A stretch of DNA of 48,836 nt from positions 1 through 48,836 of the forward strand of contig JALCBR010000027.1 of assembly GCA_028066245.1 (NCBI GenBank), in the 5' to 3' direction. A program made the translations under genes and the position numbers. Under the pieces are notes generated by a model. The model worked only from the letters and a program-made list of their open reading frames with translations. It was not told the DNA's origin and searched no databases. How positions within the stretch are numbered: the stretch's first letter is position 1; every line of letters begins with the position of its first letter. The DNA comes from Pirellulales bacterium (GTDB taxonomy: Bacteria > Planctomycetota > Planctomycetia > Pirellulales > S012-138). Shown here in pieces: positions 1 through 48,836 of this stretch.

Positions 1-1832
1 CCTTTGGCGCCCAGTTTGTCCACGCGCCTGGCGATCTCTGCGTCCGGCTGCAAAGGTGGCGCATGGTGTTGTTTGCGGCGTGCGTCGATCATCAAGGCTC
101 CGCGGCATCCCCAATGTTTGTGCTCCGTGAACTCTTCAACGCCGTGAATGTCGGTTGCTGGGTTGGCGCGTGTAAATGTGACCCACAAGAAGTTCCGCAT
201 GGACTCGGCGGTAAAAAAGCTGTCGTCCACCACGACGAAAAGTGGATACGACTTCCACGTTTGGCGCAACGTTGCATCGCGCGCGATGGCGTCACAACAC
301 TCTTTGACTTGAAGCGCGGCTTCTTCAAATGAGAGACTCGTCGCGGCGGGTCCGTTGATGGCCACCGCACCTGGAAAACACATTTGCGGATTGGAGAATC
401 CATCGGGCAGGCGAGGAGCCTGCGGCAGTTCCATCGGCAACTCACGGATGGGTTGTCCCACGGCCGCGATCACGACTTTCGAGCCTTGATTCAGTCCTTG
501 CCCTGAGTAGTCAAGCGTGTCGATCGTTGTTTGCGTTTGAAAATGGAGGTCTCGGCGCCAATCGACGCGACGTAGCATATGCCTGAAGAACGAAGCCGTG
601 TCGTGGATGTCGAGTTGGGGATCATCATTCTCAGCGGCAATCCACAAGAACTTGGCCAGTGACATCTGCCCTAGCCCTAAAATCGCATTGCTTTGGGTCA
701 GCAACTCTTGAGGTCGTTCCGTGGCCGAGTAAGGCGTATAGCGTTCGCTGCCAATGGCCAATAACAGAGGATGGACCCCGGCAGCATCCACAGCGTGAAC
801 GGCCCTGACGCCAGGGATCACGCTGGGAATGACAGGCTCTGTCAACTCATGAATCAATGCACCAAAGATCGTGTCTTCTTGCGGCGGTCTGCCGACAACC
901 GTAAATGGCCATACGGCATCGCGACGATGAAAGACCTGCTTGACTTGCATTACAGGGAACGGATGTTCGAGGCTGTAATATCCCAAATGGTCGCCGAAAG
1001 GTCCTTCAGGCAGCAGCTTGCCCGGAATGATCTCCCCACAAATGCAGAAATCGGCTTCGGCGTGAACGGGCAAAGGAGTGCGTCCGTAGGCCATTCGCAC
1101 GCGCCGCCGATTGAGCGCTCCGGCAAATGTCAGTTCCGAGAGCCCTTCGGGAAGTGGCATCACCGCGGCGACCGCCATCGCGGGCGGACCGCCAACAAAA
1201 ACATTCACCCGAAAGGGTTTCCCCTCCTCCAAAGCCGCCGTGTGATGTACGCCAATCCCACGATGGATTTGGTAGTGGAGTCCGATCTCGTCGTCAGGCC
1301 GGTATTCTCCGCCGGAAAGCTGGATGCGGTACATTCCCAGATTTGATCGTTTCCAGCCGGGCGCGCGGACGTCCTCAGTATAGACCTGCGGCAGTGTGAC
1401 GAAGGCGCCCCCGTCATCTGGCCAACTCTTCTGTTGCGGCAGTTGGGCAACCGTCGTTTCGGCAGCGAGCACTGGGCCGCTGCGGACTCGCTTGGGGAGC
1501 ATTGTCCACGCGCCGCGGGCAGCCCCCATCGCTTGCAGCGGATGTCGGAATGCTTGGGTGGGGTCGATCTTGTAGTTGATCAGCCGACGCACCAGTGCGA
1601 GTGCGTCCCGGAAGATGAACTTTGCTCGGTCCAGCGTCCCAAACAGGTTGGACGCCATCGGGAACTGACATCCTTTAACACGCTCAAACAAGATTGCCGG
1701 CCCTCCCGCCGCGTTCACACGACGGTGAATCTCGCTGGCCTCCAAATCCGCATCAACCTCCTGCTCGATGCGGATGAGATCGCCGGAACGCTCCAAATCC
1801 GTCAGACACTCGCGCAGCGATCGGTAACCCAT
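1..1832 (-). CDS. UbiD-family (prenylated-FMN) decarboxylase, 3' end cut by window edge
   Basis: The reading frame is open from an ATG at 1832 to the left edge, giving 610 codons without a stop. The protein begins MGYRSLRECLTDLE and contains the UbiD hallmarks: NLGMYRIQ near residue 165, HRGIGVHH near 190, and EGPFGDHLGYY starting at E276, which corresponds to the catalytic Glu-x-x-x-Gly loop. The visible end (GALMIDARRK, then IARRVDKLGAKG) matches the usual C-terminus, so only a few residues are probably missing. Known members reversibly decarboxylate aromatic or alpha,beta-unsaturated acids using prenylated FMN made by UbiX. A role in menaquinone or ubiquinone synthesis is possible but not shown, because no ubiX or men gene is adjacent. 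The family call is firm; the substrate is unknown. Confidence 0.93.
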   Translation of the reverse strand, partial: MGYRSLRECLTDLERSGDLIRIEQEVDADLEASEIHRRVNAAGGPAILFERVKGCQFPMASNLFGTLDRAKFIFRDALALVRRLINYKIDPTQAFRHPLQAMGAARGAWTMLPKRVRSGPVLAAETTVAQLPQQKSWPDDGGAFVTLPQVYTEDVRAPGWKRSNLGMYRIQLSGGEYRPDDEIGLHYQIHRGIGVHHTAALEEGKPFRVNVFVGGPPAMAVAAVMPLPEGLSELTFAGALNRRRVRMAYGRTPLPVHAEADFCICGEIIPGKLLPEGPFGDHLGYYSLEHPFPVMQVKQVFHRRDAVWPFTVVGRPPQEDTIFGALIHELTEPVIPSVIPGVRAVHAVDAAGVHPLLLAIGSERYTPYSATERPQELLTQSNAILGLGQMSLAKFLWIAAENDDPQLDIHDTASFFRHMLRRVDWRRDLHFQTQTTIDTLDYSGQGLNQGSKVVIAAVGQPIRELPMELPQAPRLPDGFSNPQMCFPGAVAINGPAATSLSFEEAALQVKECCDAIARDATLRQTWKSYPLFVVVDDSFFTAESMRNFLWVTFTRANPATDIHGVEEFTEHKHWGCRGALMIDARRKQHHAPPLQPDAEIARRVDKLGAK

Positions 1833-2167
1833 GTGTTTACGTCAATAGAACTCTGCCAGCCCCAACAGTAACGATTATTGCCGTATCATAACCGCAAGAC
1901 ACGATCGCGAGATCACTCGACCTTGGCTTATTTTGACGAGAGAAGAGATATGCCTGGCAAAGGCAAGTTAGTGCCCACTTACCCATGTGATGGAGGTCAG
2001 GAGTTTCAAAACGAAGTGCTCAACGAAACAAGATCGCGTTGACGTGCTTGCCATGTTTTCTGAGCGTTGTCTTAAATCGCTCGACAAACTACAATTCTTC
2101 GAGCTGTCGTCAATCTCAAGGGCGGCAATTCTCCTCTGCCCCGCGCCGCATTGTTGGGCACCCGATT
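1833..2167. other. Divergent intergenic region, ubiD-like / NTase-HD
   Basis: This stretch separates the minus-strand UbiD gene from the plus-strand nucleotidyltransferase-HD gene and must hold both promoters. The plus-strand frame stays open here, but the translated peptide is Ser/Arg/Cys-rich and unlike the downstream protein. I see no convincing hairpin or RNA gene. Confidence 0.4.
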
Positions 2168-3301
2168 ATGGGTTCGGTTTCGGCGCACGACGAAATGTCG
2201 AATGAAAAGCTCCGGCGGCAAATCGCTTGGGAAGCCGCCCGGCTGATGTATCTCCGGCAAGAATCCGAGTACATGCGCGCCAAACTCAAGGCCGGACGGC
2301 GCATCTGCCGCGGTTGGGTGAAGCCGGCTGACCTTCCCAGCAATCGCGAAATCCGCGACGAAATCCAAATCTTCGCCCGCATCCACGAAGGCGACAGCCG
2401 GACGCAAAATCTACGCGAGATGCGGATTGAAGCGCTGCGGTTGATGCGATTGCTGGAACGCTTTCGACCCAAGATTATCGGCAGCACGTTCACAGGGCAT
2501 ATCCGCCGCGGCTCCGATATCGACCTGCACGTCTTCTCAGACAGCATCGAATCTGTCTGCGCGATTCTCGACGGTGAGGGCTTTCGTTACGAAGTCGAAC
2601 GTAAGCAAGTCCGTAAGCACGGCGAGGAGCGCATCTTCACCCACATCCACATCGAGGATCGTTTTCCAATCGAATTGACTGTGTATGGTTCAATGCAGGC
2701 CAACTTCATCTTCAAGAGTTCCATCACGGGCAAGTCCATTGAACGAGCCACCATTCCCGAGTTTGAGCAGTTCCTCAGGACGGAATATCCCGAGATCGAC
2801 CTGCAGGAAGCCGTCCGCGATGCGGAAGCTAAAATCGATCGCTTTCAGATTTATGAAATGCTGTTGCTGCCGCTGGAAAATGTGAAACAGAACCGCAAAT
2901 ACCATCCTGAAGGCGATGCTCTCTACCACAGCTTGCAGGTCTTTGACCTGGCTCGCGATGAACTCCCTTATGACGAGGAGTTCTTGCTCTCCGCGCTGCT
3001 GCATGATGTCGGCAAGGCGATCGATCCGCTCGATCACGTCTCCGCCGGCTTGGAGGCGTTGGGCGACTACATCACTGATCGCTCTATCTGGCTGATTGAG
3101 CATCACATGACGGCCCACACCATCAAAGACGGAACCGCCGGCATGCGGCTCCGTCGGCGAATGTCACAGCATGAGGATTTTGAAACATTGATGCTGCTGT
3201 GTGAGTGTGACCGCAATGGGCGCCAGCGCGGAGTGCAAACGCCTGACCTGGACGAAACGCTTGAGTACATTCGCGACTTGGCCCAGATGTGCGACGGATG
3301 A
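2168..3301 (+). CDS. Nucleotidyltransferase-HD domain fusion protein
   Basis: The 377-residue protein has two recognisable domains. An N-terminal helical region (about 1-95) is followed by a Pol-beta-type nucleotidyltransferase signature, GSTFTGHIRRGSDIDLHVF (about 105-123), with the GS pair and the D-x-D metal ligands. A C-terminal HD domain has H254 (YHSLQVF), the H279-D280 pair (LLHDVGKAID) and a later HHMTAH near 313. Such pairings occur in tRNA nucleotidyltransferases and in enzymes that make and break nucleotide linkages, but the CCA-enzyme motifs are not obvious here, so neither substrate nor pathway can be named. Start: the frame is open from 2039, but the early part is low quality. 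ATG 2168 and ATG 2195 (MSNEKLRRQ) are both plausible and neither has a good ribosome binding site. Confidence 0.85.
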   Translation: MGSVSAHDEMSNEKLRRQIAWEAARLMYLRQESEYMRAKLKAGRRICRGWVKPADLPSNREIRDEIQIFARIHEGDSRTQNLREMRIEALRLMRLLERFRPKIIGSTFTGHIRRGSDIDLHVFSDSIESVCAILDGEGFRYEVERKQVRKHGEERIFTHIHIEDRFPIELTVYGSMQANFIFKSSITGKSIERATIPEFEQFLRTEYPEIDLQEAVRDAEAKIDRFQIYEMLLLPLENVKQNRKYHPEGDALYHSLQVFDLARDELPYDEEFLLSALLHDVGKAIDPLDHVSAGLEALGDYITDRSIWLIEHHMTAHTIKDGTAGMRLRRRMSQHEDFETLMLLCECDRNGRQRGVQTPDLDETLEYIRDLAQMCDG

Positions 3302-3633
3302 GCCACTCTTGGTGAAATTCATCCGAAAACCGTTCCTGGCTACGTTGAAAAAGCTGCTGGAGATACGCAGCAAAGCCAACGGTCGTGCGAATGCTGTGGT
3401 CCTGCGTGGAAAAGCAGACAAAACTCTCCCGTCCTTTGACGTATCTTTGGTGTGGGCTTGTTGAGGGCACGGCTGATCCACCGCAACGTTGGCCGCCGAC
3501 GGTTGGGAAGAATAGAATTTGGAAGCGGGTGCGATAACCTTTGGCCCTCGATCATTCACAGTCCTCCTATCAGCATCCGTTTGACATCACCAGATTCGCT
3601 CCTGCCAACCTAATCCTTGATTTTGGAATCCCT
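3302..3633. other. Intergenic region before TPR gene
   Basis: Several short overlapping frames exist on both strands but none has recognisable content. The plus frame of the next gene extends back to a TTG at 3541, but a signal peptide begins only at 3634. I see no hairpin terminator or RNA gene. Confidence 0.35.
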
Positions 3634-5958
3634 ATGCTGCGAGCACACTCTCTCACGGTTGCCGGGCTGTTGGTCTCCAGTTGCCTGATCGGCGTGACAT
3701 CGCCATCCGCTGCGGCCGGTTTTCGCTCGCAGTCGCAAGGTGACGTTGTTGGCTCGTCCTTGCCGCATCAAGACCAGCAACGTCCGCCGACCTGGCTTGA
3801 TGACCGGGTTCGAGTGAGGTTGGACGAAGCACTAGACGACGTTGAGACGGATCGTCGCGAGGCGATGACGTTGTACGCCATCGGACGGATGAAAGTTAAC
3901 GAAGGCAAACAGGCGGAAGCAGCGCGAATGTTTCAGCGTGCTCACCGACTTGATCCGGCAAGCTTGCCGATCTTGAAGCAGATTGTTCCGGTCGCTTTTG
4001 AACTTGAACGTCCCGGCGAAGCGATCCGCTATGCCTTGAAGACGGTTGACCTTGATCCGGAGCCCAATCCGTTGTTGATGCAGTTCCTAGGCGATGCCTT
4101 GGTGCAGCAGGGCGATTCCGAACGAGCCCTCAAGCTCTACAGTCGAGTCGTCGAGTTGACGCCGACAAAAGAGCGAAAGAACGCTGACTTTCTGCGGATG
4201 CGTCTTGTGATGGGTGAGTTGTACCATGCCAATCACCAATTCGAACAAGCAGCCGGCTCATTCAGGGATGTTCAAGCCGCTCGGCAAAGTCCGGCTGATT
4301 TTGCCCTGACTGATACCCAAATGTTCAGCTTGCTGGGAAAACAGCTGCGCACGCTGGACATCATGGCCGAGAGCTTCTTGGAATCGGGAGAGTTTGACGA
4401 GGCGGAACGACTCTTTGCCGATGTTGCCGCGATCGCTAAGAGCGAAGCAAGTGAACAAACTCTCGCTTGGGCAAAGGCAGAAGAGTTGCTGCAGCAAGCC
4501 CGATTATCGGCAGCGCGTGGGAAGCATGAGCAAGCGATCAGACAGCTGGATTCCTATTTCGCAGGCTTCCGTGCTGATTCGCCCGAAGCAGACATCAACC
4601 CGGTCGCGCTGGATCTTCTTGAATCTTTGTTGAGCGAGACCGATCGTGATGATGATTTCATTGGTCGGCTAAGCAAACTCCGATCAGATCATCCGACAAG
4701 CCTTAGCTTGGTGACCAAAATGGCTGAGGTACTCAAAGCACGAAATGACGACATCACCGCCTCCGGTCACTTGGAGGACTTCTGCGATCGGCTTACTGGG
4801 GATGGCGATCGTTTCCGTCCACGGTTGATGGCCGCGCTGGCGATGCTGGTCGAGATTCGTGCTGACCGTGGAGACGCCGCTGAGTTCTTCTCCGCGTGGT
4901 CGCGGTTGCGAGACCTGACAAACAACCCGGAGTTGTTCGCCCGAGCGGCTGATCAGGCAATTGCAGCTAAAGCTGAGTTCGCCTCGGCCGTGCTTGCCGC
5001 TGCTGAGGCCTCCGCAAGGACGTCAGACCTGAGGTTTGGCGAGTTACTGGTGGCGGCAGATATTGCCGCAAAGATGAAGCAGTTTGACCAGGCCCAGGAG
5101 TTCTTCGACCTTGCCATCAAGCAGCGGCCGAAATTCAAGGCCGACATCCTGCTGCACTGGGGAATGGAATTGCTGATTGCTGAGGAACACGGCCGGGCAG
5201 GACAGGTCTTTCAGCGGGGGATTCGAGAACGGGTACTCCCTTTCGGTCAGCCTGATTTCTACTACTTGCTGGCTGGCGTTCAAACAGTGGAGGAAGACTA
5301 CGAGGCCGCATTAAAATCGGCACGCCGTGCCGCGGCCATGGCCGCGGACGACCCGCGCATCCTCGCTCGCCTGGCGTGGGTGCAATATCAATCGGGCGAC
5401 TTGGAAGCTGCTACCGCCGGCTACGAATTGATTGTGCGACGATTTGGCGATGATCGGACACCGAACATCCGGGATTCCGTCAAGCAAGCCCGGCTCGTAC
5501 TTTCTGGCCTTGCTGAGGATCGGGAAAACCTGCCAGCAGCGGAGGAATGGCTGGAACAGATCTTGGACGAGTTTCCCGATGATGAAGGAGCCATGAATGA
5601 CCTGGGGTATCTCTGGGCCAATCAAAACAAGCATCTCCTCAGGGCATACTCCATGATTCGGCGTGCTGTCGATGCGGACCCGGAAAACGCCACTTATCTG
5701 GATAGCCTCGGCTGGGTGTTACATCGGCTCGGAAAGCACCAGGAAGCTGTCAAGCATCTGCTGCGTTCTTTGGATCTTCGTGAACAGCCCAGCGGGACAG
5801 TGTTGGACCACCTGGGCGACGCCTATCTTGCGGCTGAAGATGTTGATGCCGCCCGCGCAGCCTGGCAGAAAGCGATACAGGCCTTCGATCCACAGCGTGA
5901 AGCCGATAAGATTCAGCTGGTTGAGGAAAAGCTGGCAGGGCTGCCCGTGGGCGAATAA
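3634..5958 (+). CDS. Exported tetratricopeptide-repeat protein
   Basis: This 774-residue protein starts with an export signal (MLRAHSLTVAGLLVSSCLIG, then a Ser-Ala-Ala-Ala cleavage-like stretch). A Cys in the hydrophobic core (VSSC) leaves a lipoprotein alternative. The rest is helical TPR-type repeat over almost the full length. The C-terminal repeats (DLGYLWANQNK, DSLGWVLHRLGKHQEAVKHL, DHLGDAYLAAEDVDAARAAW) are the most canonical. TPR arrays are protein-binding scaffolds; nothing indicates an enzyme. The frame is open from a TTG at 3541, but the ATG at 3634 is where the signal sequence begins. The next gene, yebC, follows after 78 bp on the same strand, so co-transcription is possible. The partner is unknown. 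Confidence 0.9.
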   Translation: MLRAHSLTVAGLLVSSCLIGVTSPSAAAGFRSQSQGDVVGSSLPHQDQQRPPTWLDDRVRVRLDEALDDVETDRREAMTLYAIGRMKVNEGKQAEAARMFQRAHRLDPASLPILKQIVPVAFELERPGEAIRYALKTVDLDPEPNPLLMQFLGDALVQQGDSERALKLYSRVVELTPTKERKNADFLRMRLVMGELYHANHQFEQAAGSFRDVQAARQSPADFALTDTQMFSLLGKQLRTLDIMAESFLESGEFDEAERLFADVAAIAKSEASEQTLAWAKAEELLQQARLSAARGKHEQAIRQLDSYFAGFRADSPEADINPVALDLLESLLSETDRDDDFIGRLSKLRSDHPTSLSLVTKMAEVLKARNDDITASGHLEDFCDRLTGDGDRFRPRLMAALAMLVEIRADRGDAAEFFSAWSRLRDLTNNPELFARAADQAIAAKAEFASAVLAAAEASARTSDLRFGELLVAADIAAKMKQFDQAQEFFDLAIKQRPKFKADILLHWGMELLIAEEHGRAGQVFQRGIRERVLPFGQPDFYYLLAGVQTVEEDYEAALKSARRAAAMAADDPRILARLAWVQYQSGDLEAATAGYELIVRRFGDDRTPNIRDSVKQARLVLSGLAEDRENLPAAEEWLEQILDEFPDDEGAMNDLGYLWANQNKHLLRAYSMIRRAVDADPENATYLDSLGWVLHRLGKHQEAVKHLLRSLDLREQPSGTVLDHLGDAYLAAEDVDAARAAWQKAIQAFDPQREADKIQLVEEKLAGLPVGE

Positions 5959-6036
5959 CCCTTGCCATCTCTCTGTTGAGAAATTCTCGACGCTTCCACG
6001 AATCACTACGCATCAATTCGCTGTCCTGAGGTCGTC

Positions 6037-6783
6037 ATGGCTGGCCATTCCCATTGGGCTGGAATCAAGCACAAGAAAGCGCTCATCGATAATAAGCGCG
6101 GCAAGCTTTGGGGCAAGCTCTCCAAGCTGATCATCGTGGCTGCTAAGACAGGCGGCGGAGATCCCACGCAGAACCTCCGGCTGCGGTACGCCATTGATGA
6201 CGCCAAAGCGGCCAACATGCCCAATGACACCATCGATCGGGCGGTCAAGAAAGGAACTGGCGACCTCGATTCCGACAACTACGAGGAAATTGTCTACGAA
6301 GGCTACGGGCCCGGGGGTGTGGCCGTGATGTGTGAGATCTTGACCGACAAACGCACCCGCACGGCGCCGGAAATCCGCAAGATCTTTGAAATGGCTGACG
6401 GAAAGATGGGAGCCACAAACTGCGTTGCCTGGATTTTTGATCGACGGGGCTTGGTGATTGTGCCTGCTGCCGGTCAGGATGAGGACGCCCTGATGGAGCT
6501 GGCGTTGGAAAATGGCGCCAGCGACTTCAAAAAAGCCGGCAATGCCTTCGAGATCATCTGCGAAATGTCAGAATTTGAAGGCCTCAAGGCCGCATTAACC
6601 GACGCGAAGATCCCGATGGATTCCGCTCAACTGACCTGCATTCCGTCCAATACGGTCGATGTGGACGGAGAAACAGGCCGCAAGGTGATCAAGCTCCTGG
6701 AGATCCTGGACGATCACGATGACGTGCAGCAGGTCTATGCGAACTTCAGCATGCCTGAAGAAGCGCTGAGTGACGCTGAGTAA
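6037..6783 (+). CDS. yebC: YebC/PmpR-family regulator
   Basis: The 248 residues match the family along the whole length, from MAGHSHWAGIKHKKALIDNKRGK through the central VYEGYGPGGVAVMCEILTDK and GKMGATNCVAWIFDRRG to a C-terminal DDHDDVQQVYANF. Members were first described as DNA-binding transcriptional regulators (PmpR). Related proteins such as mitochondrial TACO1 assist translation, and several bacterial YebC proteins relieve ribosome stalling at proline runs, so the cytoplasmic role here may be translational. A GAGG precedes the ATG (ctgaggtcgtcATG). In many bacteria yebC lies beside ruvC; here the neighbours are a TPR protein upstream and a convergent gene of unknown role downstream. Confidence 0.97.
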   Translation: MAGHSHWAGIKHKKALIDNKRGKLWGKLSKLIIVAAKTGGGDPTQNLRLRYAIDDAKAANMPNDTIDRAVKKGTGDLDSDNYEEIVYEGYGPGGVAVMCEILTDKRTRTAPEIRKIFEMADGKMGATNCVAWIFDRRGLVIVPAAGQDEDALMELALENGASDFKKAGNAFEIICEMSEFEGLKAALTDAKIPMDSAQLTCIPSNTVDVDGETGRKVIKLLEILDDHDDVQQVYANFSMPEEALSDAE

Positions 6784-6882
6784 CCTCTCTGACGGCAAAC
6801 GCCAGTTTGCGGACCGTCAACCGCTTCCTCCTTGAAGATCTCCGGTCATTGGACAGCCGCTCGCGAGAGTTCTCTGCGCGCA

Positions 6883-6922
6883 AATGAGCACGCAGCGAGT
6901 TGGAGCTCACTGCGTGCTCATT
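6883..6922. terminator. 13-bp perfect inverted repeat between convergent genes
   Basis: AATGAGCACGCAG (6883-6895) and CTGCGTGCTCATT (6910-6922) are exact reverse complements around a 14-nt loop. The element lies between yebC (plus) and the convergent gene ending at 6997, where a bidirectional terminator would be expected. There is no clear T-run on either side, so intrinsic termination is only likely, not certain. Confidence 0.5.
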
Positions 6923-6996
6923 GATGTTCCGCCGTACGGCGCACGATTGGAGTTTATTCCAACGTCCAATCTGTGCCGTGTTTGAGATTTCAACGC

Positions 6997-7659
6997 CTAG
7001 CGCACCCGGACTCTCATTGAGACACTAATGGGTTGCCCTTCACCCTTGGGTTGCAGGACGAGTGTGAAACGGTAGTTTCGCGCCTCAAATTGATCGAAGA
7101 TCGAATTGCCGAAATTTGGGTTGAATGAACCTTGATAGAGCACGACTCCCGGTGGAAACGAGTCGTCGTCAAACTTGAGATTCAATGGCATAGGCAATCC
7201 AAACAGCGTGTCGTCTCGCCCAACGATATTGGTGACCAAGAACAGGTCATAATCATCAAGGGTCACATCGCGAAACGGTCCGCGCGCGTTCCGCAGATCG
7301 ACGTGCCAATCGTAGTTCCAAGTGGCAAGGCCGGGCTCACTTTCACCGACATCCGCTCGATATACGCCGACATCGCGAGAGCGGCGGGGAACGATTGGTC
7401 CGAAGAACCGCTCCTGTGCCCGAATGGCGATTTCGATTCCTGAAAACCGGGCGCGGACGAACTCACCATTGATTTGCCCGGACCCACCAATGGGCAGGAT
7501 CCCATTTTCTACGTCTGTAGCGGTATCAGAACTCCATTCGGATACGTCCACGCCGACGCGAGTCCTGGGGCCAAACCTGCCTTCTCGCTGCGCGATCGCT
7601 GGGCTGACCACGGCAAGGACCAAAAGAACTGCTGCCAAGCCTTGTAGGTATCTTCTCAT
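6997..7659 (-). CDS. Exported protein of unknown function
   Basis: The 220-residue product opens with a clear signal peptide (MRRYLQGLAAVLLVLAVVSPAIA, cleavage after AIA near 23) and has no later membrane segment. The mature part is Asp/Gly/Pro-rich and probably beta-structured, with many aromatic residues (YDWHVDLRN, LKFDDDSFPPGVVLYQGSFN). The strand-like ends (YRFTLVLQ, ISVSMRVRVR) suggest a compact extracytoplasmic domain. GGAG lies 8 nt before the ATG, supporting this start. I do not recognise a family. It is convergent with yebC and separated by 198 bp from the next minus-strand gene, so it is probably monocistronic. Confidence 0.8.
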   Translation of the reverse strand: MRRYLQGLAAVLLVLAVVSPAIAQREGRFGPRTRVGVDVSEWSSDTATDVENGILPIGGSGQINGEFVRARFSGIEIAIRAQERFFGPIVPRRSRDVGVYRADVGESEPGLATWNYDWHVDLRNARGPFRDVTLDDYDLFLVTNIVGRDDTLFGLPMPLNLKFDDDSFPPGVVLYQGSFNPNFGNSIFDQFEARNYRFTLVLQPKGEGQPISVSMRVRVR

Positions 7660-7857
7660 AGCGCACTCTCCAGCATTTTAACTAACAACAATGAGAGAAC
7701 TTGCCCCGATTGCTCGTGAGGATAAACAAAAAAATGTTCTAATCAACTCATTTGCTATATTTAGCGCAGTCTACATAAAACCCGAGTTTTTCTTGAGTAC
7801 ACATTGCCAAGCATCCGCAGCCAATCAGCGCGGTCATTCAATCGCGGCGCCCACCGG

Positions 7858-8295
7858 TCACGCGCCCAGATGCTGCAGCACGCTCATCGTCATGGCAGCA
7901 AAGACATTCGCCACGTCGGCAAACTCGCGGTCATCGGCTTGACAGAAGAACACCAGGGTGGCGTCTCGGGTCCGTGTAGCGCGGATCAGAGCGGTGCTGG
8001 TCAGGTCCAAGCAAATGAAGTTCGTGTCGAAACCGCAGAGTTCATAGCCCTCAAGCGTGTCCATCGCCGGCTCGGCGTCGAGTTCGTCGTATTCGTCCTT
8101 GAGCGCCTCAAGCGCGGTTTGGGCGGCAAACTCCGGCTCGGTGGCTGAAGATTCCCGGATGACGGTCCAAAAAGCTCCTTCGCCACTTTGCGCTGTCACG
8201 GCCCCGCGCTGACCCTCCCCACCCTCTGATTCATCGATGGTCCAATTGGACGGGTACACAAAGCTCAAGCCGGCCTTGTTGTAAACAGCGCTCAT
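7858..8295 (-). CDS. Small protein with possible PsbP/DcrB-like fold, function unknown
   Basis: The 145-residue protein has no signal peptide or membrane segment. It begins MSAVYNKAGLSFVYPSNWTIDE; the pattern of a short leader, then GLSF-YP-W--, is typical of PsbP/Mog1/DcrB-like domains, which often start by binding a hydrophobic ligand or partner. That comparison is from motif memory and is tentative. The C-terminal half contains FICLDLTSTALIRATR and TLVFFCQADDREFADV, compatible with alternating strands and a final helix (VFAAMTMSVLQHL). It lies between a divergent TPR lipoprotein and an exported protein on the same strand. Confidence 0.75.
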   Translation of the reverse strand: MSAVYNKAGLSFVYPSNWTIDESEGGEGQRGAVTAQSGEGAFWTVIRESSATEPEFAAQTALEALKDEYDELDAEPAMDTLEGYELCGFDTNFICLDLTSTALIRATRTRDATLVFFCQADDREFADVANVFAAMTMSVLQHLGA

Positions 8296-8532
8296 GGCGA
8301 AGTTGAACAGGAATAGAGATCAGCCAAAGTCAGAACGAACGACTGCCCACCAACGCGCTGGTCAGAATAACAGAAGGTTCCCCACAACCCCAGCGTGCAG
8401 ACAGCAGGCACGCTGCACCAGTGCTATCACAGCCACGATCGGCATTGGAGGGCAAATCACACAGAGGTATGATCTGCTGGCTTTTTCCTGCTTCTGTGGA
8501 AGCATTTGTGGAGCACCGCGCGTTTGCCTCAG

Positions 8533-9513
8533 ATGTCGATCTTTGTCCCACGCAGTCCTGTTGCCGTCTTCCGGCCCGCACACAAATCTCGTCCGCGTCG
8601 ACGATTGTCACCCGCGGTGATCCTCCTTGGTGTCGTGGGTGTTTCTGGGTGTACGACGTGGTGGAACAAAGGCCCAATTGACGAGCCGCTGCTGCAAAGC
8701 CGGCAACTCACAATGCAGGCGACCTATGCGCGCGATCGAGGAGACTCGGACAAAGCCGAGGAGTTACTGACGGCTGCTGTCAACGCGTGCCCGGAAGATG
8801 CTGACGCTCACTTTGAATTGGCCGAGTTACTCTGGCAACGGCAGCGAGCCGTTGAAGCTCTGGCGATGTTCGATCGCGCGTTACAGATTTCACCCAAGGA
8901 CCACTTGCTCTGGATTCGTCGCGGGGAACTTCAACGTGAATTGGGAATGCATGCGGCGGCCCGCACGAGCGCTGATCAAGGATTAAACCTCGCACCCGAT
9001 TACGCACCCGGATGGCTCCTGCGAGCACGCGTGGCCCGCGGATTTGGCAACTCGCCAGAGGCGATTCACTACTACCAGCGGGCGCTGGGATTAACGCCAG
9101 ATGCCCCTGAGACGCTGTTCGAGCTTGCGCAAGTTCAATGGAACTTGGCGAAACGTGGCGGACCAGACGCGAAGACACGATTGCAGATGGCTCTGGCCAG
9201 CACGCAAAGGTTACTGAATATCTTGCCGACCGAAGCAACCAGCGCAGATCATTTTGCCTTACATGGGGCGATCTGCGGTGACTTGGGCCGGTTCGAGGCC
9301 TCGTTAAATTCTTGGTTGGCAGCCGCCGAACGTGCTCCCCAAGCTCCGCATATTCTCTTTCAACTGGCCGAAGCCCAACTGCGAACCGGCAATCCTGCTG
9401 ACGCTCTACGCACGGCGACTCACGCTCGGAATCTTGATCCTGGCAGTCCCTTGGGGCGCGATCTCATGAATCGCATCCGACTTGCGACTTTGTCGGGCGG
9501 CGAAATCCGGTAG
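8533..9513 (+). CDS. TPR lipoprotein
   Basis: This 326-residue protein carries a long lipoprotein signal: an Arg-rich stretch (RPRRR), a hydrophobic core (AVILLGVV) and lipobox VSGC with acylated Cys at about residue 40. It then has a chain of TPR units (DAHFELAELLWQRQRAVEALAMF, DHLLWIRRGELQRELGMHAAA, APGWLLRARVARGFGNSPEAIHYY, HILFQLAEAQLRTGNPADAL). It is likely a membrane-attached scaffold outside the cytoplasm. The frame is open from a TTG at 8506; ATG 8533 is chosen, and a TTG close to the hydrophobic core is another possibility. The gene is divergent from the small PsbP-like gene. The partner is unknown. Confidence 0.85.
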   Translation: MSIFVPRSPVAVFRPAHKSRPRRRLSPAVILLGVVGVSGCTTWWNKGPIDEPLLQSRQLTMQATYARDRGDSDKAEELLTAAVNACPEDADAHFELAELLWQRQRAVEALAMFDRALQISPKDHLLWIRRGELQRELGMHAAARTSADQGLNLAPDYAPGWLLRARVARGFGNSPEAIHYYQRALGLTPDAPETLFELAQVQWNLAKRGGPDAKTRLQMALASTQRLLNILPTEATSADHFALHGAICGDLGRFEASLNSWLAAAERAPQAPHILFQLAEAQLRTGNPADALRTATHARNLDPGSPLGRDLMNRIRLATLSGGEIR

Positions 9514-9864
9514 CGACCCATCTTTGCCGGCTCCGGCGCCCAGTGTTCAACTCACTCGCGCTGTAAGCTCTCGAAACCAATCCGCACAAACTTATTCATA
9601 GCAACAGTTTGTGCCGTCGCCAAGCATCTTGCGCTTGATCGAACTCGGTCTCGCCCCTTAGGTGGTCGAATCTGCACTCATCCTCACTAATTATTCTATT
9701 TTCTCTTAACTGCGAAAACTGCCAAAGTTTCCGTGCTTTTCCCGTCGCAGTGATTACGATTTCGGGAAACCACTGAGAAACCCAAGCCAAGAGCGGTTAA
9801 GGCCGTTTGTTTTTCGGGGCACGTGTCCGTTTTGGACAGACATTTCCCACTGGAGGATTCAGCT
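9514..9864. other. Intergenic region before His/Cys-rich gene
   Basis: The region is AT-richer than the flanking genes around 9680-9720. It holds no believable coding frame. The end carries the ribosome binding site of the next gene. No strong terminator hairpin follows the TPR lipoprotein, only a short GCCGG-CT-CCGGC palindrome near 9530. Confidence 0.35.
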
Positions 9865-10275
9865 ATGTTTCGAATTCTGCTAGGCGTTTTTGTGTTTTGT
9901 GCCGTCATTGGGTTGGGCCTCTTGGTCGACTCAGGTCAGGCCGTCGCTGGTCATGGACATGGCGGCTGTGGCTGCCATGGGTATCACGCGCACCATGGCT
10001 GTCATGGTTGCCACGGATATCACGGGTGCCACGGATATCATCGATGCCGCAGGTGTCGCCCTTGTTGTGATCCATGCTGCGGACCTTATGGTCATGATCA
10101 TGGCGCGCCCACTCCTGCCGGCGGTGATGTTGCGCCCCCAGCACCAACGGACGGATCTCCTTCGGACGTGCCGCCGAGCGTTGATGGAGGAACAGTTTCG
10201 CCAATCCCAAGCGGAATGGTGCGAGGACATCAACGTTTTCCGCGACGCTTCCGCTTCGTCAGCTTCCGCCGCTAG
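9865..10275 (+). CDS. Small exported His/Cys/Gly-rich protein
   Basis: The 136-residue product has a signal peptide (MFRILLGVFVFCAVIGLGLL, predicted cut after AVA at 28). A segment of about 50 residues follows with 13 His and 11 Cys, built on repeats of GCHGYH and ending in paired cysteines (RPCCDPCCGPY). Then comes a Pro/Ser-rich spacer and a basic tail (RFPRRFRFVSFRR). The His and Cys density suggests binding of metal such as zinc or copper outside the cytoplasm, or disulphide-linked surface structure; both are inferences. GGAGG lies just before the ATG at 9865, so this start is preferred to the upstream ATG at 9823. A hairpin follows the stop. No known family is recognised. Confidence 0.8.
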   Translation: MFRILLGVFVFCAVIGLGLLVDSGQAVAGHGHGGCGCHGYHAHHGCHGCHGYHGCHGYHRCRRCRPCCDPCCGPYGHDHGAPTPAGGDVAPPAPTDGSPSDVPPSVDGGTVSPIPSGMVRGHQRFPRRFRFVSFRR

Positions 10276-10317
10276 TTGATCAGAAGAAGTCGCGCCTGCG
10301 GAACCGGCAACAACGAT

Positions 10318-10351
10318 AATCGCCTGCGGTCAAGTTTGGCCGTGGGCGATT
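10318..10351 (+). terminator. Candidate terminator after His/Cys-rich gene
   Basis: AATCGCC (10318-10324) pairs with GGCGATT (10345-10351), and inside it CGG pairs with CCG across a symmetric TG/TG internal loop. It lies 43 bp after the stop codon and is followed by TGCTTTAG, a weak T-rich tract. Confidence 0.5.
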
Positions 10352-10525
10352 TGCTTTAGACAGGCCGTGTTGGCAATGAGCGATTCGTGTAACGAGACAA
10401 TGCAGGGCAAATCGTTGCAGCGCGAGGGATTCTTCTTTTCCCTTGGACACCTTGTCCCCCGTCTGTCGCCTCAAAAAACGACATAATTACCCCCTCTAAC
10501 GAGTTCTCTTGGGGTGATTTCTAAC

Positions 10526-10614
10526 AGGCGCGCCAAGAGCGGCGCCAACCGTCAAACCCACAGGCGCGCTGACAGTTGTGTCATGGAGGCATGCCAAGAG
10601 GAGTGCCAACCGTT
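10526..10614. repeat. Two imperfect 28-bp direct repeats
   Basis: 10526-10553 and 10587-10614 share the pattern AGGC-(C/T)-GCCAAGAG--G-GCCAACCGT, 61 bp apart start to start. The first copy includes two short palindromes (GGCGCGCC and GGCGCC). The role is unknown; they could be protein-binding sites or remnants of a dispersed repeat. Confidence 0.5.
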
Positions 10615-10955
10615 CGGACGGTCATTGGGGAAATCTGTCTACTGAAAAACAGTCCCTCCGTTTTTCGGAGTGTGACAACGCGTTTGCGAATTGACGAGTA
10701 GCAGTTTCCCCTCAACAGTTGGACTTTCACCTTGGGTGCCTGGTGGGACTGAGTCCTGCTGTCAACTTCGCGTGTTCCGTTGCAGGCATGACAACGTTTG
10801 TGGGATAATCTCCTGTGACACTCCCTTGTTCCTGGGGGCCAGTAACCATGTCCACAAGACGACTGTCGAAGGCTTCGCTGGGAGAACGCTTTGGTCGATG
10901 TGGTTGATTGTCCTCGTTGGTCCAGCCCGTGTATGGGTTTGATGGGGTGCCCTCT

Positions 10956-11837
10956 ATGAATGCCAAGCCGCCCTCCACCGTCAAAGCGCCTGAGGCATCA
11001 GACTCTGACACTGCGGACATGGCCGATGACGTTCGTCCCACAAACCGGGCTTCATCCAAGCCGCCACACCGCTATAGCCGGTTGATGATGCTTTCGCTGG
11101 TGCTTGCCGGCATGCTGCTTGTCACCGTAGTGGCGTACTTCGCGTTTGGGTTTGAACTCATAACCGGCGAGTTAGGCGCACTGGCTGCACTGGGCACAGT
11201 GAGTCTCATTCTCGTTGCCCAATTCATCCGCTTTCGCGAGCGAATCTCATTACGAACGCTTTTGATCATCATCACCCTGCTGGCGATTGGACTGGCCTTC
11301 TTTGGCCGCTATGCGGCGGAAGCCCGTGACGAATCGAACGCTGTCGAGGTGTTGGTGGCCGACGGCGCGGTAGCTGCCTACGGCAAGCGTGGCCACCAAA
11401 GCAAGAAGTACATCAGAACTGAGAACGGCTGGTACCTGCCAGGCTGGGTAGAAGATTGGTTCGGCACTGCGTTCTTCTCACCACTGCGAGAATTGAAGCT
11501 TAATAAGCCAGATCTTGGGGACGCGCACTTAGCTTTGTTGAGCGAGATCCGCCAGTTGGAGTCACTCGAGGTCCTCAGTTCCGGGATCACCGCCGAAGGT
11601 CTCGCTGCGATGCCAATTGTGCCTGGCATCAAAGATCTTTCTCTCGACACACCTAAGGTCTCCGAAAAAAGTTTGGAACGAATTGGCCAACTGCGCGACC
11701 TGAAGTCCCTGCGGATTACTCGCCCCAGGAGGCAAGGAGCGGGGGGGGGGTTGCCCCGCCTCCCTCTGCACCCGAATCACCTCCCTCTGCCCCCGAATCA
11801 ATTGAGCTCATTTGGTTTTCTCATTTGGAACAGCTAG
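10956..11837 (+). CDS. Membrane protein with leucine-rich repeats, 5' fragment before frameshift
   Basis: As read, the product is 293 residues. It has an N-terminal cytoplasmic part (about 1-50), membrane segments at roughly 51-72, 78-98 and 108-128, the last preceded by RISLRTLLIIIT, a membrane motif that recurs in planctomycete proteins. Extracytoplasmic leucine-rich repeats follow (LRELKLNKPDLGDAHLALL, LESLEVLSSGITAEGLAAM, IKDLSLDTPKVSEKSLERI, LKSLRIT). The frame then passes a run of ten G at 11741-11750 and turns into a Pro/Leu-rich tail ending at 11837. The same repeat pattern resumes in another frame, so this is the 5' part of a broken or slippage-dependent gene of about 407 codons. ATG 10956 is preferred; the frame is open from 10908. 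Confidence 0.75.
   Translation: MNAKPPSTVKAPEASDSDTADMADDVRPTNRASSKPPHRYSRLMMLSLVLAGMLLVTVVAYFAFGFELITGELGALAALGTVSLILVAQFIRFRERISLRTLLIIITLLAIGLAFFGRYAAEARDESNAVEVLVADGAVAAYGKRGHQSKKYIRTENGWYLPGWVEDWFGTAFFSPLRELKLNKPDLGDAHLALLSEIRQLESLEVLSSGITAEGLAAMPIVPGIKDLSLDTPKVSEKSLERIGQLRDLKSLRITRPRRQGAGGGLPRLPLHPNHLPLPPNQLSSFGFLIWNS
11741..11750 (+). repeat. G10 homopolymer at the frameshift
   Basis: Ten consecutive G separate the two frames of the leucine-rich-repeat gene. One extra G, or two fewer, would join them. Directly downstream, a 21-bp tandem duplication (11759-11779 and 11780-11800, one mismatch) encodes PPSAPES twice only in the downstream frame, which shows that frame is the coding one from about 11759. 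Confidence 0.85.
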
Positions 11838-12178
11838 AGGAGCTCAGTGTGTCGATGGCTGCGCTGGATGAGGAGGGGGCTAAAACACTGGCGCGGCTTC
11901 CTACCTTGAGGCACCTTACCCTCGATTCGAATACCAAATGGGCGGATATCAGTGGCATTTCCGGCTTGGGGAAATCGAACACAATCCGCAGCTTAGCAAT
12001 CTCCTTTTTCAAGTTCGGTGATGCCGAACTACAGACGCTTGAGTCGATCGGTTCACTCAACCAGGTGCATCTGAACCACACAAGCGTTACCGCCGATGGC
12101 GTGCGAGCTTTTCGCGCCGCGCGTCCCAATGTGCATGTCCACGTCCACCCACCAATTCCCGGGTTGGATACTCAATAG
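11741..12178 (+). pseudogene. 3' part of the frameshifted leucine-rich-repeat protein
   Basis: This frame reads a duplicated PPSAPES heptad and then runs without a stop into leucine-rich repeats (LEQLEELSVSMAALDEEGA, LPTLRHLTLDSNTKWADI, IRSLAISFFKFGDAELQTL, LNQVHLNHTSVTADGVRAF), ending PPIPGLDTQ. The repeats continue the pattern and register of the upstream fragment, so both belong to one protein. A stand-alone frame begins at ATG 11825, but nothing suggests independent translation: no ribosome binding site, and the protein would start inside a repeat. Causes could be a sequencing error in the G run, a true mutation, or a switchable homopolymer. Confidence 0.75.
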
Positions 12179-12324
12179 TTGGATCTTCAAGAGATTGCCG
12201 GTTCCGGAGCAGCACTTTGCTGTCTGATTGCATTGCGAATCACGGGAGTTGGACCGACGAACCGGTCATAGAGCATTCACGTCAACGCACTTCACATCGA
12301 CGCAGTGTTTTGGCGAAGCGCCGT

Positions 12325-12696
12325 TCAACCAAGCGCGGGCAACGTGATTTCCAAGGCGGCGGTGGAGAATAGCTTGGCCTGTGTGTCCAGTCGCAAGCTC
12401 TTGCTTGCGCCGCCGGCCAGCACGTCATAGAGCAGGAAGTTTAGCGCCTGGATACCCGGCAGCTCGAAGCGCTCGACTCGTTGCTCTCGATCGACACTTG
12501 ATGTGATTTCGGACTCAAACAACGGTGCAAAGAACTCCTCCACACGCTGAGCTGTCAGGTGCAGCTTGAGGTGTTCATAAGCTGCTGATGAATAGGCGAT
12601 CACGCCCAAGTTGGCATGATTTCCCTTGTCGCCGCTACGTGTGTGGGCGAGATCACCGAGCGTGATCTTTCGTCCGACTGTCAAGCTTTCGGTCAT
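12325..12696 (-). CDS. AtuA-associated small protein
   Basis: This 123-residue protein matches the small partner domain that accompanies AtuA-like proteins: LGDLAHTRSGDKGNHANLGVIAYS near the start, then FELPGIQALNFLLYDVLAGGASKSLRLDTQAKLFSTAALEI. In many genomes this domain is fused to the C-terminus of the AtuA-like protein; here it is a separate gene. Its start (ATG at 12696) overlaps the stop of the upstream gene by 4 bp, so the two are translationally coupled and surely work together. The biochemical role is not established; the family name comes from acyclic terpene catabolism in Pseudomonas. Confidence 0.88.
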   Translation of the reverse strand: MTESLTVGRKITLGDLAHTRSGDKGNHANLGVIAYSSAAYEHLKLHLTAQRVEEFFAPLFESEITSSVDREQRVERFELPGIQALNFLLYDVLAGGASKSLRLDTQAKLFSTAALEITLPALG

Positions 12697-14114
12697 TGCG
12701 CCTCTTCACATGGGAAGTCATTGGCGGCCATCACTTGCACATTGGCCTGAACGCATTCCTTGGCGATTGTTGTCGGCCAATAGGCGAAGACAGGCCGTGG
12801 AGTCGAACGCCCGGCTGCGTAGCCTGCCAATCCGGGCGGACCACTCGTGGCCAGCGGAGCAAGTTCTCGCGTGAACCTCTCAACGGCCGCTCGCTCTTGG
12901 TGCCGGACGGAAATTCTCAGCACGACTTCCGATGGACTTACGGGCAAGCGTGAAAGGCCCGGCATACCATCGCCAGTTCCGAGTGTTTCCACGTTGAAGT
13001 CCTTGTCCACGAACGTCCATCCGGCGTTCCGCAAACGCTGGCGGACGATCTGGGCACACGCACGAGCTTTCTCTACGCAATCACGCCCGTAGACCAGCAT
13101 GTTTCCAGCAGCGGTGAAACCGTCACGGTAAGCCAGCGAGACTTTGTACGAATTAGGCGGCGGGTTTCCTACAGCCCCGGTCACACGCACACGGTCTTTG
13201 TCGATTTCGTCAACCTCGACGGCTGTGAAATCAACGTCGACATCTGGCGTCAGGTAATGAGCCGGGTCGCCAACTTCATACACGAGTTGCTCACAAACGG
13301 TCTGCCGGTTGACGACTCCGCCTGTCCCTTCCGGCTTGGTGATGACAGATGTGCCGTCCGCCTCGATTTCAGCGATGGGATAACCAACGTCCCCCAGATC
13401 GAGCGGACTATCGCAGGTTTGCCCTTTGGCTGTTGGGCTCTTATTCCAATTTGTATAGAACCCGCCCGACACTTGCGCGCCACATTCTATCAAGTGCCCG
13501 GCGACGCTCGCCGCGGCCAGCTGATCCCAATCCGTCCATTGCCAACCGTGCTCGAAAAGGGCGGGCCCGACCGTCAGCGACGCATCCGCGACTCGCCCGG
13601 TGATTACGATTTGTGCGTCAGCGGCGAGCGCTTCTGCGATTGGTTTCGCGCCCAAATACGCGTTGGCGGAGACAATTGGCTGTTGCAATGCCGCCAGTGG
13701 CTTTGCCGTGTCGAAGTGCTCAAACGCCTGTCCTGCCGCCTGGAATTCCGACAAGGCCGGCAGGAGGTCATCCCCCGTCACGATTCCGATGCGGACACCA
13801 CCCAAACCGGCGTCCCGCAAGATGCTTGCGGCCTCAGCAGCACAGGCGTGCGGGTTCATTCCGCCTGCATTGGTGACAATTTTGAGCCGTGGCTGTGACT
13901 TCAGCGCCGGTATGAGACTTCGCAGCACGGTTAAAAAATCTGCTGCATAGCCGGCTGCCGGATTCTTTTCGCGAACCCGGGCCAGGATTGACATCGTCAA
14001 TTCCGCCAGATACTCCAGCGTGAGGTAGTCAACGGCGGCTTTTTGGACCGTTAGCCGGGGGGCATCAAGGTTATCGCCCAGGAATCCGGCTGCATTGGCG
14101 ATCCGCAAAGTCAT
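12693..14114 (-). CDS. AtuA-like (DUF1446) protein
   Basis: The 473-residue protein shows the conserved DUF1446 features: AGFLGDN near the start, KIVTNAGGMNPHACA, ITGRVADASLTVGPALFEHGW, GGFYTNW and ITKPEGTGGVVNRQTVCEQLVYEVGDPAHYLTPDV. Members are linked to acyclic terpene (citronellol/geraniol) use in Pseudomonas and to acyl-CoA related catabolism elsewhere, but no such genes (geranyl-CoA carboxylase, acyl-CoA dehydrogenase) lie next to it here, so the substrate is open. It appears cytoplasmic. ATG 14114 (MTLRIANAAGFLGDN) is preferred to the frame start at 14150 because family homology begins there. It is the first gene of a two-gene minus-strand operon. Confidence 0.92.
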   Translation of the reverse strand: MTLRIANAAGFLGDNLDAPRLTVQKAAVDYLTLEYLAELTMSILARVREKNPAAGYAADFLTVLRSLIPALKSQPRLKIVTNAGGMNPHACAAEAASILRDAGLGGVRIGIVTGDDLLPALSEFQAAGQAFEHFDTAKPLAALQQPIVSANAYLGAKPIAEALAADAQIVITGRVADASLTVGPALFEHGWQWTDWDQLAAASVAGHLIECGAQVSGGFYTNWNKSPTAKGQTCDSPLDLGDVGYPIAEIEADGTSVITKPEGTGGVVNRQTVCEQLVYEVGDPAHYLTPDVDVDFTAVEVDEIDKDRVRVTGAVGNPPPNSYKVSLAYRDGFTAAGNMLVYGRDCVEKARACAQIVRQRLRNAGWTFVDKDFNVETLGTGDGMPGLSRLPVSPSEVVLRISVRHQERAAVERFTRELAPLATSGPPGLAGYAAGRSTPRPVFAYWPTTIAKECVQANVQVMAANDFPCEEAQ

Positions 14115-14563
14115 TTCAGCAAATGTCGCGGGCCTGTCACAATTTGGCAAGTGGGGAGAGCCCGAAGAACAGGCCTGGCTGTGACGGTGAATGCAGTTCT
14201 AGCTTTTTTTGATAGCTTTTTCTTAATAAAGCAACAGGGATCTTGGTACAATGGCCGAAACGCAAAAAAGAAAATCGATATGACTGCATGTTGGTTGACC
14301 ACCGTGGGCGTTTTGTCGGCAAAAGTAAGACGTAGATCGAGGGCATTTCGCCTTCGGCAACGCTGAGGGTGAATCCTCAACGGCGAGATTTGCGAAGAGC
14401 TTGGCAACTGCGAGATTGAGCTCATCGTCGCAATAGCACCGCCAAAGAAGCCGGCAATTTGCATCCATAGGGGGTAAACCGCGTGGCCACAGCAAACTTT
14501 CGGGGCACGATGTCGTTTGGTGATGGTACCTCCGCGCGTGCCCGCAGTTTGGAGGGAGCAGGA
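14115..14563. other. Divergent intergenic region, AtuA-like / response regulator
   Basis: This region must hold both promoters. A T-rich stretch around 14200-14230 (TTTTTTTGATAGCTTTTTCTTAATAAAG) is the most AT-rich piece and a candidate promoter area. The plus frame of the regulator extends back to 14483, but the ribosome binding site is at 14551. No RNA gene is recognised. Confidence 0.4.
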
Positions 14564-15247
14564 ATGAATGTGCCGCCAACCGACAGGCCGGTCGTTTCCA
14601 TTGTGGACGACGAACTGTCCGTGCTACGGTCGATCGAGTATGCCCTAGCGTCTTTGGGGGCCCAAATCGAGGCCCACACGTCTGCCGAGGATTTCCTCAG
14701 GACCTATCGGCGTGGGCGAATTGCGTGTCTCCTGGTGGATTACGTGCTGCCAGGTGTTTCCGGGCTGGAATTGATTGAGAAACTCACGGATGACCCCGGC
14801 CTACAGATCGTGATGATTTCTGGCCGTGGGACGATTGCTTCTGCCGTTAGCGCTATGAAATCCGGGGCGATTGAGTACCTGGAGAAGCCCTATACCGCTG
14901 ACAGCTTGCAGTCGGCAGTCACCACCGCTCTGCGACGGCACCAGGCGTTTCGGAAGAAACAGGTCAAGGTTGAGGCCCGGCAGAAGCGCCTGGAAACTCT
15001 CAGTGATGAGGAAAAAGCGGTTATCGCTGCCTCTGCGACGGGCGACACTGTCAAGGAGATCGCTGCCAGGCTCGATATCAGCGTTCGGACCGTCCATATG
15101 CGGCTTTCCAGCGCCATGAAGAAGACGCAAACGCAGAACAAGATCGAGCTCATCAAGCTGGCTTGCTGTCAACCACAGCCGGCGACAGAGTCGGATCAGG
15201 CTCAAGTGCCTGTCACGGACCGGCGACTTGACTCGGCTAGCGAATAG
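14564..15247 (+). CDS. FixJ-like response regulator with LuxR-type helix-turn-helix
   Basis: This 227-residue protein has an N-terminal receiver domain (about 8-125) with the acidic pair D15-D16 (SIVDDE), the phospho-acceptor D59 (LLVDYVLPG) and the conserved K108 (LEKPYTA). A short helical linker leads to a LuxR/GerE-type DNA-binding domain (LSDEEKAVIAASATGDTVKEIAARLDISVRTVHMRLSSAM). The D59-Y-V-L-P-G and E-K-P-Y sequences resemble the FixJ/NodW group. GGAGG at 14551 lies 8 nt before ATG 14564, which decides the start. No histidine kinase is encoded nearby, so it is an orphan regulator in this window. It is a cytoplasmic transcription factor; targets are unknown. A terminator follows directly. 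Confidence 0.92.
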   Translation: MNVPPTDRPVVSIVDDELSVLRSIEYALASLGAQIEAHTSAEDFLRTYRRGRIACLLVDYVLPGVSGLELIEKLTDDPGLQIVMISGRGTIASAVSAMKSGAIEYLEKPYTADSLQSAVTTALRRHQAFRKKQVKVEARQKRLETLSDEEKAVIAASATGDTVKEIAARLDISVRTVHMRLSSAMKKTQTQNKIELIKLACCQPQPATESDQAQVPVTDRRLDSASE

Positions 15248-15260
15248 CGGTCAGTCACTG

Positions 15261-15305
15261 GAGGCCGGGCCGTTGGATGATGTCTGCCGGTCCGGCCTCT
15301 TCTGT
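15261..15305 (+). terminator. Rho-independent terminator of the response regulator
   Basis: GAGGCCGGGCC (15261-15271) pairs with GGTCCGGCCTC (15289-15299) with one G-T wobble, 14 bp after the stop codon. It is followed by TTCTGT, a short T-rich tail. Confidence 0.75.
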
Positions 15306-15591
15306 GAGGGCTTAGGTGTGCTTGGCGCGCTGGACCTGCGTATTCGGCTTGCTGCTCTCTGACCCGCCAAGTAGAGTTTGCCCGCCATTTATCGGTCGGG
15401 CTGCGCCGCAATTCGCCTGCTGCGAACTACGTGCTTGGGCCGGTCAGCATGAATGTGCCAATTGGCCTGACCGCGGCCACTCTCCGGCGTCCGCATGGCC
15501 CGGCAGAAAATCCTTGAATTGGAATTCCGGCCTCTTAGAATAAGCCGTAGCGAGCTGGAATTCCGCATATCTTCCACGCAGGAGGCGACTT
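15300..15591. other. Intergenic region before small membrane-anchored protein
   Basis: No gene is evident. Two copies of GGAATTCCG-like sequence (TTGGAATTCCGGCC near 15520 and TGGAATTCCGCAT near 15556) are spaced by about 36 bp and may be a paired protein-binding site. AGGAGG at 15580-15585 is the ribosome binding site of the next gene. Confidence 0.35.
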
Positions 15592-15999
15592 ATGCGAATT
15601 CCTCTGTTTGCGACTCAAGCAGCGGGACGGACGAAAGCTGTTTGGGGGTTGCTGATTGCTGCTCTCGTGCTTGTGATTGTTGGCGGAGGGTGGTTGGGCA
15701 GCAGCAATGGCACATCACCTGTTTTAGGTCAGGATGACCTGCCTGCTGGCTTACCAACTGGCGAACACCTGATCGCCTTGGCATTGCCACAGGCGCAATC
15801 ACCTCAAGGACAATCCCAACAGGGAATCGTCATTATTGATCCCGTTGATCGCGTGATGAGTGTCTATCACATTGATCTGCCCACTGGGACCATCAAACTG
15901 CAAAGCGTTCGGCGAATTCACTGGGATTTGAAGATGTCTGACTACAATGGGCAAGACCCGTTACCCGGCCAGATTCAAGCGTTGGTCAATCAACACTAG
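15592..15999 (+). CDS. Small membrane-anchored protein of unknown function
   Basis: The 135 residues include one N-terminal hydrophobic helix (about 16-36, KAVWGLLIAALVLVIVGGGW) that is an uncleaved anchor or signal. The small extracytoplasmic domain contains a Gln-rich piece (QAQSPQGQSQQG), a beta-strand like part (GIVIIDPVDRVMSVYHIDL) and the C-terminal SVRRIHWDLKMSDYNGQDPL. AGGAGG lies 6 nt before the ATG, the best ribosome binding site in the region. It precedes the membrane-tethered helix-turn-helix gene by 127 bp on the same strand and may be co-expressed with it. I do not recognise a named family. Confidence 0.82.
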   Translation: MRIPLFATQAAGRTKAVWGLLIAALVLVIVGGGWLGSSNGTSPVLGQDDLPAGLPTGEHLIALALPQAQSPQGQSQQGIVIIDPVDRVMSVYHIDLPTGTIKLQSVRRIHWDLKMSDYNGQDPLPGQIQALVNQH

Positions 16000-16052
16000 A
16001 GTTCCCAGGCACGAGTTTGACCGCTTGCACAGACCGCACTTTTGAAGTTACC

Positions 16053-16101
16053 TAGGCCGTGAAGGCCTACGACATACCGCCCGACAACTGATGGGTTGTC
16101 G
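16053..16101 (+). promoter_or_regulatory. Two adjacent hairpins in the leader of the helix-turn-helix gene
   Basis: TAGGCC-GTGAA-GGCCTA (16053-16069) and CGACAAC-TGATGG-GTTGTCG (16082-16101) are perfect small hairpins between the upstream stop and the ATG at 16127. They lack a T-run, so a leader structure or protein-binding sites seem more likely than termination. Confidence 0.45.
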
Positions 16102-16126
16102 CTGAACCGTCCGGAGAAGATTCCCC

Positions 16127-17053
16127 ATGTCTCAGAATCTGATCAGTCTTGAGGAAGCCGCCCAACGTCTGAATGTGGATGTGGAAGCCGTTAAGCAGCT
16201 CTGCGAAGAGCGCAAGCTCTACGGCGTCCGTGACGGTTCATCATGGAAGTTCAAACCGGATGAAATTGAACGCTATAAGGTGGAGTCAGCCGATGTGACC
16301 GCGGTGTTCTCCGCAGACGATGACTTTGATCTGGCAGACGACTTGAATACGGATACCGTGGTTGGCGCAACGGATCCCGCCAGCGAAAGTGACCTACGGC
16401 TTGCCGATAGTAGCGGTGACTTGAACCTTGTCGACCTAGACACGGACGAGAGTGGATCAACCGTCCAACTGGGCGCTGAAGCATTGGATGAGGACTTGGT
16501 CTTGGGCGGCAGTGACATTGCCGAGAGCGGAATCGAATTACAAAAGGCATCCGACAGTGGAATCTCGCTAGAGGAAGAACCGCTTATTCTCTCAGATAGC
16601 GGTGCAGATAGTGAAGACGACGAAGCTCTGCAAAGTGATGACGAATTCAATCTGACTCCGATGTTGGAGCTGGATGACGATTCGGCCGATGCCAGCGGCT
16701 CTCAGGTCATCGCCTTGGATTCCGATGAAGGCTTTTCGGATTCCAGCGACTTGATGAGTGACTCGTTCTCAGATCCTCTGGGGGCTCCTGACGCATCTGC
16801 TGGCATGATGGACGTGATGTCCACAGCCCAGCCTGGCATGGAGATGCCTGCGTCACCAGCAATGACCCCCGCGCGAAGCGATTCCGGACAACGCTTCGGC
16901 GTCGGTAGTGTACTTTCCTTGTCGCTGTGCTTCCTGATCCTCGCTTTGACTGGCGTGATGGTCTATGACTTGATGCTGCACATGTGGAGCTGGCAAGAGC
17001 CTGCAGGCGCTTTCCAAGGCGTGATCCTCGATAGCGTCAGCGGTATGTTTTAG
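16127..17053 (+). CDS. Membrane-tethered excisionase/MerR-type helix-turn-helix protein
   Basis: The 308-residue protein has an N-terminal helix-turn-helix domain of the excisionase type (LISLEEAAQRLNVDVEAVKQLCEERKLYGVRDGSSWKFKPDEIERY, residues 5-50). A long acidic Ser/Asp/Leu-rich region (about 55-245) follows with recurring SDSGISLEEE- and DSSGDLNLVD-like units. A single transmembrane helix (about 259-283, SVLSLSLCFLILALTGVMVYD) and a short tail complete it. The topology would put the DNA-binding head in the cytoplasm on a flexible tether. No phage or integrase gene is near, so a true excisionase role is unlikely; binding of DNA at the membrane is the inference. GGAGA precedes the ATG. A strong terminator follows. 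Confidence 0.88.
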   Translation: MSQNLISLEEAAQRLNVDVEAVKQLCEERKLYGVRDGSSWKFKPDEIERYKVESADVTAVFSADDDFDLADDLNTDTVVGATDPASESDLRLADSSGDLNLVDLDTDESGSTVQLGAEALDEDLVLGGSDIAESGIELQKASDSGISLEEEPLILSDSGADSEDDEALQSDDEFNLTPMLELDDDSADASGSQVIALDSDEGFSDSSDLMSDSFSDPLGAPDASAGMMDVMSTAQPGMEMPASPAMTPARSDSGQRFGVGSVLSLSLCFLILALTGVMVYDLMLHMWSWQEPAGAFQGVILDSVSGMF

Positions 17054-17090
17054 GGCCGTCGCTTTGTCAGGTTGCCATCTATTCGCTCAA

Positions 17091-17133
17091 ACACAGTCGC
17101 TACCGGGCTTGCTCGGTAGCGACTGTGTCTTTT
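17091..17133 (+). terminator. Strong rho-independent terminator
   Basis: ACACAGTCGCTACCG (17091-17105) and CGGTAGCGACTGTGT (17114-17128) form a perfect 15-bp stem with an 8-nt loop, followed by CTTTTTCG. It lies 38 bp after the helix-turn-helix gene. Confidence 0.93.
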
Positions 17134-17502
17134 TCGCACACAGAAATCCACTGGGGCCACTGGGGCCGTGGTGAAGAAAGTGGTGAAGAAAGCTGACGTG
17201 TGTGCTTTGCTCCAGTCGACGCGCCTTCTTTAGGGTGGATCGAATAATACCGGGCACGTGCCCCTCCTATACTTTACAGCGTCTCGGGCACTATAATCCC
17301 TCAGTGTCAATCTCTTGGTGTCGCGGCCTCTCCGTGCCACGATCTTTCGGTGCAGCAGGATCCCGTGGGCTTTGGCTTCGTCTGAGCGATTGACGCCGCG
17401 AATGTAACCTGAGCTGTGGCAACTCGTTCAAACGTATTCATGTTCCGCAGATCAATTGGGCTTCCCGCGAGTCCCTTCCCTCATTCTCTCAGTCTTGCAG
17501 AG
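17134..17502. other. Intergenic region before the lipoprotein-ccsA block
   Basis: This is promoter-bearing DNA for the plus-strand block. Two adjacent near-repeats of GTGGTGAAGAAAG occur around 17168-17190. A short frame at 17202-17393 has no recognisable content. The frame of the next gene is open from 17416, but the signal peptide starts at 17503. Confidence 0.35.
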
Positions 17503-18630
17503 ATGTTCCAAAGCCGTGTCCTCATCGCCGTGCTGGCGGGTCTATTCTTTCTGCCGACAGGTTGTGCAGAGCCTGAGCCGTTGCGGACTTACTCTGTCCC
17601 TGTGGAAGCTGGGCCGATCATCCGACAGATGGAAGCCGCGATCGTCCTCGTCGATGACAAGGCCTGGTTCTTCAAAGTCATGGGCGTTCCGGAGGTCGTT
17701 GCACAACATCGCGCTGACTTGCTCGTCTTTCTGCAATCATTGGAGTTCGGCGACGAGGAACCCTTAAACTACCAATTGCCCGCAGGATGGCAGGTGATCC
17801 CCCCAGATCCACAGGTTTCCACAAACCCACATTCGTCCACTCCGCCTGGTATGCGGCCGTTTGCGGAAATCGCGCTGGCGACGAACTCCGAGCACGCGGC
17901 GGCTCCACCACCTCTCAAACTTGTGATCACTAGGCTGGACTTCTCCGTACCGGAAGCGCAGGAGGAGCGCAAAGCGAGCCAGGCCAGCTATACCTTGCAA
18001 AACGTCAATCGTTGGCGCCGCCAAGTGGCATTGCCACCGCTGGAAGCTGGCGATTCTGGTTTGCAGGGTGAATCATTCCAGACCAAGACCGGCCAGGACG
18101 GAAACCTCTACAGCATGGTCGGGCAGGTCGAAGCGGCTGGTCGCAGACCCCCAGCGTTGAAGGAGTTCGATGTCGATACGGACAACATCAAAACTCCGTC
18201 TGGCTGGACGCAAGCCCCCAACGACCAGTTCAGCAAGTTGGCATTCACAACCGGCGATAACAGTTCAATTCGAATCACGGTGACGCCCGTTTCCGGCTCT
18301 GCTGATCGAACGCAAGTTGTGCAAAGCAACTTCGGTCGCTGGCTGGGCCAACTTGGGTTGTCAGACTTTCCAGAAGGTGCTTTCTCAGAGCCTCAAGAAG
18401 TGGATGGCCACGCCACATTCGTGGTTAACGTTGCTTCAACGGGCCCGGTCCCACAGCCGAACGGAGAGCTCTCCGCCGGTCCGGTGAGAATTGTTGGCGC
18501 CATCATCTTCGCCGAAGGTTCGATTTGGACCATCAGGATGAAAGGCCCGGCCTTGCCCGTGCAGGAAGAAGTTTCAAATTTCAACGTGTTTCTCAACTCG
18601 ACGAAGTTCAAGCCACTTCCCAGACGTTAA
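17503..18630 (+). CDS. Putative lipoprotein of unknown function
   Basis: The 375-residue protein starts with an export signal (MFQSRVLIAVLAGLFFLPTG) ending in a lipobox-like LPTGC. The mature part has two similar halves: an early one with AWFFKVMGVPEVV, FLQSLEFGDEEP and YQLPAGW, and a later one with TPSGWTQAPNDQFSKLAFTTGDNSSIRITVTPVSG, FGRWLGQLGL and IWTIRMKGPALPV, where the WFFK/IWTIRMKG-type strands and following helix recall a PsbP/DcrB-like fold used twice. That is a tentative structural reading. It lies 80 bp upstream of the ResB-CcsA gene on the same strand and may take part in cytochrome c maturation or membrane redox work. The frame is open from 17416. Confidence 0.83.
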   Translation: MFQSRVLIAVLAGLFFLPTGCAEPEPLRTYSVPVEAGPIIRQMEAAIVLVDDKAWFFKVMGVPEVVAQHRADLLVFLQSLEFGDEEPLNYQLPAGWQVIPPDPQVSTNPHSSTPPGMRPFAEIALATNSEHAAAPPPLKLVITRLDFSVPEAQEERKASQASYTLQNVNRWRRQVALPPLEAGDSGLQGESFQTKTGQDGNLYSMVGQVEAAGRRPPALKEFDVDTDNIKTPSGWTQAPNDQFSKLAFTTGDNSSIRITVTPVSGSADRTQVVQSNFGRWLGQLGLSDFPEGAFSEPQEVDGHATFVVNVASTGPVPQPNGELSAGPVRIVGAIIFAEGSIWTIRMKGPALPVQEEVSNFNVFLNSTKFKPLPRR

Positions 18631-18710
18631 GGCCAGCCCGGCACATCACTCCACGTCGATGAACTGATTCGAAGATCTATCGAACGCAATACAACCCGTC
18701 ACGACCATCC

Positions 18711-21700
18711 ATGGCTGCATCAAATCCACCTCGCCCCAAGCCGCCGCCTGTCTCTGAAAGCGTGCCGCCGGATTGGAATGATGTTGACTCTCTTGATGAC
18801 GAGGAGTCACGCCATCCTCATGCGCTGATCAAAAACTTGGGCGGGCTTGGCAATGTTCTTGAGGCGCTCGCTTCGCTCAAGCTGACCGTTCTCCTCTTGG
18901 CGATGGCGATCTTTATCATTGTCGCCGGCACGTTCGCGCAGGTGGAGAAGGATATCTGGCAGGTCGTTGACGACTACTTCCGCATCAATTTCTCAGAGGC
19001 GGCACGAACAGGTGATTGGTTTGGCGCCGTCTTTGCCAGGATTGACTTCGATATCTTTTTTCCACCTGCGTTTGTGGGGGAAAAGGTCGATGACGACGGA
19101 GATCCCGTCAAAATTTGGGGCCTGGTCTATTTTCCCAAAGGCTGGCTGATTGGCCTGGCCATGAGCGTGAATCTGCTGGCAGCCCACCTGATCCGCTTCA
19201 AAATTCAGGCCCGCGGAGCTCGGCTGGGTTGGGGCCTGGGAGCGTTGGCCGCGGGTGTCTTTGTCACGTTGATTGTCATTCAAAGTGGGTTCAACTCGCA
19301 GGGAATTCAACAGTCCATTTTCGCCATTTCAGGCGAGCAGGGAGTTCTTGACTGGCGGTTTCTTTGGCGAATGCTGATGGTCGGAATCGCCACGGCATTC
19401 TTGGCCGCGCTCTATGGCGCGATCATGATCGAAACCTTGCCCGTTCGGAGTCGGGTTTGGTTTGGCGGCCTTGCCGCGGCGATTGGCGTACTGCTGGGCT
19501 GGCTGTTGTACCAAGGAGCCGATGCCCAACTGGGAGACCCGTCACTGCGGATTCTGTGGCAGTTGATCAAAGCTACGTTTGCCGGCGGTGTGCTGCTGGT
19601 GGGTTGTTTTTTGCTCTTCCGTAAGCGGGCAGGCGTTGTGTTGCTGCATGCCGGCATTGGACTGATGATGTTCAGCGAACTCTTGGTCGGCACGACCGCC
19701 AAGGAAGCGCGGATGAGCATATTTGTGGGACAAACCATCAACTACGTGTTTGACCTGCGCACGTTGGAATTGGCTGTCATTGAACCGGGTTCCGAGGAAG
19801 ACAAGGTTTCCGTCATTTCTGATGCGGTCATCAAGTCACACTTGCCTGTCAGCCGTGATGAGCCTGGTGAGACCATCAGCCTGGATGAGTTGCCGTTTGA
19901 CTTGCGAATCATCAGGTACTATCCCAACGCTGAACTGTTTCAAGCTCAACGCGACGAGGAATTGATCGCCACCAGCGGGACCGGAACCTTGAGGGTTGCG
20001 CTCCCGATCAAAGAATCGACAGGCGTTGACAATGACGCCGCCGTGGATACTCCTGCCGCGTACATACAGGCGGTGGATAAGAGTTCTGGGTCAACCCTGG
20101 GGACTTATTTGACGTCTGTCGTGGCCGGACGTCAGGCCGTGTTTTACGAAGGAAAACGGTACGATATCGCGCTGCGGTTTGAACGCGAATATCTGCCGTA
20201 TGAGGTCACGCTTAATAAGGCAACGCGGGAAAACTATATCGGCACCAACCAACCGAAAGACTATTCCTCGGACATTTTCCTCCGAGACAACGAGACCGGG
20301 CAGGAACTCACTCACCATATCTGGATGAACAATCCGTTGCGATATCGTAATCGCACCTTCTACCAGAGTGGTTTCAACCAGACGGCCAACGGAACGATAT
20401 CGACGTTACAGGTGGTCACCAATTCCGGCTGGATGCTGCCATACGTGGCATGCATGATTGTGGCCGTGGGCATGTTGGCGCACTTCGGCGTTGTGCTCGT
20501 TCGATATCTGCGCCGTCGTGGTCGTGAGGCAGCGAAAGTCCCTGGCAACTCACGAGGTACGCACAAGGTCGGCAAGAATTTGTCCGCCCCTGGCATGCCA
20601 CCAGTTCCCGGGGAGCTTGCAGTCGGTGGTGTGAGTGGCTGGTTGCGTGGGCTGTTTCAAGGAACCCGCTCAGAAGTCTTCGCCCGTTGGTTTCCCTTGG
20701 GCGTCGTTGCCATTTGCGCTATTTGGATTCTCTCCACGATGCGGTCGTCGGGATTGCCGGACGATGGAATGGACTTGGAGGCGTTCGGCAAACTGCCTGT
20801 CGTTTACGAAGGACGCGTCAAGCCGTTCGATACGCTTGCCCGCACCAGTTTGCGACGACTTTCAACCAAGCAAACCTTTTACAACGACAAAGACGAGCGA
20901 ACACCCGCCATCCGCTGGCTCTTGGACTTGATGTCGGGCAAGTCCAAGCCAGTCAAGGACGGGGCCCAAGACCCGAATGAAGAGAAGAAAGAAGTCATAG
21001 TCGCTGACGATCACAAGGTCATTCGCATCGACAACCCTGACGTTGTCGAGTTACTTGGTTTGGAGTGGGTCCCCAGGCATTTGTATTCCAGGAGAGAAGT
21101 CGATCAGGCGTGGAGATCAGGTCAAATTCGAATACGCATGTCCAAAATCGAAGTCAAGCCCACGGAGTCGCTGACTACAGTTGACAAGAAACTCGTCGAA
21201 GTTTCGCAATCGCTCAACCGGCTATACAACCTTGAGCGTGCTTTTTTCCTTCCACAGAATCAAACGAACCTTGGCACAACGGAAGCAAATCTGATTAGGA
21301 GTCAGGTTCCTTTTGCTACTCCAGTAGATCTCCGCAGCGGCCAGTGGCGGCCATTCGCAACAGCTGTTGCCAACGTGCTCATCAACCAAAACCAAGGCGT
21401 GAAACTAAGTTCGCCTGGCGAGCGGGCCGCAGCAGCCTTGGAACGCATTTTCGAGGCGTACCGCCAGGACAAGCCGAAAGACTTCAATCGAGCGGTCGTC
21501 AGTTATCGCAGGCTGTTGGAAGAGCAGAATCAGGTAACGGGGCAGGGCCAGCGCGCTACCGCGGAATATGATCAAGCCAAGCACGATTTTGAATCATTCT
21601 TTAATCGTGCAGAGCCGTTCTATTATTCATCCGTGCTGTATGTCCTCGCAGGCCTGTTGGCGGTCTTCGCTTGGCTGGGTTGGAGTGGACCGCTTAATCG

Positions 21701-22562
21701 AGCCAGCTTTTGGCTGTTGAGCTTCACGCTGGTACTGCACACGCTGGCGTTGGCAGGGCGGATGTACATTTCCGGCCGACCGCCGGTTACCAATCTTTAT
21801 ACCACCGGGATTTTCATCTCTTGGGGGTGCGTGCTGATCGGCCTGATTCTCGAGCGCTGGTCCAAGCTTGGGCTGGGGAACGTCATCGCCGCTGCGTGCG
21901 GTTTCGGCGGATTGCTGATCGCGCACTTGCTGACCACATCGGTCGCCAACTTCCGCGGTGATACTTTCACCGTGATGCAAGCCGTGCTTGATACTCAATT
22001 CTGGCTGGCAACGCATGTCGTCATCATCAACATGGGTTACGCCGCATCCGGATTGGCAGGCGGCTTTGGAATGCTCTACATCTTGCTGGGTATCTGCACA
22101 CCCAACCTCTCCAAGCAGATGGATCAGCACCTGACTCGTATGACTTACGGAACGTTGTGTTTTGCCATCTTCTTCAGCTTCATTGGCACCGTGCTGGGTG
22201 GGTTATGGGCTGATGATTCCTGGGGACGGTTCTGGGGCTGGGATCCCAAGGAAAACGGCGCGCTGATCATCGTATTATGGAATGCCATCGTGCTGCATGC
22301 GCGCTGGGGGAACATGGTCAAAGACCGCGGCTTGGCCGTGCTATGCGTGCTGGGAAATATTTGCGTCACCTGGTCGTGGTTCATGGTCAATGAGCTTGGC
22401 GTAGGATTGCATTCCTACGGATTCACAGAAGGTGTCCTGGCGGCATCAGCCATCGTCGTCATCTGGCACGGAGGCATCGCCGCCTTGGGGACGTTCTGGC
22501 CCAAGGAATCGTGGTGGAGTATGCGGGCGCGCAAAGGCGCTGTACCGATTGAGCAGATTTGA
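18711..22562 (+). CDS. ccsA: Fused ResB-CcsA system II cytochrome c biogenesis protein
   Basis: This 1283-residue protein joins both halves of the system II haem export and ligation machine. The N-terminal ResB (Ccs1) part has a first membrane helix at about 55-80 (SLKLTVLLLAMAIFIIVAGTFAQ), several more helices up to about 330 and a large extracytoplasmic domain (about 330-570) ending at a helix near 580-605. After a second extracytoplasmic region come the CcsA helices, from about 970 to the end, with the tryptophan-rich haem-handling motif WGWDPKENGAL near 1175 and conserved His in ATHVVIIN, LHARW and GLHSYGF. The fused protein attaches haem to CxxCH apocytochromes. Fusions of this type are known in Bacteroidota, epsilonproteobacteria and planctomycetes. 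mutY follows after 34 bp. Confidence 0.95.
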   Translation: MAASNPPRPKPPPVSESVPPDWNDVDSLDDEESRHPHALIKNLGGLGNVLEALASLKLTVLLLAMAIFIIVAGTFAQVEKDIWQVVDDYFRINFSEAARTGDWFGAVFARIDFDIFFPPAFVGEKVDDDGDPVKIWGLVYFPKGWLIGLAMSVNLLAAHLIRFKIQARGARLGWGLGALAAGVFVTLIVIQSGFNSQGIQQSIFAISGEQGVLDWRFLWRMLMVGIATAFLAALYGAIMIETLPVRSRVWFGGLAAAIGVLLGWLLYQGADAQLGDPSLRILWQLIKATFAGGVLLVGCFLLFRKRAGVVLLHAGIGLMMFSELLVGTTAKEARMSIFVGQTINYVFDLRTLELAVIEPGSEEDKVSVISDAVIKSHLPVSRDEPGETISLDELPFDLRIIRYYPNAELFQAQRDEELIATSGTGTLRVALPIKESTGVDNDAAVDTPAAYIQAVDKSSGSTLGTYLTSVVAGRQAVFYEGKRYDIALRFEREYLPYEVTLNKATRENYIGTNQPKDYSSDIFLRDNETGQELTHHIWMNNPLRYRNRTFYQSGFNQTANGTISTLQVVTNSGWMLPYVACMIVAVGMLAHFGVVLVRYLRRRGREAAKVPGNSRGTHKVGKNLSAPGMPPVPGELAVGGVSGWLRGLFQGTRSEVFARWFPLGVVAICAIWILSTMRSSGLPDDGMDLEAFGKLPVVYEGRVKPFDTLARTSLRRLSTKQTFYNDKDERTPAIRWLLDLMSGKSKPVKDGAQDPNEEKKEVIVADDHKVIRIDNPDVVELLGLEWVPRHLYSRREVDQAWRSGQIRIRMSKIEVKPTESLTTVDKKLVEVSQSLNRLYNLERAFFLPQNQTNLGTTEANLIRSQVPFATPVDLRSGQWRPFATAVANVLINQNQGVKLSSPGERAAAALERIFEAYRQDKPKDFNRAVVSYRRLLEEQNQVTGQGQRATAEYDQAKHDFESFFNRAEPFYYSSVLYVLAGLLAVFAWLGWSGPLNRASFWLLSFTLVLHTLALAGRMYISGRPPVTNLYTTGIFISWGCVLIGLILERWSKLGLGNVIAAACGFGGLLIAHLLTTSVANFRGDTFTVMQAVLDTQFWLATHVVIINMGYAASGLAGGFGMLYILLGICTPNLSKQMDQHLTRMTYGTLCFAIFFSFIGTVLGGLWADDSWGRFWGWDPKENGALIIVLWNAIVLHARWGNMVKDRGLAVLCVLGNICVTWSWFMVNELGVGLHSYGFTEGVLAASAIVVIWHGGIAALGTFWPKESWWSMRARKGAVPIEQI

Positions 22563-22596
22563 ATCGTTAGGCCCAACTGTTGATCACGGACGATCC

Positions 22597-23748
22597 ATGC
22601 CGATTGCCAAGAGCCAACCACACGGAGTTTCGCGGAAGAGTTTCCCCACAAAGGAAACTGGCCCTTCCAATCCCCAGTTGCGCCGGCGGCTCAGAGCTTG
22701 GTACCGCCGAAACGCACGCGATCTTCCCTGGCGGCGAACCGCAGATCCCTACGCGATCTGGATCAGCGAGATCATGCTGCAACAGACAACCGTTGCGGCT
22801 GTGATTCCATACTATCAACGTTTTTTGGCGAAGTTTCCGGATATCCAATCACTGGCCGCCGCGGATCAGCAGCAAGTGTTGCGGTTGTGGGAGGGGCTGG
22901 GTTACTACCGCAGGGCGCGTCAGCTTCATACCGCCGCGCAAGTGATTGCCAGTCAGCATGGAGGAGAGTTCCCTTCCGAGTTTGACAAGATCTTGACGCT
23001 CCCGGGCATTGGCCGATATACGGCCGGCGCGATCGCCTCGTTTGCCTATGATCAACGGCAACCGATTGTGGAAGCCAACACCGCCCGGCTGTACGCTCGG
23101 CTGCTCGCGCTCAAGCTTCCGCTCACCAGTTCCGCAGCGCAGGAGGCACTGTGGGGGCTTGCCCAGGCGATCGTCCCGGCTCGCAAGCCCGGCGAGTTCA
23201 ATCAAGCGTTGATCGAACTGGGAGCCACAATCTGCACACCGCGCGATCCCCAGTGCGAGCAATGCCCGTTGATTGCGGATTGCCAGGCTCATCGCCGGGG
23301 CTGGCAAAACAAGATCCCTGTGCCCGCCAAAAAACCCGTGATTGAAGATGTCACGGAGACCGCCGTGGCGATTTGCGCGAATGGCCGTTGGTTGTTGATC
23401 CAACGAGCTGCAGACGAGCGCTGGGCGGGCATGTGGGATTTCCCTCGCGTGAAGACACCATCGCATGAGCAGCAACAGGGCAACGTCCTGGTCGCCGACT
23501 CACAATCACACCGCGCGGCAGACATCCGTACAGAACTGCACCAAAGACTTGGCGTCACCGTCCGCTCGTTGGATGAATTTGTCACTATCCGCCACACGGT
23601 GACGCGATTCCGTATCACGCTAAACTGCCTGCAAGCTGAAGCGCGGTTAAGGCAAGTGGCTCATCCAGCCCGGTGGTTTGACTTGCCAGAGATGGTCGAT
23701 CTTCCCCTCACGACGCCTGCCCGGCGAATCGCCAAGAAGTTGGCATAG
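22597..23748 (+). CDS. mutY: A/G-specific adenine glycosylase MutY
   Basis: The 383-residue protein removes adenine mispaired with 8-oxoguanine. It shows the catalytic-Glu helix (ISEIMLQQT, E58), the helix-hairpin-helix (LPGIGRYTAGAIASF, 135-149), the iron-sulphur cluster ligands C213, C220, C223, C229 in the expected C-x6-C-x2-C-x5-C spacing, and a C-terminal NUDIX-like 8-oxoG recognition domain (AVAICANGRWLLIQRAADERWAGMWDFPRV). Position 159, which matches the catalytic Asp138 of E. coli by motif and by exact spacing from the Glu (101 residues), is Glu (IVEANTARL in place of the usual DGNV). The start at 22597 is chosen because the frame upstream overlaps ccsA. It follows ccsA closely and is likely in the same transcript. 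Confidence 0.94.
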   Translation: MPIAKSQPHGVSRKSFPTKETGPSNPQLRRRLRAWYRRNARDLPWRRTADPYAIWISEIMLQQTTVAAVIPYYQRFLAKFPDIQSLAAADQQQVLRLWEGLGYYRRARQLHTAAQVIASQHGGEFPSEFDKILTLPGIGRYTAGAIASFAYDQRQPIVEANTARLYARLLALKLPLTSSAAQEALWGLAQAIVPARKPGEFNQALIELGATICTPRDPQCEQCPLIADCQAHRRGWQNKIPVPAKKPVIEDVTETAVAICANGRWLLIQRAADERWAGMWDFPRVKTPSHEQQQGNVLVADSQSHRAADIRTELHQRLGVTVRSLDEFVTIRHTVTRFRITLNCLQAEARLRQVAHPARWFDLPEMVDLPLTTPARRIAKKLA

Positions 23749-23785
23749 CGCCACGTGCACCTACGACTTCAGCTATTTGTTGGAA

Positions 23786-25042
23786 TCACTCCTCGATCGC
23801 ATCAATCACTCGATTGACGACACCTTCCAAAGCAGGAGTCCAACGCAGGACAATCAGCAGGTCATGCTCGTGATCCACAAAGATGTAGTTTCCTCCGAAA
23901 CCTGAAGCACAGAAAGCTGATTCGGGTGCTTTGGAAGCTTGCGCGCCGTTCGTGTTCAGCCACCACATATAGCCGTAGTCCGGACGCACTTCGCAAGGTT
24001 GCCGCAGAGCCGTGATCCACTCCGCAGGCAGAACCTGCTCATCTCGCCAGCGTCCATTTCGCAGGAAAAGATACCCGAAGCGGGCCTGGTCTCGCGTGCA
24101 GATAAACATCCCACCACCCCAGTGCCCTCCACCGGAGACGGACTTCATCATTTGGCCGTTGATGGTGACGAAGGAGTTTTCATACCCGTGCCAGCGCCAG
24201 GTGGGAGACGCTCCAATCTTGTCCATCACTCGCTCTTTCAGTACCGCCGGCAACGGACGCTGCAGCACCTTAAGCAGGCTATGCGCCAACAGGTTGACGC
24301 GGACATCGTTGTATTTGTAGGACGTGCCGGGCGTGCGGAGTTGTCGGTTTGGCCAGGCTTCCGGGTTGCGACCGCGCGGGCGGTCCGCCCAGTCAGGCTT
24401 TCCCCACAACTCGCCCGACCAGTCCGAGGTTTGCTGCAATAAGTGCTCCCAGGTGATTTGCGAGTTGTGCTCACTGGCGAATGATCCATCACGGACGTAA
24501 TCTTTGACCAGATCGTTGGCATCGCGAATGTCTCCGTCCGACTCAGCGATGGCATACACAGTGGAAAGAAAGCTCTTTGTCACGCTGAACGTCATATCAA
24601 CGCGACTCGTGTCACCCCACTCGGCCACAAGATAGCCGTGGCGAATGATCATTCCGTTGGCCGCGCCGCGTTCTTTGGTCGGGCCGATAATCTCATTGTG
24701 CGGTTCGCGACCGAAGGAGCGCCGGATGCTCTCTGCCAGGTCTCGCGAGGCCCTGTTTTCTGACGCAATCGCGAACTCAACAGCTGCCTGAAGTTTTTCC
24801 GCGTCAAAGCCAGCGTCCTCCGGTGAGCGGGTTTCCCACTCGCCCCACTGGCCCGGAAAGTATGTGTTGTCTTGTTGTCCCGCAACGGTCGCCGCCGAGA
24901 CCTCAACCGTTTGTGCGATTGCCGATTGGCCGCATGGCACGCTGACAGCCCAGGCGAGGCCCAGCACAGAAGCCATCACGCCCCGTAACGCGGTTTTGCG
25001 GAACAGTGTCCAAAGCGAATTCAGGCGGAGGCTTGGTCTCAT
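23786..25042 (-). CDS. Exported serine hydrolase, class C beta-lactamase/esterase fold
   Basis: The 418-residue protein has an N-terminal export signal (a basic RKTALRG region, core GVMASVLGLAWAVSV, then an AIAQ cut site). The catalytic S-x-x-K is S153-V-T-K156 (FSVTKSF), the tyrosine motif is YKYND at 242-246, and a Gly-rich GFGGNYIF sits in the place of the third K/H-x-G motif. Such proteins include beta-lactamases, D-amino-acid peptidases and esterases; without the exact third motif a beta-lactamase call would be unwise. AGGAG lies 6 nt before ATG 25042, so this is chosen over 25057. It is convergent with mutY, 37 bp apart. Confidence 0.9.
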   Translation of the reverse strand: MRPSLRLNSLWTLFRKTALRGVMASVLGLAWAVSVPCGQSAIAQTVEVSAATVAGQQDNTYFPGQWGEWETRSPEDAGFDAEKLQAAVEFAIASENRASRDLAESIRRSFGREPHNEIIGPTKERGAANGMIIRHGYLVAEWGDTSRVDMTFSVTKSFLSTVYAIAESDGDIRDANDLVKDYVRDGSFASEHNSQITWEHLLQQTSDWSGELWGKPDWADRPRGRNPEAWPNRQLRTPGTSYKYNDVRVNLLAHSLLKVLQRPLPAVLKERVMDKIGASPTWRWHGYENSFVTINGQMMKSVSGGGHWGGGMFICTRDQARFGYLFLRNGRWRDEQVLPAEWITALRQPCEVRPDYGYMWWLNTNGAQASKAPESAFCASGFGGNYIFVDHEHDLLIVLRWTPALEGVVNRVIDAIEE

Positions 25043-25103
25043 GTTGTCTCCTGTCACTTGACCGCGAACGGTGTGATGTTTTTCTTGCTTCTACCGACTT
25101 TGG

Positions 25104-25775
25104 TCATTCTCCGCCGGAGTTGTCTAGCAGGTCAAGCACGGCGTCGCGAATGCTTTTATAAGTCGAGTTGAGGGGCAGCATCCCTAAGTTGGCATGACCT
25201 TCCGAGTCGTTGGCCCCCAAAGCTGCGGAGATACCTTCGCCCTCGGACCGTGCGATTTCGAAATTGATCACGGTCACTGTTTGCGGACTATCAATCGGGT
25301 GCACGCGAAAACTCAGCGGGCGCATGATTCCCTCGGCTGGCGGGTCGCGCTCATCGTCCCCCATGTTGAACATCACCTGCACTCGGCTGGGAGGATGGTC
25401 AAAGGCTTCCAACATCATGGCAGAGAGATCATTCTCCGCAACGATATACTTAGCCATCGCCCGTTTTGCGGTTTCGTAACCTTCCTCATACTTTTCCGCT
25501 TCTATCAGTCCTTGCGCTTCGCGGTAGAGCGCGTTGGCCTCTTCAGCTGCTGCGGCCTTCTCTGCCTCCGTGAGACCGGCCGGGGCGTTTTCTTGAGGGT
25601 GATCACCAGACTGAGACGGGGACTCGTTCCTGGCGGCGTTATTGCTGGCGTTTGGGGTAAGCCCTTCTTGTTCAGCTTTGTTCTTGGCCGTGGAATTTTC
25701 AGGGTTGGAATCGCCGTTGCAACCGACGGCAACAACCCCCAGGATCACGATCATGCAGAGAGCAATCTTGTTCAT
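25104..25775 (-). CDS. Lipoprotein of unknown function
   Basis: The 223-residue product has a lipoprotein signal (MNKIALCMIVILGVVAVGC, Cys at 19) and a disordered Asn/Ser/Gln-rich linker. A helical segment rich in Ala/Glu (LTEAEKAAAAEEANALYREAQGLIEAEKYEEGYETAKRAM, about 70-110) resembles one TPR-like unit. The final domain (FRVHPIDSPQTVTVINFEIARSEGEGISAALG) looks like beta strands. GAGG lies just upstream of ATG 25775; the frame extends to 25850 but the signal begins here. It shares strand and orientation with the serine hydrolase (61 bp downstream) and may be co-transcribed. No family is recognised. Confidence 0.8.
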   Translation of the reverse strand: MNKIALCMIVILGVVAVGCNGDSNPENSTAKNKAEQEGLTPNASNNAARNESPSQSGDHPQENAPAGLTEAEKAAAAEEANALYREAQGLIEAEKYEEGYETAKRAMAKYIVAENDLSAMMLEAFDHPPSRVQVMFNMGDDERDPPAEGIMRPLSFRVHPIDSPQTVTVINFEIARSEGEGISAALGANDSEGHANLGMLPLNSTYKSIRDAVLDLLDNSGGE

Positions 25776-25800
25776 AAGTTTCCTCGTTGAAATTAATCCG

Positions 25801-25971
25801 TCAGAGTCGGTTGCCTGGACGCTTGTCACCATCTTGCAGTCGATCCGCACTCAGCACAAAGCCCAACTCGCGTTGATCAAACCAGGCGCCCTGGCAGGAC
25901 CGGCAACGGTCAACTGTTTGGCCGACGAAGACTTCTTCAGCAAGCGGCATGTCGCACTGAGGGCAATGCAT
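25801..25971 (-). CDS. Small TFIIB-type zinc-ribbon protein
   Basis: A 56-residue protein starting MHCPQCDMPLAEEV contains two C-x2-C knuckles (CPQC at 3-6 and CRSC at 23-26), the spacing of the TFIIB-type zinc-ribbon family found in many small bacterial proteins. The tail (QGAWFDQRELGFVLSADRL) with the conserved GAWFD-RELG is the family signature. It binds one zinc by inference; the cellular role is unknown. The frame is open further upstream, to 26199, but overlaps the next gene there and is low quality, so the ATG at 25971 is used. It precedes the lipoprotein gene by 25 bp on the same strand. Confidence 0.82.
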   Translation of the reverse strand: MHCPQCDMPLAEEVFVGQTVDRCRSCQGAWFDQRELGFVLSADRLQDGDKRPGNRL

Positions 25972-26024
25972 CGGGGCTTGCAGAGGTGATAGGGATGAAA
26001 TACGAGCGCGAGACTCGCACCGCG

Positions 26025-26489
26025 TTACTTTCGCATTGTCTTCTTCGCAGCTTTCTTGACTGTCTTTGTCTTTTTCGTGACTTTGGCTTTGTTTACGGGT
26101 TTCTTGACAGCCTTTCGTTTCGTGCGACTGCCCTTGCTGCCGGGAAGTGACTCCACCGCGCTCTTGGGAGCCAGAAGCTGAAAGCTCTCGTCCACCCAAC
26201 TCTTCAACAGCGCCGCAGGCAGCGCTTTGCTGTGCGGTAATACAACGTGCGTCCAGCCGTGCATCCCAACGGAATAATGATCCGGCTCACGGCTAGCTAA
26301 CATTTCGGCCTCGGGCAGGGAGTCGTTCAGTTTGATGCGGATGTCATACGTCTCGTCCTTGCAGCCGAGGTAGAGGAACGCTTTGTTCTGGATTTTGAAC
26401 GCGGCGTTTTTACAAGACGTTCCTTCGACAACGTCCGGGTAGGAAAGCGCGAGCTGGCGGACGCGTTCCACGTGTTTGTTGGTAGTCAT
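26025..26489 (-). CDS. MmcQ/YjbR-family protein with lysine-rich tail
   Basis: The 154-residue protein has a typical YjbR fold (about 1-115): MTTNKHVERVRQLALSYPDVVEGTSCKNAAFKI, LYLGCKDETYDIRIKL and the closing GMHGWTHVVLP plus ALLKSWVDESFQLLA. The family resembles a double-wing DNA-binding domain. The last 40 residues are almost all Lys, Ala, Thr, Val and Arg (SKGSRTKRKAVKKPVN, KKTKTVKKAAKKTMRK), like the tail of eukaryotic histone H1 and bacterial H1-like proteins. This tail would bind nucleic acid without sequence preference. The protein is cytoplasmic. It is divergent from the ArsR operon, with 221 bp between. Confidence 0.88.
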   Translation of the reverse strand: MTTNKHVERVRQLALSYPDVVEGTSCKNAAFKIQNKAFLYLGCKDETYDIRIKLNDSLPEAEMLASREPDHYSVGMHGWTHVVLPHSKALPAALLKSWVDESFQLLAPKSAVESLPGSKGSRTKRKAVKKPVNKAKVTKKTKTVKKAAKKTMRK

Positions 26490-26650
26490 GGTCGTTTACG
26501 GTCGATCTTTCCATTCAGTCGAGACGAAGTGCTCATACGGCCACCGTGCATTGAGTTGTCACTGCTGACCCAAGCTAACTGGGAGCGATTGCGGCAGCAA
26601 GCTGTCGGCACATTCGCGGTCGGTTAGGACAAGGTTTGCTTGGGCAGACA

Positions 26651-26672
26651 TATTTAATACATTTGTTAAATA
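26651..26672. promoter_or_regulatory. Operator 1 of the ArsR operon
   Basis: TATTTAA (26651-26657) and TTAAATA (26666-26672) are a perfect 7-bp inverted repeat with an 8-nt spacer. The form TATTTAA-N7-GTTAA recurs at 26700. It lies just upstream of the -35 box. Confidence 0.6.
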
Positions 26673-26675
26673 TCC

Positions 26676-26703
26676 TTGCACTCGACGCCGGCCTTCCTAT
26701 ATT
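26676..26703 (+). promoter_or_regulatory. Sigma70-type promoter of the ArsR operon
   Basis: TTGCAC (26676-26681) and TATATT (26698-26703) are separated by 16 bp. Transcription would begin near 26710, at or beside the ATG at 26711, implying a leaderless message. No Shine-Dalgarno sequence precedes the ATG. Confidence 0.6.
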
Positions 26704-26721
26704 TAACATTATGGTTAACAG
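26700..26721. promoter_or_regulatory. Operator 2 of the ArsR operon, over the start codon
   Basis: TATTTAA (26700-26706), seven bases, then GTTAACAG. TTAAC and GTTAA are exact complements around 26710.5. It is the same layout as operator 1 and covers the -10 box, the expected start point and the ATG. Confidence 0.55.
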
Positions 26722-27058
26722 TCAACGGCAGCTTTCGAACATCTTTTCGGCTCTGGCTGATCCCACCCGGCGGCGAATTCTGGAGCGGCTTTCCAGATTA
26801 GGGCAGTGCCGCGTGACAGCGCTCGCCAAGCCGTTTCGGATGTCACTTCCGGCCATTTCCCGCCACTTGCGGGTGCTGGAAGAGGCCAAGCTGGTGCATC
26901 GCCAGAAGAAGGGGCGCGAACACCTGATCACCGCTGAACCGGAAACGCTCAAGGGCGCACAGCAGTGGATTGCTCAATATGTGACGTACTGGGAAAGTCG
27001 CTTTGACGCCATGGACGAGATTCTGAAACGCCAAACTCGCAAGGGAAGCAAATCATGA
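26711..27058 (+). CDS. ArsR-family transcriptional regulator
   Basis: The 115-residue protein is a winged helix-turn-helix repressor: SNIFSALADPTRRRILERLSR, then a recognition helix in MSLPAISRHLRVLEEAKLVHRQKKGREHLI and a C-terminal helix (WIAQYVTYWESRFDAMDEIL). It lacks the CVC metal-binding motif of ArsR/SmtB and belongs to the group often paired with SRPBCC proteins, as here. ATG 26711 is the obvious start, since the frame upstream (to 26636) has only a hydrophobic, unrelated stretch crossing the promoter. Two AT-rich inverted repeats around the promoter suggest autorepression. The stop overlaps the next start by 4 bp. Confidence 0.93.
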   Translation: MVNSQRQLSNIFSALADPTRRRILERLSRLGQCRVTALAKPFRMSLPAISRHLRVLEEAKLVHRQKKGREHLITAEPETLKGAQQWIAQYVTYWESRFDAMDEILKRQTRKGSKS

Positions 27059-27501
27059 AGTCCGATGTCAAAATCAGCGAGAACCGACTGGAGATTACCC
27101 GCGTGTTTGATGCACCCCGGGAACAGGTTTTTGCAGCTTGGAAGGAAGCTGAACAATTGCAGGTCTGGTGGGGTTGCGACATGACTCGAAAGGTGGAATC
27201 CCAAATCGACTTTGCGCCCGGCGGCAAGTTTTGCCACAAGATGACGATCGAAGGCGCCGGCGAAATGGACTACGCAGGCGTGTTTGAAGAGATCACCGAG
27301 CCAGAGAAGATTATCTACCGTGCTGACTTTGGTCCCATCAAAGCGGAAATCACCGTCGAATTCCATGAGGAGCAAGGCAAGACGCGACTGGTGCTCACGC
27401 AAGTCGGGTTTCCCAACTCGGAGATGTGTGAAATTGTCTCCGGAGGGTTCACGGCCGCGTTTGACAAGCTGGAGCGGCTCTTGCTCCAGCAAGCGGCGTA
27501 G
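27055..27501 (+). CDS. SRPBCC/AHSA1-domain protein
   Basis: The 148-residue protein has the AHSA1 pattern: EITRVFDAPREQVFAAWKEAEQLQVWWG, DFAPGGKFCHKM, DYAGVFEEITEPEKIIYR and the last helix GFTAAFDKLERLLLQ. The fold makes a deep pocket for a small hydrophobic ligand, and members paired with ArsR regulators are common in operons of this shape; the ligand is not known. The ATG overlaps the regulator's TGA (ATGA), giving coupled translation. It is cytoplasmic and ends 28 bp before a convergent VanZ gene. Confidence 0.92.
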   Translation: MKSDVKISENRLEITRVFDAPREQVFAAWKEAEQLQVWWGCDMTRKVESQIDFAPGGKFCHKMTIEGAGEMDYAGVFEEITEPEKIIYRADFGPIKAEITVEFHEEQGKTRLVLTQVGFPNSEMCEIVSGGFTAAFDKLERLLLQQAA

Positions 27502-27529
27502 CACAACGCTCCAACGCACAGATCGCACG

Positions 27530-28060
27530 TCACAGCGGTTTGCGATTGTCCCCGTGATTCTCGTCGCTCGTTGGATCTTCAGCGAGCTGCGAGACATCCC
27601 GACCGCCCGGCTCCTGGTCGTCCGCTAGCTCGTCCAAGTGCGGCGGCTTGTAGCGAGCTCTCCACCATGTGAGAAAATAGCTGGCAGCCACCATTCCGGT
27701 GGCAATACCCAACATGTCTTGGATCAGATCGCCCCATTCAGCACTGCGCGAAGGAACGAAATACTGGACGATCTCCGTCAAGGCCCCGTACGTCATCAGC
27801 AGGATCAGCAACGTTTGCCGACTCCGCCGCCAGGGAATTAGCGAGGCCAGGAAGCCAAGCATGGTAAAGCACACCAGATGCGTCACTGGATCGACATATG
27901 TCCAAAAAAAATACCGCAGGAGATTCTTGAAGCTGTCGTTGAGATGATCCTGGGGCCGCGGCGCCAACAAAAAAAATGTCAACGCGGCCAGGTAAACCAG
28001 GAAGATGACAAGCGCGATCCGCTTGCGATGTCGCATCCAGAATGTGCTCGACCGATTCAC
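27530..28060 (-). CDS. VanZ-family membrane protein
   Basis: The 176-residue protein has about four transmembrane helices: ALVIFLVYLAALTFFLLAP (15-34), a segment around VTHLVCFTMLGFLASLIPW (57-77), RQTLLILLMTYGALTEIVQ (81-99) and MLGIATGMVAASYFLTWW (115-132). VanZ hallmarks are the KLLH-like DPVTHLVCF and TEIVQYFVPSRSAEWGDLIQDMLG. The C-terminal 40 residues are hydrophilic and acidic (ELADDQEPGGRD). The family is named after a teicoplanin-resistance accessory protein, but most members have no known activity, so no resistance role is claimed. It is transcribed after the clpC terminator. Confidence 0.92.
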   Translation of the reverse strand: MNRSSTFWMRHRKRIALVIFLVYLAALTFFLLAPRPQDHLNDSFKNLLRYFFWTYVDPVTHLVCFTMLGFLASLIPWRRSRQTLLILLMTYGALTEIVQYFVPSRSAEWGDLIQDMLGIATGMVAASYFLTWWRARYKPPHLDELADDQEPGGRDVSQLAEDPTSDENHGDNRKPL

Positions 28061-28150
28061 GCTTTTTCGTGGAATTTTCGCTGCGCGTTGTTGAGTAACC
28101 TGGCGCTATGAATTTGAGCGAACTGGTGGAATATCACAAGTCAAGAAAAC

Positions 28151-28183
28151 AGCCCGGAACGAGAGCACGCTTCGTTCCGGGCT
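28151..28183 (-). terminator. Rho-independent terminator of clpC
   Basis: AGCCCGGAACGA (28151-28162) and TCGTTCCGGGCT (28172-28183) form a perfect 12-bp stem with a 9-nt loop. On the minus strand it is followed by GTTTTCTT and lies 43 bp after the clpC stop. Confidence 0.9.
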
Positions 28184-28226
28184 GGAAATTTACATAAACG
28201 GTTGGGCCGTCGCTCAATTCCGTTGA

Positions 28227-30773
28227 TTATTCGCCTTCGCCTGAGGACTCGCTACCTTCGGCGATGGCCGCCACCGGCTCTTCTTCCTTGGCGCTGACGC
28301 TGCCAGTGAAGAACAGATGCTTGTCCTCACCAGCCGACTTAACGTCGACAGTGATGACATCTTTGCCTTCAAATTCGCCGCGAAGCAGTTCTTCCGCCAG
28401 CGGATCTTCCACACGCTGCTCAATCGCGCGCCGCAAGGGGCGAGCGCCAAAGTCCGTGTCCGAACCTTGTTCGATGATGAACTCCTTGGCGCCATCGGTC
28501 AGCGTTAATTCCAAACCTCGTTCGGCCAATCGATCCCGAACCTTGGCCAGCTCGATATCGATGATCTCTTTGAGGTTTTCTTTAGTGAGATGGTGGAAGA
28601 CGATGATGTCATCCAGGCGATTGATGAACTCAGGCCGGAAATACCGTTCGATCTCGTCCTTCACGCGCCCTTTCATCGACTCGTAGTTTTGGTCCGAATC
28701 ACCGGAGGTGAACCCAAAGTTGGATTCATTCTTGATCGCCGCGGCACCAGCATTGGTGGTGAGGATCAAGATCACGTTGCGGAAGTCAACATTTCGGCCA
28801 AAGCTGTCTGTCAGGCGACCCTCTTCCATCACCTGCAACAACATGTTGAACACGTCCGGGTGGGCCTTCTCAATCTCATCCAGCAACACAACCGCATACG
28901 GCCGGCGTCGAATCTTCTCCGTAAGCTGACCGCCTTCCTCGTAGCCGACGTAGCCGGGAGGCGCGCCGATCAATCGACTGACGTTGTGTTTCTCCATGTA
29001 CTCGCTCATGTCGAGCTGGATCAGTGCGTCCTCGTCACCGAACATGAACTCGGCCAAAGCTTTGGCCAACAGCGTCTTTCCGACGCCAGTTGGTCCTGCG
29101 AACATGAAGCACCCGGTGGGCCGTTTGGGGTCCTTCAGGCCACTGCGACTGCGGCGAACAGCCTTGGCGATGGCCTTGATCGCTTCGTCTTGGCTGATCA
29201 CGCGCTTGTGCAACTCTTGCTCAAGCTCCATCAGACGCACTTTGTCAGCAGTCGTCATCTGCGTGATGGGAATGCCAGTCATTCGACTGACAACCTCAGC
29301 GATGACCTCTTCATCGACAACGCCATCAGTGTCTTGCAGCTTCTCGCGATGCTCACGGATGATGTTGGCCTTCTTCTTTTTCAGTTTGTCCGCCTGATCG
29401 CGAAGGCTGGCCGCTTTCTCAAAATCTTGATTGGCGACCGCATCTTCCTTGTCCTTGTTCAGGCGTTCGACCTCGTCATCGATCTCCTTGAGATCGGGCG
29501 GGCGAGTCATTGTGCGCAGACGGACACGCGCGCCGGACTCATCGATCACGTCAATGGCCTTATCCGGCAGGCAACGCCCGGTGATGTAGCGGTCTGAGTA
29601 ATCCACCGCGGCAGCAAGTGCGTCATCGGTAATCTGCACGCGATGGTGTTCTTCGTAGCGGTCTCGCAGCCCTTTGAGGATCTCAACGGTCTCATCCTTA
29701 CCGGTGGGATCAACAACAATCTCCTGGAAGCGACGAGCCAAAGCGGCATCTTTCTCGATGTACTTGCGATATTCATCCAGTGTGGTTGCGCCGATGCACT
29801 GAATCTCACCGCGGCTGAGCGCCGGCTTGAGTACGTTGGATGCGTCGATGGCGCCTTCCGCTCCACCGGCTCCCACGAGCGTGTGCAACTCGTCAATGAA
29901 CAGGATTACGTTCTTGGCGCGGCGCACTTCATTCATCACGGCCTTAATGCGTTCCTCGAACTGACCGCGATACTTAGTACCGGCAACCATCATGGCCAAA
30001 TCCAAAACAACGATGCGTTTCTCGGCCAGGATCTCCGGAACGTCACCTTCCACGACGCGTTGAGCGAAGCCTTCCACAATGGCCGTCTTGCCGACACCCG
30101 CTTCCCCCAACAACACGGGGTTGTTCTTTTGTCGGCGGCAAAGGATCTGAATGGCGCGTTCAATCTCTTTGGCGCGACCAATCACTGGGTCGAGCTTTTT
30201 CTCCTTGGCCAGGACTGTCAGGTCACGGCCAAAGCTGTCCAGGGCGGGCGTCTTGGACTTGCCCCCTTTGGCGGGCTCTCCACCACTACTCCCCCCGGAG
30301 CTACTGCCGGAACGATCAGAACCTTCAGAGCCGATGTCATGCCCAAGCAAATTGAGCACTTCTTCTCGCACGTCTTCCAAACGCAAGCCCAGGTTCATGA
30401 GCACTTGCGCTGCCACACCTTCCTGCTCGCGCAGTAAGCCCAACAAAATATGCTCTGTGCCAACGTAGTTGTGATTGAGGTTGCGCGCCTCTTCCATTGA
30501 GTACTCGATGACTTTCTTGGCACGCGGGGTCTGCGGTAGCTTGCCCATGGTGACCATGTCCGGTCCACTTTGGACGAGCTTCTCGACCTCAAGACGGATC
30601 TTGCGCAGATCGACGTCGAGGTTCTTGAGAACGTTGGCCGCGACGCCGCTTCCTTCCTTAATCAGGCCAAGCAAAATGTGCTCCGTCCCGATGTACTCGT
30701 GGTTGAAGCGTTGCGCTTCCTGATTGGCCAATTGCATGACCTTGCGGGCGCGGTCCGTGAAGCGTTCAAACAT
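28227..30773 (-). CDS. clpC: ClpC-type AAA+ unfoldase, Clp protease ATPase subunit
   Basis: The 848-residue protein matches ClpC over its full length. The N-domain (1-145) has two Clp repeats ([20 protein letters not shown] and [20 protein letters not shown]). The first AAA+ module has Walker [10 protein letters not shown] near 220. The middle region carries a UVR-like piece ([17 protein letters not shown] near 435-455). The second AAA+ module has Walker [14 protein letters not shown] near 560. The protein unfolds substrates and feeds them to ClpP using ATP in the cytoplasm. No CtsR or McsA/McsB gene is adjacent, and no CIRCE element is evident upstream. The C-terminus ends in an acidic Ser/Glu tail (GSESSGEGE). 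Confidence 0.97.
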
Positions 30774-31289
30774 GACTCTTCTCGCTAATGTTGTGTTGCG
30801 GTCAAATTGCCGGGCAGCCCTGGGAGAATTGTGCGTTCATCCAGATCCTGAACGCAACAATCGGTGCTCAACGCTCGGGGACCCGGCGAATCACTGGTAA
30901 GTATTCACTTCTGCTGTAGGGAGACAAGTCCCAGAGGTTGTTCATCGAGACAGGGTAAGGAGTTAGGGAAATTCACAACTGGACGAAGGTTTGTTTTCTC
31001 GTCAGATGACATCTCGTCATCCTTCGTATGCCAAGTCTAGCCGCCCGTGGGAGTGGCAAAATCTCTGCCACCTTCCGACTAGAAGCCGCGAAAGTCTACG
31101 CCCTGATCCATGTTCCGGCAAAGAAAACGGGGTCTGGCCAGCGGTGACCACGCAAGCAACTCCTCATGTGCCATCGGCTGCACACGTCACTTGAAGTCAG
31201 AGGCTGTGAACGCATGGAAATCACACGCGATGCGAAAGACACCGCGATCCGCCAAATCGACCGCCTGGCCCGGTCCAGCTGCGCGGATG
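30774..31289. other. Intergenic region upstream of clpC
   Basis: This holds the clpC promoter and the 3' flank of the thioredoxin gene. A structured spot at 30983-31027 combines ACGAAGG...CCTTCGT with an inner GATGAC-ATCTC-GTCATC hairpin. I see no CIRCE, no known RNA gene and no reliable coding frame. Confidence 0.4.
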
Positions 31290-33059
31290 CTAGCGAATCT
31301 GCAGCCGATTCTCCAATTGCGCTTGGCGGAGCCCGTTGAAATAGGTGTCTGGTGCACGGCTGAACTTCTGCAAGTTCTCCTCAGATGTGAACAACAGAAT
31401 TCGTCCATCAACAAATACGCCGTGGTGGACATTTCCGTCGCGGATCTCGTTGGACTCCAAAAAGTGAACGATATCAACTCCGGATACGAGCGGCGCGTAT
31501 CGATGCGGATCAGCGAGGAACTTCTGTTGAGATTGTTGGTCGGCAAACAAATACGTCCGTCCTTCGTGACGAGCTCCCCAAGCCGTGTTGCCTTGCACCC
31601 AGGCACCACCTTGTGGCAAACGGTCCATCATTGTCACCACGCAAAAGCCTTGAAACGCTAGTGGGGGATTTCCGGAGGGAATCCGTGGAACACTTTGCGA
31701 TCGTAGCTGCTGACTTGCCCCATAGGGATTGGATCCCGTTGAACCGGACGGCGGCGTAGCTTGTTGCCCGGCGAGTTGCTCATCTTGTCGCCGCCGATAA
31801 TCGGCATATCTGTCCGTGCTCTGACCTTGACTGGAAGGCGGCGTCGGAGCGGTTTGAGAGTTGGTTTCGGTGGCGCTCAAGGATGTGGCGTTCAAAGATG
31901 TGCCGCTTGAGGATCGATCTGCATAGCGATCGACCGGCGGCTCACCAACTTGACGTTGCTGTGACGGAGGACCGCCCCACGGGGGAGAAGTGCTGACGGC
32001 GCCGGCGTTGTTCGCCGGGTTGAGCGGATGATCCGCATAGCGATCACCTGAAGTGGCAATCTGCGTTGGAGTTGTGGAGGTAGCGCCAGCGTTGGCATAT
32101 CGCGGACTAAGCGCGCTGCCAATGGGGTTGTCCCCCGTTTGTTGCTGAGCCGGGAAAACGCTCTTGGGTTGAACGTCTCTGCCAGCAGCGTTCCCTGCCA
32201 CCGCAAACTGGTTGCGGATCAAGCCAGGCGTAGAGTCCTGGACTTGGACTGGTGCTGCCGGAACTCCTGCGTTGCGTGAAAACTGATTGGGGTCATAGTT
32301 TGTGCGAACATCTTGCGTTGGCGAATTAAACTGCGACGCCGTTTTGCGATAATCTTCCGCTGTATCCAGCGCCGTGCGCTGCGGCAAATACGGATCAGAA
32401 ACACGATCGCGATAGGGGATGTTTTCGCGAGCCGCATACTTATCATCAGTTTGGTTACCGGCTGCTGATTGTACCTGACTGCGATATCCGGGAATGGGTG
32501 GCGCTTGATTGCTCGCTTGTTGCGAGGGGGGCACAGCACCGCTGTAGCGCGGATCATAACCGCCCTGCTGTTGGACGTAAGCCGCAGGAGCAGCATCACT
32601 CGATGCCACAGCACTTGCCATTCTTGTCACAGGTTGTGCAGGCAAATTCGCAGCGGCAATTGTCTGGAAAGAATTGACATAGTTTGCCGCCGTACGGGGG
32701 CTGCTTGTTTTTTCGATTAACTTACCGCCCGGCGTGATGACAACGTCCGCGGGAATGCTCCGTATGCCATATTGCGTGGCCAGTCCTTTGTAGTTGTCCA
32801 GGTTTAACTTGACCATCACGTATTGCTGAGAGAGCGTCGGTCCCAGACCTTCATCCGCGAAGACGGTGGTGTCCATCTTCAAACACGGCTTGCACCACGG
32901 TGCCCAGAAATGAACCAGCACCAACCGATTGGTTTGTGCAGCCAAACGCTTAGCTGCGGTCAAGTCTGTTGACCAGTTGACCGCGTCATCTGCCCGAAGG
33001 CTGGTGCCACAGCAAGGCAACGCTATCGCGAGAGCCAGGAGGAGAGTGTTGGTTCGCAT
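31290..33059 (-). CDS. Exported thioredoxin-like protein with long linker and YHS-like C-terminal repeats
   Basis: The 589-residue protein has a signal peptide (MRTNTLLLALAIALPCCGTS, ending near LRA). A thioredoxin domain follows (about 25-140) with WAPWC56KPC59 and a cis-Pro-like SIP103A. A disordered Gln/Ser/Pro/Asn-rich linker (about 150-470) repeats short DRYAD-type motifs (GDRYADHPL, VDRYADRSS, TDRYADYRR). The C-terminal region (about 480-589) has two related units with GRTYLFADQQSQQKFLADPHRYAP and GRILLFTSEENLQKFSRAPDTYF, similar to YHS-like domains. It would work outside the cytoplasm, as a disulphide or metal-handling protein by inference. The protein is monocistronic here. Confidence 0.87.
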   Translation of the reverse strand: MRTNTLLLALAIALPCCGTSLRADDAVNWSTDLTAAKRLAAQTNRLVLVHFWAPWCKPCLKMDTTVFADEGLGPTLSQQYVMVKLNLDNYKGLATQYGIRSIPADVVITPGGKLIEKTSSPRTAANYVNSFQTIAAANLPAQPVTRMASAVASSDAAPAAYVQQQGGYDPRYSGAVPPSQQASNQAPPIPGYRSQVQSAAGNQTDDKYAARENIPYRDRVSDPYLPQRTALDTAEDYRKTASQFNSPTQDVRTNYDPNQFSRNAGVPAAPVQVQDSTPGLIRNQFAVAGNAAGRDVQPKSVFPAQQQTGDNPIGSALSPRYANAGATSTTPTQIATSGDRYADHPLNPANNAGAVSTSPPWGGPPSQQRQVGEPPVDRYADRSSSGTSLNATSLSATETNSQTAPTPPSSQGQSTDRYADYRRRQDEQLAGQQATPPSGSTGSNPYGASQQLRSQSVPRIPSGNPPLAFQGFCVVTMMDRLPQGGAWVQGNTAWGARHEGRTYLFADQQSQQKFLADPHRYAPLVSGVDIVHFLESNEIRDGNVHHGVFVDGRILLFTSEENLQKFSRAPDTYFNGLRQAQLENRLQIR

Positions 33060-33254
33060 AGTCGTCCTTGCCTGCTGTCAGAATGAAGGCTGGCTCCGCC
33101 AACCCAAAATGAGAAAGACAACCCGCACCTGCGCAGCACGAGCGCAAGATTCTTATCGACGGCCACATTGTTGCGGATTGTGCAAAAGCTAACGACGGCG
33201 GAATTTTGACCAAAGAGCTCGGACATGCCCGGATAGCAATGCCAGCGGCGCCTT

Positions 33255-33496
33255 GCTCTCACGCGTACGGGCGAAATTGACATTGGTCAAATTTTGGGTG
33301 TTTTCGGCCGACATGCGCGCTGCCGAACACCATAGGGGGTTGACGGTTAGCATGCTGCTGAACTTAACGCCAAGGTTGCCGGTGATGGTGTCGGTGCCGT
33401 TGCTGGTTAATTGCTGGGCATGACGCGTTTGCGCCACCCCTTGGAGGCAGGAAGAAAAAGTTGACCAATGTCAATTTCGCCCGTACGCGTGAGAGC
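33255..33496. repeat. 36-bp perfect inverted repeat spanning 242 bp
   Basis: The 36 bases at 33255-33290 are the exact reverse complement of 33461-33496. The arms begin GCTCTCACGCGTACGGGCG and end TTGACATTGGTCAA in the left copy. About 170 bp lie between. After one mismatch inside the arms, four more bases pair. Such long perfect arms suggest a mobile or recombination-derived unit, or two copies of one dispersed repeat in opposite orientation. Confidence 0.85.
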
Positions 33497-33573
33497 TTGA
33501 CGTGTGACCCCCTGCGAGGAATGGACTCCACAGCGTTCGTCCAGGCGAGCGGAACAGCAATCGGACAGATGCT

Positions 33574-33732
33574 CTAGCAGTCCGTTGAAAAACGCCATCG
33601 TGGCGTTTTCAACCCGAGCCAAGTGCGAGAGTGAATCTCACACGGCTCGCAAATCGCGGCACATTCGTACCACGATTTGGAATCCCCTCCTTGGGATTCA
33701 CGCAGCCGGTTGATAAATCAGCAGGCTGCTAG
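33574..33732. repeat. Hairpin-array element bounded by CTAGCAG / CTGCTAG
   Basis: The 159-bp element starts CTAGCAG (33574-33580) and ends CTGCTAG (33726-33732), exact inverted ends. Inside lie GTTGAAAAACGCCA-TCG-TGGCGTTTTCAAC with one bulge, a stem CGAGCC...GGCTCG with inner GAGA/TCTC, an AAATCG...CGATTT stem and GAATCCC-CTCCTT-GGGATTC. It ends directly against the terC stop codon. The layout is like a small non-autonomous mobile element or a REP-like structured repeat. Confidence 0.7.
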
Positions 33733-34500
33733 CTATGATTTCTCGCCTTTTGCGGTAGGAAGACCGCGCTTTGAACGGAATCGCATCTGCAACAGCTCGA
33801 CAAACACGGAGAAACCCATCGCGAAATAGACATAGCCCTTGTCAATGTGCGTGTCCGAACTTCCTTCAACGACCAGCATCACTCCAATCAAGATGAGGAA
33901 TGAGAGTGCCAACATCTTGACCGTGCTATGCCTTTCGATGAACCGTGCGATGGGCCCGGCAAAGAACATCATGGTGAGCACAGACGCGATCACAGCCGTG
34001 ACCATGATCCAGATTCCACCATCCGTGGGTCCGTCGCCTTGATCGACCATACCCACCGCTGTGAGGACGGAATCAATCGAAAACACCAAATCCAGTAGGA
34101 TGACCTGCGAAATCACAGACGCAAACGAGATCTGCTTACGCGAGCTACCATCTTTCAACGCTTCATTATGATTAATTTGATGATGAATCTCCCAAGTCGC
34201 CTTGCCAATCAAGAAGACACCACCGGTGATCAAGATCAAGTCTTTCCAACTGACCTCGGTTGCCGAGACAGTGAACAACGTTGCCTTCAAGCTCATGATC
34301 CAACTGATTGCAAACAGCAAGGCAATCCTCATCAGCATCGCCAGAGCGAGACCGACCGACCGGGCCTTGGGCTGTTGTTCTTTGGGGAGCTTCCCGGAGA
34401 GGATTGCAATGAAGACAACGTTATCAATCCCCAACACGATTTCCATCACGGTCAGCGTGACGAGGGCGATTGCGTTATCAACAGTCAACAGTTCGGCCAT
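33733..34500 (-). CDS. TerC-family integral membrane protein
   Basis: The 255-residue protein has about seven transmembrane helices and the two acidic signatures of the TerC family: EIVLGIDNVVFIAIL in the first helix region (near 20-30) and LLDLVFSIDSVLTAVGM mid-protein. Members export divalent manganese or act with tellurium-resistance and metal-stress systems. The middle hydrophilic loop (HHQINHNEALKDGSSRKQISF) is probably cytoplasmic. ATG 34500 (MAELLTVDNAIALV) is chosen because family homology begins there; the frame extends to 34551. The stop abuts the hairpin-array repeat. No yybP-ykoY riboswitch was recognised in the 238 bp upstream. Confidence 0.9.
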   Translation of the reverse strand: MAELLTVDNAIALVTLTVMEIVLGIDNVVFIAILSGKLPKEQQPKARSVGLALAMLMRIALLFAISWIMSLKATLFTVSATEVSWKDLILITGGVFLIGKATWEIHHQINHNEALKDGSSRKQISFASVISQVILLDLVFSIDSVLTAVGMVDQGDGPTDGGIWIMVTAVIASVLTMMFFAGPIARFIERHSTVKMLALSFLILIGVMLVVEGSSDTHIDKGYVYFAMGFSVFVELLQMRFRSKRGLPTAKGEKS

Positions 34501-34677
34501 GGCGACACCAAAGGCTACGGAAAGGAATGCAAGGCTGCTGTGGCTGAACACACAGATGCCAGCGACGATATCAGCGCCCAGTCGTGGATCTGCGTGAAGA
34601 CTATAGCTTGAATCGGGTTGTGTTTCAGGTCCGTGACAACCTGGATTTCTCGTCTCGCCCTATCGCAGCACGAAAAA

Positions 34678-34704
34678 GCCGTAGCGCTTAGGGTGCGCTA
34701 CGGC
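34678..34704 (-). terminator. Rho-independent terminator of the upstream exported protein
   Basis: GCCGTAGCGC (34678-34687) and GCGCTACGGC (34695-34704) form a perfect 10-bp stem with a 7-nt loop. On the minus strand it is followed by TTTTTCG and lies 35 bp after the stop of the gene at 34739. Confidence 0.92.
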
Positions 34705-34738
34705 GTGTTTATGTCAGCGACTGTCGATGCCGAGTTGC

Positions 34739-35518
34739 TCAGCGAGAGCCCCGTCTTGACGAGCTAACTGGAGTGATCGACCCAGGTAAAACTGTGGATA
34801 CTGGACGAGACGTCGAAGCCGGAAGAACAGTCGGCCTGTCAAAATCGCCTTGGTTTTGATTGCCGTATGTCTGCAAGGGCAACAAGCCGTCTTGGGGAGT
34901 CGGTAAGGTATCGTTCGGAGAAGAACCGGTGCCGCGAGTGTCCGGCGGCAATACTTCCAGGTCGCCGTATTTTTCTTCGATTCTCAGATAAATATCCTGC
35001 ATGAATTGAGCGTCATAGGGGTGGCGTACGTCGCCGGGTGGATGATGGAATGTCACCTCCCGTTGATGCTCGACAATGTGGAACCAGTTGTACGGGCGGA
35101 AATAGTAGTAATTTTTGGGTTCCGCGATGTACGGGATATGCATTGGCATGTCGCCAGGGGTGCGAAACAGGAACAGACATCTGCGGAAAAATGGACATTC
35201 GCGTCGTCCGCATTTTCCCCCACAGTCGGCACAGCACCCGCCATGCGCTTCAATGGGACCGGCGTGCGTCTCTGTGCCTTCCAGGTAATACGCGGCCGAC
35301 GGCAGAGGCGCCTCTTGTGACCACGTGGTGATTGGGGCTGCCTGAGACCAAGGCGTGCTCGTCGCAACGCCCTGCCCAATCGCTGCTGGAACTTCCCCAA
35401 TCTGGGCCGTCACGGGGGCAGGGATGCCAAGAGCACTCGTTTGTTTGCGGAGCGGAGCGGAGTGATCGTCTCCCCCGGTCATGAGCAAGCCCATCATAAG
35501 CGCGACACTGACATGCAT
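34739..35518 (-). CDS. Exported protein of unknown function
   Basis: The 259-residue product starts MHVSVALMMGLLMTGGDDHSA, a short, weak export signal. A Pro/Ala/Thr-rich stretch is followed by a compact Cys-bearing segment (GGCCADCGGKCGRRECPFFRRC, about 95-116) that could bind metal. The most structured part is FRPYNWFHIVEHQREVTFHHPPGDVRHPYDAQFMQDIYLRIEEKY (about 145-190), rich in His, Arg and aromatics. The tail is disordered. AGGA lies about 7 nt before ATG 35518; the longer frame to 35782 has no ribosome binding site and only spurious sequence. No family is recognised. It is divergent from the Tad secretin, and could belong to the Tad region, but nothing shows this. Confidence 0.78.
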   Translation of the reverse strand: MHVSVALMMGLLMTGGDDHSAPLRKQTSALGIPAPVTAQIGEVPAAIGQGVATSTPWSQAAPITTWSQEAPLPSAAYYLEGTETHAGPIEAHGGCCADCGGKCGRRECPFFRRCLFLFRTPGDMPMHIPYIAEPKNYYYFRPYNWFHIVEHQREVTFHHPPGDVRHPYDAQFMQDIYLRIEEKYGDLEVLPPDTRGTGSSPNDTLPTPQDGLLPLQTYGNQNQGDFDRPTVLPASTSRPVSTVLPGSITPVSSSRRGSR

Positions 35519-35910
35519 AACAGATTCCTTGATAGCGTGTGGTGCGCGCCGTTGCGCATAGGACCAATGGGCGCGGAGCGCCGTCTCCTTGCTTGTTTCG
35601 ACGTGAGCCGCGAGCGCACAACATGAAAATCCAGCGCATCCCCGTCCGCGCGCTGCGCTGCGCGTTAAACGATGCCGGTTGTAGCAATCGGTCAAGCGCG
35701 GCAGTTTCGGAATAAGCTCTACAAGCTTCATGCTAGCTTCATTTGGGGGAAATCCGAGAATCGGTGTGAACGTTGCAGGCATGCAAACCCGAAGCTAAAG
35801 AAGGTAGGACGTGGTACCTACCGGGAAGACAGTTCGCACTCCCCTTATTGAGAGCGAGCTGAAGCAACGGTGGAAACTTGCTGATTGGATACTGACGTAG
35901 GATGAGACCT
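35519..35910. other. Divergent intergenic region before the Tad secretin
   Basis: This 392-bp stretch holds the promoter of the plus arm of the Tad locus and that of the exported protein on the minus strand. A small hairpin GGTAGG-N8-CCTACC lies at 35803-35822. No gene or RNA is recognised. Confidence 0.4.
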
Positions 35911-37584
35911 ATGACCGCAGCTCGCGCCGGCAAGGCATCTTGCAAGATTACCAATCTTTGCCGAGCACTCGCGCCAGCGATTGCGTTTGGTGTCTTGGTT
36001 GCCGCGAGCAGCTTGGCTCGGGGGCAGGTCCGCGATCTCCCGATCCCCGATCCGGATCAGAGGTTGAATAATCCGCCGCCAAGCGTCCGTCAGCGGATGG
36101 ACAACCTTGTCCTCCCGGATGTCCCGTACGACGCCATTATCCGCCTGGGACAGCGAAGGACGAAGCTCTTTCGCACCAAGCAACCCGTCGGTCGCATCGC
36201 GATTACGGATCCCAACATTGTTGAAGTGATCCAATACGGCCCCACAGAGTTCGAGTTCGTGGGCAACACCAGTGGGGAAACCAGTTTGACGATGTGGTTT
36301 GCCGGCGTGGATGGCCAGCAGACAATCTTGCGGTTTGTCGTGAAAGTCGAAGCTGACTCTCAAGAGCAAGAACAAGCGGAGATTGAGTACGCCAGGCTTG
36401 AAGCGCGGCTTAACGAGCTGTTTCCCAACAGTCGGATTCAACTAATCCCCGTGCTGGACAAGCTCATTGTTCGCGGTCAGGCGCGAGATGCCGAAGAGGC
36501 TGACCAGATCATCTCAATCTTGACCGGTCAGCAAGTCAATCAAACCGGTACGCCATTCGTCGGCGCTGTGGGGGCACTTGGTGGAGGGGCTGGTCCCAAC
36601 CGTGGTGCAGTCGCTGCTATTCCGGGAGTTGACCTTCCCACGGAGGATGTGATCAGCTTGCTGGAAGTTCCCGGAGAACACCAAGTCATGCTGAAAGTCC
36701 GGATCGCAGAGATCAAGCGATCCGCTCTGCGAGACTTCGGTTTTGACTTCAGTATCGCCGAAGACAATTTCTCCATTGGGCCGGTCCTGAGTGGAGCTGG
36801 CAACTTGACGGCGATTCTTGACGGCGGCGACGTGACGCTGTTCTTGCGTGCCTTTGCTTCCAACAACATGGGAAAAATCTTGGCGGAACCAACGCTGGTT
36901 GCCTTGAGCGGGCGAACGGCGACTTTCCTGGCCGGAGGTGAGTTCCCCGTGCCCACGGCCGTCGGAATCGGCGGTATCGGTGCCGCGTCCACAGCGTTTC
37001 GCGGATTTGGAACGCAGTTGGCGTTTACGCCCACCGTCTTGGATAAGGACCGTATTCGATTACAGGTGACGCCCTCGTTCTCGAATGTGAACGCCAATAA
37101 CTCAGTCGGCGGAATCTTCGGTCTCGATACACGAGCCGTGGCGACGACGGTTGATCTTCGCGAAGGCCAATGGCTAGCCATCGCTGGTTTGATCCAGGAT
37201 CAACAGTCCGGCCAAAACACTCGCATTCCTTATGCGGGAACCATTCCTTTGATTGGAACGCTGTTCCGCAATCAGCAGACGCAACGGGATGAAACGGAAC
37301 TGGTGGTGCTCGTCAGTCCGGAACTCGTCCATCCCCTGGATGCTAAGCAAGTGCCGTTGTTGCTACCCGGCATGGATGTTACTGAGCCAACCAACGAAGA
37401 GCTCTATTGGCATGGACAAATCGAGGGAGACCCCAACGTCCATCACCGCAGTACGGTTTGGCATAACTACCACCACCGCATGCAGCATGCCCAGCGGGAT
37501 GCGTTGAGGATGGCCAAACAACAAGCTCGGTTTGAACGGAATCAATCGTATTACATCAACGGCCCGCATGGATTTTCCAAGTAG
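35911..37584 (+). CDS. cpaC: Tad pilus outer-membrane secretin (CpaC/RcpA)
   Basis: This 557-residue protein has an export signal (NLCRALAPAIAFGVLVAASSLARG) and an N-terminal pilus-secretin domain (IRLGQRRTKLFRTKQPVGRIAITDPNIVEV). A BON-like middle part follows (ARLNELFPNSRIQLIPVLDKLIVRGQARDAEEADQIISIL). The secretin domain closes the protein: EVPGEHQVMLKVRIAEIKRSALRDFGFDF, LAEPTLVALSGRTATFLAGGEFPVP, VTPSFSN and IPYAGTIPLIGTLF, ending in ETELVVLVSPELVHPLD. The product forms the outer-membrane ring through which Flp pili or the exported cargo pass. A His/Tyr-rich tail of about 70 residues follows the usual end. AGGA lies 8 nt before ATG 35911; ATG 35902 is the alternative. Confidence 0.94.
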   Translation: MTAARAGKASCKITNLCRALAPAIAFGVLVAASSLARGQVRDLPIPDPDQRLNNPPPSVRQRMDNLVLPDVPYDAIIRLGQRRTKLFRTKQPVGRIAITDPNIVEVIQYGPTEFEFVGNTSGETSLTMWFAGVDGQQTILRFVVKVEADSQEQEQAEIEYARLEARLNELFPNSRIQLIPVLDKLIVRGQARDAEEADQIISILTGQQVNQTGTPFVGAVGALGGGAGPNRGAVAAIPGVDLPTEDVISLLEVPGEHQVMLKVRIAEIKRSALRDFGFDFSIAEDNFSIGPVLSGAGNLTAILDGGDVTLFLRAFASNNMGKILAEPTLVALSGRTATFLAGGEFPVPTAVGIGGIGAASTAFRGFGTQLAFTPTVLDKDRIRLQVTPSFSNVNANNSVGGIFGLDTRAVATTVDLREGQWLAIAGLIQDQQSGQNTRIPYAGTIPLIGTLFRNQQTQRDETELVVLVSPELVHPLDAKQVPLLLPGMDVTEPTNEELYWHGQIEGDPNVHHRSTVWHNYHHRMQHAQRDALRMAKQQARFERNQSYYINGPHGFSK

Positions 37585-37680
37585 GTTTGTTGCGCCCGCG
37601 CCCGCCTGAAGTGGACTGCAACCTCGGCTGGCTCGCACCGGCCATTCAGCAGATAGATTCGCAGGAAGGATCCTCGACCT

Positions 37681-38337
37681 ATGAACCGCGACGTTCGCAA
37701 GCAAATGATGGGGAGCGTTTTGGCTGCCGCGTTGGCCGCGGGAGGGTGCCAGGCACGGCGTCAGGCGGATATGTACTACCAACCGCCAACTCCTCCGCAG
37801 ATGCTGGGGTATCAAACGGATACCATCAACCAGCGGCAGGAAGAAAATGCCGAGGCGTCCAAGTACGTCATCTATCAGCACGAGTTTCAACCCAACGAGT
37901 ACGACGAAGTCACCAGTCGGGAAGTGGGTGGGCTTCGTTTGAACGAAGCTGGCGAAGACCACTTGATGCAGATCGCCCTGATGTTGCGGAAGGGCTCGCC
38001 GTATCCGGTTGTGATTGAACGCAGCAACACAAGTATCAAAGCCGACACGGAATTTCGCTATCCCGTGCACTACAATCCCGAACTGGATCTCGCTCGGCGG
38101 GAAGTCGTCGTCGCCGCGCTCAAGCGGATGGGCATCGAAGATGCCGAGTATCGAGTCGTCGTGGCTGATGACTTCGCCGCGCCCCTTACCGATTTGGAGG
38201 CAAGTAGTGCCTATCGACAAGGCATTCAAGGCGGCCTGAATGCAGGTGGTTTGGGAGCAGGTGGGTTCGGAGGCGGATTCGGCGGTGGCCTCGGTGGCGG
38301 TTTTGGAGGAGGAGGGTTGGGCGGCGGGTTCTTCTAA
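37681..38337 (+). CDS. Lipoprotein in CpaD/RcpB position with glycine-rich tail
   Basis: The 218-residue protein has a signal (MNRDVRKQMMGSVLAAALAAGGC) with the Cys at 23 as likely lipid anchor. The folded part (about 60-180) contains LRLNEAGEDHLMQIALMLRKG, PVVIERSNTSIKADTEFRYPVHYNPELDLARREVVVAALKRMGI and YRVVVADDF, a beta-alpha pattern like the CpaD/OmpA-type peptidoglycan-associated domains. The last 35 residues are almost pure Gly with Leu and Phe (GGGFGGGLGGGFGGGG). It sits between secretin and TadD genes (96 bp after the secretin), where CpaD or RcpB is usual, so a role in the outer-membrane complex is inferred. A GGAAGGATCC-type sequence precedes the ATG. Confidence 0.8.
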   Translation: MNRDVRKQMMGSVLAAALAAGGCQARRQADMYYQPPTPPQMLGYQTDTINQRQEENAEASKYVIYQHEFQPNEYDEVTSREVGGLRLNEAGEDHLMQIALMLRKGSPYPVVIERSNTSIKADTEFRYPVHYNPELDLARREVVVAALKRMGIEDAEYRVVVADDFAAPLTDLEASSAYRQGIQGGLNAGGLGAGGFGGGFGGGLGGGFGGGGLGGGFF

Positions 38338-38451
38338 GAAGAATCGCAGGCTTAGCTTGAATTTCATAGCAGTTCACGGCATCTCGCCGAGATTAAGCGC
38401 GGCGCTTCACAAGACAGAGTTTGACCGGACTTGCCAAGGATGGGTGCAAAA

Positions 38452-40302
38452 ATGAGACGGCCAAAAAGGTGGGCATTGTGCGTGGCACTGCACGTTGGCG
38501 CCTGCGGATTGGTGGGCTGTAACACAGCTCCGTCGCTTCCCGCGGTCGGTTCCCAAGCATCCGCACAGTCTCACCAATCGGTGGAGCAGTTGATGGCCGC
38601 CGCAAGATTCATGGAGAATCAGGGCGTTCAACACAACGACCTCCAGAAGTTGGAGCTCGCCCGGCAAGGCTATCTGACCGTGCTGGCACGGAAACCCAAT
38701 AACCAATTCGCCCATCATCGTCTCGCAATCATGGCTGCTCGTGGTGGCCAGTACGATACGGCCGAGATCCACTTCAACAAAGCTGCGGCAACTGGGACTG
38801 CTAGTTCCGAACTCCTGGCCGATATGGGCTACAACTACTACCTCCAGCATCGCCTAGAAGAGGCCGAGCAGTCGCTCCGCAACGCCATCGACAAGGACCC
38901 TCGCAACGAAACCGCCGTCAACAACCTGGGACTCGTGCTTGGTGAAATGGGAAAACCGGCCGAAGCGCTCGCCCAGTTTGAGCGTGTTGTCGGAACGGCC
39001 GAAGCGCACGCAAACCTGGCCAAGGTCTTTACGCACATGGGGCAGATGGAAGAGGCAAAGCAACAGTACAACTTGGCTTTGTCCATTAGCCCAAACATGC
39101 GGAGTGCAGCTGAAGCGCTCGTTCAATTGGATGACGCGACATCCGCGCGAGCGCGAGCGATGAGTCACTCGCGCGAGCAGCTAGCCTCGCGCCGGCGTCC
39201 ATCACGACGCCGTGGTTCCAGAGATGAAAGGTCCGTTGCGCGACATTTCGACATCCTGCCAGACTTTGACAAACTGCCGGGCTTTGAGGGACGCTCTGAA
39301 CACACCTCAGAGATCCGTCCAGTCAGCAATCAACGTTCCGTGCCCATGATGGAGTCCTTTGACGCAGGACAGTCGCCACTTCCTGCAGATGAGATGGCGC
39401 CGCCCACAGGCATGCCATCTCCGGCGAGTGGCATCCAATCGTCCAACGCGTTTGATCCGGAACTCTCCTATCTATCTCGCCAGGCTGTATCGCCTCGCGC
39501 GGTTGTCGAAGACATTCCTGACGTCCAACCTGCGTACCCCGCAGCCTCTACGAGTGTGCAAGCGAACGAAAGCGCTTCTATGACGATGGCCGAGATGGCA
39601 GCCAAGCTGGGACAGCTTGAGGCAGACTCTCAGCAAGAAATCGCAGTTGAGCCCGTTCGATCTCAGCCAACCCAACGTGTGGTGTCATCCGCAGATCGTT
39701 TGCAGGCTAAGTTGCTAAGCCAACAGCAGCCGATCTTTTCAGAGCCGCCACTTCCTGGCACTGCGACCGAATTCACAGAGTTTGAGCAACCTGCTCACGT
39801 CAAAACTGAATCAGTTACAGTGACGCCAGCACGGTCGCTCTTTGAGCACACTCCTGAGAAACACCGTGAGCATGTGACGCCACAGGTTACGCAAGTGGTG
39901 CCGCAGCAGATCACGAACCCTTTCTTTGCAGAAGAGAAAGTCTCGCAGCCTGAACAGTCTTTCGCGTCATCGATCATCGATGACAAAGTTTCAGGCGATG
40001 TTGCAGTTTCGAGTGCCGACACGGCCCAGGTGGCAAAAGATGATGGTCAAGAAACTCAGCCGCTAACTGATTCTCACGATCGAGAGTCAGAGTCGTCGAC
40101 GTTCCAATTCGCATCGTCAAGTGTGACGGATGACTTGCCCGTCGGTGAACCGAACCTGCGTCCGATTTCAATGCCCCCTCAGCCTGCGGCAGCTGTGACT
40201 TCGCAACCGGTCTCGCGGGGTGGCTCTCCGTTTGACTTCCGCATTCCCGAGGGTGTTGAAGCACGCAGCTTGCAAAAGCTGCTGGACGACGAAGACTATT
40301 AG
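38452..40302 (+). CDS. tadD: TadD-like TPR lipoprotein
   Basis: This 616-residue protein has a lipoprotein signal (MRRPKRWALCVALHVGACGLVGC, Cys at 23) and about five TPR units between 45 and 235 (YDTAEIHFNKAAATGTASSEL, LEEAEQSLRNAIDKDPRNETA, PAEALAQFERVVGTAEAH, MEEAKQQYNLALSISPNMRS). TadD proteins of this kind assist assembly of the Tad secretin complex. The remaining 380 residues are disordered, rich in Ser, Gln, Pro and Glu, and end in FRIPEGVEARSLQKLLDDEDY. That long tail is unusual for TadD. The frame is open from a TTG at 38431; ATG 38440 is another possible start. The locus position and TPR content support the name, though TPR is generic. Confidence 0.85.
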   Translation: MRRPKRWALCVALHVGACGLVGCNTAPSLPAVGSQASAQSHQSVEQLMAAARFMENQGVQHNDLQKLELARQGYLTVLARKPNNQFAHHRLAIMAARGGQYDTAEIHFNKAAATGTASSELLADMGYNYYLQHRLEEAEQSLRNAIDKDPRNETAVNNLGLVLGEMGKPAEALAQFERVVGTAEAHANLAKVFTHMGQMEEAKQQYNLALSISPNMRSAAEALVQLDDATSARARAMSHSREQLASRRRPSRRRGSRDERSVARHFDILPDFDKLPGFEGRSEHTSEIRPVSNQRSVPMMESFDAGQSPLPADEMAPPTGMPSPASGIQSSNAFDPELSYLSRQAVSPRAVVEDIPDVQPAYPAASTSVQANESASMTMAEMAAKLGQLEADSQQEIAVEPVRSQPTQRVVSSADRLQAKLLSQQQPIFSEPPLPGTATEFTEFEQPAHVKTESVTVTPARSLFEHTPEKHREHVTPQVTQVVPQQITNPFFAEEKVSQPEQSFASSIIDDKVSGDVAVSSADTAQVAKDDGQETQPLTDSHDRESESSTFQFASSSVTDDLPVGEPNLRPISMPPQPAAAVTSQPVSRGGSPFDFRIPEGVEARSLQKLLDDEDY

Positions 40303-40336
40303 TCACGGCGTGTTGACATAATGATACAAACCAGCT

Positions 40337-41104
40337 TCAAGCCGAGGCACTTGCTGCCTCGGCTTGGTTTGTTTGTTGGCCGTCCTGTGCAACTCCAGCC
40401 TTCCAGGCGTAGACAACGTCGTGGCGTGGGCTCCAAGGCGTTAGTCGAACGTTTTGAAAGCCTGTTGACTCCAGCAGTGCCCGCAACTGACCGGCGCGCT
40501 GCTTGCGAGAGAAGTACATCCAAGCAAGCCATCCACGAGGTTTGGTCATCAAGAAGAGCCCGCCAGGTTTTAAGGTCCTCAAGACTTCCGTCATCAAAGG
40601 AGCCGGTCGAGGAATGAATTCACTGGCTTCCAACATAACGACCGCGTCAAACGCGGCTTCTTCTTTAGCTGTCCAGCCAATCAAGTTTGCTTCCGCGCTA
40701 CTGACGCGCTCGCTCTTCTCTGTCGGTAATTTCTTCAACGATGCCCGAAACTTGGCGAGCATGCCGGGCGAAAGATCAAGCGCGTGAATCCGTCCTTGAA
40801 ACCACGCCTCGCTCAACAACAGAAATGTCGTTCTGCCAGTGCCGCAGGCGAGATCAAGGACTCGCGCTTCGGTGCTGTCGTCTAAAGCTTTTCGCAATGG
40901 CTCCAGAAAGACTCGAGACGTCAGTTCCTTAGACTGGTACTCTTTCCGCTTCCACTTCTTATTGTAGTTTCGTGACATGCCGTTATAGACACGGCGAATG
41001 GACCCGGCGCCAAAGTAGCTGAACTCTGTGAACAGTAGCCACGGGATGACAATCGCCGCCGCGGCGGCAATGATCCACGGCGTCCAGGAAGCAGCCAAGA
41101 GCAT
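40337..41104 (-). CDS. Membrane-anchored class I SAM-dependent methyltransferase
   Basis: The 255-residue protein begins with a transmembrane helix (MLLAASWTPWIIAAAAAIVIPWLL, 1-24) and then has the class I methyltransferase core: motif I VLDLACGTGRT (82-92), a following HALDLSPGML and a late VLRTLKPGGLFLM. The catalytic domain is cytoplasmic and tethered to the membrane. The substrate is unknown; membrane lipids, quinones or a pilus component are all possible. It lies between the convergent tad arms, downstream of TadC on the same strand by 51 bp. The C-terminal AEAASASA is encoded by the tadD terminator stem. A TTG at 41110 is an alternative start. Confidence 0.9.
   Translation of the reverse strand: MLLAASWTPWIIAAAAAIVIPWLLFTEFSYFGAGSIRRVYNGMSRNYNKKWKRKEYQSKELTSRVFLEPLRKALDDSTEARVLDLACGTGRTTFLLLSEAWFQGRIHALDLSPGMLAKFRASLKKLPTEKSERVSSAEANLIGWTAKEEAAFDAVVMLEASEFIPRPAPLMTEVLRTLKPGGLFLMTKPRGWLAWMYFSRKQRAGQLRALLESTGFQNVRLTPWSPRHDVVYAWKAGVAQDGQQTNQAEAASASA
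40338..40366 (+). terminator. Terminator of tadD, also inside the antisense methyltransferase gene
   Basis: CAAGCCGAGGCA (40338-40349) and TGCCTCGGCTTG (40355-40366) form a perfect 12-bp stem with loop CTTGC, followed by GTTTGTTTGTT on the plus strand, 35 bp after tadD. The stem encodes the last residues of the convergent methyltransferase. Confidence 0.85.
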
Positions 41105-41155
41105 AGTCAAACGTCGGTTAGATTCGTGGCGGGCGCTTGCCGTCTCGGCATTGCC

Positions 41156-42298
41156 TTAGCGTATGACGCGCGCCCCGCGTGATGTGCCTAATCCCTGTTG
41201 GTCGCTAGGGCCAAAGACTCGGTCCAAACGAGAAGGAGCGCGGTTACCTGATGAAAAACCTCTCCGATTAACACTCCGTCCATTGAATCCGCGGGTGTCG
41301 GGGGGAGTTTGCCCGGCGCGCGCCATCGCTTCCGTCAAGTCAAGGTTTGCATTGTCGATCGATTGGTTGAGAGTCTCGACCGAAAGAGCTCCGCCGGGCT
41401 GAAGCTCGCGCTCAAGTGCGGCGCTCAGCGTCATCAGCGGGGGGGCCCAAAGCATCAACAGCATGGCGGGAACAAGCAGTAGGGCGAACGGCATGATCAG
41501 CTTGACGTTGGTCTTGCTAGCTCGCTCATCCGCGCGTTGCCGGACAGATCGCCGCATACTGTCTGCATGTTCGCGAATCGTTGTTTCGACATTCGTTCCG
41601 AGTTTTTCAGAATCGGACACCAAAGCGGATAAGGAACGGATTTCCGCCGAATCGGTTCGGTCACCGAAATTGCGGAAGGCTTGTTGGATCGTCCCTAAGC
41701 GTGATTGCTCGTTGACGATGGCCAGTTCCAAGGCAAGTTCCGGATGCGCCGGGCGAATTTCGCGGGCGACATGATCCAAGGATTGGCGGAGCGTCAAGCC
41801 GCCGGCGATCGACATCGTCATCATGTCGAGACCATCGGGCAGACCGTTTTCCAGCCGCATCACGCGACGATTGCCTTCGCTGGCCAGCGTGAATCTGGGA
41901 ACAGCGTAGGCCAAAGCGGCGAGTAATGCACCCGAGCCAGTGATCCAATAAACCAATGGCGTCTTGTCAACGCCGATCGACAGCACGGCTGCCCCGGTGG
42001 CAAGCAACAGCATCAATGCCACAAACACACGACCGCCCTGGAAATCAGCATAGGCAGTCCTTGTGTACCGCCCAGCGCGGCGCAAGTCACGCTCGACCTG
42101 CGACATTTCCTTGGACGACTGCTTGATCTGCGCAGCGAACGCCTTCGTCAAGTCACCCAAGGGAGGTTCGTCATTGAAGTCTTGCTCCGCCGCGAGACGG
42201 ACTGCGACGGGGTCTGTTCTGAGAACGAACGACCTAACGAACATGAAGGCCGCGATGAGCAACAAAGCGAATGCGCAGATGACGGCAATTTCCAACAT
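41156..42298 (-). CDS. tadC: TadC inner-membrane platform protein
   Basis: This 380-residue protein has a type II secretion F-domain (about 145-290; LENGLPDGLDMMTMSIAGGLTLRQSLDHVAREI, LSALVSDSEKLGTNVETTIREHADSMR) with membrane helices at about 3-25, 90-110, 112-132 and 272-295 (FALLLVPAMLLMLWAPPLMT). With TadB it forms the inner-membrane platform that couples the TadA motor to pilus assembly. ATG 42298 (MLEIAVICAF) is chosen because a hydrophobic start is expected; the frame extends to 42322. The C-terminal 80 residues are a Gly/Arg/Asn-rich hydrophilic tail (GFNGRSVNRRGFSSGNRAPSR). It follows tadB by 57 bp. Confidence 0.93.
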   Translation of the reverse strand: MLEIAVICAFALLLIAAFMFVRSFVLRTDPVAVRLAAEQDFNDEPPLGDLTKAFAAQIKQSSKEMSQVERDLRRAGRYTRTAYADFQGGRVFVALMLLLATGAAVLSIGVDKTPLVYWITGSGALLAALAYAVPRFTLASEGNRRVMRLENGLPDGLDMMTMSIAGGLTLRQSLDHVAREIRPAHPELALELAIVNEQSRLGTIQQAFRNFGDRTDSAEIRSLSALVSDSEKLGTNVETTIREHADSMRRSVRQRADERASKTNVKLIMPFALLLVPAMLLMLWAPPLMTLSAALERELQPGGALSVETLNQSIDNANLDLTEAMARAGQTPPDTRGFNGRSVNRRGFSSGNRAPSRLDRVFGPSDQQGLGTSRGARVIR

Positions 42299-42355
42299 GG
42301 CTGACGATCCCGACCGAAGCAAAAACTCGATACAAAGAAGACAACGGAAGAGGAA

Positions 42356-43315
42356 TCAATAATCCGTACGCAATAAACTGAAGATCCACGCTACGCCCAT
42401 GAGCATCAAAGCAATGGCCCCCAGTAGGACAAACCATCCAGTCATCGAAGCGAAGAAAGCTTCCCCAAACTCTGGCTGGACAAACAAGATGAATCCGAGG
42501 TAGAGCGGCAAACAAAGAATGACCAAGACGGCCCCGTATCTGGCACCGGCCGTGTTGGCGCGGAACTGAGAACGGTACGACTGGCGATCTCGAATCACAG
42601 CCGCAATTCGTTCCAGCGTCACGGCAAGATTACCACCACTCCGTCTTTGCACGGTCAATGCGGCAGCCAAGATGCGCAACTCCATGATGCCCAACCTTCG
42701 GGCCATCGCTTGCATAGCCGCGGCCAGGGACAATCCCATTTCCATCTGGCTTGCTGCCCGGCCAAACTCCCGCCCCAACGGATCCGGGGTTGATTCTCCC
42801 ACCAACTTGATGGCCTGATCAACGCTCTCTCCTGCGCGGACTGCGCGGGCGAGTAATTCAATTGCCGGCGGCAACATTTTGTAGAGTTCGCGACGATACG
42901 CAGCTTGCTTGGCGATGAGATACAGCACAACCAGGACCATAGCCAACAGGGCCAAGGCGACTGCCGGCAGAATGCTCTCCCACCAGACATAGACTGCACC
43001 GCCGACGGTTACTCCTGCCAGCAGGATCAGCAGGAAAGCCGCTGAAGTGGTAATTCCCAACCCAGACTCACGAACCATCAAATAGAAGCGACGGTCAAGC
43101 GCGCTACCACCTGTCCAAGTGGCTTCGACACCTTCCTCTTGAATCTGCTTCTTGATTGCGCGTAGCGTCTTCTCGTCACCAATCCGCTCTTGGACGTCGG
43201 GGTTCTTGGCGCGGCGCAAGTCACGAAGCACCATCGCCAGGACGACTAAGAGCACGAAACCCGCTGCACCGGCAATGATAGAAATGGTGACCGGATTGAG
43301 TTCGAGAAGACCCAC
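42356..43315 (-). CDS. tadB: TadB inner-membrane platform protein
   Basis: The 319-residue protein has an N-terminal helix (TISIIAGAAGFVLLVVLAMVL, about 10-30), two helices near 92-110 and 113-135, the F-domain (ELYKMLPPAIELLARAVRAGESVDQAIKLV, RRLGIMELRILAAALTVQRRSGGNLAVTLERIAAVIRDR) and C-terminal helices (YGAVLVILCLPLYLGFILF, WFVLLGAIALMLMGVAWIF). It partners TadC. It lies between tadA (86 bp upstream) and tadC on the same strand. The organisation is standard for Tad loci. Confidence 0.95.
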   Translation of the reverse strand: MGLLELNPVTISIIAGAAGFVLLVVLAMVLRDLRRAKNPDVQERIGDEKTLRAIKKQIQEEGVEATWTGGSALDRRFYLMVRESGLGITTSAAFLLILLAGVTVGGAVYVWWESILPAVALALLAMVLVVLYLIAKQAAYRRELYKMLPPAIELLARAVRAGESVDQAIKLVGESTPDPLGREFGRAASQMEMGLSLAAAMQAMARRLGIMELRILAAALTVQRRSGGNLAVTLERIAAVIRDRQSYRSQFRANTAGARYGAVLVILCLPLYLGFILFVQPEFGEAFFASMTGWFVLLGAIALMLMGVAWIFSLLRTDY

Positions 43316-43401
43316 GGATCATCTCCCGTTGAGGAATGCAGTGCTTGTCAATGTTTCGATCAACATCTGGATGAAGCGATTCTTCATCCCGATGACTTGG
43401 C

Positions 43402-44790
43402 TTATCCCAAAGCAACACTCTCTGCTCCGGTCTCAATTGCTCGTTTGCGGGCAGCGACTTCTGTTTTTGGGTCCAACAGTCCCGGCGGCAATTCGCCGGC
43501 ATTGGCGTGGATTCGTTCCAGGAAAGTCGGCCTGTACCCCGTAGTGAAGAATTCGCCGATGGCGTCACCTTCTTCATCAACGCCGGTTTGCCGAAAGCCC
43601 ATCACGGGTTCGATGACATACTCGCCATCTTTCACCTCGACGATCTCCAAGATTTGCGTGACCCGCCGCACACCGCCCTTGAGCCGGGCGACATGCACAA
43701 GCAGATCCACTCCCGCGGCGATGTACTGCCGGACGACGCGCGTGGGCAAGTCAAACCCCGTCATCGCGACCATCATTTCCAAACGTGCCAAAGCATCGAA
43801 CGCGCTGTTGGCATGCACCGTTGTGAGCGAACCGTCATGTCCGGTGTTCATGGCTTGCAGCATGTCCCAGACTTCGGGCCCGCGAACTTCTCCCACGATG
43901 ATTCGATCCGGCCTCATGCGGAGGCTGTTGCGAACGAGGTCTCTTTGGGAAACCTCGCCCGCGCCTTCTGTGTTGGACGTACGTGTTTCCATCCGCACGC
44001 GATGCCGGTTGCGGAGGATCAACTCGGCGGAGTCCTCAATGGTGACGATCCGCTCATTGGAAGGTACGAACGCAGAAACGGCATTGAGCAAGGTGGTTTT
44101 TCCGGCACCGGTGCCACCGGAGATCAGCATGCTGACGCGAGCTTGAACAGCCGAGGCAAGCAACGCCTGCATATCTTGTGTCAGCGACCCATTGCCGATT
44201 AAATCTTCAATCCCTAGTGGGCGGGCACCAAAACGGCGAATCGAAACCGATGGACCATCCAAAGCCAAAGGCGGAACGACCGCGTTGACCCGAGAGCCAT
44301 CAGGCAAGCGCGCGTCAACCATGGCGTTGACTTCATCAATACGACGACCCACCTGCGCGACAATCCGCTGGATCACACGCATCAGGTGCTCGTCGTCTGC
44401 GAAGACTACATCCGTCGATTCCAGTCGGCCGTTGCGTTCCACGTAGACCGTTTGCGAATCATTGACCAAGATATCTGTGACGTGAGGGTCAGCCATGAGC
44501 CGTTCCAATGGACCGAGCCCAAAGACTTCGTCCATGAGCTCGTTTGAGAGTCGCTCACGGTCGACCTGGCTGAGGATTCCCGCCTTGTTGGTTGAGGCAT
44601 CTTTGGCCAGCGACTGGACAACGCGACGAAGCTGATCTTCGTCCATGTGGGGTAGTTTTGAGATGTCAATTTGCTCAACCAGCTGTTGATGCAAATCGGC
44701 CTTTAGTCGTTGGAATTCACGCTCAAATTCGTTGGTTTGTGCAACGCCAGCTACGGCGTCATGACCGTTTCTATTCCTTTTGCGCGCCAT
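43402..44790 (-). CDS. tadA: TadA/CpaF secretion ATPase
   Basis: This 462-residue protein is the hexameric motor for Tad pilus assembly. It shows a helical N-domain, LERLMADPHVTDILVN, the arginine-bearing VSIRRFGARPL, Walker A SGGTGAGKTTLLNA (about 221-234), the Asp box TIEDSAEL, Walker B PDRIIVGEVRG (near 295) and the His box GHDGSLTTVHAN (315-326). These are the CpaF motifs in the expected order. A cytoplasmic protein. A GGAG just before ATG 44790 supports this start over 44853. The N-terminal 20 residues (MARKRNRNGHDA) are basic. It lies between tadZ and tadB. Confidence 0.97.
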   Translation of the reverse strand: MARKRNRNGHDAVAGVAQTNEFEREFQRLKADLHQQLVEQIDISKLPHMDEDQLRRVVQSLAKDASTNKAGILSQVDRERLSNELMDEVFGLGPLERLMADPHVTDILVNDSQTVYVERNGRLESTDVVFADDEHLMRVIQRIVAQVGRRIDEVNAMVDARLPDGSRVNAVVPPLALDGPSVSIRRFGARPLGIEDLIGNGSLTQDMQALLASAVQARVSMLISGGTGAGKTTLLNAVSAFVPSNERIVTIEDSAELILRNRHRVRMETRTSNTEGAGEVSQRDLVRNSLRMRPDRIIVGEVRGPEVWDMLQAMNTGHDGSLTTVHANSAFDALARLEMMVAMTGFDLPTRVVRQYIAAGVDLLVHVARLKGGVRRVTQILEIVEVKDGEYVIEPVMGFRQTGVDEEGDAIGEFFTTGYRPTFLERIHANAGELPPGLLDPKTEVAARKRAIETGAESVALG

Positions 44791-44900
44791 CTCCGGCCCT
44801 TCTGTTGGTTTCGAATCTGGATGATTGCGGTGTTGCGAACTTCCCGATGGCACTCCGTTGGCGATGGCTCCTGAAGGGAGACCTACGCAGTGAAACGTCG

Positions 44901-46031
44901 CTAGGAATTCTCCCGTTCAAGTCTCTTAGCAAGCTTGACAATGCTCTTGGTCAGCGGCGCGGCGCGGGACACTTCTGAAAACAGCGATCCACGGTTTAGC
45001 GCCTTGTTGGCGATTTTGGCTTCGTCAGGAATCGTCTGGAAGATTGGCCGTTCCAACGCTGACTCGATCTGACGGCGGGTCAACTGACCAGGCTGACCCC
45101 AGCGATTAGCGATCAGTCGAATCTGTTCGGTTTCTACACCCTGTGTTTCCAGAAGTTGGCAGGCGACTTGCGCCCTGCGAACACAGAGGACATCCGGCCG
45201 GATTACGATCAGAATGTCATCGCTGAGGCGGAGAGCTTCCAGGCACTCTTCATCAATCGTGCTATCGAGCTTCCAAACGGAAAATGGAAAGTTGGACCGC
45301 ATCAGCACGCCAACACGATGAACCGCCATCGGCTGCAACGGGTCATCATCATAGTGAGCATCATAGTGAGCCTGATCATCACCGGTGTGAGCCAGAACGC
45401 GAAGTCCAGAGCCTCGCTGTTGCAGTCCGGCAACTAAGCTCGTCGAGTCAAGCTGTTCCCAACGTCGGCAGATTTCATTTGTGCCAATCTCGGCAGCGAA
45501 ATCCAACCGCAAGGGGACATCCGCCACTGTTCGACCAATCTCGGCAAACACGACACCTTGGGGATGCCAACCGGCAAGCGCTCCGGCCAAATTCGCGGCT
45601 AATGTCGTGGCTCCACTGCCGGAAGTCGGCGAAATGACGGAGATCACCCGCCCGCGCAGGCGCGTCTCGCTCTGAGTGTCCGCCATGGATTCCACGGCGG
45701 TGTCAAATTCCGTTTGCATAACAGCATCATCCCTCATATGGGTTGCCCCGGCCATCCGTAACTGCTGCTTGAGTGACTCATCTCCCAGCGGCCCCACGGC
45801 AAAAACCGGCGATTGACATAAAGAAACGGCTCGCGCTGCCAGCTCAACCGCTTGAACCGGATCCGATCCGATTCGCACGACAATCACGTTGGCATCGCCA
45901 CCGGCGAGACGTTCTTCTAGCGCCTCAAATGGTATGAAGTCATTACCACGGCATTCCAACCCAGAGCCCAGCACCATGCGCCGGGTGGAACGTCCGAGGT
46001 CCTCGGAGTCATGAACAACAACTGCTCGCAC
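44901..46031 (-). CDS. tadZ: TadZ/CpaE ParA-like localisation factor
   Basis: This 376-residue protein joins an N-terminal receiver-like domain (RAVVVHDSEDLGRSTRRMVLG, then VIVVRIGSDPVQAVELAARA) to a ParA/MinD-like ATPase domain. Its Walker A reads SPTSGSGATTLAANLAGAL (about 133-150): both lysines of the KGGxGKT form are missing, as is common in TadZ/CpaE for the P-loop lysine. TadZ directs the Tad system to its site in the cell, usually the pole. Start: the frame is open to a TTG at 46145 that overlaps the cpaB stop, but GTG 46031 has AGAGG in ideal spacing, and homology begins there. GTG is preferred; the gap then holds a hairpin. Confidence 0.87.
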   Translation of the reverse strand: MRAVVVHDSEDLGRSTRRMVLGSGLECRGNDFIPFEALEERLAGGDANVIVVRIGSDPVQAVELAARAVSLCQSPVFAVGPLGDESLKQQLRMAGATHMRDDAVMQTEFDTAVESMADTQSETRLRGRVISVISPTSGSGATTLAANLAGALAGWHPQGVVFAEIGRTVADVPLRLDFAAEIGTNEICRRWEQLDSTSLVAGLQQRGSGLRVLAHTGDDQAHYDAHYDDDPLQPMAVHRVGVLMRSNFPFSVWKLDSTIDEECLEALRLSDDILIVIRPDVLCVRRAQVACQLLETQGVETEQIRLIANRWGQPGQLTRRQIESALERPIFQTIPDEAKIANKALNRGSLFSEVSRAAPLTKSIVKLAKRLERENS

Positions 46032-46090
46032 TGCCTGCCTCTTTCCCTGAAAGCTTGACGGAGATTGCAAAAAGTAGGGCGTCCGCGGCA

Positions 46091-46125
46091 AGCCCTGGAA
46101 CGCCACAACGTTAGCTTCCAGGGCT
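46091..46125. promoter_or_regulatory. 10-bp hairpin at the cpaB-tadZ junction
   Basis: AGCCCTGGAA (46091-46100) and TTCCAGGGCT (46116-46125) are exact complements around a 15-nt loop. It falls in the 110-bp gap between cpaB and the GTG start of tadZ, or inside tadZ if the TTG start is used. There is no T-run on the minus strand, so it is not a plain terminator; RNA processing or partial attenuation inside the operon is possible. Confidence 0.5.
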
Positions 46126-46141
46126 TTGTTTCTACCGTGGT

Positions 46142-47395
46142 TCAACCGCCTCCTCTGCCACCGGCATTGCCAGCCGCGCCACCGCCTGCGTCCGGTGGAC
46201 CGGAGCCTGCCACTCCTGAATCGCCTCCGCCCAAAGCAACGTCGCCCGCGGCATTGCCGCCTGCGGCCACGGAGCTACGTTGGCCCGTGTTGGAAGGCTG
46301 GTTAAGCGGAACTGTCAAGCGCGCAGGGTGCGCCGCGAGATCATCGTCCTTGGGCTGCAAGTTAATATCAATGGCTCCAACTTCCGCCAACTCTCGCAGC
46401 AAATCATCAAATGAAAAGCTGTTGTTGGAAAAGCCGTTTGTTCCCCGAAACATGATCGTATCGTAGGGTTCAATCTCGACCTCGGGAGCAGGCGTTGGCG
46501 TGGCTTCCAAGAAGTCTGTCACCTTCACGGAAGCTGGACGGCCGTCATCCGTTGTGATTTCTGTTCCCGCCGAATCTGGAGCGTACAGCATCAGCATGAG
46601 GTCGCCGTTTGGTTGAGCCGACATCAGTTTAGCTCCGGCGTCTCGGGAGACAGCCAGTGTCACGTCTGTCCAAACACGATCCGCGCTTCCACCGGAGCCA
46701 CCACTTTCCGTAGATGTGCCGGCGCTTACCGGCACATAGGGCTCGCCTGCTTCCAAAATGCGCGCGTCTTGAACCAGCACCACCGTCTGCTCAGGAATGG
46801 GCTCAAATCCAGGTTGTTCTTGAGCCCGATTGCGGAACAACACGTCCGCCCGCAAGTTGGTCACATCTTGATCACCAGGAATGAAGTTCGTGATCGGCAC
46901 GGTGAACACGCCGCGGCCGTCATTGACTTCTGTTGTCAACGCAGGGCGGTAGCCCTCAGCGTAGAACATGCTGGCTTGGTAGGGAGTGCCTTTTGCCACG
47001 TTTTCTTTGACTCGGCGTCCAATCAAATCGCCTGGGTTTGCGATGACATCCATCGGCAGGTTGAGGTCATATTGCGCTTCACCGTTGACCTCCACCGGAT
47101 TCCCCTCAAGATCGAGTCGGCGGCGCAGGTGCGGCGAGGTGAGGTTTCCCTCAGCGTCCGTTTCTGCTTGCCGCACGAGTTCCTGCTTGAGCCCTGGTTC
47201 TGGCAACAGCCCGATATCGTTCTGTGTCAAAACACGGCCAGCCTGCAAGTCAGTGAGGGCAACCGCAAAGATCCGCGGCGCCGGAGGGGCAACGACTTCT
47301 TCTTCTTTCAAATACTCTCTGAGTGCCAGGCCGCCGCCAATGGCGACCAGCACGAAGACTAACATCATAGTGAGCGTGGCGACTGATAGCTTCAC
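46142..47395 (-). CDS. cpaB: CpaB/RcpC pilus assembly protein
   Basis: The 417-residue protein has an N-terminal anchor (LSVATLTMMLVFVLVAIGGGLAL, 3-25), an SAF-like domain (RIFAVALTDLQAGRVLTQNDIG and GDLIGRRVKENVAKGTPYQASMF, 41-145) and an RcpC-type beta region (GRGVFTVPITNFIPGDQDVTNLRADVLFRN, WTDVTLAVSRDAGAKLMSAQPNGDLMLMLY). These are the standard CpaB parts; the protein bridges the periplasm to the secretin. The C-terminus is a Gly/Ala-rich disordered tail (GGGDSGVAGSGPPDAGGG). The start overlaps the cpaA stop by 4 bp, so it is coupled to the prepilin peptidase. Confidence 0.95.
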   Translation of the reverse strand: MKLSVATLTMMLVFVLVAIGGGLALREYLKEEEVVAPPAPRIFAVALTDLQAGRVLTQNDIGLLPEPGLKQELVRQAETDAEGNLTSPHLRRRLDLEGNPVEVNGEAQYDLNLPMDVIANPGDLIGRRVKENVAKGTPYQASMFYAEGYRPALTTEVNDGRGVFTVPITNFIPGDQDVTNLRADVLFRNRAQEQPGFEPIPEQTVVLVQDARILEAGEPYVPVSAGTSTESGGSGGSADRVWTDVTLAVSRDAGAKLMSAQPNGDLMLMLYAPDSAGTEITTDDGRPASVKVTDFLEATPTPAPEVEIEPYDTIMFRGTNGFSNNSFSFDDLLRELAEVGAIDINLQPKDDDLAAHPARLTVPLNQPSNTGQRSSVAAGGNAAGDVALGGGDSGVAGSGPPDAGGGAAGNAGGRGGG

Positions 47396-48165
47396 GAGAC
47401 GCCTCCTGGGAGCTTTCCGGGTGCTGAAATAAACGAAAGATGAGTGTGTACGAAATAGGGACGCCTTGGCGCATCACTAGGGACGCGCACTGCCGATCGC
47501 GTCAGATGTTCCCCAGGGCTGTTGTGTTGATGAAAGACTTGTCCTGAGCCTGTCGTCATTGTTTCGCGCTCTGTCGAGGGTTCGAACTTGTTAGTCAACA
47601 GGCCGATTGTCAGCACGACCCAAGTGCTAATCGCGAACGCAAGCCCTAAGGGAATCAGTTGTTTCCGAGTCCGAGTGCGCTGTTGCCCAGCGTTTGCTCC
47701 CGGTCGTTGTTTCTTTGTTTTGGCGTCGAGCGGTCTGCGATCCAGATGGTCTCGTTTGACTTGCGTCAGACCTTGAGTTCCGGCTTTGAACATCAGCAGC
47801 AGACCGCTACCGAGGATGCCGATAACGGTCCCCAACACATAGGTGATGAACGTGTCAAAAGGGCCAAGCCAAGCTCCGATCGCCGTGATGAGCTTGGCGT
47901 CTCCAGCGCCCCCGCCTCCAATCAGGTAAAGTAGGAACAACGGGCCAAATCCGACAACCGCGCCCAGCAAAGAGTGCTTAACCACCCAGTGCCACATGCC
48001 TTCCTCAGTGGTCAAACCAAGCACAACATGAAAGGCAATCCCGGCCAGAAAACTGGGGACGGTCAGCCAATTGGGCAGCCTGCGCTGGCGAACATCCCAC
48101 ACCGCTGCGGTGAGAGTGAATAACGCGATGGCGACAACAAAAATGATCCTTGGAATCAGTTCCAC
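47392..48165 (-). CDS. cpaA: CpaA/TadV prepilin peptidase
   Basis: This 257-residue protein is an aspartyl protease of the TadV type, cleaving the leader of Flp pilins. The catalytic aspartates are D24 (AVWDVRQRRLPNWLT) and D89 (GGGGAGDAKL, the GxGD motif). About six helices are present (FVVAIALFTLTAAVW, a region 35-55, LLGAVVGFGPLFLLYLIGG, TFITYVLGTVIGILGSGLLLMF, and LGLAFAISTWVVLTIGLL). The methyltransferase domain of type IV prepilin peptidases is absent, as usual for TadV. A hydrophilic C-terminal tail of about 65 residues (MTTGSGQVFHQHNSPGEHLTRSAV) extends beyond the usual end. It is the first gene of the minus arm; the 4-bp overlap with cpaB couples them. Confidence 0.95.
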   Translation of the reverse strand: MELIPRIIFVVAIALFTLTAAVWDVRQRRLPNWLTVPSFLAGIAFHVVLGLTTEEGMWHWVVKHSLLGAVVGFGPLFLLYLIGGGGAGDAKLITAIGAWLGPFDTFITYVLGTVIGILGSGLLLMFKAGTQGLTQVKRDHLDRRPLDAKTKKQRPGANAGQQRTRTRKQLIPLGLAFAISTWVVLTIGLLTNKFEPSTERETMTTGSGQVFHQHNSPGEHLTRSAVRVPSDAPRRPYFVHTHLSFISAPGKLPGGVS

Positions 48166-48836
48166 CTAGACGTCCTAGAACAGTGCGGATAGATGGGCAG
48201 AATGGAGAGTTCTCAAGCTACTCTCCGCCCAACGGGGTTGCAATCAATACACAAGAATTCTCTACAGAACGGCACCAACATTCATGAAATAAGCGGCTTG
48301 TAACGCTTGTGCTTGCTCAAGCACGACCGTCACGCCCATATCGATTGCCCTGTAAACTTGGGCTGACCTTTCATGATGATGCAGTGCGTTGCAATTCCCC
48401 TGGCGGCCCGCACTGAAATGCGATCTTAGCGAATGCTATGCCGCGCATGCAAACGGCTCCTCAGGGGGTTACGCAACGTCATAAACTAGGAAAAATAGAC
48501 CAGTTATGACGCCAAGCCTCAGACAGCCGAGCTCCAGATTTCGGCGACTCAGCCGTCGCTGAATCGACCGTCCCAACAACCAGCGAGCTGGAGTTGTGAG
48601 CCTGTCCTTCTTGAACAAACGACATGATCCCAGGTCGTGACAGCAGTGTTGAACTCTGCGGAGATGACACCGTGCAAGCTCATCCAGCAGCGGTTGCACG
48701 ACGGCAGGTCATTCAAAGGGTACAACAGTTCGCCACTGGTCACACAGCGACAGCTAAGATCGCATTGGGCGCGGGAGCAGGGTGTCGGTTCTGTGAATCA
48801 CCTTCTGCGCAGTTTCTCACAGAAATTTGCGAACAA
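48166..48836. other. Upstream region of the Tad minus arm; no gene recognised
   Basis: This 671-bp stretch must hold the cpaA promoter. I looked for an Flp pilin (short, with GATAIEYALIA-type sequence) and saw none on either strand. A 25-codon minus frame (48262-48339) and a plus frame from 48664 open to the right edge have no recognisable content. The end of the window may be the start of another gene. Confidence 0.4.

Follow-up and report, generated by a model that had tools for sequence, protein, structure and literature searches.

The window, that is the whole 48.8-kb stretch of DNA that was analysed, contains a gene for a leucine-rich repeat (LRR) membrane protein whose reading frame changes internally (Table 1). 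The change occurs in the -1 direction at a tract of ten G, the only G/C run of at least 8 in the window. The upstream frame passes from its ATG through this tract to a stop codon, and an in-frame TTG at 10908 is a possible alternative start. The other frame, which carries the later LRRs, stays open between 11657 and 12178, and the 142 open codons of the downstream frame have a chance probability of about 0.6%.

Table 1. Features of the LRR gene and its G tract (positions in the window).
Feature	Position	Strand	Basis or location
LRR membrane-protein gene, frame change inside	10956-12178	+	window
Upstream frame: N-terminal tail, three hydrophobic segments, first ~3-4 LRRs	10956..11740	+	open frame, paralogue alignment, positive codon score
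Low-complexity linker, unmatched in paralogue: AGGAGG, G tract, C-rich stretch, duplication	11715..11800	+	sequence, paralogue alignment
AGGAGG	11727-11732	+	inside linker
G10 tract, frame-change site	11741-11750	+	codon-frame switch there
Downstream frame: remaining ~4 LRRs and C-terminus; stop 12176-12178	11750..12178	+	paralogue alignment, weak Pfam
Tail of the assembled 5' product, out of frame; stop 11835-11837	11751..11837	+	open frame
21-bp tandem duplication, 2 copies, 95% matching	11759..11800	+	repeat search

Read by eye, the protein begins with a polar N-terminus followed by three hydrophobic segments (approximately residues 43-65, 70-90 and 103-118). Three to four LRRs precede the tract and about four follow it. 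The positive-inside rule would place these repeats outside the cytoplasm, and the LRR domain is likely surface-exposed. Pfam profiles match the downstream half (LRR_14 at 1.7e-6 and LRR_8 at 2.3e-5, both under the curated cut-off), the LRR value for the upstream half being only 0.15. In architecture and sequence the protein resembles the planctomycetal membrane-anchored LRR proteins (a descriptive name, not a curated family), which combine N-terminal hydrophobic segments, a SLRTLL-like motif and a short LRR solenoid, and it shows homology along its whole length to an uninterrupted member. Unlike these proteins, however, it carries a linker with the G10 tract and the 21-bp duplication that splits both the solenoid and the frame.

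An intact single-frame paralogue of 386 aa is found in the same genome (G000:C14, L022:1588-2748, minus strand). The upstream frame aligns with its residues 7-251 (score 268, best shuffle 54; 33% identity over 232 residues) up to LKSLRI, and the alignment resumes at PES in the downstream frame, which matches residues 259-384 (score 110, best shuffle 47). A codon model whose training set was other genes from the same genome finds coding signal in the upstream frame as far as the tract and in the downstream frame beyond it, with stops on neither side. Under stricter settings a codon HMM failed to recognise the downstream half as coding; the codon signal there is therefore weak and it is homology that bears the argument. 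Together, the paralogue matches on both frames and the codon switch indicate that the two frames form one LRR membrane gene, which changes frame at the tract or very close to it. The initial annotation, which described a single LRR gene switching frame at ten G, with the shift confined to the region before 11759, is thus borne out by alignment and codon usage alike. Its description of a 21-bp duplication directly after the tract, encoding PPSAPES twice in the downstream frame, also proved correct.

The linker that holds the tract is absent from the paralogue: it spans about 25 residues in the broken gene where the paralogue has about eight. A stable hairpin is predicted at 11801-11848 (TTGAGCTC...GAGCTCAG), approximately 50 nt past the G tract and within the coding region.

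The homologue search covered 397 genomes belonging to the order. The best matches to the upstream half, the paralogue aside, are single open frames with 26-29% identity, and homologues of the LRR protein are present in G057, G049, G063, G034 and G035. No close relative of the upstream half was found in the contig collection searched, and no other genome of the same genus was found in the genome collection. The neighbouring gene atuA is present in all four same-family genomes examined.

G tracts were then considered at the level of the genome, a draft assembly of 4.94 Mb in 186 contigs, in which homopolymers were counted by pattern search. It contains 25 distinct G/C runs of at least 8. The counts fall from 115 (G7) to 18 (G8) and 2 (G9), then 2, 2 and 1 at the following lengths, so that only five tracts in 4.9 Mb reach 10 or more. 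Extrapolating the decay from G7 to G8 gives 0.52 expected runs of at least 10 (P=2e-4 for the five observed), a surplus that would fit expansion of long runs by slippage. Yet a model based on dinucleotides alone puts the expectation at 5.7 such runs in the genome, although it overpredicts runs of at least 8 fourfold. The excess is therefore a weak argument and need not mean expansion.

Tracts were scored where coding sequence was found on both sides, which for G7 yielded 14 tracts from the 30 sampled. The frame is broken at none of these 14, at one of nine G8 tracts and at both coding tracts of at least 10. The difference in frame breaks between tracts of at least 10 and those of at most 8 gives p=0.01 (Fisher) on small numbers, just two coding tracts of at least 10 being scorable. 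Frame breaks thus belong to long G tracts and not to general noise. One further G8, on contig C72, was rejected as a frame break, since two successive pilin-like genes meet at the tract. The G11 of contig C146 and the G10 of contig C32 do not lie within clear genes, and a G12 on C32, close to the contig end, was left out of the scoring. This last tract (L060:4607-4618, G000:C32) lies where a long secretin-like open frame ends, and the contig end is 49 bases away; differing tract lengths may have caused the assembly to break there.

Tracts of at least 10 G are also present in 34 of 40 relatives of the order, mostly outside genes in the six genomes sampled. In one relative assembled as a single contig, a G11 (L108, G010:C1:2549871) separates two coding frames on one strand, as judged by codon score.

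Three genes are broken in the genome, every one at a G tract. Besides the LRR gene, a G11 tract (L061:2789-2799, G000:C135:7288-7298) splits a Gly-rich planctomycetal protein within a Gly-rich stretch, and both halves find their match in a single unbroken protein of L131, L132 and L133. The third is a kinase/ATPase-type gene that changes frame at a G8 tract (L067:2498-2505, G000:C49:3097-3104) on a 3.6-kb contig, and its halves match consecutive parts of a single open frame in G008. The upstream half of this gene is without about 34 residues found in the G008 homologue. For one of these two additional genes, the matching records come from Planctomycetaceae and Planctomycetota MAGs, which assigns the source of the genome to this phylum. 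One of the two shifts by -1, the other by +1. The two genes are unrelated, belonging to no single functional class and forming no surface repertoire. That two unrelated genes are broken in the same way makes chance slippage, in the cell or during sequencing, likelier than a purpose-built switch.

Since frame breaks rise with G-tract length across the genome, we infer, with moderate confidence, that a change in the length of the G10 tract altered the frame of a single LRR membrane-protein gene, and that the slip occurred in the DNA of the organism and has no adaptive role. The G tract would have arisen between two LRRs, in a linker of low complexity. Past about nine units, such tracts slip readily in replication and, without strong selection, tract length drifts, approximately two of every three lengths being out of frame. 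As assembled, the truncated product would comprise the membrane part, the first half of the solenoid and a short junk tail. The locus resembles indel pseudogenes and sequencing frame errors, both categories of PMC3711429, in its single frame change within an otherwise ordinary gene, a change unconserved in homologues. It differs from them in that the breaks in this genome are confined to long G tracts and are thus of a slippage type rather than random.

The same length dependence is expected equally from slippage in vitro or from a miscall of the assembly, and the G tract could simply have been given the wrong length, the gene being intact in the organism. Such an error, which we regard as rather unlikely, would suit a draft in 186 contigs whose three broken genes all lie at G tracts, particularly as the C49 gene occupies a small contig and the C32 G12 nearly abuts a contig end, places where assemblers struggle. 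It fits poorly, however, with the remainder of the window: the codon HMM identified no further frame break in the 48.8 kb despite seven G/C runs of at least 6 and four A/T runs of at least 7, the direct frame changes that it reports elsewhere being at overlapping gene ends. The assembly is therefore not error-ridden in general. Short runs are likewise clean (22 of 23 coding G7 and G8 tracts keep the frame), so any error would be limited to long G runs. A different mechanism, programmed -1 ribosomal frameshifting or transcriptional slippage at the G run, would yield a short and a full-length protein from the gene as assembled. The change does run in the -1 direction, G GGG GGG permits full re-pairing, and a Shine-Dalgarno-like AGGAGG ends 8 nt ahead of the run, an arrangement close to that of dnaX. 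Yet the window contains AGGAGG 18 times, the same frequency as in shuffles, the region folds at the RNA level no better than shuffled sequence (z -1.07), and the one clear hairpin is some 50 nt downstream of the run. The paralogue and the homologues are each encoded in one open frame, and of the two further broken genes one shifts by -1 and the other by +1, which makes recoding very improbable.

Poly-G contingency loci occur in Campylobacter and Neisseria. The LRR gene is similar to them in having a coding G tract of at least 8, a frame break at that tract and a product that is probably surface-exposed. It differs in the few tracts of the genome, the lack of a surface-gene repertoire and the existence of a paralogue without the linker. 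Adaptive phase variation, in which reversible slippage at G10 would toggle the second half of the extracytoplasmic LRR domain, nevertheless deserves consideration: this half would be a sensible target for switching, both flanks of the tract have kept their open frames and homology, which makes any loss of frame recent, and a G11 breaks another gene, that on C135. The tract is also within the range (8 or more) of the poly-G genes experimentally shown to be phase-variable in Campylobacter (PMC6321876). In PMC3711429 a frame transition counts as phase variation only if characteristic repeats coincide with a function previously linked to such switching; the LRR locus has the repeats alone. With just five tracts of at least 10 in 4.9 Mb, such tracts widespread among the relatives, two other broken genes unlike classic surface contingency genes and a paralogue devoid of the tract-bearing linker, we consider adaptive switching improbable. 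Our literature search found no published case of phase variation in Planctomycetes. A small phase-variable set (the LRR protein, the Gly-rich protein and perhaps the C32 G12 gene) would be the first in the phylum according to the searches made here, and seems quite doubtful.

Slippage-driven loss of frame is therefore the most likely account, followed by a sequencing miscall and then by adaptive switching. Of the proposals made in the initial annotation, slippage at the G run agrees with the way in which breaks track tract length, but a phase-variation function is unsupported, the other broken genes being of mixed class. The suggestion that tract length turns the extracytoplasmic repeats on or off is not supported either, because about half of the repeats precede the tract: with three to four LRRs upstream, the frame change halves the solenoid and does not abolish the repeats.

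The locus represents a known mechanism in an ordinary gene, and the mechanism is already known whether the slip is real or a miscall. If real in the organism, the slip would show that the gene disruption by long G tracts known from host-associated pathogens also happens in free-living planctomycetes. A miscall would mean that draft planctomycete genomes can contain genes falsely split at G tracts of at least 10.

Elsewhere in the window, a short ORF at 9823-10275 carries a His/Cys/Gly-rich repeat (HGHGGCGCHGYHAHHGCHGCHGYHGCHGYH) and 18-bp tandem repeats. Its product, for which no Pfam match was obtained, may possibly bind metal.
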